From Lunularia cruciata (taxonomy: Eukaryota > Streptophyta > Marchantiopsida > Lunulariales > Lunulariaceae): a DNA stretch of 64,000 bases. This document shows positions 1-64,000 of the stretch, piece after piece. The notes under the pieces were generated by a model, which was not told where the DNA came from, did not search any database, and saw nothing but the letters and a program-made list of their open reading frames with translations. The translations under genes were made by a program, and so were the position numbers. The stretch lies in the NCBI GenBank assembly GCA_948567375.1, contig OX419756.1, positions 34,362,333 through 34,426,332 on the forward strand, given 5' to 3'. Every line of letters begins with the position of its first letter. The first letter of the stretch is position 1.

Positions 1-2
1 GC

Positions 3-116
3 GTTGGAACCCAGTACGCAGATCTGTTGAAAGAGGAGGCTCACCACTTACGGGAGCAGCGTGTTGCAACCGAGAGCAAGATCAGAAGGGCAAGTTGGAA
101 CAACTACACGTACTAG
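3..116 (+). CDS. Possible terminal exon fragment of an unrecognised gene
   Basis: An open frame enters from the left edge of the window and stops with TAG at 114-116. It encodes about 37 residues rich in Glu, Leu, Arg and Lys (for example YADLLKEEAHHLREQR), which looks like an amphipathic helix or coiled coil and not like random translation. No family is recognised and no splice acceptor can be judged because the upstream sequence is missing. It could be the last coding exon of a plus-strand gene convergent with ELP4, or chance. Confidence 0.2.
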   Translation, partial: VGTQYADLLKEEAHHLREQRVATESKIRRASWNNYTY

Positions 117-1971
117 TAGTCTTCTGGACTTCTTCGTGCTGATGGCTCCTTCGGGAAGTCGTTTCCGAAGGAGCCTCCATCGTGAACAGGACTCTGACTG
201 TGTATTGTCTGGTCTACCTGTCAGTGAGGATCATCAAACAATGATGTCTCTCGCGTATGCCCCCGGGTAGGCTAGCCCCTTCCTCAGGGCCCCACTCTGC
301 AAGGTCATAATACCAACACTCAAGAGCATGCCCTAGTTCCAGTAAATTCTCGAGATTGCCGCCCTTTGCATCAAGGTTCAACGAGCTCAACGAAGCTCAA
401 GGGAATCAGCTCGAGAGGCACTCTATAACACGGGGTTCGAATCGCTCGGATCTTTGGCAGAGATGAAAGATAGCTGACATTGTTGCCACCACGCACATAG
501 GTATCAATGCTCTGGAGCAAAATTTTGTGAAAGCCACAAGACACCTTCAATACGCAGCAGTGCTGCAACGAGACTTGATTGATAAAGACACACCCCCGAA
601 CAGGGGTGTGTTGGGGTCTCCATGACCCATCGGCGAGACCCTAAAAGAACTTCTATCTAAAGTATATGATAGTCACTAGAAGCTCTCTCCGGTTATATAC
701 CAGTGGTGCCGTGGAGGGAAATACATAAATGTCGTCCTAATCAGCACATCCATGATATATCGTGGCAGTAGAAAATCCAACCAGGACTATCATTATCTGA
801 CAGGTGCAGTGAAGGATGGAGAACGCCCAAAGATGGAGCTGAAGAGACTCAAGACCGTCTCCCATGGAAATGAACTGCATATCTCTTTCATCCTGAACAC
901 AATCAATGGACCGCAGAGTTTGGGAGAAGAAAACGTCAGTGAGCATGAAGAGAGGAAAACCACAATCATGGCAGGTTTGCTGTCACAGCAGTGACTCGGA
1001 GCAGAGCAGAAGGAAACTAGCAAAAAGGGACCGAAGCGTAACAAGCAAGCTCATGCTCAAATATATTGATCAGTAGATTACAGCGGGATTAGCCAAATAC
1101 GTTCCAAACTGATCACTAAGGCAGATGAATCTTATAAAAGTAGAATCCACGAGAATGCAATTAAGCTCGAGAGAAGAGACAAAGAGACAAAGAACGTGAA
1201 AGATGGTGAAGGAACAAATGAAAAAGAATCGCAAAGGACTTGGTGTGGTAAAACTCAATAGAGAAGATCACGTAGTACAAATGGAACCCTCAAATTGACA
1301 GGTTTGCAAAGAGTTTGAACATAAAGTGCCCTGACTCACAGATCCCGGTGTTGTAAGGCTTACTCATCTGAATGAACTCAAACAATTTACTTAAAACAAG
1401 GGTACTTTCTATGGAGCTACCGCGGTGCAAAATCCTTCGCCCTACGCTCATATCCGCTCACGATCATGATGGACAACCTCCAGAACAAATACTTGAATGA
1501 TCCAAGCTTCGTGTTTCGAATCTCAATACTATTCTCGAGTTCTCACATCTTCCATCGGCGCTTCGCCATCAGTGGCCATCTTCATCTTTTCCCCCTTGAT
1601 GAAACGTTCGTGGCAGAAAGTTAAGAACCATTGGTGAACAGCAAACTAGAACACAAATATGTGCATGCTGTGGTAGAATGACATCGTTTGCTACAAAAAG
1701 AAGAAAGAAACAGCAAGGGTGACACTCTGAGAAAGACTGCCAGGTCGATGTTATACACGAATCTATATCAAACAACCTCAACCGCAAAGGACACAGAATG
1801 GAGTTTCATGTAGTTACCTTCATGGAGTGGCCAGATGCATCGTGTCTGATTACTTTTTATGAGTTTCCGTCAACATTGTGGTTCGTCGAGTTCTTAACAA
1901 ATATGTCAAGGAACTAGTGACGACAGATAACTCGTAGTGAAGTGATCAGCACCTTGCCATGTGCAACTGTG
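117..1971. other. Region downstream of ELP4 without a recognised gene
   Basis: This stretch should contain the 3' untranslated region and terminator of the minus-strand ELP4 gene at its right side. No protein domain, RNA gene or transposon was recognised. Short open frames here (for example 752-994 on the plus strand) show no family resemblance. One strong inverted repeat lies at 588-611. Confidence 0.4.
588..611. repeat. Perfect 9-bp inverted repeat (hairpin)
   Basis: ACACACCCC at 588-596 is followed, after a six-base loop, by its exact reverse complement GGGGTGTGT at 603-611. It lies about 1.4 kb beyond the ELP4 stop codon. A role is not known. Confidence 0.6.
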
Positions 1972-4900
1972 TCAAAAATCCAGCTGAGATGCAGCACTGG
2001 TAGGCTTTGCGCAAAGGAGCCCAGCTGCACCTCCTGACTGATCCCCAGAACCTGCATCGATTGGTGCCTGCTGTAGTTGTTCTAGAACCACTTTTCTCTT
2101 CTGCAGTACTTTTATGGCATACGACCCTGCTTCTGGAACTGACGGAACCTGGGAAAAAGCCATTCAGGACACCTCAACTACTTGCCAAACGACAAACCTT
2201 AGGACGCATTAGAAACGTTAGAAAACCATTCAAGTTCCAGTTCTCTCCCATCTTCATAGACAACGCCACTAAAACTTGCAAAAGTACATAGTGAGAAATT
2301 TCAAGGAAAACCTTGAAAAATCTAATAGTACGATCAAAGAGCAAAATCGGTGCTGCGTCTACTATCTAGGACTCAATTTGCAGTTCAAAAACATCTTCAT
2401 ACTATCAACTGCAAAGGTGACCCACGAAAGACCAGATGTATTGGTGATGAGAAGCAATCCAAACGGTGAGAATCTCAAATCCAAAACTCTAAAGTATTTC
2501 CGGCATGTACCAAGGTAAAGAAGCATGACTTACCTGTGTGTTTATTGAGGCGAGCTTGTGAACCCGAAGAAAACCCACCATATCCCTATAACCAGTCAGC
2601 ATGGCCTCCATCTCCTTGTCATCATCTGCGGATATGGTGATTTGCGTTTAATATACCACAGATAGTGATCGACCTGGTTAGCGAACATATATATATATAT
2701 ATAGAGGTATACGAGAACAGAAGCCGTGCCGAGAACAGAACAGAACATACGAGAACATACATATATATATCTATATATATAGAGAGGTAAATGAGAGCAG
2801 AAGCCGTTCGGGAACGGGTTATCCAGAACTCATGAAGTGCACAAGTGCACATATTCGATAAACAACATTTACATGAATTACAGTGCTAGTGTAGTATGAA
2901 AGCTTTAGTGTAAAATGCATCGGAAATAACCTACAGCAAAAGTATAGGTGCAAAAAAGTAACTTGTAGCAAAGGCATAAGTGCAAGAAATTGAGAACATA
3001 GTACTACTAATGGACAATAACGAACTTGAAATCGAGAGCAGCAAGGCCAACGTTGAAATTGAGAGCAGCAAGGCCAACGCGAGTGTGGGTTAGAGAGCTT
3101 GATGTAAGAGTTCACCAATAAAAAATAATGAAGTCAGAGAGCAGCAATGCAACCAAAAGCGAGAGGCATAGGAAACGTGCGATGTGCTGTAAGAGCCCGC
3201 CAGGATGCAGTTTTTATATATATATATATATATATATATAGTTGAGAAATCGGAGCAGAAGCCTTTCGGAGAACGGAGGCTCCAGAACCCACCAGGTATG
3301 GAACCGAGAACGTGCATATGAAGTGCATATGAAATGCATGCATGACCGTATGCAAATAGAAATGAATTAGATGTAAGTGAATCTAACATTACGAAGTGGA
3401 AGTAAGGACGTAATTGATACAGTTCATAAGTAGCAGCTGCAGAGAAATAGTATACATCATGGAAGAAGAATCAAGACACAAATGATTAAGCATCTGAAAT
3501 TGAAAGCAGAGGAGGACCGTCAAACAGAGGAACATCGAGCAAGGAGTAAAAGACAGAGCTTTACTTGAGGATAGGTGGAGTGGAACGAAATGGGAGAAGA
3601 GTGGATGGTGTCATGGCTGTGTTGGAGCGTGAGAGGACTGGATATCAGGAAATGAGAGCAGAAGGCGTTCAGAGAACAGGGGATCTAGAACCCATTAAGT
3701 GTACATGAAATGTAGATGAAAGATAAGTATGATATGAAATATAAACATGATATGAGGACATGAGAGCAGAACCCGTTTGAAGAACGGGGGATCCAGAACC
3801 CATTAAATGCATATGAACTGCAGATGAAATGTAAACATGATAAATGCAAAACGAGACGAGAATAGTAATTACGTAACGGAGATGAAGTGAATCTAACAGA
3901 TCGAATGTAAGGCGAAGCACAAACGTACTATAAATATTTCCTGATCAATAGCAGTAGAGAACTGTTATACATCATGTAATCGATAAGTGCTAAGTAAAGC
4001 ATGTAGCGAAATAGAGCACAACATGTAAACGAAGACCAACAGGCAAAATTTGAAGATTAAGTGTTCTGAAATCGGGAGACTGGGCAAAACTCAAGTATAG
4101 GAACCATGAAACAGATCAACACGTTTGGGGTGGAGCGAAGTGGAAGACGAGTGGGTGGTATCTTGGCTGAGATGGAGCGAAGCGTTAGAGGACTGGATAT
4201 TGTATATCGCAACAAGCACTGTGAACGCATGAGTCCTCAAAACACTAAACAGCTGAAGGAACATGATATAAACACGAAAATGGATATGAGAGGACAGAAG
4301 CTGTTCCTCGAACGGGAGATCCAGAACTCATTAAATGCATATGAAATGTAGATGAAATGGTAATAAAATGATGGGAGAACTGACTGAAAAGTACATGCGG
4401 ATAGGAGATGAAATCTAATTCATGAGAAGCATGTATTAACAAGCAACGACCATATTTAACTACATGTATAGAATGTGTGATGAGAAAACGAAGAGTCAAC
4501 TGATATAAATAAATCGCGAAGTGAGCGAATGTGAAACAATAGGAAATAAACGGAATGAATTGAGAGCAAGTTGGAAACCAAGACTAATAATGTACAAACA
4601 CTTGGAAACAAACTGAATGAATTCAATGCAGATTGTAGATGAGATTAATACAGAAATGTACAATCCCGTAAAATCCTCATCGCAACCTATCGCAAGGTGA
4701 ATGTAACGCAAAACATGTAAGGAAGTAGTAAACCATTTGTAAACTAGCCTTAGTTTACAAACCGATTAGCCCGACATTGACTTATCCACAGTTTATGAAT
4801 CGAACGTCTAGTAATTAAAACAAGAAGTCGAGGAAGTAAGGTTTTATGTCTAAGGTTGATCGAAACAATCCCAGGCTCGGGTATGAAAAAGTAAGTGCAA

Positions 4901-7900
4901 ATCTTCAAAGAATGTGGAAGTAGAGCAAAGCGTTAGGGGAATGGATATAGGTAGATGAGAGCAGACCCCATTCAAGGAACGGGTGATTCAAAACTCATTA
5001 AATGCATATGATCTGTAACCAAGATATATTTTATGCACAATGCGAGAATAGTGATCAATCCATAAAGTAGAATGCACAGAAATAATTGCAAATACAAATC
5101 GCAATTCGAAATAATTGCAAATTGAAATAATTGCAAATTACAAATCGAGAACAACATATTGGTATACGAGAACAGAAGCCGTTCCCAGAACAGAAGCCGT
5201 TCTGGGGACGGGTTATCCAGAACTCATTTAAGTGTAAATGATCGGTAAGTAAGATGTACTTGATTCACAATGCTAGTATAGTGAGAAATCCACAATGTAG
5301 AATGCATTGAATGTAACTTGAAGCAAACGCATAATTGAAACAAATTGACAATAACATATGGCTAACAGACTAGTAAACCACCATGAAATCGAGAACTCTA
5401 TGCAAACGACTGCGAGAAATAGGTAACACTATGTAAAAAACTGCCAGTAAGCAGTGCATGTACAATAAAAATAAAAAACGTGGGCTGTAGTCTGGTAGGA
5501 ACACTGTATACACCAGAGGTCCTATGAATCAGGCAAAGGGCGAAGGATAAATAATAAGGAGGGAATTAGCTGGGGAATGGAGGAGTGGAACAATGAAAGA
5601 GCTATAGGATAGGGTGGCTGCAGAAACCTGTCGAAGTGTAACAGGGTGACGAGAGCGAAGCGAAAAAGGACAGGATATAAAGTATATCACAACAAGCGCT
5701 ATGGACGCTGGAGTCCTGAGATGCTAAACAGCAAAGGGAAGCAGAAGATGGCCATAGTAAACCTTCATGAAAACACCTGCGACTTCATCAGTGCCGAAGT
5801 AGCTGAGCAATTGTCAGTACCCCTCATACCGAGTTTCTGCTCGAAAACTCATGAGTGCCAAGGCAAACTCAGTTGCTCCCCTAAAGTGCCGCTCAAAAGT
5901 AATGGGAATGTCAAAAAGAACAGAAGTGGAAGTGTGGAAAGCAAGGGCTAGCAGCACATACGTCAGTGCCGGAGTCTTAGCCACATAGTAAGGATCAGTC
6001 CAGAAAGAAAAGAATCCACATGAGTAAGATGAGGGAAGAAATCGAGACATACCTGATGGATCCCTGAAATCACAAACATTCATTAGTAGAGAGAAAGTCC
6101 AGGACACAACAATGAGAAAGAGTCAAGCAGAGGTTCGTTAGTTATATGCGAGTGGAGCAAGAAAACTGCAGAGCTGCATGGGAAGGAGACGAGTCAATGG
6201 GAAAAGCAGAGGTGAAGTGAATTAAGGTGAAGGTGAAGTATACAGTGTATATATGAATTCAGAAGTCAAGTAGGACTCCCAAACAACAGTATGGTATACA
6301 GGCCTCTGGGAACAACATATCGATCGAGAATCGAGAACAACATATATCTAAAGGAGTAGTAAACCACTTGAAATCGATGACAGCTATTCAAATGAATTCC
6401 AGAAATATAAAACATTGTGTACTTCACCATCAGTAAGGAGTGCATGAACGAAGAAAATGAAACTGAACGCTGGAGTCCGGTAGGAACACTGGAGACACTG
6501 GAGGTCAAAAGTTAGGTGTGAACCATGAAGCAGGCAAAGAGCGAGGGAAAAATAATAGGGAGGAGGGAATTAGCTGGGGAAGGGAGGAGTGGAACAATTC
6601 TGGAGCGTAGTGGATGGTGCTTCTGCAGAGACATATCGAAGTGGAACAGTGTAACGAGGGCAAAGCGAAAGAGGTAGGATATAGTATGCTGAGCGTAGGG
6701 GACGGTGCTTCTGCAGAGACATATCGAAGTGGAACAGTGTACCGAGGGCGCAGCGAAAGAGGATAGGATATGTAGGTATACAAGAACAGATGCCGTTCTG
6801 GGAACGGGTTATCCAGAACTCATGAGGTGTAAATGATAGGTAAGCAAGATGTACATGATACGCAACGCGAGAACAGTATTAATTCACTAGGGTAGAATGC
6901 ATGGAAGGTAAGCTACATGTAATGCTAGAGTAGTATTAAATCCCTAAGTTTGAATGCATCAAAGGTAACCTACAGCCATGGCATAATCGAAGCAAACACA
7001 TTGAAACACCTGCATATATAGAGAAGAAACATCATTAAATGAAAGGCGAAGTAAATGTCACTTGGGAAGTAAATGTCACTTGGAAACCAGTAGATAGCAA
7101 CACGTATATTTGAGATGCAGCCATCAAAGAAGTGTATGCCGACCTCCCATATGTAGAAAAAAAATACATCAGGAAGAAACGGCCAACTTTAACGGATGGA
7201 GAAAAACTGGTGTCAAGAGACAAGAAGTAATCTGTTACTATCGCGGGTCAAGGAAGATCTGAGTCAGGAAACTAAAATCGTAGAAGGTGTATGAGACAGA
7301 GCACTGGAAGTAGAAATCGCTCAGAGAACAAGGGAAGCCCAGCTAAGCAGCCGAGGACTGGATATTGATATATCACAGCAAGCGCTATGGACGCTTGAGT
7401 CCAGAGAAACCAAACAACTGAGGGAAGCAGAAGACTGCCATAGTACATCTCCATGAAAACACATGCGACTTCATCAGTGCCTCACACAGTACCAAAGTAG
7501 CTGAGCTAGAGTCAGTACCCCTCATACCGAGTTTCTGCTCAAAAACTCATGAGTGCCAATGCTCATGTCATGCTCATGAGGATAGGATATATAGGTATAC
7601 GAGAACAGATGCCGTTCTGGGAACGGGTTATCCAGAACTCATGAGGTGCACATGATCGATAAGCAAAATGTATATAATTGACAATGCTAGAATAGTGAGA
7701 AATCCATAAGGTAGAATGCATCGAATGTAACTTGAAGCAAAGCCATAATTGAAACAAATTGAGAATAACATATGGCTAACAGACTAGTAAACCACCATGA
7801 AATTGAGAACTCTATGCAAACAACTGCGAGAAATAGGTAATGCTATGTAAAAGACTGCCAGTAAGCAGTGCATGAACGATAAAAATAAAAAATGTGGGCT

Positions 7901-10900
7901 AGAGTCGGGTAGGAACACTGTATACACAAGAGGTCCCATGAATCAGGCAAAGAGCGAAGGAAAAATAATAAGGAGGGAATTAGCTGGGGAATGGAGGAGA
8001 GGAACAATTCGAGAGCTATAGGATGGTGTGGCTGCAGAAACCTGTCAAAGTGTAACAGGGTAAAGAGAGCGAGGCGAAAAAGGACAGGATATAAAGTATA
8101 TCACAACAAGCGCTATGGACGCTTGAGTCCTGAGATGCTAAACAGCAAAGGGGAAGCAGAAGGCAGCCATAGTAAACCTTCATGAAAACACCTGCGACTT
8201 CATCAGTGCCTCCCGCAGTGCCAAAGTAGCTGAGCAATTGTCAGTACCCCTCATACCGAGTTTCTGCTCAAAAACTCATGAGTGCCAAGGCAAACTTGGT
8301 TGCTCCCCTGAAGTGCCGCTCAAAAGTAATGGGAATGTCAAAAGGAACAGAGGTGGAAGTGTGGGAAGCAAGGGCAAGCAAAAGTGCAGGCACGCACTTA
8401 AGCGCTGGAGTCTTAGCCGTATAATCAGGATCAGTCCAGAAAGAAAAGAATCCACATGAGTAAGATGAGGGAAGAAATCAAGATATACCTGATGGATCCC
8501 TGAAATCACAAACATTCATTAGTAGAGAGAAAGTCCAGGACACAACAATGAGAAAGAGTCAAGCAGAGGTTCGCTAGTGATACGAGAGTGGAGCAAGAAA
8601 ACTTCAGCGCTGCACGGGAAGGGGATGAGTCAACTGAAGTGGGAAAAGCAGAGGTGAAGTGAATGAAGGGGAAGGTGAAGTATACAGTATATATATGAAT
8701 TCAGAAGTCAAGAAGGACTCCCAAACAACAGTATGGTATACAGGCCTCCGGGATATATAGGTATAAGAGAGCAGAAGCATGAATAGGTATAAGAGAGCAG
8801 AAGCATGATATTAGATATATTGGTAAATGAGAGCAGAAGAACGATATTAAATATATGAGGACAAAGCCTCTCGAGGAAAGGGGCAAACATGATATTGGAG
8901 TTATGAGGACAGAAGCCCAGAAGGGGGATCCGGAACTCATTAAATGCAAATGAAATGTAGATGAAATGGCAATAAAATGAAAGCAGAACTGACTGAGAAA
9001 CCTGCGAAAAGTAGATGAAATCTAGATCATAAAAAGCATGTATTGTCAAGTAACGCTCATATATAACTACATGTAGAGAAACCGTGCACCAATGTGTTCT
9101 GAGGAAACGAAGAATCATCTCATATCAAGAAATCTCGGAATAAGCGAATGTTAAACAATTGAAAACCAATGGAGAAAACCAATTGAATGGAGAACTAAAT
9201 TGATTGAAACCAAACCCGGGATTTTGGGTATGAAAAAGTCGACTGGAAATCCTTCTTAGAACGATTTCCACTCTGCTTTGAGTCCCCAAACAGGGGAAGC
9301 TTCCCCTGTTTGAGGAAGTAAATTAGAGTATGGCATTAGGGGACTGGATAGAGTATATCACTGCATGCACTATGGACGCATGAATCCTGAACCGCTGAAA
9401 CAGCCAGAGGAAGCAGAAGGTGGCCATAGAAAGCCTCCCCGATAGCGCTTACGACTCCATCAGTGCCAAACGTAGTGCCGGAACAGCTGAGCAAATGTCA
9501 GTATTCCTCAAACCGAGTTTTTGTTCGAAAGCTCATGAATGAATGCCAAGGCAAACATGATATGTGCAAATCGAGATGAGTGATAAATCAGTAAAGGAGA
9601 TGAAGTGACTCTAACAGATCGAATGTAAGGCAAAGCACAGACGTAATATAAATATTTCCTGATCAATAGCAGTAGAGAACTGTTATACATCATGTAATCG
9701 ATGAGCACTAAGCAAAGCATGTGGCGAAATAGAGCACAACATGTAATCGAAGACCTACAAGACTTGAAGGATTAAGTGATCTGAAACCGGAAGACTGGGC
9801 AGAACTCATGTACAGGAACCATGAAACAGATCAACAAATGTGGGCCGGAGCACTGGATATAGGAAAATGAGGACAGAACTCACTGAATGCAGATGAGATG
9901 CATGATATGGAATATATACAAAACATGTTCAAGTCGAAATTAGTAAAAAACCTGGAAAGGAGATGAAATGGATACACCTAATCGAATGTAAGCAGAAGTA
10001 AACTCAACCTAGCAACATCTAAAGAGCAACACCTGTAAACAAGTAGCATGCATCGAATAAACATTAACCGATAAACAGCACATGTATAGTAGTGAACACC
10101 ACGGGAAAATTGAAGACCAGACGAGCCAGATGAGAAAAATTCAGTTAAACTGAAGGCGGGAATCGAGTAGAACCCTTGAAATCGAAAGTCCGTGGAAGAT
10201 CCGTGAGACAGGCAGACAGGTATGCGAAAAAAGATGTAGAAGCCGGAGATAGTTGGAGTGGAGCGTGGTGTGAGAGAGGAGAGTAAGTAGTTACGGCTGA
10301 GGGAGAAATAGCAAGGAAATTGCAACAATAATTGGTTTGGTATGAAGAAAGCAGCGTGGAAATTGTTCAGAGAACAGGGAAGTAGAGCAAGGCATTAGAG
10401 GACCGGATACAGTATATCGCAGCATGTGCTATGAACACATGAGTCCTAAAACACCAAAAACACTAAAGGAAGCAGAGAGCGGTCATAGTAAACCTCCTCG
10501 AAAGCCCAACTTCATCAGTGCCAAACGCAGTGCTGACGTAGTTGAGCGAATGTCAGTACCCCTCAAACCGAGTTTCTGTTCAAGAGCTCATCAGTGCCAT
10601 GGCAAACTCGGTTGCTTCCCAAAGTGCCACTCCAAGCAATAACGTTGCTGTGGAAAATGTTAGGAAAAGAGAAGGCCGAAATCAAATGTGGACCTGCGAT
10701 GTCAACTGTAACCTATCCCAAATTACTAGGAACTGGAATGAATGAGTAGAATCAAGGGAAGAGTAGTAGAGTCAGAAATTCGAAAGATGGAGAAGGCTAA
10801 CAAGGCAAGGAAAAATTGTCTTAAGACACTGAACAACTGCAGGAAGGAGACCTAAGCCTCCACGAAAGCACATACGCCTTCATCAGTGCCTTACGCAGTG

Positions 10901-13796
10901 CCGAAGTAGCTGGGCGAATGCCAGTACCCCTCGAACCAAGTTTCTGTTCAAAAGCTCATGAGTGCTATGGCAAACTTGGTTGCTTCCACAAGTACCACTC
11001 AAAGAAGTAACAGTACGAAGTAAGGCAACAGTTGGAACTTATGCGGGAACCAGTAAGGTCATGTGATAGTTTCTATAAAGCCGATCATAATTTGGTGGAA
11101 ATTGGAAAAAAAGGGTCAATCGAAAGTGCAGGAATAGGAATAAGCAGAAAGCCGAACTGCAGAATAATCACGAGCAAGGAAGGGATACATAATCGAGAGC
11201 ATGAGAACGGAAAGGAGTCGAGACGTACTTTGTTAATGCCTGGAAGAAAAAATCGATTAGTAGAAAAGCAAGCAAAACATAGCGGAAAGACCATATGATG
11301 CATTCAGAAGTAAAAGCCCGTTAAAACTAGTAAGCAGGGCGGAGAAAGATCATCAAAGAACAGGAAGAGGTGAGAAATATCGTGATAGTGTACATTGCAG
11401 CATGCTTTATGAACGCATGAGTCCTAAAACACTGAACACTGAAGGAAGCAGGCAGGCGGTCCTAGAAAACCTTCACGAAAGCGCTAACGACTTCATCAGT
11501 GCCTAACGCAGTGCCAAAGTAGCTGGGTGAACGCCAGTACCTCTCGTGCCGAGTTTCTGTTCAAAAGCTCATGAGTGCCAAAGCAATCATGTACCAGCAT
11601 ACATTGTTAATTGCTTTAAATGACATGAGGTTCAAAGCTCTACTCGAGTAAATGCTGGAAACCATGTTAGGATCTAAACTTGGAAAAGCTAGACCTCGGA
11701 GAAAAGATTTGAAATTGGTCAGAGAAAGAGTCTTCAAAGATTACGTAAAATACCTCGAATAGCTTCCACGGAAAGTAGAATATCCGCAAGGTGTTGCCAT
11801 CGGGCAGTAAATGAAGGTTTGAGAAGTGCCGCGGGAAAACTTATAAAAGCGACAGCCCTGGCTGTCCTTAATGTGCTCTTAAGTCGGTGCAGAAAGACCA
11901 TCATCTCCCAATCCTACACATCCATCCAGCTTCTTTTAGATTCTTCTTTCTGAGGTCGTCTGTACAGATAGATGTGAAAGGATGAAATTAGCAGTCATAC
12001 CTTCTGTTGTTGGCAATGATGCTCCTTGATTTTATTATTCGCCAATTCACTAACTCTACATGTCAATCAGAAAACCGGAAACAGACATTTTCTAGTTCCA
12101 AGTTTGAGTAGCTCACGAAAGAGTGAGTTCGCTCGATTGATTGAACATGTATGGATCATGCGATAACGGATGGAATTGCCTTCAGTCACTTACTGACATT
12201 GACAGCATACATTGTGGTGCACATAAGGATTGCAGAGCGATCCTACCGACTTGCTGCGGCACTGTCCCAGACCTGTAAATCAGAGGTTAGATAGTGTAGG
12301 TAACGTCACAACGTTGGTGAATTAGTTTTGCTGACTATGTCAAAGAGATGCTAACGCCATCAATTCCAATGCAAGCAGCAGAAATGATGACCCCGGCCAG
12401 TTAAAAACCAACCTGCTAAGGTTGGCACAAAAAGTGGCACACTTCTCTTGAAGCAGAGCAAAATTGGCTCCACCCTGGAGACTCAAGCAGTCTACACTCT
12501 CAGCATTGAACATAGCTCTCTCCAATAGCCTCCTTAGGTCAAATTTTGAATTGTAGTCTCGCACCTGCACTGCTTCTTCAAAAAATTCCGGACAAAAGTT
12601 GGTGTCAAGAATTTTATTGGTACCTCATCTCTGCTGTATTTCTGGGTTCTCAGGACCAAATTGCCCAGAAAGAGATAACTTACCAGGTTATATAACGCTC
12701 AAACCTTTCAACCACCACGACAACTGCCATAGCAAGGAAAATATGATGCTAGGTGCTCACCTGCAGAAGAAAATCGCTGCTCCAAGGGTGCCCTAAACCA
12801 TGACTGAGACAATTCTCGCTGTCGTTGCCTCCTGTCTGCAAGCTCCTGCTGCTCAACCAGATATCTCCGATACTGCCACGCGATTCTAAGGTCCTCCCCC
12901 TGATTACATGACAAGTTGTGGACAGGAATCTCCATAAGCATTAGTGAAAATCTCGGAACGAAGAAATTTCAGAAACTATACAGTTGGTCGACTGCATTTC
13001 ATAAACCCTACTGTACTGTACATCAGACTGCAGTTCCAGTTCTCACTGCAGTGAACAAAGAATTGATGTCTTTCCTGCTGTTGAAGACCTTGGAAGGGAG
13101 AAAAAAGGAGAGCTGCGTTCGACTCCAAGAAGTTGGCATAAATACTGTAGATTCAGCTTAGTAAAGCCTGACTATTTCCGGAGACAATCTGGGCACTATT
13201 CTCCCACACACTAACAACCAGTGCAAATTTCCAAGCAAAATTACAGAGAGAAACTCACCGACGTATTCTTATCTGCACTGGCTCGAGTGCTCCTGCTTTC
13301 GTCTCCAGTTGACAAACCAGGAAGTGTACCGAGAAATGATCTTGGAGATGACAGAGGGCTTGCGAAGAGAAGGGGCTGCCCGTGAGCAAGCCCTTGAGCT
13401 ATGAAGTAACGAATAAGGAGCATATGGTGAGGCGCTTCCAAATCCTCCATAACCATTACAATTCCGCCCACGGGGATACCTCCGCCTATAATCTGTAAGC
13501 CCAAGTCAAGGGAGACGAAACTCTGGAAAGACTTTGCTTTTCTTCCTATCTCAGCTAGAATTTGAAACAAATCTACCGCTCTAAATTACAAATAATTTGA
13601 CATAGCTCGCTCCATCAGAACACTCCAAATATCAATTGCATTAAGAATCACCACGTACAAGGATATGATCGAGATCGGAGAGGCCAGAAGAGACGAGAGA
13701 AACACCGTGGGGACCTGCTCTGGCGCCAATGGCTTGGACATAACCACCAGAGGAGGCTGTCTTTCTAACAAAGCTTCTTCCTCCTTTCGCTTCCAT
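1972..13796 (-). CDS. ELP4: Elongator complex protein 4 (ELP4/PAXNEB), 8 exons
   Basis: Elp4 forms the Elp4-5-6 hexameric RecA-like ring of Elongator, which modifies wobble uridines of tRNA. Exons on the minus strand: 13796-13659, 13492-13259, 12899-12761, 12569-12413, 12272-12194, 11913-11754, 2625-2534 and 2148-1972. All introns are GT-AG, phases agree, and the join gives 1176 nt, or 391 residues plus stop; plant ELP4 is usually about 350-380. Family landmarks: GLSDLDHIL near residues 39-46, the glycine-rich GGGIPVGG at 49-56 in place of a Walker A loop, [69 protein letters not shown], and a C-terminal LQQAPID followed by a Ser/Gly-rich tail ending LDF. The start ATG at 13796 opens the frame that leads into the conserved part. 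Intron 6 is about 9.1 kb, far longer than the others (140-385 bp). The exon model was made by eye, so a junction could shift by a few bases. Confidence 0.93.
2687..2703. repeat. (AT)n microsatellite
   Basis: An uninterrupted AT dinucleotide run lies just inside the 3' end of the giant ELP4 intron. A shorter interrupted run follows near 2760-2780. Confidence 0.9.
3215..3240. repeat. (TA)n microsatellite
   Basis: An uninterrupted TA dinucleotide run directly upstream of one GAACGG-hairpin repeat copy. Confidence 0.9.
5164..6309. repeat. Duplicated 1.15-kb block, copy 1
   Basis: This block matches 7595-8753 with an offset of about 2,415-2,445 bp and high identity by eye, differing by scattered substitutions and short indels. 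It starts with a GAACGG-hairpin repeat and contains one three-stem repeat and one CCGAGTTT hairpin. Confidence 0.75.
7595..8753. repeat. Duplicated 1.15-kb block, copy 2
   Basis: Second copy of the block at 5164-6309, in the same orientation. Both copies end with the same segment around GTATGGTATACAGGCCTC, so the copied unit has sharp ends and lies inside the same intron. Confidence 0.75.
9287..9312. repeat. Perfect 26-bp palindrome
   Basis: CAAACAGGGGAAG at 9287-9299 is followed immediately by its exact reverse complement at 9300-9312, centred on AAGCTT. There is no loop, so it is a perfect palindrome, possibly a target for rearrangement. It sits within the ELP4 intron 6 repeat array. Confidence 0.85.
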
Positions 13797-15596
13797 TACT
13801 TCGCACTTCTTTTACTCGGCCAAAGCTCCCTACCTCGACCTCTCTACCGCGAATACAAATTACAAGTTCACGGAATGCAACGCACCAGTTTCCCTACAGT
13901 CGCTCCTTCCAGCTTAAACCCTCTTGAAAAACTCTAGACAAATTGATAAACTGTAAATGATACCTACAGTCATTCTCCACACCTGAATGTTGTCCATGAA
14001 TAAGCAATAACAAGGAGCCAATTTGCTATCTCCCATCGCCTCAGTACGAAGTCATTCGTTTCGCTTCTGATGTGAGATGACCTCGAAATAAATAGCACTG
14101 GAGCTCATACTGTAACTATCTTTGTCTCCACAACGGTGACCTCTGTAGGAATGATACGTCTTTGTTACGGACAGGTTGTACTAAATGACAGGATACCTTT
14201 AGTTGTTTAGTGATAGCATAATCCTCGGAATGACGCCTTGGACCCAGGGTCTCATTCCTAAAGCATCTACTGCCGGGTATTGCAGTCCTTGAATAACCTT
14301 CCGATGCTTTAATTTCGGCGCGCTCTCGTGTCGTTTCTGAAGGCGGCTGTCTCTACTGTGATCAACCTAACTTCATGATCTCTTCACAAAGTATTGTGGA
14401 AGGCTAATTGAGGACCAAGTGTCAGTAGGTATACTGAGACATCATGTGCCAAAAGACGGGATGTAACGAGTCCTGCTTGTAGAGTTCTTGGTTCCGTGCT
14501 TTGCAGGATCAGCAGACTGGTCGTCGTCTGACTGCTTTGGCGAATAGCGTAAAGAAAATACGCAGAGAATTCTTTCTCGACTCCTTTTCTTGAACTCCAT
14601 TGCCGTGTAGGGGTAATGGTATATTCATTTCGGAGCTAATAAAGAGATGGCTTAAACCTCCTCAGTCAACGACGGCGATTTCGTAAAGCACTCGTCCAGC
14701 TCTGTCCAGTGTGTTCGGTTAATTGTCGCAGACACGCAGAAACCTTTCCCACACAGCAGACAGAAAACGATGAGGTTTGAGGTAAAGTAAAGAGACGGCT
14801 TCCTTAAGGAGGAACGAGAAAAAATCTGTGCGCTGAGACTTTCACTCGAGAGTTGCAGAAAAGATATCCGTAAATGACATCCACCATAAAAAGTATGTCA
14901 GACTACGAATCATCGAAATGAGGCATGATGATACGAGCATGAATGGTCCATCTTGTGGACAGCGCCAACGTGATTTATTTGAGCACACAATTACACCACA
15001 TATGCAAGTACACATTGTCAATCGTCCTGACTGGAAGAAAGGTAGAATGTTCTTGACGTGAGGACCCTAACTAGAATGACCGCCAGCACTTTGACGACGA
15101 GCATTTAATCTATGAAGCTCAACATTCCTTTGATATTTGAACTTCCACAAAAATTTGACTGACTATTAATCTCCATTTTCACATTTTTTCTGAGAAAATC
15201 GTATCCACCTCAACCTCTGCTTCCAGAGCAGAGGGTGGCGGAGCGCACCACTGCAAAGGAGTAGTACACTTTGCACTCCAGAAACATATCAACCCCAGCC
15301 GGTGAGGGCTTATGCTGATTCGGACCCCTAGCTTGCAACATTCCCATAACTCAAACCTCGAACTTCCAGCGTCTTGAGCTTCCCTTACAGAACTGATCAA
15401 ACTATTAACCTGCCCTACTTGTAGTAGCTTTGGCCACAAGGACAATCAGACAACGATCCAATGTAAATTTCTTCAACATTATGTCATGACTGTCTTGCTG
15501 GAAGTGAGATTCGGTTCCTTGCATCAGCAGTACCAGCAGTTGCATTGACCGTACATGTGCTAAACCATCTCCGCAATTGCATGGCCAAGCGATGCG
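13797..15596. other. Intergenic region between the PqaA-type gene and ELP4
   Basis: Both neighbouring genes are on the minus strand, so this 1.8 kb should hold the 3' untranslated region of the hydrolase gene on its right and the promoter and 5' leader of ELP4 on its left. No conserved domain, RNA gene or transposon was recognised and no convincing TATA box was chosen. Confidence 0.5.
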
Positions 15597-18500
15597 TCAC
15601 ACCAGTGTACCCCTGCAATTCGTTCCTTCACAGTCTCCATAAGGGAAATAATTCGGAACAATAACAGCTGGTGTAGTGAAGACAAACGGCGTAAGCGGCG
15701 TCGGACCCGCAAATCTCAACTCTACGAAAAATGCCCCAAAGCCCTCCTGCAGCGTCCCAAGAGAGAGAATATCATTAGGCACTCCTGATAGCAGCAGGTT
15801 GCTGGACGACCAACAACAGAATTCCGGGGCAAAACTAAAAGGCTAACAATGTAATGATCTTTACCTTGGGAGTGCTTAGAGATGCATAGTAGTTTGTCAT
15901 GCCATCTTCGTCTCCCAAATCGGTAGGTTTAAGCGTGCGACTCTTAAAGTACACCGGTTTGATACACATGTTTTTCACCACCACTGTCGGGCTGCAGCAA
16001 AGAGAAGCGACGTTCAAGAGTGGAATTGAAAACTAATTACATTCCGAACCGTCAATGAGGCTAAAAATTGGATGCACGACGTGGAGTGGAGGTCTAGCAC
16101 TTACCACTTCCCGGTATCTAGTGAAAACCATCGGAAATCTCTTCCTTTCGTTCCCTCGTATGTATACGCATGCCACATAACGATTTTCTCAGGTTTCTCC
16201 GTTGTTCCAATCTCAATAATTCCCGCATCTCGATGAAGATTATACCAGTACTTTGGACGGCTACCAAACCCCGGTCTTCGCTCCTCACTGACACCTGAAT
16301 CCCGCATCTCCTCCATGCCGCAGTCTCTGGGTTCATGTAAGAGCTCTGAACCCGGCATCTGAATTAAAGCTGCTTTCCCTAGGTTTGCGTTCTCAGAGAC
16401 GTGGTCTAGCTCGTAGGTCTCAACAATGCTGAGGAAAAAGGCCTCAATTCCAGTCAAAAGCTGCATTTGGAAAAAACATCGTGTTAAATGCCTGTATACC
16501 ACCACACAGAGGGGGGCGACTGTAGAACTCTTGCAAAATAAGAGATAAAATCCTTAACCCTAGTGCATTAAGAATTTTCAGACCGAATGTACAGACGACA
16601 ATTGCATGGAAGATTCTTTTAACACTGGTTGCGATTCTGAGCAAACGAGAATTCAAAAAGTCACTACCTTATATAAGCCAGTAGTTAGAGAGTGTTCAGC
16701 GTTCGACAAAATCAGAGTGTGCTTCTCGCCGGGTAGCTCATCCCAAAAGAACACACTGCACAGTGGGGGCCCAAGAGTTACATTGTGGCACCAAATTCGT
16801 GTACAACCTATTAAGTGGCGTGGTCACCTCCGATGAATGACTAGGGAAGTACATCTCTGCATGGGACGCTGTCTAGCCAGTCGTGCCATTATCGTAGTAC
16901 CTACTCTTCCTTCCTGTATCACAACTTCTCACCCCAATGTTTTGCATTTGTAGAACTCACTACACATCCTAATACCCTTGTTTCCTTGTCTATAATGACT
17001 CTCGGGTCAAGCCCACCAGTTCAATCTCCTCTCCAACCAATCCATCGAAGGGGGTAACACTGACGAGAAAGGCCTGTGCGGGTGGAAAATGAATAGAAAA
17101 TGGTATGCGAATGGGACAACAAAGCAGGGCGAGCTGGGCATTACCTGTCATCAAGCAGGAAGAACTCGTCGTTCGAAGTGGTTATCATCAGTTTCGGAAT
17201 CGAAAGACGATCTCTGTAGACGTAAGGATCAACGAGATCCTGCAGTCAGACACGGCTCTTGGTTAGAACAAACCATTCACGCCTGCCTTGCCACAGCCGT
17301 TATGTATAATGGGCTGAGTTTCCGCTTGAAAGCATTGATTTGTGACGAAAATTCACGAGAAGTTGCAGTGAAGACCATTCTGACCATTCCAGCTCATAGA
17401 AATAGAGGTGGAGAAGGTACCATGAGTTTCTTAAATTCAGGCGAATCCAACCTGCCAGTAATATTGGCATCGTAGTACGGCTTGAAGGCGACGGGCCAGC
17501 CTCCTAGGGATTTGTAGAAATGATGCAAGTTGGGCACCATATTCAACGCGTCCATAACAACAGGAATTATCCCGACAACTCTCTGCGATCCGAACACGCC
17601 ATCCCATAACCCGAGTAAGAATCACCAAATCATTTTGGAACTAAAATACTGGACCGACACCTTGAGCATTTGGCCCTTTGGAACAAATCCTTCAACAATG
17701 CCGCCGATCCGATACAACGTGCAGTCTGGACTTCGAAGACCGGGAGGGCAGGTTGCACATCCTGTCCCCAACATTATTCCTTAGAAAAAGTATTGGAGTG
17801 GACAATCGACATATACCTCATCGACCGCAGCAGTAGTCCATGCCGTCCAGCCCCGTTTGCTGGCTCCTGTTACAACGAAGTTGTCGACCTGCACTTATTA
17901 ACAAAGATGAGTGTTTGGATCGAGGCTCTCTGAGCGTGGAATTCTACGAAGCAAAAAAAAGCGGACACCAAGTTGGAAAGGAAAACGGGCCGACTCTTTA
18001 GGTACAGTAACTATTGCCTTCTACTGTAAACGGTTGGGTGGTCTTCTCATAGGGATCTACATCCGATCAACTACACGGTGTGCCTCTGTTTCCTCTTGTC
18101 TATACTCGGCAGTCCATGTGATGGAGAGTGATGTCTTACAATAATTACCGGCAGTACTCGGAGACTACTTCATCTGAAGTCTGAAAAAGGGCTTAGTATT
18201 CGGAGCGTGCGGCGCACAGCAACTTCTACCATGCCGCTACTTCACTTCATTGGATCAAAACTCAAGAAGGATGGCTCATTCTGAAATTTCACCTGAATTT
18301 TCATTGTCTCCGCTGCGTATGCCTGGACAGTGTCCAATGCCCGTACGACCGCTTTGGTCATAGGGAGTCGTAATGCCCAGTCACTGTTATCTGGATTGTC
18401 AAGATAAAACGACCATGTATCTGCATCCCCAAACAATGTCATAAAGAGAACTTGAAGGACAGATTCGAGGAGGGTTCGACAGATCAAGTGGCACGCCCTG

Positions 18501-20189
18501 AGAACCTTATCATTGACGAACGCTGGCATCTACGTCTAATAACACGACGCAGTGGGAGGACTGTTCCTCATAGTGAACATCGATTGGGCAGCGGATGTTT
18601 TCGGAGACATTACATGCAATGAGCTCATCCTCCGAACGAGAGCGTCGAGGGCTCTCGGAAGCGAATGAACAAGGCTGATTCGGGACTTGATAGAGGACAA
18701 TGGCCAAGGTCCCTGTCTTCACTGCCACCCTGACCCACCCAAGAAATCAATCTCAGATTGTCCTGAAATCAGTTGGTTCTACCTGCATCTGGTGAATCAA
18801 ACGGCTCCTCACTTCTTTCAACACTACGCGTTACGCAAGTTCTTTACTGCAATTCAGTCTGATCATGTAAAGAAGACAACTTGCCAGACGAATCAGTCGT
18901 TTCGAATAAAAAATCACAAGCGACAGTATGTCCCAGAAAATTTACGCTAAGGTGGAGCCGCGGTGGAAATCCGCATTTTCTTAGACAATGCAGCAGAGCT
19001 ATACTGAGACTACACCCAACGCCGATGCGCGCAGAGTGCATCAAAGAAGTTCAATCCGCGCATCTCGTCCATAACCACCCATCCCCTAGCACCCTGAGAG
19101 TTCCTAGAATACAGCGACTGCGACTGCGACTGCCCTAGACTTTGGCAATTGAGTAAGAGGAGGGACGTGGTTTGTCAAAAAGCGTACGTCGCAGCAAGAA
19201 TCAAGAGCTCATCAGATGCCGAAGGCCCCACGCCGTTGTTGCTTCCATCTCCGATCACAAGAAGTGCTGTCTTTGTATGTTTATAATTGCACGGTTTCTG
19301 TGTCATTAAGAGGCGATTGTAAGTCCTAGTGACATGAACCGGAATAAGTCAAGATCTTATCTTCTCCGACAAAACGCAAATACGAGATTGCAGGCACATT
19401 GCTACAAGCATGTAAAATCGTCGTCATCGTTCAAAACAGAGCAGTTTAAACGGCCTACAGTTCACTCGACAAGGGGAGAAGGTCTGAAATACTCGACATA
19501 AAATTCAAAATTCCGATGGTTGGGCGAGTTACGACTTGTTAGACAGCAGTTGATTCCATAGATGAACGACAGTCTTAATATAGCTATGCGATGCCCCCTC
19601 CAAGTTTCCAATGAGAGCACTCCACTAACGTAGAAAGGCCCGACATTTGCATGATGCATGATGATGTGTGCCAGTTCAATAACGGAAAAGCTCGGGAGTT
19701 ACCACAATGACAATGTCATGGGTCCAGATTGGACAATCCACATCTGCAGACGAAAGCCACGCCTGGCTCGTCATATTCAGCACGAATCCTTCCCATTTCT
19801 CCCACGGGACAGCTCCCGTGACTCTCTTACCAGTGTCATGCCATCTGTGCGGGGGCACTCACACAGAGCTAGAATTATAATTCGTTCCATACCATCTTAA
19901 AAAGATCTCTCGTAAACGACTGGGTGACTCCCAGTAAATCCAGGTAACCTACCTTTCGTGATTTTCGAATCTCTCTTTCATGTCTCGCTTAACCACATAG
20001 TCCCTGAAAAGGTTCACAGTAGCAGATTCACGCAATACATGCTACATGCACACACCTGTAATGCGGATCCGGTTTGCCCACGTAATCGTCAAGGGGTGTT
20101 CCTCTTGCACTCAAGGGGGCCCTGGCACAGACAATCAGTAACGACAAAGCTATGGCAGCACCGAAACATTGCTGCACCATGGAGTTCAT
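15597..20189 (-). CDS. PhoPQ-activated pathogenicity-related (PqaA-type) secreted alpha/beta hydrolase, 12 exons
   Basis: Exons on the minus strand: 20189-20056, 19844-19703, 19297-19188, 18729-18614, 18420-18293, 17888-17817, 17582-17421, 17239-17145, 16755-16668, 16460-16105, 15991-15865, 15746-15597. All introns are GT-AG, phases agree, and the join is 1680 nt (559 residues). Residues 1-30 look like a cleaved signal peptide. Family landmarks in order: [44 protein letters not shown] with a downstream [72 protein letters not shown] and NAEHS. A catalytic triad Ser220, Asp312 and His341 is inferred. The C-terminal beta domain ends with GAFFVELRF and [11 protein letters not shown]. An in-frame ATG at 20234 could extend the protein by 15 residues, but the inner ATG gives the better signal peptide. 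The family (PF10142-like) is known from bacteria and some protists; its substrate is unknown. Confidence 0.9.
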
Positions 20190-22800
20190 CGCGCACAACT
20201 TCCCCTGCTTATATCCCACACCAACCAACCCCACCGATATGATTACTCACTTGTACGCGATGACGGAGATCAATAACCCCCGGAGGACAATGGGCCTGCT
20301 CTCGAGAAAACAGGCCAAGATCTTGTCATTGAGAACGAATCGCATCGTCCTCCAGGGGCTAACACGAAAATACGGAACGGGAACGTCAAACTCAAAATAT
20401 TGCGCCTTTCAAGCCCGTTCCTCCCTCTTCAAAAGCCTGTCATGCCATCTTCAACTCCATCATAGGTTCATCATCCTTCTGCTCATGCACGAACACACAG
20501 ATTGCACAATCATCTACTCCATTATCACCTCCCCACCCCTCCCTCAAACAATCCAACTTCCCACCCGCTCCTCCTCGTCCCCGACTCCCGCGCCACTCCG
20601 CTTCCGCGCTTCTCTCTCTCACCCTGCCACATCCCACCCTCGATTTCCTCACTCATCTTCAGGCCCGAATTTTCTCCCCGATAATTCCTGGAATTACCCG
20701 AGATTTATCCAGCCCCGCGGGACCGTCCAAACCCTAATCCGTGTATCCAGTCTCCCTCGACAGTGGTACCCAGCTCACCACCCCATGTTATACGCCATGC
20801 TCTGCTCGCCGCATTGATGATCAGACCACGCCCTAGTTAATAGTACCACCCCCGGTGTCTTGTCCTGTCCACTGCGAGCGAAAATTCACACCTTTCGGCT
20901 TCGGTCGCTCTCGTCGAGTTTATGGGGCCGCTCTGCTTGACCGCGGTGTAACCCTGGGTTAACCCAGCTCACGACATACGGTCGAGGGGCTAGATTTGGT
21001 CGCGGGCGCCTCTCGCCATTGTGCGCGCGCCACGGCGCCCCCATCGCATTTAGCCGGTCGATCGCCGTCATGACGGATTCCCGATTTCGCATTGATGCGT
21101 GTCAGACTTGACCCCTCCGTCCCCGCAGATCTACGTAACGCCGTTTTTTTTCCGCAAGTTTTGCTGGTGGGACAGGCGCAGTTCTCCCCACAAAAGTCCA
21201 CTGCGTGCCTTTCGATAGTGACCTGTTCCCACCGAGTACTCCAAACAACGTGTGTTGCTCGATGAACTCCTGTCGGTGTAACTTCCCTTATCTCTCCCAA
21301 CATGCGGATCCCTCTGGGGTGAAATCTCTTCCGCGCAACGGGGAAAAGCAGACCATCACCCAACAATTATTGGGCTATTAGTGCTACTGCATACGAACAA
21401 ATCGCAGATCAGCAGCAGCTGCTGCTGTAGCACGTCAGATTATGCAGTCGGTGTCGCAGTAGTTGTGGGCTCTTCCCTTATTATAAGATATTCAGAGTTT
21501 TTATCATTTTGCTCGTCTTCGTGGAGAAATGGAGGAGAGGAGAGCCCAACAAAGAGACAAATGAGGCGAACTACAACTTTGACTGCATCATTGTTTAATG
21601 GTTCTTCGCTTTCGGAGTAAATCATTTCTAGCAAACGCTATTATTGCATCTTGATTGAGCTCGTATTATTGAATTGAATAGTGCATGTAAGACACATACA
21701 TCGTTCTTGCTGCTATCCTAAGCCCAAATTCTCTCTCTTCCTTCTCTCCTTCCTTTCGCTTCAGATCTCGACCGCTGCTTCGAGACGCGAGGTATATTGT
21801 TATTATAATGGGAATATTTAAGAGTTTTCCTCATGCCCTTTTCTACAGTATCCGAGCGGAGAATGAGTGGTAAGTAAGTACAAAAACAACGAGAGGGGAG
21901 GAGTCAGTAGTGCCTATGAGGATATCACAACATACTCTAGGGTTGCCAATAAAGTCCATGCTAAGAAGGGGAGGTTTCCAACAAAGAATTTCATTTTTCC
22001 AAGGCACTTGAGTGCAAGGGTCTTTGACCGGCGAAATGATTTTCCAACATGTTGTTGCCTTGACGATTAATCTTGGTGTGACAAGATGTGGCGTTTGTCC
22101 ATGGAATGGACGGGAGCCAGAAAGGTGGATAAGAATGTTGGGTGCATCATAAGCCAACAGCAGTATCCCCTGGTTCTTTAGTTTTAACTGTGTCATGATT
22201 TCAAATATCCTAAATTGCTATCATATCCTCCTACCAAATATAATAAACCAAGTACAAGACCAGATATAAATCGACCAAAAATGATCACGCATGTAAAGAA
22301 AGGAGCAATTATCCTCCCGCCTATGTACACTCACACATCATGAGCAGAGACAAATGTTTATCAACGGGGGATCGTATCTCCAGTGCATGTGATGATTCAT
22401 TCGCTCCTCGTTCCTTCATATCTTCGTGTCCAGAAGAAGCTCGACAGGACCACCAAGATTGAAATATTTCATGATTAGCTGCATCATAGAGGGCTCATAG
22501 CGAACCACGGAACTTCTTGGTGGCCTCTCCGGTATCATATGCAGCCTTGGAGAGCACTAAACACTTCGAGAGCAAGCTCGATGAAGTAGGTGGATGGATG
22601 GGACGCAACGGACCAGGACCATGAATATTTGATATGGCGATCTCTTGGTTTAATGGCAGGTACATGATAATAGCCATTGAAAAAGCACGCTAATGTTAGA
22701 GCCTTTATATTCGGCTGCCCTCGAGACATTAGATTTGATGGGGTTTAATACCCTATTGAAGTCTTTTCCACTTGGCATCTGGAAATCCAGACAATAATGG
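20190..22800. other. Promoter-side intergenic DNA without a recognised gene
   Basis: This region lies upstream of the PqaA-type gene. The part from about 20.4 to 21.4 kb is GC-rich with many CpG sites, as expected of a promoter or unmethylated island; beyond 21.5 kb the sequence becomes AT-rich. Open frames such as 20152-20817 (+) and 20959-21366 (-) have low-complexity or arginine-rich translations and no family resemblance. A perfect CAG/CTG palindrome of 18 bp lies near 21411-21428. Confidence 0.4.
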
Positions 22801-25249
22801 CCTAGCTTCTTATTTCAAGCTTTCGATCTTGAGGCATCAAGGTAAGTGAAATCTCCTTCACCTTTGAGATAAAGATTTAACATTAAAAAAAATTTAACAT
22901 TTTGACATGATATTAGTGAAAAAAATTTCGTAAATTTGATATGGCGTTTGGTTAAAATTCGAGCAAAGAAGTTTTGAAAGGTATGTGGAATTTGCTTCAT
23001 CCTTGAGAAAAACATGGATCTTTGATATTCTTTACAAATATATTTAGTACACATTTTTGGTAAATTTAATTTAAGGTTTGGTTCAAATTGGATCGAAGAG
23101 TTTTTATAAGGATCTTTAAGGAAGAAAGAGGTTATAGTAGTTTAGCCGGCTATATTTATTTCATGCTTTTTTTTGAGAGTTTTAACCCCGTTTAATATTT
23201 TCAAGAATTAGGTTTATATAAGCCAACAACATTAATGGAAGTTCTCTTATATCTAGGGAGTTTGGGTTGAGCATGGTTTATGGGTTTTAAGTGGTTAGTT
23301 TGCAATTAATTTAATTAAGTATGATTCATCTAAATCTGTCCTGATGTGCGATATGTCACAAGGAGGGTTCAAAGATCAAAATCTTAATTCAAATTTGGAT
23401 TTGTGGGATCAAAAGAAAGGATCAACTAAGCAAAGCAAACTGCACAACTTGTAATTCAAAGAGAAATTCCAACTTGAGCTTTAGGGTGCAATTTGTTAAT
23501 GACTTATGCCATCAAGTGTAGAATATACTCTAGAAGACAAACTCAATCTCTATCAACTCCTTGGAGAAATGTATGGTATGTTTACATGGAAGAATTCAAA
23601 GTACATCATCTTTTAGAACCGCACTTTGAAATTGAAACTACAATTGAGGGATCATGGCACGTATACCCATTGGGATGGCCAATTTTGACCTTGATACCCA
23701 ACCAGATTACACAATAGGGATTGGAATTTTTTGTGTTGATCTTAGCATTATAGTGCTAATTCCACTCCCACACACAAGATAGGATTCCAAGGAATCTTGA
23801 AAATGGCTTGTTTTGCATGCTGCTCTTGCCTACTACTCCTATGAATAAAGGTAAGGAAAAATGTAATACTCCTAGTATTAGCACATCAAGCCAACGAAAG
23901 ATTAGAAAGATCAATTCAAAATGGTTTCACATTAGTGATCCAAAACATTTTAATAGATCCATGGTGGCAATAGTAGGACACCCATTCATAAGAACACTAC
24001 CTTCAATTACGTGGCCACATTCCTTGTAGATTTGGAACTAGATTTCCAATGTCTATGAATAAGGAGAAGCTCAGAAAGGAATGGGCATATTTTTTTAAAG
24101 TCCTATAAAGAAGCATGGCAATGGAAAGACAAGTCCATCGGTGAGGGACTCAATAATAAATAGATAAAATACAAATGGGCCATTATGAAGGACAAGTTAA
24201 ACCATTTGTGTCCTTATTTCTTCTTGACATATGCTTTGTTTGGAGGAAGAGCAAATACCTCTCTCCTTGTGATTGTAAGTTTGGGAATTAGGAGTGAGTT
24301 TGACCTTTCCAAATTATCCAATGGAGAGGAGGAAATATGTTAGTGATACCTAGTGACAAAGAGGATGAAATGAACAAAGGGACACCCAAAGATGAAGATG
24401 AAATATCAATAGAAGATACTCCTTTGTCAAGTACTTCACAAGCCTATCATGTGCAGGAATCAATTTCAATGACCATCTTAAGTACACACAAGAGACCTTT
24501 TGAATTTAGTCCATTTGTAGCAAGTGAAGCCTTTGGACTTCACATAGAGGACAATTTCCATATTCCAAGCACTCAAAGGAATAGAAGAGGACAAGAAGAG
24601 ATGTACATAGCAAAAGAGAAGATTCTTGCATAAGAGAGAGACAAGAGATAAAGAAAGAAGAGATTCAACAATTGGAGAAGGTCTCCATAGCAAAAGAAGA
24701 TATGTTTGTAAAAGAGAAACACAAGATATAAAGAGTGAGGAGATTGAATGGTTAGCAAAGGTGAGAAAGGTGAGAAAGGTGATGAACCATCATGTAAGAG
24801 GAAGAAATCTTGTAAGGTAAATGCAAAGGGTAGAAGAAGTTACAAGCATTTGAAGTTTTGGGAGTAGATGTACAAAGTAGTTGAAGGACTTCGGGTTGAG
24901 GTTCTTTGGGTTGGTTTCTTTGGACTTCGGATTTTGGACTTCAGGTTTACATGACTTTGGGTCTAAAGACTTTGCCTCAAGACATATATGATTCAACTTG
25001 AGGTAGTCGGACCTCGGAGTGCAGTGAAGGTGCCTTTGAGATTCTTGCAAGAAGGATTAGAGGAAGTTAGAGTAAGGAAACAAGACATTTAGGATACCCT
25101 ACTTCAATTTCAATTCTGATTGAAGATTGGATAGAATTGGAAGAGAAATAGCAGTAGTGAATGAACCCAAAGTGCAAGATCAGATGGTAAGTGTCTTTGG
25201 GTCAGTAAAATGAATGATTAGGGGAAAGTGGGTTACAAGTTGCAGGCGT
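22801..25249 (+). other. AT-rich relic, probably 5' part of a family-2 long LTR
   Basis: Only short broken frames remain. A frame at 24337-24633 encodes an acidic, Asp/Glu/Lys-rich stretch (NKGTPKDEDEISIED) that resembles in composition the acidic middle part of the reading frame inside the 57717-61497 LTR. Direct homology is clear only from about 25.25 kb onward, so the left boundary and identity of this part are inferred from position. Confidence 0.35.
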
Positions 25250-26388
25250 AGATAGTGTATCCATGCTTTCAATTACAATTCTTGATGAATATATAGTAGA
25301 ATTAGCAAATGAATTGATAGAAGTTAGATCTGAAGTAAGAGAGGTAGGAGTGCAGGTGTCTTTGGATCTGAGGCATTAGAGAAGAGTGGGTTGCAAGATA
25401 AAGAAGTAGATGGATTATCCATGACCTTAATTATAGTTCCTAGTGAAGAAGTAGTAAAACTAGTGAAGGAATTAGTAGAATCAGATTTACCCAAAGAAGG
25501 AGAAGTAATAGGAAGATCATTGGGTTTGAAAGCCAATGAGTAGATTGACATCAGATCAGAAAAGAAATAGATTGAGATTTGAAGAGGCAGATATGAAGAG
25601 ATGCATTGTCATTTTGGATCTATAGGTTAGAAAATTTGTTGTTGAACGGTATAGTTGTTAGCAATTGTCTATTGCTCTACTATTTGAAGGAGGCATTTGT
25701 AGTAAAATTTTGTTCAATATTCATATTTTTGAAGATAGATAAAGTGAAGTGCTGATTTTAGTGCTCGTTGCTTGAGCTTAATTCCGAGTATGAACTTTGC
25801 GTGTGAGTTTGTGAGTGTGTGGAGAAATTCAAAGTGCAAGTCAATGTGCTTGTTTGATGTTGAATTTTGTAGCCTTGATCTTCATTCTATGTGTTTGATC
25901 TTGAATGAAGTGCAATCGGAGCAATGCCTTGATAGATCTAAGATGAATTAGAGTGTTGGTAGTATTCTGTATTTGTGAGTGCAGCGTTGAGTTGATGTGA
26001 AGCAATTTTGATCAAAGAAGTTGTGACTTCAGTGGAGAGGTGGAACACAATTTTGAGGTAAAGTTGTTTTTGTAGTGAAGTGCCATCTTTGGGAGAATCT
26101 GAATCATCACAATCAAGATTTGTTTGGATAGAATTTGTTATGTTGTGATTATGGGTGTGTGAATTTGTGACAAGTTGTCAAGATTGTGAGCTTGTTACTC
26201 TCTTTTGGGTGTAGTTGTTACTTGAGAGATTAAAGATGCAACCAAGAACCAAGATACTTGTTACTACTTGCAACCAAGATACTTGTTACTATTTGATTTT
26301 GTATTTGACCAATTCTAAATTGTATCTCTGTGAGAACAAACTTTACTTACTTGATTACCACAAAAGTGATATTTGTCGGGTTGTCACA
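25250..26388 (+). mobile_element. 3' part of a relic family-2 long LTR
   Basis: The sequence matches, in reverse orientation, the 57.7-58.8 kb part of the minus-strand LTR, including the end of its reading frame (the stretch around GGCATTAGAGAAGAGTGGG) and the LTR end GGGTTGTCACA at 26378-26388. It is heavily decayed, with many C to T and G to A changes. It abuts the older methyltransferase retrotransposon copy at 26389, which lacks its 5' half, so this LTR inserted into or recombined with that element. Confidence 0.7.
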
Positions 26389-28400
26389 ACGAGTGGGATT
26401 GTTCCATCCACCTTAGATATTCCATTGTAGAGTTGAGAGGAGGTATTGTAATAGCATGCAGATTAGTTGGTGCAATAGGCTTGGAGTGGAGACTCCTTAC
26501 CATCAAGAGATGAGTGTGAGGATGAGCCTCAAAAGTTGATTACTTTGACACATGTGGATACCACACTCATTGCTTGGCAATATCCAGTAGAGGGGATATG
26601 TCTATGGGAATTATTTGGTGGGATTAGCACCAGACAAGCTGCGGTAATACAGGTGGGTATACAAGTACAAAGGTACTTGTATGTAGAGAGAGATGAGACT
26701 GACAAGCGAGTTTCTCTACATCATGTGGCACACTTGGCCTATCGGTATCTGGAGTTATTATTGATGTCAACAATCAGAGGTTATCAGAAGGTCCTACCAG
26801 TAGACATTTCTTACTAGGGGCACATGATATGGAGAGACATGGGCCTATTCACTTGGTGATTTTTGGATGGCCATGTCAAGGACATACATGTGCTAACCAA
26901 GGTTTGGGTCTTCAAGATCCTCATTCTGGTGTGTTTTAGGAGATATTATGGATATTACAACATCTCCAAGTTCATCAATCCGTTTCTCTAGCTTACCTTT
27001 TGAAGAACGTTCCTTTGATGGGTGATTCTCACACCAAAGTGGTGGCAAGTACACATTAGGTCCATTGTTGGATGGGATCTGCAATATTATTAGATGCAAC
27101 TAGAGTGGGATCATGGGCTCATCATCTTCATCTTTGGTGGATGAACCTCTTATCTAGAGAGGTTTTATAACGTGCATATGATGGGATTTAGCGACTTGAC
27201 CACATCCTTGTTGATGACATCTTGGATGTTGGGCGTTAGTATCAGACAGTGGTAGTGGCTGATAGGTCACCTATGGCAATGGTGAACCTAGTTGGACAGC
27301 TTAGAGCCGCATTTCCCACACTCATGAGTTTCCCAAGCTCTCATGCTTTTTGAGAGGGAGGACTGGGACTTGTTTGGGACTCATAGTTACAATAGTTGGT
27401 GGAGTCCAACACCGATGAGAGAGAGCAGGTGATGGGTTTTTGCACTGGTATTACCATTTTTCTAGTACTATCAAAGGCATCTAGGCGTCAAGTGTTAGAT
27501 CAGGCTATGGACCTAAACTGTTTGACATGGATTATGAGCCTTGGCTTGGCAGAGCAGTGTAGGATGTGCTTGATAGGCATCACCACTCGGATACTTGTGA
27601 GCCTTATGCCTATCAAGACAATTCAAGCACATGCTAGGAGCAATGGACCAAGTATCCATGGTATTCTTGGGACACAGCCAGTAGCTCCTAGGGAGAGTGT
27701 TCTACTTGGAGTCCATCCAGGTGAGCGTGGGCTACTTAGATTACACCCTTGGTCCACTTGGGATGCAGCTAGAGGACGTGTGGAGCTTGCAGCCATAGTG
27801 GAGGGAGTTTGTCATATAGAGGTTAGGACCTCTAGTGGTCGAGGGCATGACACTATTGCTCCCAAGGGCCCAATGTAGTAGCCAATTAGTACGTCTTGCA
27901 CTCCTATAATAGTTACAAAGGATACTTGGGAGCCAGATCTTGGGCCCAAGCTTACTAGAGAGGAAAGACGGAGGGTTTGGAGGTTCTTGAGGAGCCTCAC
28001 TAGTTGTTTTACCTTCAGTATGAAGGATTTGGGTGCTCTTAAGGGACCTAGTATACGGATTGAGCTGACTAACAATACACTAGTTTTCCGACGTTCTTAT
28101 CAATATAGTGATATGGAGAGGACATTGATTTAGAGCCGGAGTAGTGACCTTTTTGAGGTTGGTTTGGTAGAGATCTCACATGGAGCGTATGCATCAGCAA
28201 TAGTGATGCCAGCCAAGAAGGATATGCATGGCAACTACACAGATAAGTGGATGTGTGGAGATTACCATCCTATCAACCAATAGACCAAGGTTGATCAATA
28301 TGCCATGCCTACATCGGAAGAGATTTTTTATGCGATTGGGCATGCAAAGGTCTTCAGTACTTTGGATCTTCAAGCGAGATTTATCAATTGCCAATCAGGG
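26389..28400 (+). pseudogene. Broken pol fragment: cytosine-5 methyltransferase domain and RT N-terminus
   Basis: Motif I reads LFGGIST near 26608, followed by YLYVERDE; the catalytic Pro-Cys-Gln is kept in FGWPCQGHTCA near 26866-26885. Motif VI is altered (LKNVP where the younger copy has LENIP). The HLWWMNLL equivalent of the HRLRLWWTNLL motif and the terminal MGFCTGIT region follow. After the DNMT end comes the linker DLGPKLTREERRRVWRF and the RT entry KKDMHGNYTDKWMCGDY. Numerous stops (TAG, TAA, TGA) rule out a functional product. The Gly of motif I that is Glu in the younger copy is intact here, so this old copy helps to infer the ancestral domain. Confidence 0.85.
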
Positions 28401-29160
28401 TGTAATACCAAGAGCTAGCCATATGATCTAGATGTGAAATTCAGTTTGGTAACATTTGGAATGATGTTATACATGATGGTCAAAATAGATCAGATAGAAG
28501 TATCACCAAAAGGGTACTTCTACTAATAGGGCAAAAAACTGAAATAGATTTGAAAACCTTAGAACCAATAGCTAGACATATGATTTGAAGGTGAGAATTG
28601 GGTTGGTAATATCTGGAAGGATTTTACACGAGATGGACTGAATAGATCAGAAAGAGGTATCACCAAAAGTGGACTTCTACTAATAGAGTTGGAACCAAAA
28701 TATGCTTGATCTTTGAAGGCAATTTTGGAGGCCTAAACGGATGAATTAGACCTCAAAAATATGTATAATCCCCCCCCCCAATTAAGGAAAGGCTGGCCTT
28801 CCCTCCTCCTTGCTTTGTCTCATCGAGAGCTTTCCAATGGTACCTCACCCACGTGATTCTGAGATTCCTACTAGAAGATTCCCTAAAAGATTCCCTCTGG
28901 TCAAAGCTTGTTTGACCAACCAGATAAGATCAAGACCGACACGTCACCCATCCAAGTAAGTAATCCAAGGGTGGAGCTTTCTGACATGTCACCTATCTAT
29001 GTACCTAATCCTATGGTGGAGCTTCATTAGAGGAGATCTGCTTTGCCTATATAATAAAGAGAAGGTGCTCCTTTGAGGCATCGGAGTTTGAGTGTGAAAG
29101 TGCGTGTTTTTCATGGTGTGTTTCTCTTCAGGTCTCCTATCAGATGATACATAATTTCTA
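28401..29160 (+). mobile_element. LTR-like repeat inserted in place of the RT core
   Basis: A block of about 760 bp starts TGTAATACC and interrupts the old copy between the RT motif ending CAATTGCCAATC and the RNase H sequence starting AACCCTTTC. About 780 bp of RT/RNase H seen in the younger copy are missing at this point. The same repeat occurs in reverse orientation at about 35760-36499. It includes a poly-C run near 28771-28780 and a TATATAATAAAG-like promoter box near 29048. It is probably a solo LTR. Confidence 0.6.
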
Positions 29161-30960
29161 AACCCTTTCATTCTCATCACTCATCATCAGCCACTGAAGT
29201 GGTTGATGGAGTCCAACAAGCTTTCAGGGAAGCTTGCACGATGGGCTCTGATTTTATAGGGGTATGATTTTCATGGTTGTTCATAGACGCGGAGTGGTGA
29301 ACCATGATGCAAATGGGTTGAGTAGAAACCTATGTCCCAACTTGCAGGATCAAATTGGAGCATGTTGGTATGGTGAGACAGATGAGTAGATGGTGCCAGG
29401 TTGGCATGCATCAGCCCTTTTGTGTTTATTTTTTGAGGCTTTGGTGGTATCTCTCTCAATGCATACAAGAGGAGGTATTGAGGTCACTAATCCAAAGAGT
29501 GAAGATATTGATATAGTTCAGCAAGACATTCATGATGATGTATTAGTGATGGACTATCTTTGCACTGGTGTTGTGGGTGGCACAGTTGGGGCCATGGAGA
29601 GAGATCTTGTTTTTCAGCAAGCCAGACAGATCAGATTGGAGTGCAAACACCTTTTGCATGTATGGGAAGATGGTAGAGTGCAAGTAGTACCACTTCCATC
29701 TCAGAGACCACAGTTGGTCCATCATGCTCATGAGGAGCTAGGACATTTTGGAGTAAAGCATACATATAGTTTACTCTAGAGTCATTATTGGTGGCACGGT
29801 TTGTAGACCAAGGTACAACAGTTTGTTGCCAGATGTGTGGTTTGTGATCGAGTTAGAGCATCATTCAATGCTCCTATGCCACAATTACACCCATTACCTA
29901 TCATGGGATTGGGTTACCATTGGAGTTTGGACTTTGCTAGACCTTTACCACTGACTGTGAGACATCATCGGTATGTCTTGGTGATGGTGGAGCACTTCCC
30001 CAAGTGGATTGAGTTGGTGGCACTTCTTGATAAGTCTAGTGAAGGGACAACTTACTCATTCCTGGATTGAGTTCTTAGTCATTTTGGTGCACTAGTTGAG
30101 GTTTTGACTGATCAACATATAGAGTTCTTAGAGGAGTTTCAGGTCTTGTGTGACAAGGCTTTGATTTATCATCATATTACATCCGGAGATCACCCTAAAG
30201 CAGATGGCTTAGCAGAGAGAGTGGCTTAAATGGTGAAGAGAGGATTGCAACGGTATGGTTTGTAGAGAGTTCACTTGGAAGATTGGGATCTCCAATTACC
30301 TTGGTTGGCCATGGGCTAAAGATTCAGCCGGCAAGCCTTCTTAGCATCCTTCTTTCCTTACTTCCTACTCTATGGACAAGATCCAAATTTACCTGTAGCT
30401 ATTTGTTGAGATGTTATTGTAGTTTTGGACTTGGATGACCCAAATGTATGGATGAGCACATGTTCTCAATGAGCAGAGATCTTTCAAAGAGTGATACTGA
30501 TAGCCTTTGAGAACTTGGTGATTGCTCAACATAGAGATATTTACAATATGCAACCATTCAAGGAGGAGGTTATAGACCTTCAATCTGATGATTTCATCTA
30601 GGAGACTATGTATATCTACAACAGACAACACCAATGACACTTGATGTTTTGACAGGCTGCACTATCTTGAGAGTGCGTGAGGTTTTGCCATCTGGAGTCC
30701 TTGTGTTAGAAGGACGTGATGAAGTTTTTTGGAAGGATCATGTGTACAATTGTGCACCATGCCACCTCCCAAATATTGATGGTATTATGGACCCAAGCTT
30801 GGCACTTGTACGTGTAGGCTTGAGGTGTATGTTATGTGGCTCTTCTGGTGGAGCTACTACTATGTTAGTGTGTGATAGCTATTTGAGAGGATGGCATATG
30901 ACATGTATGACTCCTCCCCTCATGGTGGTTCCTCAGGGACAATAGTTTTATGCTAGATGT
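29161..30960 (+). pseudogene. Broken RNase H, integrase and PHD finger region
   Basis: The frame resumes with the RNase H sequence around PLKWLMESNKLSGKLAR, continues through the integrase zinc region (HAHEELGHFGVKHTY and CVVCDRVRASF), the first catalytic Asp in LDFARPLP, a decayed second site, and DGLAERV with the catalytic Glu. It ends with the PHD finger (LRCMLCGSS, MLVCDS, GWHMTCM), where one zinc Cys is now Tyr and the final CPRC is interrupted by a stop. The order matches the younger copy, showing that the PHD finger was part of the ancestral element. Confidence 0.85.
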
Positions 30961-31132
30961 ACTTTACCTATAACTAGTTCATTGTTTATATGGTATAGAT
31001 TGCAGACAAGCAACTAATGATGGGGCTCCATAGCACCCGGCCTCTTGATATTTGCCCATCATAGGGTATACCATATACTTGGAGTAGATGGCTATATGGA
31101 GTTAGAGGGACCTAACCGCCAACTAGGGGGCG

Positions 31133-31794
31133 ATTGTGGCTTTTTAGAGTCTATGTATGACTTATGTGTGAGTTGTGCTTCTATAGTGTATGATGTTGAC
31201 AGCAATGTATGTTGTGTAACAATGTATATATGCACGACAATTGTCACACATTTGTAGTGTTGCATCTAGATTGCTCGTACACGGGAGTTTTATTGATAGT
31301 AGTTAGAGTTATTTTAGCAGTTTCTTAGACTACTTTCCGACAGTCAGATTTTGTGTTTAGGGTACTGACATCACGGTGGAGCCCACCATCACTTTGCATT
31401 GTTTGCACCATCAAGTGTTTTGTTAGCAAGGCCATTAGGGTTTTAGACCTAGCTCAAGTCCAAGGGGTATAATTTTGAAGTGTAGCTCCAAAGAGCTCAC
31501 TTCTCTGATGTTGAGCCTTTGAGTTCTTAGTGTGGTAGACAAAGGCTGACGAGCATCACCTAGATTCTCTTAGATAGAGTGGGTGTGGCTTAACTATAAT
31601 GAATGCCCAGTTTTTGGTAGTTTATAGATTGATAGATCAAGTACTGATCTGAGTTGAGCTGATTAGAGAGTTGTAAACAATCTGATTATTGTGGCACTTT
31701 AGAGATATGTATGACTTTATGTGTGAGTTGTGCTTCTATAGTGCATAATGTTGACAGAGATGTATGATGTATAGTGATGTATATACGCATGACA
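31133..31794 (+). repeat. 3' terminal block B1-A2-B2 of the old copy
   Basis: After a GGGGG-containing polypurine tract (31125-31129) comes B1 (31133-31239), then A2 starting TGTCACACATTTGTAG (31242-31687), then B2 (31688-31794) ending GCATGACA. B1 and B2 are direct repeats of about 107 bp. The arrangement is the same as in the younger copy, which argues that it is ancestral. Confidence 0.8.
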
Positions 31795-33850
31795 CAATTC
31801 AAGTGACCATGATAGCAATCATTGTTGTAAATTTGCACTTTAATAAAGTCTTGATGTTTTGTCCTTCATATGAGCAAGGTTTTCTCAAACATATATGGAG
31901 TTGCTTAGAGGAAGAGGTAGATCCACTTTTTTGGATGGATTTGCTCAAAAGCAGTTAGCACTTAGCTGCAAAGTAGTGGATATGCTTGTTTGCTTGTTTT
32001 ACTACGGATTTCTCATTTTAATATGAATTTGCTTGATATTGATTTGACCATCTTCATAAAGGTTTGCTCTTTTTTATAAGGGTTTGCTTGTTGTGATGTT
32101 GATTTGCATGCTATGGATATGCTTGTTGACACTTGGACTTGCTTACTTTTGATATAGGGTCTGTTGGCATTAGGGTGGATTTTCTTTTAAGAGTGGATGC
32201 ACTCATCCTTATATAGATCAGCTTAATATGGATTTGCTTGTAGATATGGGGATTTGCTTATTATAGAACGGGTTTTTTCATCCTAATATGGATTCATCAT
32301 CATGTGATGGGTTTTGCTTGTCCTTGTTTGGATTTTCTTGATATAAATTTGCTTATTGGACATAGATTTGCCTATTTTGAGAAGAACTCACTTGTCTTGA
32401 GATGTCTTTGCTTGTCTTTGGTAAACTCATTGAAATACAAAAACATAACAAATTTTCAAATAATCTATTTTTCACCAAATGAAAAGAAAAATGGGTAAAT
32501 AGATTATAGATTAGACTAGAAATGAAGAACAACTATATAGACCATGATTTAAGCAAGATCAACATGAGAGATGTGCCAAAGAAACAACTTGCAACACACA
32601 CATAAAACCACAAAAAAAGGAAAGGACTTGTAGAGATATCAAGGACAAATTGCATGACAAATTGGATTAGATGAGAATATAGAGAAACAAGGACAATAGG
32701 AGATCTAAAACTCATAGAAAATAAATGAGATGTAAGATTAGTATAGATAACTCAAAATATATCAAATGAAAGCATAAGAATATGCAACCTAGAAATTTTA
32801 CAAAAAGAGATGGAATAAAGTCATACTTGATGAAAAAACCAAGGTGGTATATAAAAAAAATGTAAAAAGACAATTTACAAATGGACATGTGACCATTATC
32901 CCATACATTACATTGAATGAATAAACCTATTATTGTTTGTTGTGGTTAGTATCATCCTCTACAATATTTGGAAGGTGTGCTCTAGGTGCATCTAAGGCAC
33001 ACTAGTGTTGCCTCAAGGCAAGGTCTATACACATTGTGAGGTACCAAGTAGGGCTATATACCCAATTAATTCACATTCCCTATCTATCAAAGGAAGACCA
33101 CAAATAGTCCATGTTAATCTACCATAGGGTTTGCACTCTAAGCTTGAAGATGTCTTAAAGTCCACTCATCCTCCAAGAATGCAATAATTGGGTATGCATC
33201 ATCTTTATATATAGTTAATGGAGCCCATCAAAGGTTTAAAGGACAAATGTGTGCTAAGCAATATGTATAATATGGCAAAAAGTCACAAGAGTAGATAACA
33301 CCATGGGGATGGTTCATGCACTATGGTAGAGCCACATTTTCCAAGATCAAAATATCCCAAATGGATAACTTTAATGAAGCAATTGTGCCATAAGATCTCA
33401 CTCTAAACTCTCTAAAGTTGTCAATGTAACTGTAAGTATCATACAATATATCCATAAGGCACGCTCTATTATGTACTCTTTTTGGCAAGAAGCCTGATCT
33501 CCACATACACTAGAGTAGGAACTATAAATAATTCTTAGTGGAATTGGACCATATAATAACCTCAAAGTGTAAGAAAAAACACCAAAATTTTTCTAGCTCT
33601 TGGTTATGGTCATATTGCAAAGAATCATCCTCCAACCCTCCATAATGGTGCTAACTATATTCTAGAACATCATGATGGCACTTGTAGAAAGTGAACTATT
33701 TGACCACAAAACATCTGCAAGCACATGTACACCCAAAACCAAAATCTTCCTTTACTGTTCTCTTGGGTAGAGGATGCAAGGTGTAAACATGGTAGATCCA
33801 CTCATACTTGTTACAGGTAAAGATTGCCAACCAATCAACATTCTATCGTT
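31795..33850. other. AT-rich relic with TTTGCTTG-rich quasi-repeats
   Basis: From about 31960 to 32410 the motif TTTGCTTG and variants recur every 20-40 bp with GGATTTGCTT and TGATTTG neighbours. Reverse-orientation copies (CAAGCAAA) fill 36600-37200. The rest is low-complexity AT-rich DNA with no recognisable gene. Confidence 0.5.
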
Positions 33851-34440
33851 TGTCCTTGAAACATCCATTTGAGTTGTCTTAATCTGAGTGCTTGTCCTTG
33901 AGTTGTTTGTTTGAGTCATTTGAGTGACTTTGTTGATATCATCTATCTCCTTAGCCTAAGTCACTCTCTCAATATCACCTACCTGATCTAAGTCACCCTC
34001 CCTACAACTTGAGCATGCTCTCTAGCAAGAAGTTGATGTTCTTTCCCTAATATATCATGCTCTTGTGTATGCAATCTCTCACTTGATATATGCTCTTTCT
34101 TTGATATGTCTCACTTTAGAGCATGCTCCCTCTCACTAAGAAGACACTCTTTCTGTTATATATCATGCTCCAAAGCATACTCCTTCTGATTGAGTAGATG
34201 CTCTCTCTAATATTTCTAGCTCCAAAGCATGCTCTCTCTCACTCATAAATGCTCCAGAAGCTCTCTCTTTGACATGTCCTGCTCTAGAGCATGCTCCCAC
34301 TTACTCAATAGCCACTCTCTTTCCAAGATGTCCTACATTAAAGTAAGCTTCCTCTTACTAAGTTCATGTTACTAATCTCTTTAGTCAATGGCCTATACCA
34401 AATCCTCTAAGATCCTTTAAAGCTAATCTCTCACAACGTG
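33851..34440 (-). pseudogene. Relic of a heptad-repeat (coiled-coil) protein
   Basis: On the minus strand the sequence translates, with several stops, into degenerate units of roughly 20-24 residues such as LLSEREHALEHDI and KKEHLLS, rich in Glu, Leu, Lys and His. The DNA shows the matching periodicity around GAGCATGCTC. The translation predicts a long coiled coil. It may be a gag-like or accessory protein of an old retrotransposon; no family is recognised. Confidence 0.4.
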
Positions 34441-35759
34441 AAATGGGGAGAGGGGATCCTCTAATGGCTCAACTTTGAGAAAGTAAGCTTCTAGGGGAGG
34501 ATCATGGGAAATAAAATCCTACAACATATGGTTATGGGAAGGACTTCATGTGTAGAGACTTGTGCAAAACTACATTTAGAACTAGATGTCTACATTCTCA
34601 TAATGAAACTAGAGAAGGTCTTGCAACTTATGGGTAAAGGAAGGACTTCCTATATAGAGACCTATGCACAAATATATTTAGAACTAGATGAAAACATTCT
34701 CATAATGAAACTAAAGAAATGTATAAAGAACAAAATTATATTTGTTAAAAACAAGAAGCATTGTTATATAAAATAACACATCCTACTTTCTTGAATTTCA
34801 CCTATTCCTTGATTTTTAGAATCAGCCTGCCCTAAGGATGTTATCTATGTTCCACTCTCAAATTGAAACTTTGTAGTTCTTCATCAAACTCAAATTTGGG
34901 ACTTATGGTTGTCCTTTTTTGAATGTATAAACCCATACCTCACCCTCAATTTCTACACTATAGTTCTCTCTAAAACCCACTTTCTAAACACTATAGTTGT
35001 TGTTCTTTTGATTGTGGCTCTCCAGTAATTTTTTATTTGGAGGCCAAACTCAAAAGAACACTCTACAATTCTCCCTCAAACTTCATATTTATACTGTATG
35101 GTTGTCTTTCTATTGGACTTGCTCTTTCCTTTCTCATCCTCAATTTCTACACTTATAGTTGTTGTTTTGTTGAATGTGCTTTCATATACCTCAAAGTCAC
35201 TCTCTCATAGCTCTCCCAATTTCCATATGAAAACTAAACTTAAAAGAATTGGGGTTTCTCAATTCCCCTCTTAATTGTCTCTCTTTTGATTTTCTACTCT
35301 CTTCCAATCCCTTGATATCCCACACCTCTCTTAATATATCTTTTTTGAAAAGTTTTGCTCCTTTCTTGGATTTAGAAATCCAATTTTTTCTCCATCTATT
35401 TTCTTTCCTTGTTCTAGTTCTAACAAATTGTGAAAATTCATCAAAGGAGATAGATCTCCTCTCATGGATTTTCACATTCTTGATATTATCTCCTTTTTGC
35501 AAATAATCATTCTCCTTATTCTTCATGATGTTAATCTGTCCTAAGTTTACTTCCGTCTCCTTGATCTATCTACTCTCCCAATAAAATATCACTCTTTCAA
35601 TATCTCCTTTACTTTGTTAACCAATTCTTTACCTAAAAAATGTTATCAATGGATTTATGTGCGGAATGCAAAAGTAGATTGATAGTATTTGGAATTTAAA
35701 TAAAAGTAGTGCCTCAAATAAGCACACATGTTTCCCATGAATTCAAATATATCCTTGTA
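34441..35759. other. Unassigned AT-rich relic
   Basis: A minus-strand open frame at 35197-35526 encodes a lysine-rich 109-residue stretch without family resemblance. It lies between the coiled-coil relic and the LTR-like repeat and is probably part of the same dead element. Confidence 0.3.
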
Positions 35760-36499
35760 ATATTCCAAGGATAGTAGAGAAACACAAAAGAGAAAACATG
35801 AGTTTCACTCTCAAACTTTGGTGCCCCAAGGGAGCACCTTCTCTTTATTATATAGCCAAAGAGGATCTCCTCCAAGGATGCTCCACCATAGGATTAGGTA
35901 CATGGATAGGTGACCTGTCAGCAAACTCCACCCTTAGAGTACTTGCTTGGATGGGTGACATGTTGATCCTGGTCCCATCTGGTTTGTCAAATAAGCTTCA
36001 ACCAGAAGGAATCTTTTAAAGGAATCTTCATATAAGAATCTCATAATCATGTGGGTGAGGTACCATTGGAAAGGTCTTGGTGAGACAAACCAGGGAGAGA
36101 GAAGTCCATCCTTTTCTCTATTGAGGAAGAATATATACACATTTTTGGGGCCTAATTCATCCGTTTAGGCCTCTAAAATTACCTCTAAAGTCTAGGCCTA
36201 TTTTGGTTTCTACTCTATCAGTAGAAGTGTGCTTTTGATGATACCTCTACCTGCTCTACCTCATCCATTATGTGTACCATCCTTCTAAATGTCACCAACC
36301 TAAATTCTACCTTTAAGTCATATGTCTAGCTATTGATTCTAAAGTCTTCAAGCATGTTTTGGTTTTTGGCCTATTAGTAGAAGTACTCTTTTGGTGATGC
36401 CTTTGTCTAATCTTCCTAGTCCATCATATATAACATCCTTCCAGATGTTACCAAACCAAATTTCATCTCTAGATCATATGTCTAGCTATTGGTATTACA
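35760..36499 (-). mobile_element. LTR-like repeat, inverted copy of 28401-29160
   Basis: Read on the minus strand, this block starts TGTAATACC at 36499 and follows the 28401-29160 block through the shared stretches around CATATGATCTAGAGATGAAA, AGTAGAAG, the TTTTTGGGGCC-like region and TATATAATAAAGAGAAGG. Moderate divergence indicates an old repeat family. The nearby dead coding relics may belong to the same element. Confidence 0.6.
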
Positions 36500-36599
36500 A
36501 TCTTTATATAGATTCTCCTATGCTTCCCAAAATTTGATTATATCCTTACAATATCTCAAATTATCTCCAAAACTCTCAAATATACCCAATGCATTTCCA

Positions 36600-37210
36600 C
36601 TCAAAGCATGTCCACTCAACTAAATCATGCAATTAATTTGAAAATAGCAAGCAAATCAACACAAAACACAATTTCCATCTAAGCAATCCCACTCTATATT
36701 TAGCATACATATTATGTCAACAACAACAAGCAATTTGACATACCTCACAATTATTTTGAGCAAATCCTTATTAAAACAAGCAAGAAAATCATCTTGTGAG
36801 CAAATCCACTCCAAAACAAGCAAAGCCATATTTTTTTCAAGCAATTCCACCCTAAAACAAGTGAAGCCAATCATTGTATGAGCAACTATATTCTATCATG
36901 AGCAAAACTGACCTTTGACCATGTGACTACTTGGAGACAAGCAAAGTTGCTCATCATAGAAGCAACACCAATCCAACATAAGCAAAGGTGCTCATCACAT
37001 GAGCGGATCTACTCTCAAACAAGCAAAGGTACTCATCATGCAAGCAACTCCAATCTATCACAAGCAAAGTTGTACTTCATTTGAGTGGCTACATCTTGAT
37101 ATAAGCAAAGCCACACTCAAAATGCAAGCAACTCTACCTCTATAACAAGAAACTCTTGTTGTAGCCAAGCAACCTCATGCCATCATTTGAGTGACCCTAT
37201 CCATCACGTG
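36600..37210 (-). repeat. CAAGCAAA-rich quasi-tandem array
   Basis: The motif CAAGCAAA or GAGCAA recurs about every 20-35 bp (for example AACAAGCAAAGGTACTCATC), giving an irregular array in the opposite orientation to 31960-32410. It is probably the same low-complexity segment of one dead element family. Confidence 0.5.
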
Positions 37211-40200
37211 AGCAACTATGGTGCAACAAAAGGGACCTCCTTGCATAGATACAAGTGATTCTTGATACACATTTTACATTCATCTTCATAAGTCTCATAT
37301 AAATATCCACCAACTATGCAATTAAACATAAGGTAAGCATTTACAACTATATCAAAATCTACATGACATGGAATGGGATTATCCTCATAATATGCTAGTA
37401 CACTAGTGAGATGGATGATATCTTCTCCAATAATATCAATGCGCATATTGGTCTACTCTAGTTTGATCCACTCTAATTTGTCATCCATGCGTCTAATGAT
37501 AGGTTTGAGTGATCAAAATTGGATTATATCTCCATAACAACTCATTCCACATAAGAGCAGAGAGTCAAGAAAATTAGCTGCTAATCCATCATATAAGCTG
37601 ATGCTATAAGCCTTGAAATGACAATTTTTCCATTCCTTAATGAGAGACTCAATAGCAAAGCAAGGGTCTATCTTAAATCTAAGTTAGTGATCTACCAAGC
37701 TTGCACATGATGAGGTGCCAAAATCTATGACACTAGTACAATAAGGAGTAAAAGAAAGAGGATGGTTCCTACTACATGGAAGACATGCACTATCAACTAT
37801 CACTTTATCACAAAGGTAGAGATCCAAGGTAGTAAATGCACTATAAGGTCTATGGGTGAAATCTTGCTAACGGTTCTTGTACCCATCTAGATCATCAAGC
37901 ACTCCCAAGAGGTGCTCCCCCATGTGTACTTTGGTTGGTAGTAAACTCCAATGGTACATATCTATGAGGAGATGCTCATAATCTACCCTCTTGCTATCTG
38001 TACAAATCAGAACCTCAATGTGTGACATGCAACACTCCTTAAACCCTCTAACTCTTAGACATGATACATATCTAAAAGTACTCCTTACACTATAGTGCAC
38101 CCATCCATGCCATTTTACCAAGGTAGCCATTAAGAGTAGAGAAAACTTGTATCTAACACGTAAGATCCATGACACAACCAATATCTAACACTAGAATCTT
38201 CCTCCGTCTCTTGTGAGTATGAACAAAGTAAGTAATAAACTCTCTAGTCAAACTTATTTTTTGTCTCAACCTACCAAGTCTAGAGAGCTCACAAAGCAAT
38301 ATCCTCCTCTCCTCTAGCTAGTCAATCAATTCCTTGGTCATGGCAAATGTAGGTGGGATGCAAGAGCTTCACCAACTTGTGGTCTCCAAGCAACAATAAT
38401 CATGTCATGTCTCAACACACTACGTTCTCCCCTTGACTAGCCAACTATATCTTGATCAGTTTGTGTCTTCAACGAACATGTCTTCCTCACCAATAGCCTC
38501 TTTGCTAGGTTCTCCAAGTCTATCATAATCTATTTGTGTTTCAAATGAATGTATCACTCTTTGAACATTAGATAACAAGTCTAACCCATTTGTCTAAGAT
38601 CCTTTAGTGACCCTCTATATACACAAGTTTTTTAATTCTTATGAGTGTTGATATCTACACTATCAGTTTTGAGTTGACCTATGATAGTAAAGCCAAGAGG
38701 GTCTAGTCATGGCTTCATGGACAAAAGCTCATCTTGCCTCAATTGCTTCATCTAGTAATCACCTCACTTGATCTAGTGAACTCTAGGTCTCAAGTAATTG
38801 AGATCAAGTCCTCTTTAACCTCTCCATATTGATAGTAAACTCCTCATGGAAAATATCTCTTGAACCATATAAGCCTTGGGCATCAACTTGCAATACCTCA
38901 CGTTGTCATGTTGTGGTTTGCATAGCCTGTAAAAAGTGACTTATCATAGTTTATCTCCACGTTAGTGGGGTAGGTTGCATGCTAGTTCCGACGGATGAGA
39001 TGTTGCCATGTGAGCCATCTATGTACATGTATGTGATTGGCCATGTGGGTTACAATCTTATCATATTTGAGGGCTCTGATGAATAAAGATGAGGGCGAGT
39101 AGAGAGACGGGTGTGTTTTAGTTTGGAGAGTCTCGAGGAGAGAAGGAAGTTGGAAGAGAGTTGTAGCAGAGAGCGAGTGTTAGATCATCAGAGGTAAGAT
39201 TCGAGCATGAGATGTCCCATGCTCCCAATCTGCCACTCCCAAATCCTTTTCTCATCAGGCTTCAGATTTTACACCGTGACGACTTACGGGATTGGTTGGT
39301 AGCATGTTTCGGGGTGGTGTTTATGGAGTCGGTGATGAGAAACCCAGATCCTATCGTCCTTCCGGTGCTTACTTATGAGAATGTCTGGGACTTGACAATT
39401 TATGTTCTTCTATAGTTGGGCAATGCCTAAAATTTCACTCATAAGCTTCAAGGTGGAGTTGTGGGGTCCATTTGGCAAAAAGTAAAAAGAGTAAAAGACA
39501 AATGTGCAAGAACTTGGGTCTCGAGGGGAAAGTCGGGAGTTTTTTGACCATCGGGGGAGTTCGGGGAGGGCATTTGAGAAATGAAGGACATGGTTGGGAA
39601 GACGAGACAACAGGCTACAATTTGTAGACAGAAATCACTCGATTTGAGCTGAGTTTGAGAGAGATATGATCAATTGAGTGAAGGGGGGTTGAATTGATAC
39701 CCAAGAGCACAAAGTAGTCAATTGAGGGAGTTTCTTGAGACTCTTTCACTATCTGTTAGTGGGATTGGTGAGTAGACAATGTTCTTACAGTACTGAGCAC
39801 AATAAATTATAGTTTTGAGTCAATCTCAAATCTGATCCAATTGATTGAAGTTGAAGCTTATGGGATGTAAGGTGTTGGAGAAGAGCTAATGATCAGGTTT
39901 GGAGTTTTGGTCACTCCCCAAGTTGCAGTTCGAATTTCCTCATGAAAATTTCCAGAGTTTTTGGTGGATAGGTTTAGCTCCTCTGTGTGAAATTTTCATG
40001 TGAATTCTTCAAATAGAGAAATCAGGATCTTGGATCAAGTATACCTGGGTCTGTAGAGCTCACAAGTTAGCCCAGCTCAGGAATTGATCCACATCTAAAG
40101 ACTGGAGTTGGATTAGGCTACGAAAATTTGCGGGAGGTTAGAGAAAAACACAACCAGCTATTGTGGAAAATTTGGGTGGTTCTAGATCTGTGCAGAGTGA

Positions 40201-40749
40201 GATCTGATGCAAAACATCATGCTGAAAATATTGTCATAAGCTCGATAGAGCAAATTTTCCTTCCATCTTGATTGGATATCAAGTCTCATGTCCTGTGACT
40301 ATGACTGAGAGTTGTAGGTTGCAAGAGTGTTTGTGAGGATCAAGTGTATTCTTGAATCAGAAATTTGGGGGAAATTTGCCAAGAATCAGGAGCAAACCCT
40401 AAAAAGAAGATTTCGAAATTAGGGTGAAGTCCAAGAAAAACCCTGGCCAACTTTGAGAGATTTTCAGGAGAGTTGTAGTGATCTGATTGAAGTGTATTTT
40501 ATATCATTGGAAATCTTATCTTACAGGCTTTCCATTGAATTCTAGGTCACTTGAATCCAAGCTATGTAGAAATAGTTACTTGCATATGAGCTGCAAAAAT
40601 TTTTCCCCATCAAAAGGACATAAAAATCCCCACATGAAGTAGAAATTTGTTGAGATTTGAAGTACAGATGGGAGGAGGCTTGGAGTACAGGTTGGAATGA
40701 GCTTGATGACAGAGCACAAAGGCTCTGAAGCTCTTTCTCGACAAAAAGT
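37211..40749. other. AT-rich dead transposon region, no recognised domain
   Basis: Minus-strand frames at 37216-37446 and 37867-38181 look protein-like in composition but match no family I recognise. From about 38.9 kb the base composition changes and becomes more like the leader of the DNMT/PHD element. No complete gene is present. Confidence 0.3.
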
Positions 40750-40980
40750 ACAGAGAGTTGTTGCCTTTTTCTTGTGATTGGATCCTCTCTGTACTTGTAT
40801 GCTTGTTTGTATGCCCAGTTGGCTTGGATTGGTATGCGGGCGTTGCGCTCAGATTATTTCCTTCTAGGAGTGATGTGTATTTCTCCTTGGTTATGTTGGA
40901 AGTGATGACCAGCAGACCAGGAGTGCGTGTTGTGATGACAGGTCAGGTTGCCCGGTACTATCCTTCCCGATAGCAAGAAT
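40750..40980 (+). mobile_element. Fragment resembling the leader of the DNMT/PHD retrotransposon
   Basis: Two stretches match the reverse complement of the younger copy's leader: CTTGTGATTGGATCCTCTC (compare 51609-51629) and AAGTGATGACCAGCAGACC with the downstream GACAGGTCAGGTTGCCC (compare 51405-51455). Order and orientation agree, so this is a third, plus-strand fragment of the family. It may extend left toward 39 kb. Confidence 0.5.
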
Positions 40981-43112
40981 ATTAGTCCTGAGAAAGGAGG
41001 GTTCCGGAAATAAGTATCACATGTGTGTTTTGTCGAGTCATTACGGTTTACCTCTAGCCTTTGATCTGTAGTCTCCACAGCTAGGCACCCTGTGTGTTCC
41101 CAGAGAGAGAAAAGGAAAGTACGACAACGTATGAGTCTAGTGCATCCAAACTCTCCCGATGAACATGCTCTCTCTTTAGCCTCTCCCTCACTTGAGTCTT
41201 ATAAGTCTCAATCATTGAGGCATGACATCTTACCCTAATGTTTAGTGTCTCTAGGCTCTCACTAAGAACACACATAATCTATAATGCTCATAAGTATACC
41301 CATTTCTCCTAGCTCCACAATAGGTAAGGCCTTTGGCTACCATGGCCCAATGAAGGGTATGTCTTCTCTACTTCCATGTCCACTCTCCCAACCCCGACAT
41401 CTAACTAGCTCTCCTTTATCCCATGAAAAACACTCAACAAATGGTGTGGCTCCTCTACCTCCATGTCCACATGTTCATTAGCATATACCTCTCCATGTCT
41501 AGCATTGCATACCTCTCTTGCTATCCACCTCCAACTCTCACCGATAACTCCTCAGCTCCTCTCTTTGTTAACTCCTCATCTCTCATGGGAATATCAACAT
41601 GCACAACATGAGTATGATACATTGTGCACACACAACACTAAACATCATACACAGGAAATACAAAAATGATTTAAAACATCAAAAAGTAATATATCAAAAT
41701 AATCATAATGTAAATGAACATCAAATAATAAAATATAAAGCCTAAAAAACCCAAAGAGTCAAAAGTCTGAAACTCTTCCTCATGTATCAAGACCTCTTTG
41801 TCCTTTAGAAGGCTCTTGTATCTCACCTCATCCTCATCGATGATACCACTCTCAAGGAAAAGATGTGTGAGAATCTGCCCTACAAAAGTCTGCTTGAATC
41901 TATGATATCTTGGGTGGTGGTACAATCTATGCAAGACTACAAACTCAACCTCAATAGGTGGCATCATAAGATCTACAAAATCATAATCCTCAATACTAGA
42001 CCTGGCCATCTCAAACTTCACATGAAGAATAGTATGTCCATGAACCACCTTCCACCTCGTAGAAGGAATAAACAAAGAACACACCACCTTGAAGAAAGTT
42101 CTCTAGGCCTGATATGCACACTGACTTGTGATGTATCTCCTAGTACCCAATCTTATGCATGTTGGGATCTAACAAAACTAGCCATGATGATAGATAATAT
42201 CAACAAAATAGCCAATATATGCAAACTCAAAAAACTGATCTACATTGGCACAAAAATTTTATTCATAAGAAAGGTGGTGCATGTAGGAGGTGGTACTTGT
42301 AGATTATGGTATATGCAAGGAGTGGTATACATAGAAAGCAATATAGGCATTACATCAAGTACATTTATTGATGAATATTACTCTTGAGATAAGTTGATTG
42401 ATAATCCTTAATGATCATAATCATAAGAATTATGAGTATAAAGGACATTTCTTATGTAGGTATCACATTTCTTATATCACATGACTGTAATGGGGATAAA
42501 ATATCATCACACTTAGAGCATTTTGAACTTCATAGAAAGTTTAAAGATATCTTAATTCTTAGTACCTACATATTTATGAGAGAGAGAGAGAAATGTAAAG
42601 AGATTTTTGATGGGTTGAGAAATTAAAGGATGTTTGATCATGGATATTCTTTGTTCTTTCTATACTTATTTACCAAATTTGTGCAAAAAACATATATCTT
42701 TCTTATGTTTCTTACATTTCTCTTATTTGTATTTGTAACACTATATCATAATGGTAATTCATACACTATCATTGGAGCCAACATGTCTCTCACTTGGGAT
42801 GAACCTCTGATGGCAATTAGGATAACACACCATGGACTAAGAAGGCATAAGACTAACAATATCACACTCTTCCAAGGCAAGAACTCCAAGGCACCTCCAA
42901 AACCCAAGTTATTGCCTGTTAGAGAACTCAATGAGAGAAGGATAGTTATAAATGAAAAGATGATGAGTTCCTCTTCACCCTTAGCTTATATACTTGTGAA
43001 AAAGTTACATACCAAAATTACTAATCATTGGAGTGGAGTAACTTATGTTATTAAGCTAAAAGTCTATAGGAATTTCCAAGTACATGGGAAGAATCCCATG
43101 AGTAGGTAGTCT
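40981..43112. other. Unassigned relic sequence flanking the young element
   Basis: Frames at 41671-42087 (-), 41863-42387 (+) and 42630-43109 (+) are open for 130-175 residues but show no recognised domain. The minus-strand frame at 41081-41275 is rich in charged heptad-like residues and may be more of the coiled-coil relic. No gene is called. Confidence 0.3.
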
Positions 43113-43116
43113 TATC
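43113..43116. repeat. Target-site duplication TATC, left
   Basis: TATC directly precedes the terminal TG of the element on the plus strand and is repeated at 53058-53061 directly after the terminal CA. A 4-bp match is short evidence alone, but both copies lie exactly at canonical TG/CA ends. Confidence 0.6.
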
Positions 43117-43223
43117 TGTCGTGCATATATACATTGCTACACAACATACATTGCTGTCAACATCATACACTATAGAAGCACAACTCACACATAAGTCATA
43201 CATAGACTCTAAAGTGCCACAAT
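43117..43223 (-). repeat. B2, terminal copy of the B repeat
   Basis: The sequence is near-identical over 108 bp to B1 at 43673-43780, differing at a handful of positions that are all C/T transitions. It forms the very 3' end of the element, ending GCACGACA on the minus strand next to the TATC duplication. Confidence 0.85.
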
Positions 43224-43671
43224 AATCAGATTGCTTAACATTCTCCACTCAACTCAACTCAGATCAGTACTTGATCTATCACTCTATAAACTACCAACAA
43301 CTGGGCACTGATTACAGTTAAGCCACACCCACTCAAGCATAGAGAATCCAGGTGACGCTCGCCGGCCTCTGTCCACCATAGCCAGGAACTTGTAGGCTCA
43401 ACATCAGAGAAGTGAGCTCTCTAGAGCTCACCTTCGAAACTATACCCCTGGACTCGAGCTAGCCCTGAAACCCTAACGGTCCCGCTGACGGCACACTCGA
43501 CGGTGCAAACGGTGCAAAGTGACGGTGGGCCTCACCGTGAAGTCAGTACCCCGAACACCAAATCTGACCGTCGGAGAGTAGTCTCTGAGATACTACTGAA
43601 ATAACTCTAACTACTATCACTGGAACTCCAGTGTCCGAGCAACTAGATGCGGAACTACAAATGGCGTGATA
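43223..43671 (-). repeat. A2, internal copy of the A repeat
   Basis: The core 43223-43669 matches A1 core 52609-53055 with equal length (447 bp) and few substitutions; A1 begins TGTCACGCC and A2 TATCACGCC. It lies between B1 and B2. Confidence 0.9.
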
Positions 43672-43672
43672 G

Positions 43673-43780
43673 CTGTCGTGTGTATATACATCGCTACACA
43701 ACATACATCGCTGTCAACATCATACACTATAGAAGCACAACTCACACATAAGTCATACATAGACTCTAAAGTGCCACAAT
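43673..43780 (-). repeat. B1, copy of the B repeat beside the polypurine tract
   Basis: This 108-bp block starts directly after the polypurine tract on the minus strand (TTGTGGCACTTTAGAG) and ends CACGACAG before A2. No B copy exists next to A1 at the 5' end. Confidence 0.85.
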
Positions 43781-43790
43781 CGCCCCCCTA
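43781..43790 (-). promoter_or_regulatory. Polypurine tract (plus-strand primer)
   Basis: Minus-strand sequence TAGGGGGGCG directly precedes B1. The purine run is the expected RNase H-resistant primer for plus-strand DNA synthesis; the old copy has the equivalent GGGGG at 31125-31129. Its position implies that DNA synthesis starts at B1 and not at A2. Confidence 0.7.
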
Positions 43791-43947
43791 GATGGTGGTT
43801 AGGTCCCTCTAACTCCAGATAGCCATCTACTCTAAATATATGGTATACCCTCTAATGGGCAAAGATCAGGAGGCCGGGTGCTATGGAGCCCCATCATTAG
43901 TTGCCTGTCTGCAATCTATACCATATAAAGAATGAACTAGCTATAGG

Positions 43948-44352
43948 TCAAGTACATCTAGGACATAACCACTGTCCCTGAGGAACCACTGTGAGGGGAG
44001 GAGTCATACATGCCATATGCCATCCTCTCGAACAGCTATCACACACTAACATAGTAGCAGCTCCACTAGAAGAGCCACATAACATACACCTCAAGCCTGC
44101 ACGTACAAGTGCCAAGCTTGGGTCCATAGTACCATCAATGTTTGGAAGGTGGCATGGCGCACAATTGCGCACATGATCCTTCCAAACAACACCATCATGT
44201 CCTTCTAACACAAGGACTCCAGATGGCAAAACCTCGCGCACTCTCAAGATAGTGCGGCTTGTAGAAACATCAAGTGTTGTCGGTGTTGTCTGTTGTAGAT
44301 ATACATAGTCGCCTGGATGAAATCGACGGATCGAGGGTCTATAACCTCCTCC
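43948..44352 (-). CDS. Integrase C-terminal tail with PHD finger
   Basis: The frame follows the integrase after an integrase-tail motif (FHPGDYVYLQQ) and a GVLVLEG segment. Its last 45 residues are a complete C4HC3 PHD finger: CMLC, then CDSC, H four residues later in RGWHMAC, and a final CPRC preceded by Trp (GQWLCPRC). PHD fingers usually read histone H3 tails, above all unmodified or methylated Lys4. In chromoviruses a chromodomain holds this place and steers integration, so a role as targeting reader is inferred. The frame ends at TAG/TGA-free stop 43948 after CPRCT. One CGA to TGA stop at about 44352 separates it from upstream integrase sequence. Confidence 0.88.
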   Translation of the reverse strand, partial: GGGYRPSIRRFHPGDYVYLQQTTPTTLDVSTSRTILRVREVLPSGVLVLEGHDGVVWKDHVRNCAPCHLPNIDGTMDPSLALVRAGLRCMLCGSSSGAATMLVCDSCSRGWHMACMTPPLTVVPQGQWLCPRCT

Positions 44353-44505
44353 TCAAATGGTAGCATAACGTAAAGTATCTCTATGCTGAGCAATTGCCAA
44401 GTTCTCAAAAGCCATCGGCATCACTCTCCGAAAGATCTCTGCCCGCTAAGAACATGTGCTCATCCATACATCGGGGTCATCCAAGTCCAAAACTACAGTA
44501 GCATC

Positions 44506-45708
44506 TCAACAAATGGCTGCAGGTAAATCTGGATCTTGTCCATAGAGTAGAAAGTATGGAGAGAAGGATGCTAAGGAGGCTTGCCAGCTGAACCGATAGC
44601 CCATGGCCAACCAAGGTAACTGGAGATCCCAATCTCCCAAGTGGCCTCTTTGCAAACCATACTTTTGCAATCCTCTCTTCACCGTCTGAACCACTCTCTC
44701 TGCTAAGCCATCTGCCTCAGGGTGATCTTGGGATGTAGTATGATGATCAATCAAAGCCTTGTCACACAAGACCTGAAACTCTCCCAAGAACTCTGTACCC
44801 TGATCAGTCAAAACCTCAGCTGGTGCACCAAAATGACTAAGAACTTGATCCAAGAACGAGTAAGCTGTCCCTTCACTAGACTTGTCAGGAAGTGCCACCA
44901 ACTCAATCCACTTGGAGAAGTGCTCCACCATCACCAAAACATACCGATGATGTCTCACAGTCAACGGTAAAGGTCCGGTGAAGTCCAAACTCCAACGGTA
45001 ACCCAATCCCATGATAGGTAATGGGTGTAACTGTGGCGTAGGAGCATTGAATGATGCTCTAACTCGGTCACAAACAACACATCTGGCAACAAACTGATGT
45101 ACCTCGGTCTGCATACCGCGCCACCAATAATGACTCTGGAGTAAGCTATATGTATGCTTTACTCCAAAATGTCCTAGCTCCTCATGAGCATGACGGACCA
45201 ACTGTGGTCTCTGTGATGGAAGTGGTACTACTTGCACTCTACAATCCTCCCATACACGCAAAAGGTGTCTACTCTCCAATCTGAACCGTCTGGCTCGCTG
45301 AAGAACACGGTCTCTCTCCTTGGCCCCAACTGTGCCACCCACAACACCAGTGTGAAGATAGTCCATCACTAAGACATCATCATGAATGTGTCGCTGAACT
45401 GTACCAATATCTTCACTCTCTAGATCTGTGACCTCAATAACTCCTATATGCGCTAAGAGAGATACCACCAAAGTCTCTGCAAATATACACAGAAAGGCCG
45501 ATGCATGCCAACCTGGCACCATCTCCTCATCTGTCTCACCATGCCAACGTGCTCCGGTCTGATCCTGCTGGCTGGGACATGAGTTTCTACTCAACCCATC
45601 TGCATCACGGTTCACCACTCCAGGTTTGTGAACAACCGTGAAATCATACTCTTGTAAAATCAGAGCCCATCGTGCAAGCTTCCCTGAAAGCTTGTTGGAC
45701 TCCATCAA
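44506..45708 (-). CDS. RNase H C-terminus and D,D35E integrase
   Basis: A 400-residue open frame. Residues 1-45 finish RNase H with the KPGVVNRDADGLSR motif. The integrase zinc-binding region has His residues in HAHEELGHFGVKH (173-185) and Cys210/Cys213 in ARCVVCDRVR. The catalytic core follows: Asp242 in WSLDFTGPLP, Asp302 in VLTDQGTEF and Glu337 in DGLAERVV, a D,D35E spacing. The protein end continues, across a TGA at 44503-44505 shared by the old copy, into the tail that carries the PHD finger. Integrase joins cDNA to the host DNA and makes the short target duplication. Confidence 0.92.
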   Translation of the reverse strand: MMESNKLSGKLARWALILQEYDFTVVHKPGVVNRDADGLSRNSCPSQQDQTGARWHGETDEEMVPGWHASAFLCIFAETLVVSLLAHIGVIEVTDLESEDIGTVQRHIHDDVLVMDYLHTGVVGGTVGAKERDRVLQRARRFRLESRHLLRVWEDCRVQVVPLPSQRPQLVRHAHEELGHFGVKHTYSLLQSHYWWRGMQTEVHQFVARCVVCDRVRASFNAPTPQLHPLPIMGLGYRWSLDFTGPLPLTVRHHRYVLVMVEHFSKWIELVALPDKSSEGTAYSFLDQVLSHFGAPAEVLTDQGTEFLGEFQVLCDKALIDHHTTSQDHPEADGLAERVVQTVKRGLQKYGLQRGHLGDWDLQLPWLAMGYRFSWQASLASFSPYFLLYGQDPDLPAAIC

Positions 45709-45763
45709 CCACTTCAGCGGCTGATGATCAGTGATGAGAGTGAAGGGGTTACCAAATAGGTAA

Positions 45764-46852
45764 CATCAGAAATGTGCTACTGCCCAAACTGCTGCCAAGC
45801 ACTCTCCCTCATATGAACTATACTTCGCCTCCGCTGAATTGTTGGAGCGACTAGCATAGGCCACCACAAACTCCTTCACCTCATCATCATGCTGGGTGAG
45901 CACCGCTCCAAGCCCCAACATACTCCAATAAGTATGAACCTGAAATGGTCGTCCCTTGATCGGTCTCCTCAAAATAGGAGTAGATGTCAACATCTCCTGC
46001 TCTACAAAAGCTCTCTCCTGCTCATCTCCCCAACACCACTTCTGTGTAAGCTTGGTCAGCTTTGTCAAGGCCTTGGCAATGGCACTAAATCCTCTAACAT
46101 AGCGGCGATAGAAGTTCGCCAACCCAAGGAATGCTTGCACTCTGCTCACATCCGTAGACCGAGGAATATGTGCAATAGCCTCCACCTTGGTCTGCTGGAC
46201 ACCAAGTCCTCCAGGGTAGATAGTGTGACCCAAATACTCAACTTGCTCGTGGAAGAACCTACACTTCCCACGATGTAGTTTGAGTCCATGAGATCTCAAC
46301 CTCTCAAACACCTCCAACAACTGTCGCTCATGCTCTTCCACAGTAGTGCTATACACCAAAATGTCATCAATATAGCACCGAGCAAAATCCAGTTCAGCTA
46401 GGATCCTATCCATGACCCTCTGGAACTCAGCAAGAGCGTTCTTCAACCCAAATGGTAAGAACCTCCATTGATATAACACATCCTTGCCGTGAGGATCAAT
46501 AGCCCAAAATGCTGTTTTGGACTTATCTTCCTCCTTGATCGGCAACTAATGATATCTTGCTCAAAGATCCAAAGTACTGAAGACCTTTGCATGCCCAATC
46601 GCATCAAAAATCTCCTCCGGTGTAGGCATGGCATACCGATCAGCCCTGGTTTGTCGGTTGATAGGACGGTAATCTCCACACATCCGCCTATCTGTATAGT
46701 TGCAATGCATATCCTTCTTGGCTGGCATCACTGTCGCTGATGCATACTCTCCATGTGAAATCTTCACCAAACCAGCCTCAAAAAGGTCAATACTCCGGCT
46801 CTGAATCAATGTCCTCTCCATCTCACTATATCGATAAGGACATCAGAAAACT
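45764..46852 (-). pseudogene. Reverse transcriptase and RNase H N-terminus (broken by stops)
   Basis: The RT begins with CGDYRPINRQTRADRYAMP and the catalytic Asp region VFSTLDL, then FLPFGLKNALAEFQR and the active-site YIDD near 46374-46363. The thumb (EYLGHTIYPGG, FLGLANFYRRYVRGFS) and RNase H start (YASRSNNSAEAKYSSYEGECLA written here only as a position, near 45870-45800) follow. Stops: TGA just after F of VF near 46850, TGA and TAG near 46560 and 46547, and TGA at about 45763; all fit CGA or CAG with one C to T change. Without these changes the domain would be a normal Gypsy RT. Confidence 0.9.
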
Positions 46853-47052
46853 GGTGTGTCACTAGTCAGCTCAATCTGTATACCAGGTCCCTTCAGAGCA
46901 CCCAAATCCTTCATACTAAAGGCAAAACAACTTGTGTGACTCCTCAAGAACCTCCAAACCCTCCGTCTTTCCTCTCCAGTAAGCTTGGGTCCAAGATCTG
47001 GCTCCCAAGTATCCTCTGTAACTGTAGTAGGAGTGGAAGACGTACTGACTGG

Positions 47053-48456
47053 CTGCTACATTGGGCCCTTGGGAGCAATGGTGTCATGCTCCCGACCACT
47101 AGAGGTCCCAACCTCTGTGTGAAAAACTCCCTCCACTCTGGCTGCAAGCTCCATACGTCCTCTGGCTGCATCCCATGTGGACCAAGGGTGTAATCCAAGT
47201 AGCCCACGCTCACCTGGATGGACTCCAAGTAGACCACTCTCCCTAGTAGCTACTGGATGTGTCCCAAGAATACCATGTCCACTCGGTCCATCGCCCCCAG
47301 CATGTGCCTGAATCGTCTCGATAGGCACAGGGCTCACCAGTGTCCGAGTGGTGATGCCTATCAAGCACATCCTACGTTGCTTTGCCAAACCAAGGCTCAC
47401 AATCCAGGTCAAACAGTTCAGGTCCATAGCCTGACCTAACACCTGACGCCTGGATGCCTCTGACACTGCTGGAACAGCGGTAATACCGGTGCAAAAACCC
47501 ATCGCCCGCTCTCTCTCATCAGCATTGGGCTCCACCAATTGCTGTAACTGTGAGTCCCAAACAAGTCCAGGTCCTCCCTCTCGAAAAGCATGAGAGCTTG
47601 GGAAACTCATGAGTGTGGGAAATGCAGCTCTAGGCTGTCCAACTAGGTTCACCACTGCCATAGGTGACCTATCAGCCACTACCATTGTTTGAGACTGACG
47701 TCCAACATCCAAGATATCATCAACAAGAATGTGGTCTAGTCGCTGAATCCCATCATAACTACGCTGTAGAACCTCTCTGGGTAAAAGGTTTGTCCACCAA
47801 AGACGAAGACGATGAGCCCGTGATCCCACACTAGCTGCATTTAACAATACAACAGGTCCCATCCAAGAATGGACCTGATGTGTACTCGCCACCACTCTAG
47901 TGCGAGAATCCCCCATCAAAGGAATGTTCTCCAAAAGGTAAGCTGGAGAAACAGACTGATGAACTTGGAGATGTCGTAGTATCCGTAACATCTCCCAAAA
48001 CACACCAGAACGAGGATCCTGAAGACCCAAACCGTGGCCCGCACGTGCATGTCCTTGACATGGCCATCCAGAAATCACCAAGTGAATAGGCCCATGTCTC
48101 TCTAGATCATGCGCCCCCAGTAAGGAAATATCTCCTGGTAAGGCCTTCTGGTAACCTCTAACTGCTGACATCGGTAATAACTCCGGATACCAATAGGCCA
48201 AGTGTGCCACATGATGTAGAGAGACTCGCCTAGCAGTCTCATCTCTCTCCACATACAAGTACCTCTATACTCAGATACCCGCCTGTAACACCGCAGCTAG
48301 TCTGGTGCTGATCTCACCAAACAACTCCAATAGACATATTCCCTCTACTGGATACTGCCAAGCAATGAGTGTGGTATCCAGAGGTGTCAAAGCAATCGCC
48401 TCTGGAGGCTCATCCTCACACTCATCTCCTGATGGTACGAAGGCTCCACTCCAAGC
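47053..48456 (-). pseudogene. DNA (cytosine-5) methyltransferase domain in pol
   Basis: The domain lies between protease and RT. Motifs run in the unpermuted order: I (LLELFGEIST, near 48335), II-like (YLYVERDE), IV with catalytic Cys in SGWPCQGHARAG (Cys codon 48060-48058), VI (LLENIPLMGD), VIII (SRAHRLRLWWTNLLP), IX/X region (ERERAMGFCTGI and RQVLGQAMDLNCLTW). The order and the VGSRAHRLR and MGFCTG regions resemble DNMT3-type enzymes; the PCQ is also like bacterial enzymes. Stops at 48271-48273 (TGA) and 48265-48267 (TAG) are CAA codons in the old copy. The second Gly of motif I is Glu here but Gly in the old copy, so this copy should bind SAM poorly. Function by analogy: maintaining or placing methylation on element DNA. 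Confidence 0.9.
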
Positions 48457-48459
48457 CTA

Positions 48460-48672
48460 TTGCACCAACTGATCTGCATGCTGCTGCAATGCCTCCTCTG
48501 AACTCCACAATGGAACATCCAAGGTGGATGGAACAATCCCACTCGTACTCCATAGCCGAGTGATCTCCTCTGGTACTGGAGTATCCTCTGCATGGGCGTT
48601 CCCCTCCAACAAGTCACCAGGCCAAGTAACTGCACCGCTGAAAGCCAAAACTGATGCTGCCATGGTCCCAGA
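48460..48672 (-). other. Linker between protease and DNMT
   Basis: A frame of about 70 residues bounded by TAG codons at 48670-48672 and 48457-48459. It contains WSTSGIVPSTLDVPLWSS and no known domain. The TAG at 48457 is also a TAG in the old copy at the matching place (26470s), which makes it the best candidate for an ancestral stop. Confidence 0.5.
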
Positions 48673-49200
48673 CTATAGTGAGCCAAGACTGCCACTACTA
48701 AAGCGTACTGGTAAGCAACATACCCGTCCCTCACCAGACTGCCAACTAGGTCTATAAGAGGCTGTCTCCTCCCAATAGTCAATGCTGAAACCCATAGGGT
48801 ATAACACTGCTCTCCCAACTAGCACATCATATGACTTAGCTATCGTCGCAATAGCCTGAGCTCTCACCACCGAGCTATCAGTCGGATGACCAGGCTGAAC
48901 TTGGACAACAAGCTCTCCACGTGTGATGTACTGTGTCGAACCACCACCAAGAGATGTTTGGATCTGAAATGGACACCTCTCCACATTGGTCTTCCATAAC
49001 TCCAGACCAACAACTGTAGCCTTCCCCAACATAAGGGGCTGCGCACCAGAGTCTAACAAGACTCTCTGTGGTGTATAGACCTTCCTTGAAGGTCCCACCA
49101 AATGAAAGACCCCCTGGTTATCCAATAGGACAACACCAGGTGTAAACTGCACTCTCTCAAAGGCCGGTCTAGCTGGCAACTCCTCCAGTCTAGCCGCTGC
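48673..49200 (-). CDS. Retropepsin-type aspartic protease
   Basis: The open frame contains the protease active site DSGA in RVLLDSGAQPLMLG, at residues 43-46 counted from the Met at 49179, followed by a flap-like LGGGSTQY and a C-terminal VLVGRAVLYPMGFSIDY that resembles the second psi-loop (ILGxD-like). It lies after gag and before DNMT in the same reading direction. A TAG at about 49201 separates it from upstream sequence. It would cleave the polyprotein. Confidence 0.8.
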   Translation of the reverse strand, partial: AAARLEELPARPAFERVQFTPGVVLLDNQGVFHLVGPSRKVYTPQRVLLDSGAQPLMLGKATVVGLELWKTNVERCPFQIQTSLGGGSTQYITRGELVVQVQPGHPTDSSVVRAQAIATIAKSYDVLVGRAVLYPMGFSIDYWEETASYRPSWQSGEGRVCCLPVRFSSGSLGSL

Positions 49201-49203
49201 TGC

Positions 49204-49788
49204 CTACCATAAACCACTGATCGCTGAACGGATCCCATACTCCTCAACCAAGTCAGCTCCACTACCAACCACCTCTGCTCTAGTAGTAGGAACTGCACCA
49301 TCCCTACTCTCACACAATGTGGCAGCCAACCGGAACACTGGGGTTGGGTCAACTCCCAATGTAAACATGTCACTGGCTAAAAATAAAGGATGCCGCATAA
49401 TCAGCTGAGCCACCCCCAACATCATGCTAGACTCAGTCTGTGTAGTAGCAGGTGGCTGACTAGCAGGTAGTCCATCATGTACTCCATCACCACCTACCAC
49501 ACCTGCACTGGGATGTCTAGGAACCATGGATGTCGTCTGCAATGCCTCAGATAGCATGAAAGACTGGAGAAGTCTGACCTATCTCCCAACCTCTCCTCTC
49601 TGTGGGTCTAACTCCACTAATGCTCCTCTAGGCTCTGGAGCACGTACTGCACTCCTAGTCACTGCTGCAGATGCATCCACCTGTGCTGCTCCGCACATGA
49701 AGTCCAAAGCATCTCTATCACCAACATATGAGGTGGAAGCCTCAGCACCCGAATCTGATCTCCTCTGAGCAATAGCCATACTAGCCAA
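49204..49788 (-). other. Gag-protease linker, frame broken by two TAG codons
   Basis: The frame continues from gag through TAG at 49789-49791 and TAG near 49577 to the protease. It is rich in Ala, Val and Ser and has no recognised domain (for example EALQTTSMVPRHPSAG). Both stops fit CAG with one C to T change. Confidence 0.5.
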
Positions 49789-51138
49789 TCTCTACTCCAA
49801 CTGCTCAATCCGAGTAGCCATAGTTGTGTCAGAAGTAAGGGCAGGTACTGCACCCCTACTAGGTGTAGATCCTCTACCACCACCTCTTCCACCTCGTCCT
49901 CCATGAACTGGAGCTCCTCTACTACCTGCCATAGCAGCCCTACTACTCCGTAACTCCGGGTGTAGGTCAAAACACCGGTCACTAGTGTGACCAAATCTGT
50001 GGCAATGCTCACACTGCCTCTGTGCTGGCTGTGATGCACCAGAGGTATCAGGTCCGCTGCCCTGAGTACACTCTCTCCTATGGTGAGGTCCACCACAAGT
50101 CCAACAAGCAACACCACCACTCACTGGCTGCTGCTGACCCGAAAATGAGGGTAAGGGTCTAACTCCACTAGGCCCTCCACTCGCTCCATAGGATCTAGGC
50201 TGTCCACCTTGTCCTCGAAAACCAACTGGGCGTGGTGCACTCTGCTGCACTCTAGCAAAAGTCACAGCTGTGGATGAGGTCTCCCTACCAAATCCAGATG
50301 TCACCACTCTCTCCTCCACCATGTTGAGCTCAATATGCTTAGGCAAACCAAAGACTACTGCCAAAGTGGGTGAAGTAGCCTGCAACAATGTAGCATCACA
50401 AACTCTACGTCGCAACTCCCTATCCAGTATCCCATACCAAAACTGGACTGCTTGGGCCTCAGTAACTCCCTGAGTGAAACTGATCAGCCGCCTCATGCGA
50501 GTATATGCCTTGCGTAGGCTCTCTCCAGCCTTCCGCTGGAACTCCTGCAAGCTCCTCAGCTTGTCAGTCCGCACTCCCTGGTAGTTCTGCCTCAAACATA
50601 GGAAGAACTCAACCATGGGGTTAAACCACGGTACCACACCACCTCCTGCAGCGGTATCTCCACTTGTAGTAGCACTATCTCCAGCTAGTGCACCTCCACT
50701 AGCTCCACTAACACTACTCGAGCTAGAACTCGTGGGTATAGCCGATCTACTCCTGGCTACCAAGCCTGAAGTGATGGAGACATAGTGTGGAGACCAATAC
50801 TGTCTCCATAACTCAATCTCCTCCAAATGAGCTCTCCTGAACTCATGGTAGTCATCCATCAGTGGACCCTCCAAGTGCTGAAACAACCCCTTCCATGCCA
50901 TGAAGGGTGTGAACAAAGTCGGGTTCCGCATCTGCTGCAGATCACACCAACTATTGAACTCCTGGATGAAGTCATCCAACTCAATGGTACCCACTATACT
51001 AGAGTAACGCCTAGGGCCTTTGGAGGCCCCATAAATCTTGTCCATGTCCCACAACAACGGTGCGGACACACCAAGTGCACTCTCAATTGAATCAACTCCT
51101 GAACTCCAACTCAGAGTCAAACTCCAACTCAGAGTCAA
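49789..51138 (-). CDS. Gag with two CCHC zinc knuckles
   Basis: A 448-residue frame. Residues 50-250 form the capsid-like part, with IELDDFIQEFNSW and LRQNYQGVRTDKLRSLQEF, the latter close to the classic Gypsy gag pattern (W, then ...F ... M...). Two zinc knuckles follow: CWTCGGPHHRREC (345-357, one residue shorter than usual) and CEHCHRFGHTSDRC (376-389, canonical CX2CX4HX4C). A basic Gly/Arg-rich tail (residues 400-430) would bind RNA. The Met at 51138 is the first in frame but the N-terminus is uncertain because an 18-bp tandem duplication (51104-51139) lies exactly there. Confidence 0.88.
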
Positions 51139-51139
51139 T
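51104..51139. repeat. 18-bp tandem duplication at the gag start
   Basis: AACTCCAACTCAGAGTCA occurs twice in tandem. It spans the start of the gag frame and, in another frame, encodes a DSELEF repeat. Confidence 0.8.
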
Positions 51140-51814
51140 CTCCTCCCTCACTGGGACCTGAGATACAGGCTGATACCGAGCACCACTCCGAGTAAACCCA
51201 CTGCGTACTACAGGGCTAACTCCTTTGGAATCTCCAAAGAACTCCTTCGTGACCACGTAACTACAACAGCAAACCCGAACCACCAACTGCAACCGCAAGT
51301 CGCAACCGCAAGTACCCCACCAAGTGCCAACACCACCACGTGCCAACACCAACTAAACACCACCCACTAATGTAACTCTACCGAGATAACTACACTAGGG
51401 GAAGGGCAACCTGTAACCTGCCATCATAACACTTACTCTCACGGTCTGCAGGTCATCACTTCATGCCTCACCGGAGAGAAACAAAGGTAGTCTGACTGGT
51501 CATCACTCCAACCTCACCACCGAGAGCACACCAGAGCACCAACGCTCAAAAGTCAAGGCATCTCACACAAACATGGTGCACAAACAGGAAGCAGAGAATG
51601 GAGGGGATCCAATCACAAGAAATCTAAATGAAAACCCTCCATCTCATAACACAACACGGGACTGACTCTGCCACCATTTGGCATTTGACATAAGAGTAGT
51701 TCGTATCTAAGTCCTAAGCTACCAGGATCACCAAGAATGGGATCAAACTGCCTCTCTTAGCCAAAGCTACATGTGTATAGATAACAATGGCATAGTCACT
51801 ATGATAACAAGTGA

Positions 51815-51885
51815 GGGTAGACCAGTTGGATAGGGCACCAGTTTAGGAACAAGAGATCTAGGGGTCAAACCCTGTTGCGCACAAT
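51815..51885 (+). repeat. tRNA-like (SINE-head-like) segment, antisense in the leader
   Basis: The D-arm-like CAGTTGGATAGGGCACC and the T-arm-like GGGGTCAAACCC have the spacing of a tRNA, with an A-box-like TAGACCAGTTG and a degenerate B box. Acceptor-stem pairing is not seen. It resembles the head of a tRNA-derived SINE or a tRNA pseudogene, on the strand opposite to the element. Confidence 0.45.
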
Positions 51886-51987
51886 CTAGCAAGAAAGGCA
51901 GATTTTGCCAACCAATGACCAAGATCTACACTAAACTAGCTAGCCTCACGCCAGCAAGCTGGCTTGCTGGCCCTTCTAGGCCTTTGT

Positions 51988-52051
51988 AGCCTCTCATAGC
52001 CCATAGCCCTATGCCTCGAAGCCTCTCATAGCCCACAGCCCTATGCCTCGA
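51988..52051. repeat. 32-bp tandem duplication
   Basis: The unit AGCCTCTCATAGCCCATAGC plus a further 12 bases occurs twice with one mismatch, followed by the start of a third copy (AAGCCTCT). It lies in the leader of the DNMT/PHD element. Confidence 0.8.
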
Positions 52052-52608
52052 AGCCTCTAAACGCCAAATGAGACCTTTCTTGTTGCCACTTCAAACCTCC
52101 TCCAAAATTGGCGAAACTTCTCCAAATCTGCGAAACTCCTCCAAACTAGCAAAATTTCTCCAAATCTGGCCAAACAGCGAAACTCCTCCAATTCTGGCCC
52201 AAAATCTGACATAAACCCTAAAGATGGATGTCCGCCAAATCCCCCTCTAACTTTCCACTTGAGCCAAATTGACAAAATGGGTTTTTCCAAATCACAATTT
52301 TATTAGAAGAGCTTTCCAACTCCACCTTCAATTTCACTTTCTGAGCCCAACTTGCAGCAAATTGGTCCTGCCTTCACCTCTTGAGCTCAAAATCACAACA
52401 CTGCTCAAAAATTGCTCCTTCTTTGCTCAAAATTTGGCCAGCGCTTCCACACACCGTCCGACTAACTGCCAAATTTGCATCAACTACACGAGCTTCTGCA
52501 CACTAGGGAAACACAGAACCTGAATCGAGCTACCACGATCCACCGAGCTTGGAGATACCACCAACACTCAACGTTCCTATACCCAATTTCCCCCTGACTT
52601 CACTTCTC

Positions 52609-53057
52609 TAATCAGATTGCTTAACATTCTCTACTCAACTCAACTCAGATCAGTACTTGATCTATCACTCTATAAACTGCCAACAACTGGGCACTGATTA
52701 CAATCAAGCCACACCCACTCAAGCATAGAGAATCCAGGTGACGCTTGCCGGCCTCTGTCCACCATAGCCAGGAACTCGTAGGCTCAACATCAGAGAAGTG
52801 AGCTCTTTGGAGCTCACCTTCAAAACTATACCCCTGGACTCGAGCTAGCCCTGAAACCCTAACGGTCCCGCTGACGGCACACTCGATGGTGCAAACGGTG
52901 CAAAGTGACGGTGGGCCCCACCATGAAGTCAGTACCCCAAACACCAAATCTGACTGCCGGAAAGTAGTCTCTGAGATACTACTAAAATAACTCTAACTAC
53001 TATCACTGGAACTCTAGTGTCCGAGCAACTAGATGCGGAACTACAAATGGCGTGACA
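52609..53057 (-). repeat. A1, 5' terminal copy of the A repeat
   Basis: It starts TGTCACGCC at 53057 beside the TATC duplication and matches A2. On its inner side it ends at 52609 and goes directly into leader sequence, with no B copy, unlike A2, which is followed by B2. Confidence 0.9.
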
Positions 53058-53061
53058 TATC
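53058..53061. repeat. Target-site duplication TATC, right
   Basis: Second copy of the duplication at 43113-43116. Confidence 0.6.
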
Positions 53062-55833
53062 TTCAATTACCAACTAAGTCAAGGATTCATTCACATGAGT
53101 TATCTTTGGACTATAGAAAAATCCACACCAAAAATCTTGTGATCCAATAGTTCTCAACTCTATCTTCAAAGCAAAATAAATACAAGGATTAGTACCAAGT
53201 CAATACACTAAAAGATAAAATATTGATACTCACTCTTTTCCCTTCCTCTAGAATAGGATCACCTTTATCTTTGTTAGGACTAACTCTAGCTAATTATGAC
53301 TAATGCAGAAATTTGGCTGAATTCCATATAGATAATTTTTCTCAACTATTTAAAACACTAAACTTGATATCCCTATTGAGCATACATGCACTAATGGGTG
53401 TTATATTTACCCCCCATACGAAGATTTCAATTTGGAGCAAAGGTCCCTTTATTTTTTATGATACAACTTTAACTTGTCATGGTAAATCTTATCCAAGTGT
53501 ATTCTTCCAAACTCCTTGAGATCATAATTATAATTATCCCACACCTTTTCCACTATAAAAGGTCCAAAGTACTTAAGCAAGAACTTCTTTTGCACACTCT
53601 TGAATACAAAAAATTACACAATCACCTCCCTTGAAGGACTCTACCTCTTCTTGCCTTGCCTCTTATCATAACTCTCCTTTTTTTTCCTTTGGGCTTGCTC
53701 TACTCAAACTATAGCAATTGCTCTTGCCTCTTCCAAATCCATGAGTTGATACCTTCCTTGATTTTCTCTACATCACCTCCTATTCACTATGTATGCTTTG
53801 GAAGGTAGGAAGATCAAAGTGAGTATATCAATACCATATACCAAATGACATGGAGAATATTTGATGGATGTCTTCATAGTTATCCTATACTCTCACAAAA
53901 TTGCATGAATCCTCTTATCCCAATGATGTTTTTAACTCTCCATTTTTGCATCTTTGGCTAACATAATGCACAAGGTTTTACTGGTCCTTGCTCCCAAGCC
54001 ATCAGAGTTTGGCTTATAGATGCAGTCACTTTATGTGTGAAAGAGAAATGTCATAGTATGTTTATAGTGATACTTCTTGTAAACTCTCCTACTCTATCAC
54101 AAACCAACTCCAAAGGCAACTAAACCTAGTGATGATGCATTCATAAAAAAATCATCTAAAAACATAAAAATATCCTTTGAGCTTCATCTTCATTCTTGTC
54201 TCTCAATAGTTTAACCTCAACCCACTTAGTAAGGTAATTAATAACTATGAAAATATATTGATTGGTCCTTGTGGTTCTATTAAGAGGACCTACAAAGTCA
54301 AGTCCTCACTCCTCAAAAGGTCTTAGTAATGGAATTGATCTATGAAGTGGAGTGGAAGTAACATTTCTAGCAAATGCTTGACAAATATTACAAGTTTTTC
54401 AATAATCAAAACAATCCTTAAAAACTCTTCTCCAATAATAACTTGCATCTAGAATCTTGAAAGCGGTTACCTTTCATACAAAGTGATCTCCATATACTAA
54501 GCCTTCATGAAACTTCTTCATGAGTAAGATAGACTCCTCCTTACCCATTTTCCTTCAAAGTAGATTATCTACTCCTTGATGCAAAAGAATGTCCTCCACC
54601 ATTGTGTAAGGTCTAGATCTTGTTGCAAGGACCTTCCTCTCCTTAACATGCATCCTATTATGATAGTTACCTCTTGTAATAAAGTCTACAATCTCCTTGT
54701 ACTCCATTGGAATCTCTTGAGTACATGACATTATTATGAGCTCCTCATTTACAAAGGAATCATCCATTGACTCATCTCTATCATGATCATTGGCCCAAGA
54801 TAAAAAAACATCATTTTCACATTTCTTTCTTGGCCTATCCTCAATGGTGTAATCATATCCAAACAAGAGTATTATCCACCTTGCTAACCTTCCTTCTACA
54901 TTATCTTTGTTGAAGATGTACTTCAAAGTGTAATGGGTTGTGACAATGGTGATGTTTCCTCCAATCAAGTAGTGTTTGAATTTCTTGAAATAAAAAATCA
55001 CCATCAACTTCCCTTTTTATGATTGAATAGTTTCTCTCTATTGAGACCATTGGTCTACTAGCATAAGCTTTTGGATGATCATGCTCATCTTGGACAAATT
55101 GACAAAGACTATATCTTATAACTACATTGGAAGCATCAATGTAATGGATGAAAGGCTTCCTCCAATAAGGTTTGCAAGAACTAGAGCTATAACAAATGAT
55201 TGCTTGAGCTCCTTAAAAAATTTAAGAGCTTCCTTCTCTTCCAAAATCACCATGTATTCTACAACTTATTCATGTAGATGATCAATGCATAAGCCGTATT
55301 GGAAAATTAACGTCTTATAGTATCCAACCATCTCTAAGAATTGGTGTAACTTTGATAAGCTTGAAGGGAATGGAAGCTCTAAGATTTTCCTCACCTTTTC
55401 AAAATCCATTATTATTCCATCATTAGAAATGATATGCCTCAAAAGTAGACTTTCTTCACAACCAAAGATGCATTTCTTTGGGTTGAGTGATGCATTTGCC
55501 TCATCCAACCATTGCAATAACTTGATCAAGTGCTCAAAGTGCTCCTCCTTGCTCCCATAGACACAAGAGTAATCAATGAAATCTCTTACAAATTTTCCAA
55601 TGAAAGGTTCAAATAACTTATTCATGAAATATTGAAATGTGGCTACAACATTACAAAGCCCAAAAGGCATGACTTTGAAAACATAAGTTCCCCAAGATGT
55701 GGTAAATGTGAGTGATGAGTTGTTGATGCTTTGGTGCAATCTAAATTTGGTTGTAGCCACTATAACTAACCCCAAACTAGATCTTTGAACACTCTCAACC
55801 TCCTCTTAGATCTCATAAATGAATGGCAAGGGG
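53062..55833 (-). pseudogene. Relic Gypsy pol: RT, RNase H and integrase (family 2, left part)
   Basis: From the right: RT (PLPFIYEI, FTTSWGTYVFKVMPFGLCN, a decayed catalytic box FIDYS in place of YxDD, HIISNDGI), RNase H (THYTLKYIF, EGRLARWIILLFGYDYTIED), then a strongly decayed integrase whose C-terminal tail GPFIVEKVWDNYNYDLKEFG near 53.5 kb is typical of Gypsy integrases. Stops and frameshifts are frequent and the DNA is AT-rich, so the copy is old. The RT continues beyond the younger insertion at 61503. Confidence 0.8.
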
Positions 55834-55838
55834 AAGTA
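55834..55838. repeat. Target-site duplication AAGTA, left
   Basis: AAGTA directly precedes the TG end of the younger family-2 insertion. The same five bases follow its CA end at 61498-61502. Removing the insertion and one copy restores a continuous RT frame across ITKKDYF and PLPFIYEI. Confidence 0.9.
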
Positions 55839-56101
55839 TGTGACAACCCGGCAAATATCACTTTTGCGGTAATCGGGTAAGTAAAGTTTGTTCCCGCAGA
55901 GATACAAGTCAGAAATGTCCAAATACAAAGTAAAGTAACAATTTCAGTTCTTCTTGAGTTCTTCTTTAGTCTCTCAGGTAGAAACCACACCCAGAAGAGA
56001 GTAACAAGCACTGACTCGCAGTCTTGTCACAAATTCACACTCCTTAATCACAACTCCATCAAATCTTTCCAAACAATCTTGATTTGTGATGATTCAGGCT
56101 C
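55839..56101 (-). repeat. Truncated 3' LTR (263 bp)
   Basis: The block matches 57717-57980 of the 5' LTR up to GATTCAGGCTC, then changes abruptly to gag sequence. The few differences, such as GGGTTGTC against GGGTTTGTC, suggest that some time has passed since insertion. Confidence 0.85.
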
Positions 56102-57628
56102 AATCAATTTGCTGCACCGGGAATGCATTACAAGTATTGCATTCTGTGTTGGCATGGCCGGATTTTCCACATGCGGTGCACCACACATTAGATCATCCAA
56201 ATGCTGGGGCCTTTCTTCGGTCCTTAGCCCCAATCATCTAGATCTTGAAATCCAAAAAATCCTTGATGAGGGCATCCAACTTTGTATCCGCCTTATGTAC
56301 ACTCTTGGCTGGTGGAGTCATTGGTTTCTTGCCTCCACGTCTTCTGACTTGTCTTGGCTTTGATTCTTCTTAGGATTCCAAAGAAGAGCTTGAAGACGTA
56401 GAGGATTCGTCCGAAGAAGGGGAGGTACTACGCGAAGCTCTCCTTTTGGGCTTCTTGCCCTTCTTCTCCCGATTTCTCCGGTTACCGGCAGAGTGAGAGT
56501 GTGCCGCTTCATAACGAGCGACATGTTTGAGTACTTTATCGAGGGAAGTTACGTTCCTCTCTTTGGCAAAGATTTGTATCTCTGGTGACAGGCCCCCAAG
56601 GAACCAGGTAATGGCTTGGGCATCGGAGTATCCCACCACCCCCGATTGCTTGGGAACTTGGTTCAATAATGCCATGAACCGCTTAGAGTAGTCTCTCAAC
56701 TTCTCCTTCTTGCCCCGGTCCAAATCGTTTAGTGCCGCGAAGACACTCGTATCATAGTCAACCTCCCGGAATTGTTCCAGGAAGTTGTTTCTCAAGTCTG
56801 CCCAGTCCGATGGTACAAACCCCTTCTGAGTCACATGCGTGTACCAGCTCCGAGCTTTCTTGCAAAGCAGACTGGGAAAAATTCTTAGTCGATCCGCCAG
56901 TCATGCTCCTTGTTAGCAAAGGAGATGACTTCAAATTCTTTGATGAATTCATCGGGGTCTTCATCTTGTTCCGTCCCCTTATACTTCTGATAGGCGTGTC
57001 GGGTGACAGGAAGCAAAGTCATTGTTCGATGCACTGGGATTGGCTGAGGTAATGTAGAACTTGACGGAACGGAAGAATTGGCTGGAATTGACGCCGTGTT
57101 GTCAGCCTAGGGATTCCAATTCGTCAAATTCAACGCAGGGTCTTCTTCGACAATTTCTACTCTGAGAGAGTCGACTTCAACCCGAGTGGAAGATTCAGGA
57201 TCAACACCTTCAATAGGTTCTTCCAAATTCCTTTGGGACAACAGAGGAATTGTTCGTAGAAGATGTTGACACTCGTCTTCAGTAAGTGTGCGTGCTGTCT
57301 TTTCTCGAACAAAGGTCTTCAAGGAAACAACTTCCTTTACACCTTTAGGGGAAGTTGGTGTACTGGGCAGCAATGCATATGTTTGCCCACTTGATTCTTT
57401 CTTCTTCTTGGAAGAAGAGGGAGATGTGAAGTAGCCTTGCCAACCGCCTTCGTGTTTCTTGTGATCAAGTTCTCGTAGGGCTTCTTGCACTTCATGAAGG
57501 AGTTGAAACTCCAACGCCTCTCGCTCAGTTTTGTCAACAATGGATGGGACGTTCAGACGTTTGTCTTCTTCACATTGAAGTGCTTGTCTTCGAGCTCTTT
57601 CTTCCCGTTGTTCTTTCAATCCAGACAT
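56102..57628 (-). pseudogene. Gag of the younger family-2 element
   Basis: The frame starts MSGLKEQREERARRQALQ at 57628. After a TAG at 57107-57109 it goes on through HAYQKYKGTEQDEDPDEFIK, a typical Gypsy gag motif, then a TAA, then SDWADLRNNFLEQFREV and FLGGLSPEIQIFA (the frame at 56834-56370). A basic Arg/Ser-rich stretch and one zinc knuckle, CTACGKSGHANTEC, near 56170-56130 close it. The frame is broken by at least two stops and one or more shifts. Confidence 0.82.
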
Positions 57629-57691
57629 TCATATTGCCTTGATACCCAGTGTTCAATTTGGCTTTGTATTCTTCCACTTCCGAGATTTGTC

Positions 57692-57709
57692 TCCCCGGCA
57701 GCGGCGCCA
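57692..57709 (-). promoter_or_regulatory. Primer-binding site, Asp-tRNA type
   Basis: Minus-strand TGGCGCCGCTGCCGGGGA lies seven bases inside the 5' LTR end. It is close to the site used by many plant Tat/Athila elements, complementary to the 3' end of tRNA-Asp. Its position confirms that the LTR ends at 57717. Confidence 0.85.
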
Positions 57710-57716
57710 AAAAGCA

Positions 57717-60700
57717 TGTGACAAACCCGGCAAATATTGCTTTTGCGGTAATCGGGTAAGTAAAGTTCGTTCCCGCAGAGATACGAGTCAGAAATGTCCA
57801 AATACGAAGTAAAGTAACAATTTCAGTTCTTCTTGAGTTCTTCTTTAGTCTCTCAGGTAGAAACCACACCCAAAAGAGAGTAACAAGCATTGACTCGCAG
57901 TCTTGTTACAAATTCACACTCCTTAATCACAACTCCATCAAATCTTTCCAAACAATCTTGATTTGTGATGATTCAGGCTCTCCCAAAAACGGCACTTCAC
58001 TGCAAAATGACCTTGCCTCAGAATTGTGTTCCACCCTTCCACTGAAGGCACAACTTCCTCGATCAAAATTGCTTCACATCAACCTCACACTGTACTCACA
58101 AATGCAAAATACTACCAACACTACAATTCCTCTCAGATCTGTCAAGGCATTGCTTCGATTGCACTTCACTCAAGATCAAACACACAGAACGAAGATCAAG
58201 GCTGTGGAATCCAACATCCAACAAGCACTCTGACTTGCACTTTGAATTTCTCCAAACACTCACAAACACAATTACAAAGTTGATACTCGGAATCAAGCTC
58301 AAGCGACGAGCATTGCTTCACAACACTTCGCTTTATCTATTCTCAGAAATAATGAGCACTGAACAACAATTTCCTGCGAATGCTACTCTTAAATAGTGAA
58401 GCAAATCGACAGTTCTAACAACTATACCGTTCTACAACAATTGTTCTAACCTGCAGATCCGAAATGACAATGCACCTCTTCATATCTGCCCCTTTAAATC
58501 TCAAATCGGTTATAATCCGATCCGATGTCTACTTCTTCCTTGGCTTTCAAACCCAAACCCGAAGTAATCTTACTTCCTACTATTCTGTCCTCGGGTTTCA
58601 CAACTCCTACGTCTTCTACCAGATCCAGCAATTCTCTTTCATGATCTGAAATTGCACTAGCGGGTAATCTATCTAACTCTTCATCCTTCGACCCACTCTT
58701 CTCTAATGTCTCTAAGGGCAACTCCGAAGACATTTGGATCCCGATGTTATCTACTTTGGGTTTTGCTCTAACATCCTGCCGAAGCTTTTCTAACTCTATT
58801 CTTACTAAGTCTAATCTAATTGCGATATTGTCTTCTACTTCTAAGATCTTCCTATCTACACGAGTTCTCAATTTAATCAACAAGGCATTCAAATCTGTAT
58901 CTTTTGCTTGTCTTTGCCTCGTCTCCTGCACCAACAACTTCAACTTGTGCAGACGTGCTTCTTCAATTTGAACGCTGGCCTCTGTACTTAACATCATGTT
59001 TACCCTGAGGACTATCTCCTGCAATGGCTCTAATCTTGTCTTCCTTTCTTGTTCCCGATCTGCAAGCCATTCCTCTCTGTACATCGCCAATTCTTCTTCG
59101 AATTCGGCCTTCACCGCGTCCTTCTCTTTCTCCTTCTATGCAACCTTCTCTTCCTGATTACGAAGTAAGTCTCGTAATCTCTCTTCTTCTCTATATCTCG
59201 CAGCCAACTCTCGCTGCTAGAGTTGCTTCTTCTACTCCATACTCTCCATCACTCGATCTAGCTCTTGATCCTTCGATGCTACCCTCGCCATAGCATAGAT
59301 GAGCTCTACTCTTGAATCAGCAAACTACTGCTTCAAGATTTCAAATTCAGCTACTTGTCTCTCCCTTGCGACGTCACTCTTCCTCGCAAGATCCTCTCGA
59401 TAGCTCACTTCTCTCTTCAGGTCTTCGATTACCTGACTTCTCTCTACTGCTTCCGCTTGCAGTACTTCTCTCTCCTTCTCACCTCGGGTTATACTCTTCT
59501 TCAACTCCGAGTTTTCTTCTTCTAATCTCGCTACCACCTGCAATACAGTCTTTACCTCTGGACAAGTCGACTGCATCTCCTTCTTCTTCTTCTCCAACTT
59601 CACCAACAGCGGGCATACTACCATCTACAGGTAATCTACTCCATTACTGATACCTTCGTCCTCCCGCGGAGTAGTCTCTCTTCTTTCTTTGTGTTCTCCC
59701 GATACTCGCCGTCTTCTCTGGAGTCTTCATATCGGAATTGATGCCTCACTGCCCGAGCTTCCTTCTACCTCTTCCTTCACTCTACTCGGTCCCGCTTCAC
59801 ACTTCGCCTTACGTCTCGAGCAAATTCCTCGCTGTACTGCAATCTTCTTCTCCTCGAGCACCAGTACTTCATCTTCTAGCGCCGCATTGTCTTTGGCTTC
59901 TACTTTGGCTTGAATTTCTTCTTCGTATTCTTCAGCCGCTAGTGCCGAGGTCATTTCTCCACCGTCTTCACTGTCACTGCTTGTATCTCCGCTCTGCAGT
60001 GTCAGCTCAGGTTCCTCCTCACGTTCCGAGTCCTCCGTCTTGAGCTCGGCTTTGCCTTCTGAGTCTTCATCTTCCGACTCAATCACCACCATTCCTCGCC
60101 TTGGGTTATTTTTCTGCATCTTCCGAGGTTTCTTGCTTTCTTCGGCGTCTGCTTGCCGAGTTCTCTTCTTCGTTGGGGTACTTTCAACGACCTCCACGTT
60201 CTTCCCTGTCTTTGCGTAGTAATCGTCTGTGCTCCGGATTGGGAGAATGTATTGCTGCTCCTCCGCGTCGACTTCTCTTCTCAAATCAGGATGGAAATGA
60301 GACACCATTCGATTATGCTCAACCACATTGAGCAGATTTAACCCGAGGTAAAATGGGCTGCAAATGGTACGATGTAGTGTGGAGGCGACTTATCTCGCAG
60401 ATTCCACACCATCTGCCTCGTTCTTCCGTGAAAGCACCTTGCCCAATTTATCGGTTCTCCTACAAATAACTTGTGAAAGAACACTGCTTGGTGTTCATCA
60501 CATAGGTAGTTCTCTTCGGCTTCAGGAGGGCCATTAGTGCACTCACAATTCCCCTCCTCACTGGGTCCTTATAACTCTCAACTTTATACCCATTCTTCGT
60601 CCTCTTCAACGAGAAGGCATCTCTCACCTCCTGTGTTTCTTGGGCTATCTCTCCTTTCCCCAAGAACGTGGCTCCCTGCTCCGAGCCTGCCTCCTTCCCG

Positions 60701-61497
60701 AGTACGAGTCTCCAATCTGACTCTGTCCAGCGAGCCAGATTTCCTCTCTTCCCTTCTTCCTCGAGACCATCGAGACATTTACTCTCGATGATTTCAGTCA
60801 TGAATCCTGGAAAACTTACGTTCCAATTCCATGCCAGAAAGGTGATCCGAAGTCGGCTCAAGACTTCGATCCTTGCTACTACATCTAATCTCCGAATTGC
60901 ATGATTTCTCACTGCAAATTTGGAGTTCTTCTTCCCTCCTCCCATCTCTTCTGCTTTCTTTCGGTCTCTTGATTTCTCTCTCTCAACTTCTCCCTTACGC
61001 ACTAACACGAGTCCAACTCTATTTCCCTTTCCCCGATCACCTGCAAGATGACTCCTCAACGGCGAAGGAAAATTGCTTGACATTTTGTCATTGCAGTTTC
61101 GATTTTTATAGAGTTGCACTTCTTTGTCTTCCGTCACTTCAAGTTTCTACCAAGAAATCACCCCTCCGGCATGCACCTGTCATTGTCACCCCACCTTCGC
61201 GCATATGAGCCGCCAATTTTGAAACAACCCCTCCTTGAATTTCTCGCCCCGACGAAAGGTTGTTAGACCGTCTTTGCCTCGGGTTGAGCTCCCCCCGAGC
61301 CGAAGACAATTTACTTCATATTGTATGCTGACACGGCATTTCAGAGTACTTCGCCTTATGACCCGAAGTCACTTTACTTTGGGTTTCACCCCGAAGACAG
61401 TTTTCTTCGTCTTCTTCGGCCAAACAGGCGCAATCCGACTTCTCTATACACTTCTTCTCCTTTATTTTGAAAAAAAACAAAAAATGTGGGCACCACA
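57717..61497 (-). repeat. 5' LTR of about 3.78 kb containing coding sequence
   Basis: The outer end TGTGGTGCCCACA is fixed by the AAGTA duplication, the inner end GGGTTTGTCACA by the adjacent primer-binding site and by the match to the 3' LTR. The interval between holds a long broken reading frame (61137-58494). Only the last 263 bp can be compared with the other LTR; the rest is called LTR because no other boundary fits. Confidence 0.75.
58494..61137 (-). pseudogene. Coiled-coil-rich reading frame inside the LTR
   Basis: In order: a basic N-terminus, a globular part (for example WTESDWRLVLGKE, then FFHKLFVGEPINWARCFHGR), an acidic Ser/Asp/Glu stretch with a basic KKRTRQADAEESKKPRK patch that looks like a nuclear signal, and about 400 residues of charged coiled coil ending GSDYNRFEI. 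The frame is interrupted by two shifts near 60.47 and 60.34 kb, one TGA and five TAG codons; the TAGs stand where a coiled coil would often have Gln. The 25.3-25.6 kb relic keeps the C-terminal part. The globular region vaguely resembles plant-transposon accessory proteins but no family is assigned. Confidence 0.6.
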
Positions 61498-61502
61498 AAG
61501 TA
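61498..61502. repeat. Target-site duplication AAGTA, right
   Basis: Second copy of the duplication at 55834-55838. Confidence 0.9.
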
Positions 61503-63683
61503 ATCCTTCTTGGTGATAATGTTGAGTTTATTGTCATCTACACACATGTACATTTTTTCCATTCTTCTTCTTCACAATCATTATACGAGATATCGTTATT
61601 GAATTCTCCACCTCAAAGATGAACTTTGCCTCCTTGAGCTTATCAATCTCTTCCTTTATAAGAAAAGCTATTGGTGGGCTAATGCACTATTTTTTGTCAA
61701 ATAGGTCTTGCATGTGACTCCACCTCTAATTGGTGCTCCTCCAAGGTGACTTCCTTGAGATCCTTGTAATTGAAAACAAACAAATAAATTTACTTGCAAA
61801 AAATCTGTTCAAATCTTACTTTCTTCTCCTTGGTAACATTAGGGCCATAATTAAGGGAAGATAGTCTCCTCTCTACCTCTTCTAGTGTCAATGTTGATTT
61901 ATCAAGATCTTTCAAAACCTTTGGCTTATACACAAAATCCATAGCATGCAAGAGATACACATATGACTTAGATCCAAATTCATCCTCATCTGGAGAGGTC
62001 TTTTCCTCCATGCTGGTGTCCACACCTAAAGCTCATTCTTATGAATTTTATTCCTAATAATCAAAAGATGGTGTATCTAAATATGAAGTATAGTTGGTAT
62101 TAGTTATAGAGATTATAACCTAATGGTTTGATGGCTCAATTTTGAAGTACCCTTTGTGTCATTGGTCAATTTTTCAAGCAACTCTCAACCATGGCCTCCC
62201 AAGTAGCAAATCATAGCTTGCATCCTTTAAAACTTAAAAAGCCATGAGATTTTTGAATTCTAATAACCAGTATTACCACCTTGTCCATCACACCCATTGG
62301 TCAAACTTGTTGCTTGTTCGCCATGCTCACTACAAATTTTGAAGGTCTAGAGAGTATCATACCCAACTTCTTCATCAACTTCTTTAACATGGGATTCATT
62401 GGAGATCCTCCATCAAGTGCATGCTTGGTATTGTGACCATTCACCTTCATATAAATCTTGGAGGCATACTCAAAAGCCTCCCATAGTGTTGGGTTTGAAT
62501 CCACCACTCCCAAAGATATTGAAGCCTTTGCTTTCTTCTATTTCTTGCTCCTCCTAGAACTCAAACCACCCCTAAGGTCATTACTCAAGTTAGGATTCAA
62601 AGCAATCAATTGACCCATCATCATGTTAGCATGATGACTATCAACATCCTCCAACAAATTGTAGCCCTATTGTTGTTTTGAGATTAGGAAATTATCTATC
62701 CTCAACTTCTTCATTGAAGTTTTTGTTGATGTTGTTGAACTAGTAATGTAATTTATCCTTGTGAGCATTGGACTATCCTTTTTAGGAATGAATTGTTGAG
62801 AATCTTGAATTCTTGAATATATCATATGGAAAATTGGCTCACTTCTTCTCTTGTGCCAAAAGCTCCAAGTTAAGCTTCTTGGACTTTGAGGATTCTTTCT
62901 TCTCATACTTGCTCTGAACCATATCTATAGATGCTATCTTTTATCTCTATCTTGAATAGTAACTACTTGAGCTTCACCATCGCTCTCTCATTTCTCTATT
63001 TTCTCCCTCATAACCCCTTTCTCCATGGTAATTGGAATTTGGTCAATTCTTTCAAATGTCAACTCTACCTCCGAAATGAAAATGATTTTTATCATTGAAA
63101 TTGTTGGTTGGTTGGCCTCCTCTACATGTACAATTCCAATAACTCCTAGGTTCTCTCCCAAAAATTTGATCCCACCTCTCTCTTCTCTCATAGTTGTATT
63201 ACATTGATCTTGGGATCTTCAAGTTGCTTTATGAAACTTTAAGGAGGATCTTTTGGTGGAGGTGCAAGAACCAAATAAATGGCTAGTTGTGGTGCTATCC
63301 TTGGAACTAAAGGATGAAAAGCTCCATTATTCTTGTGGACTTCTAGAGGATGCAAACCTCTTTGATCACCAAACCACTCTCATTCTCTTTGAAACGCTCC
63401 TCCATATGAGCTGCAATCTTGATAACTCCTACCTTGGAAGAAGTTTTTTCATATCTCATCTTGGTTTGAATTTATGTTTCAACTATACCACAAAATTTTT
63501 GGTGAGCATGGCTCTTATCCCGATCATAGTAGTCTCCACATCATTCTCACTCTTCATCAACACTATGAGGAACTTGGACTCTAACTTCCTTGATCTTTTT
63601 GCGTAGACCTCCATATTTTCTCCATCTCCTTGCTTGAGGAAGATAACCTCACTCATGAATCTTTCATAACTCTCATCCAAAAA
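61503..63683 (-). pseudogene. Relic Gypsy gag, protease and RT start (family 2, right part)
   Basis: From the right: a gag remnant right after the LTR (FLDESYERFMSEVIFLKQGDG), basic and charged stretches, a decayed protease region near 62.3-62.5 kb where the active-site triplet reads DGG in ALDGGSPMNP, and the RT entry IMIVKKKNGKNVHVC followed by ITKKDYF near 61.5 kb, where the younger insertion interrupts it. The rest of the RT resumes at 55833. Many stops and low GC show its age. Confidence 0.7.
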
Positions 63684-64000
63684 TGTGACAACCCAACAAG
63701 TATCACTTGAGCGATAATCAGCAAGTAATATTTTGTTCCCACAAAGATATGAGTCAAGAATGGTCAAATACAAAGTAAAATTTCATGATTAGTTATTCTT
63801 GATTTCATCTTTAATCTCTTGAGTAGAAACCACACTCAAAAGAGAGTAACAAGCACTGAATTTGTAGTCTCATCACAAATCACAACACCCATAATCACAA
63901 TTCATCAATTTGTTTCCACACCAACCTTGATTGTGATGATTCAGTTTTCCCAAAGAAGGCTACTTCACCATGAAATGACTTTGCCTAAAAGCACAACTTC
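63684..64000 (-). repeat. 5' LTR of the relic family-2 element (runs off the window)
   Basis: It starts TGTGACAACCCAACAAGTATC on the plus strand and follows the 57717 LTR end at reduced identity (CACTTGAGCGATAATC against CACTTTTGCGGTAATC) to the window edge. This makes the relic pol and the younger insertion members of the same family. Confidence 0.8.

What the first reader, a model, noticed from the sequence alone, without database searches (positions are those of the whole stretch)
43117..53057. Gypsy-type retrotransposon that carries both a cytosine-5 DNA methyltransferase and a PHD finger
Seen: in one element and one direction, Gag, DSG protease, a DNMT domain (PCQ and ENI motifs in normal order), YIDD RT, RNase H, D,D35E integrase and a complete C4HC3 PHD finger. 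Known: DNMT capture by retrotransposons has been reported in charophytes and dinoflagellates, and chromodomains occur at integrase C-termini. Inference: the element brings both a writer of DNA methylation and a chromatin reader, possibly to target marked chromatin and to keep its own copies methylated, a strategy that would avoid harm to the host or protect the copies.
Basis: partly seen in the sequence, partly recalled or inferred. Interest (0 to 1): 0.95.

Follow-up and report, generated by a model that had tools for sequence, protein, structure and literature searches.

The report
Jumping gene with methylase and chromatin-reader
A plant jumping gene present in many copies carries both a DNA-methylating enzyme and a chromatin-reading zinc finger on its integrase, a pairing also found in green algae and liverworts that could let the element mark its own DNA and choose where it lands.

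Summary
A 9.9-kb Ty3/Gypsy element (43117-53057, minus strand, TSD GATA) encodes Gag, protease, a Dnmt3-like cytosine methyltransferase (DNMT), RT, RNase H, DDE integrase and a C4HC3 PHD finger. Neither extra domain is a stray host fragment: the PHD piece matches end to end in 150 of 150 scored places of the same genome, DNMT borders RT in 30 of 30 distinct copies tested, and 130 of 329 fetched related proteins hold both in one ORF. Gypsy elements with a Dnmt3 and DIRS-like repeats are known from Klebsormidium (KnitGypsy-Dnmt3, 2018); the PHD partner is not mentioned in that paper's main text. Added here: (1) DNMT ends ORF1 (Gag-PR-DNMT) at a conserved UAG-CARYYA leaky-stop context; ORF2 is RT-RH-INT-PHD. 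(2) Repeats are split (A-interior-B-A-B) as in DIRS, yet ends are TG...CA with exact 4-bp target duplications (18 of 20 copies), and the inner B/A junction is usually a 10-bp palindrome, suggesting that integrase opens circular cDNA there. (3) Copies decay by C-to-T at CG and CHG sites. Self-methylation and chromatin targeting remain inference.

The parts
43117..53057 (-). whole element, TG...CA
   Evidence: ends compared with 20 other copies
53058..53061 (.). target duplication GATA, upstream side
   Evidence: read
43113..43116 (.). target duplication GATA, downstream side
   Evidence: read
52609..53057 (-). repeat A1 (5' end)
   Evidence: 429 of 447 positions equal to A2
51148..52608 (-). 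leader between A1 and the open Gag frame
49792..51147 (-). Gag frame with two CCHC knuckles (50106-50068 and 50013-49972)
   Evidence: no Pfam hit
48673..49203 (-). protease region, LLDSGA at 49059-49042
47059..48380 (-). Dnmt3-like cytosine methyltransferase; motif I 48330-48310, PCQ 48069-48052, ENI 47937-47923, RAHRLRLWW 47820-47794
47056..47058 (-). UAG at the ORF1/ORF2 border, followed by CAGCCA (47050-47055)
45766..47055 (-). reverse transcriptase (YIDD near 46374-46363) and start of RNase H; broken frame
44506..45765 (-). rest of RNase H, H2C2 and DDE integrase core
43951..44352 (-). integrase C-terminal part and PHD finger (44088-43954)
43781..43790 (-). purine-tract-like TAGGGGGGCG directly before B1
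43674..43780 (-). repeat B1
43668..43677 (-). inner B1/A2 junction; GACAGCTATC here, GACAGCTGTC in 15 of 20 other copies
43224..43671 (-). repeat A2 (the base at 43223 may belong to A2 or B2)
43117..43223 (-). repeat B2 (3' end)

Best explanation
One decayed copy of a large Ty3/Gypsy retrotransposon family whose normal equipment includes a Dnmt3-like DNA methyltransferase and an integrase tipped with a PHD finger. Shown: domain content, two-ORF layout, split repeats, target duplications, multi-copy state, both domains in relatives. Inferred working: ORF1 makes Gag-protease-DNMT in bulk; a leaky UAG gives a minority of product that continues into RT-RNase H-integrase-PHD. The DNMT, carried into the particle with Gag, can methylate the double-stranded cDNA. 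Reverse transcription, primed beside A1 and at the purine tract beside B1, gives B-A-interior-B-A; its ends are joined to a circle, and integrase opens the circle at one palindromic B/A junction (GACA-GC-TGTC), giving A-interior-B-A-B with CA-3' ends that it joins to a target with a 4-bp stagger. The PHD finger on integrase contacts the histone H3 tail and biases where this happens, as chromodomains are thought to do in chromoviruses.
For: Domains. Family trait: PHD piece 150 of 150 scored; DNMT/RT border in 30 distinct copies. ORF1 open over 1428 aa in two copies (table, pieces); ORF2 of 1037 aa in 19 of 150 rows. UAG-CARYYA in 27 of 30 distinct copies; type I readthrough context per PMC5382211 passages. 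B-A-B in 28 of 30 loci, A without B at 20 of 20 5' ends, exact 4-bp duplication in 18 of 20 against 3 of 380 mispaired. A-interior-B form with GTAG on both sides (L012) and solo A-B with ACCT on both sides (L098), both expected if B/A is the cut site. Zinc ligands of the PHD invariant in 33 of 33 aligned rows, all picked because they carry that domain. Retrotransposon DNMTs methylate CG de novo in yeast (PMC5890265 abstract).
Against: No activity, binding, particle or circle was observed. L020, the other A-interior-B form, has no target duplication; L012 and L098 could also come from B-B and A-A recombination. The TG start of A2 is TA in this copy and in L045; NN of the junction is not GC in 4 of 20 copies. 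In 11 of 20 copies some foreign A is closer than the own partner, in 3 of them five or more. Within-genome ratios show only weak constraint on DNMT (0.54). The UAG context is UAGCAGCUU, UAACAGCCA or UAGCAGCAA in 3 of 30 copies, and one relative (P0129) reads DNMT straight into RT.
Confidence: 0.6

Rival explanations
1. DNMT and PHD are passengers: fragments picked up once and copied along without use.
For: Replacement/silent ratios between copies of this genome are high (DNMT 0.54 in 27 copies, RT start 0.67 in 24, INT 0.60 in 5), and only 6 of 27 DNMT pieces lack a stop.
Against: RT and INT, which the element needs, show the same ratios, as expected for young copies decaying after insertion. 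DNMT is 61-72% identical over 74-91% of its length to the two best relatives, with motif residues kept in 90% or more of 36 aligned rows, and the DNMT-PHD pair recurs in 130 of 329 proteins.
Confidence: 0.1
2. The split repeats come from linear cDNA made by an unusual priming scheme; no circle is involved, and integrase acts on linear ends as in other Gypsy elements.
For: TG...CA ends and 4-bp duplications are those of ordinary linear integration.
Against: Neither genomic end abuts the purine tract or the leader; these abut B1 and A1 on their inner sides, and the A2/B2 joint is one fixed end-to-end fusion in 20 of 20 copies.
Confidence: 0.3
3. The DNMT serves another end: methylating element RNA, competing DNA or host chromatin, rather than the element's own cDNA.
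For: Such roles are discussed in PMC5890265 (RNA, passage) and PMC6338049 (defence against DNA viruses, passage).
Against: The best solved-structure match is DNMT3A, a DNA enzyme; tRNA-methylating DNMT2 scores far lower.
Confidence: 0.2
4. The DNMT or PHD seen here is a host gene fused by chance to this one copy.
For: The genome has Dnmt3-like and DRM-like genes of its own (L001, L002).
Against: Copies elsewhere in the genome carry the same DNMT and PHD.
Confidence: 0.01

Closest known systems
KnitGypsy-Dnmt3 of Klebsormidium nitens (de Mendoza et al. 2018, PMC5890265)
   Same: Gypsy domains with a normal-order Dnmt3 and repeats arranged as in DIRS (text and Fig. 4 legend)
   Different: There the DNMT is said to lie in the Pol ORF; here it ends ORF1 before a UAG. 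PHD does not occur in that paper's main text; its figures and supplements were not seen, so a PHD there is not excluded. No sequence comparison was possible.
DIRS/PAT tyrosine-recombinase retrotransposons, including SymbioDIRS-Dnmt3
   Same: A-coding-B-A-B repeats; SymbioDIRS also carries a Dnmt3
   Different: DDE integrase instead of tyrosine recombinase, and 4-bp target duplications
Chromoviruses
   Same: Gypsy element with a chromatin-reader module at the integrase C-terminus
   Different: PHD finger instead of chromodomain; DNMT; split repeats
Unnamed RT-RNase H-DNMT-integrase-PHD polyproteins of green algae (e.g. Haematococcus lacustris P0313, P0315, P0320)
   Same: DNMT and PHD with Gypsy RT and integrase
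   Different: DNMT lies between RNase H and integrase, and falls on the other side of the DNMT tree

Membership tests
Ty3/Gypsy LTR retrotransposon | RT-RNase H before a DDE integrase | tested here: met
Ty3/Gypsy LTR retrotransposon | TG...CA ends and short target duplication | tested here: met
   4 bp exact in 18 of 20 copies and in the window copy
Ty3/Gypsy LTR retrotransposon | the same LTR at both ends | tested here: not met
   A at 20 of 20 5' ends, B-A-B at 28 of 30 3' ends
KnitGypsy-Dnmt3 | Gypsy domains with a normal-order Dnmt3-like DNMT | tested here: met
KnitGypsy-Dnmt3 | DIRS-like A-coding-B-A-B repeats | tested here: met
KnitGypsy-Dnmt3 | DNMT within the Pol ORF | tested here: not met
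   stop between DNMT and RT in 30 of 30 distinct copies
KnitGypsy-Dnmt3 | common descent with the Klebsormidium element | not tested
   no named Klebsormidium protein among the 120 rows listed in each or the 95
DIRS/PAT element | tyrosine recombinase | tested here: not met
   Pfam scan of nine ORFs found rve, no tyrosine recombinase
DIRS/PAT element | split direct repeats | tested here: met
Chromovirus | chromodomain at the integrase C-terminus | tested here: not met
   PHD found, no chromodomain in the scanned ORFs
Dnmt3-type DNA methyltransferase | PF00145 domain with PCQ and ENV/ENI motifs in normal order | tested here: met
   ENI in this copy, ENV in 26 of the 30 copy stretches (4 with neither found or no frame)
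Dnmt3-type DNA methyltransferase | closest to Dnmt3 among eukaryotic DNMTs | tested here: inconclusive
   DNMT3A is the best sequence match among solved structures (8.8e-7); the tree holds only one host Dnmt3 as outgroup
PHD finger | C4HC3 zinc ligands | tested here: met
   ligands invariant in 33 of 33 rows, picked for having the domain
PHD finger | binding to a histone H3 tail | not testable with these tools
   sequence resembles CHD4, PHF12 and KDM5 fingers

The most novel reading that the evidence does not exclude
A green-lineage Gypsy clade, defined by a PHD-tipped integrase and a captured Dnmt3, integrates not from the ends of linear cDNA but from a circle that its DDE integrase opens at a permanent palindromic inner junction (GACA-GC-TGTC). 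In the bryophyte branch it delivers the DNMT at Gag dosage through a leaky UAG, so that a writer and a reader of chromatin marks act on each new insertion.
Probability: 0.3. Interest if true: 0.85.

Novelty: new variant of a known kind. Interest (0 to 1): 0.66.

Why it matters
DNMT capture by retrotransposons was reported from dinoflagellates and one charophyte, and one opinion paper states that such transposons are not present in land plants such as tracheophytes (PMC6338049 passage). Here a DNMT plus a likely histone-tail reader is standard kit of Gypsy elements in green algae, liverworts and moss, in high copy number in one plant genome. That makes two questions testable: whether a genomic parasite gains from methylating its own DNA and choosing its chromatin, and whether a DDE integrase can use a circle junction.

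Tried and rejected
Rejected: chance fusion with a host gene; tyrosine-recombinase element; chromovirus; ordinary LTR pair. A relative among viral contigs was not found (one pattern match, none confirmed). Within-genome replacement/silent ratios did not settle selection; the low PHD value (0.10 in 28 copies) is biased, because those loci were picked as the best protein matches. CpG depletion (element 0.41, other parts of the window 0.19-0.73) does not single out the element. No tRNA and no Rfam match in the window. The integrase tree clusters the layouts but does not split them cleanly. The DNMT model of a relative (P0001; 36 rows, mean pLDDT 72.5, pTM 0.75) was obtained, but its fold search was never accepted, nor was a model of the PHD piece. 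The B1/A2 junction count and a DNMT-protein search of the own genome did not complete. Host species not identified.
Full report
What is there. The element runs on the minus strand from 53057 (TG) to 43117 (CA), 9,941 bp, with GATA on both sides. Pfam finds PHD, integrase, RNase H, RT and DNA_methylase on that strand; Gag knuckles and a DSGA protease motif are read directly. This copy is broken in Gag-PR-DNMT, RT, RNase H and integrase; the PHD piece is open. A1 and A2 differ at 18 of 447 positions, B1 and B2 at 5 of 111, of which the last four bases compare junction with flank.

It is a family trait. The host genome (566 Mb, 74 contigs, unnamed) gave 123 scored DNA_methylase hits out of 2161 first-look candidates. 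Of the first eight loci, L001 is a host Dnmt3-like gene, L002 a DRM-like rearranged one, L005-L008 are this family, and L003-L004 were not resolved. Reading the two tables together, I find at least 20 DNMT/PHD pairs 3.3-4.6 kb apart on one strand. Exact 21-23-base junctions occur 2535 (A2/B2), 1259 (A1/interior) and 1260 (interior/B1) times, with reversed controls of 0. Of eight A2/B2 places that I chose because the capped list showed no A1 partner, seven have B upstream of A, so are 3' ends of longer elements, and one, L098, is a solo A-B with ACCT on both sides (the script's pattern missed its end, which I read from the printed flank).

Two ORFs and a leaky stop. A frame of 1428 aa over the DNMT is open in two rows; pieces of these copies show Gag, DSGA and DNMT motifs in that frame. 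A frame of 1037 aa, RT-RH-INT-PHD, is listed in 19 of 150 rows and was read in L059. The DNMT/RT border has a stop in 33 of 33 rows, which are 30 distinct copies, three having been fetched twice; five further loci in that script do not span the border. UAG-CARYYA holds in 27 of the 30; the others read UAGCAGCUU, UAACAGCCA and UAGCAGCAA. This is the type I readthrough context of tobamoviruses (PMC5382211, passages). So DNMT would be made with Gag, in excess over Pol; that is inference, and readthrough was not shown.

Repeats and ends. A1 lies at the 5' end, B1-A2-B2 at the 3' end. B-A-B is present in 28 of 30 PHD loci, the window copy included; the other two, L012 and L020, stop exactly at the CA of B1. 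At 20 of 20 5' ends A stands without B. Exact 4-bp duplications flank 18 of 20 copies; of the two misses, L045/L018 matches over 3 bp and L054/L028 differs at one of four; mispaired ends match in 3 of 380. The B1/A2 junction reads CGACA-NN-TGTC: NN is GC in 16 of 20, and the full palindrome GACAGCTGTC stands in 15 of 20; the A2/B2 joint is the same in 20 of 20. L012 has GTAG on both sides; L020 does not match. A1 and A2 of one copy differ by a median 1.8%, against 2.7% between copies; in 9 of 20 no foreign copy is closer than the own partner, in 3 of 20 five or more are. For B the two medians are equal (99.07%), so B tells nothing. The purine tract abuts B1 and the leader abuts A1, so standard reverse transcription would give B-A-interior-B-A. 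The genomic form is that molecule closed to a circle and reopened at B/A. A cut after CA on each strand of GACA-GC-TGTC would leave the two-base 5' overhangs usual for processed retroviral ends (general knowledge of integrases, not tested).

Relatives. DNMT search: 182 proteins, 120 listed, with names from Calypogeia fissa, Sphagnum, Riccia sorocarpa and Marchantia polymorpha. PHD-module search: 95 proteins, among them Marchantia Mp_7g09570 and Volvox reticuliferus. Search with the DNMT of a long polyprotein: 216 proteins, 120 listed with the query itself, of which 104 carry PF00628 by my reading of the table, including Haematococcus lacustris (only the 8000 candidates sharing most words were scored, and only proteins of similar length qualify). 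Over all 329 fetched proteins, DNMT and PHD share an ORF in 130: RT-RH-DNMT-INT-PHD 90, DNMT-INT-PHD 31, RH-DNMT-INT-PHD 7, DNMT-RT-RH-INT-PHD 2; the rest are mostly single-domain pieces or ORF2-like proteins without DNMT. In a tree of 72 DNMT rows, a random and hand-picked subset, the 35 rows on one side are 26 with DNMT between RNase H and integrase, 8 with DNMT next to integrase and 1 alone; the 36 rows on the other side hold this family, 4 with DNMT before RT and 31 alone (SH-aLRT 87 and 82; quick method, one long outgroup). The host is probably a liverwort from these neighbours; it was not identified.

Methylation. Between A1 and A2 of 20 copies there are 148 transitions and 24 transversions; per background C the rate is 8.5% in CG (64 of 756), 5.6% in CHG (58 of 1038) and 1.0% in CHH (26 of 2679). 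Copies have therefore probably been methylated in CG and CHG. CHG methylation is the work of host chromomethylases in plants (general knowledge), so this does not show activity of the element's enzyme.

What is known. PMC5890265 (parts 1 and 2 of 7 read, and passages; figures and supplements not seen) reports KnitGypsy-Dnmt3 with DIRS-like repeats and Gypsy domains, purifying selection on its DNMT, and de novo CG methylation by retrotransposon DNMTs. The word PHD does not occur in its main text. Full-text searches listed no paper whose title or abstract start describes a DNMT-plus-PHD Gypsy element; these cover open-licence papers only, the listings are partly capped, and I opened only PMC5890265, PMC6338049 and, for readthrough, PMC5382211.

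Verdict. The functional reading (write and read marks for safe insertion) is plausible and untested. The split repeats with target duplications, the palindromic junction and the leaky stop are the parts most worth following.

Noticed in passing
window 54555-55805 (-): Remnants of a second retroelement (RT and RNase H-like frames, AT-rich) lie just upstream of the element on the same strand; judged by eye, not scanned.
   Followed up: no
window 55845-56101 and 57724-57980: A 257-bp direct repeat, 97% identical, 1.9 kb apart: perhaps the terminal repeats of a short or non-autonomous element.
   Followed up: no
window 36196-36504: A 153-bp near-tandem duplication, 74% identical.
   Followed up: no
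L017: Two PHD ends of the family lie face to face within 3.4 kb, so copies insert close to or into each other.
   Followed up: no
flanks of L045/L018 and L051/L025: The flanks resemble coding parts of the same family, so these copies seem to be inserted inside other copies.
   Followed up: no
A1/interior border in the 20 copies: The border reads CTGATTACATCAGAG, a short hairpin-like inverted repeat that could matter for priming; the window copy lacks CATCA.
   Followed up: no
P0028 and P0124: A DNMT-only protein and an RT-INT-PHD protein both come from ENA with a longest contig of 6232 bases, perhaps one contig with the same two-ORF layout.
   Followed up: no
P0301: A polyprotein of this kind is filed under a Minisyncoccia bacterium MAG; probably misbinned eukaryotic DNA.
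   Followed up: no
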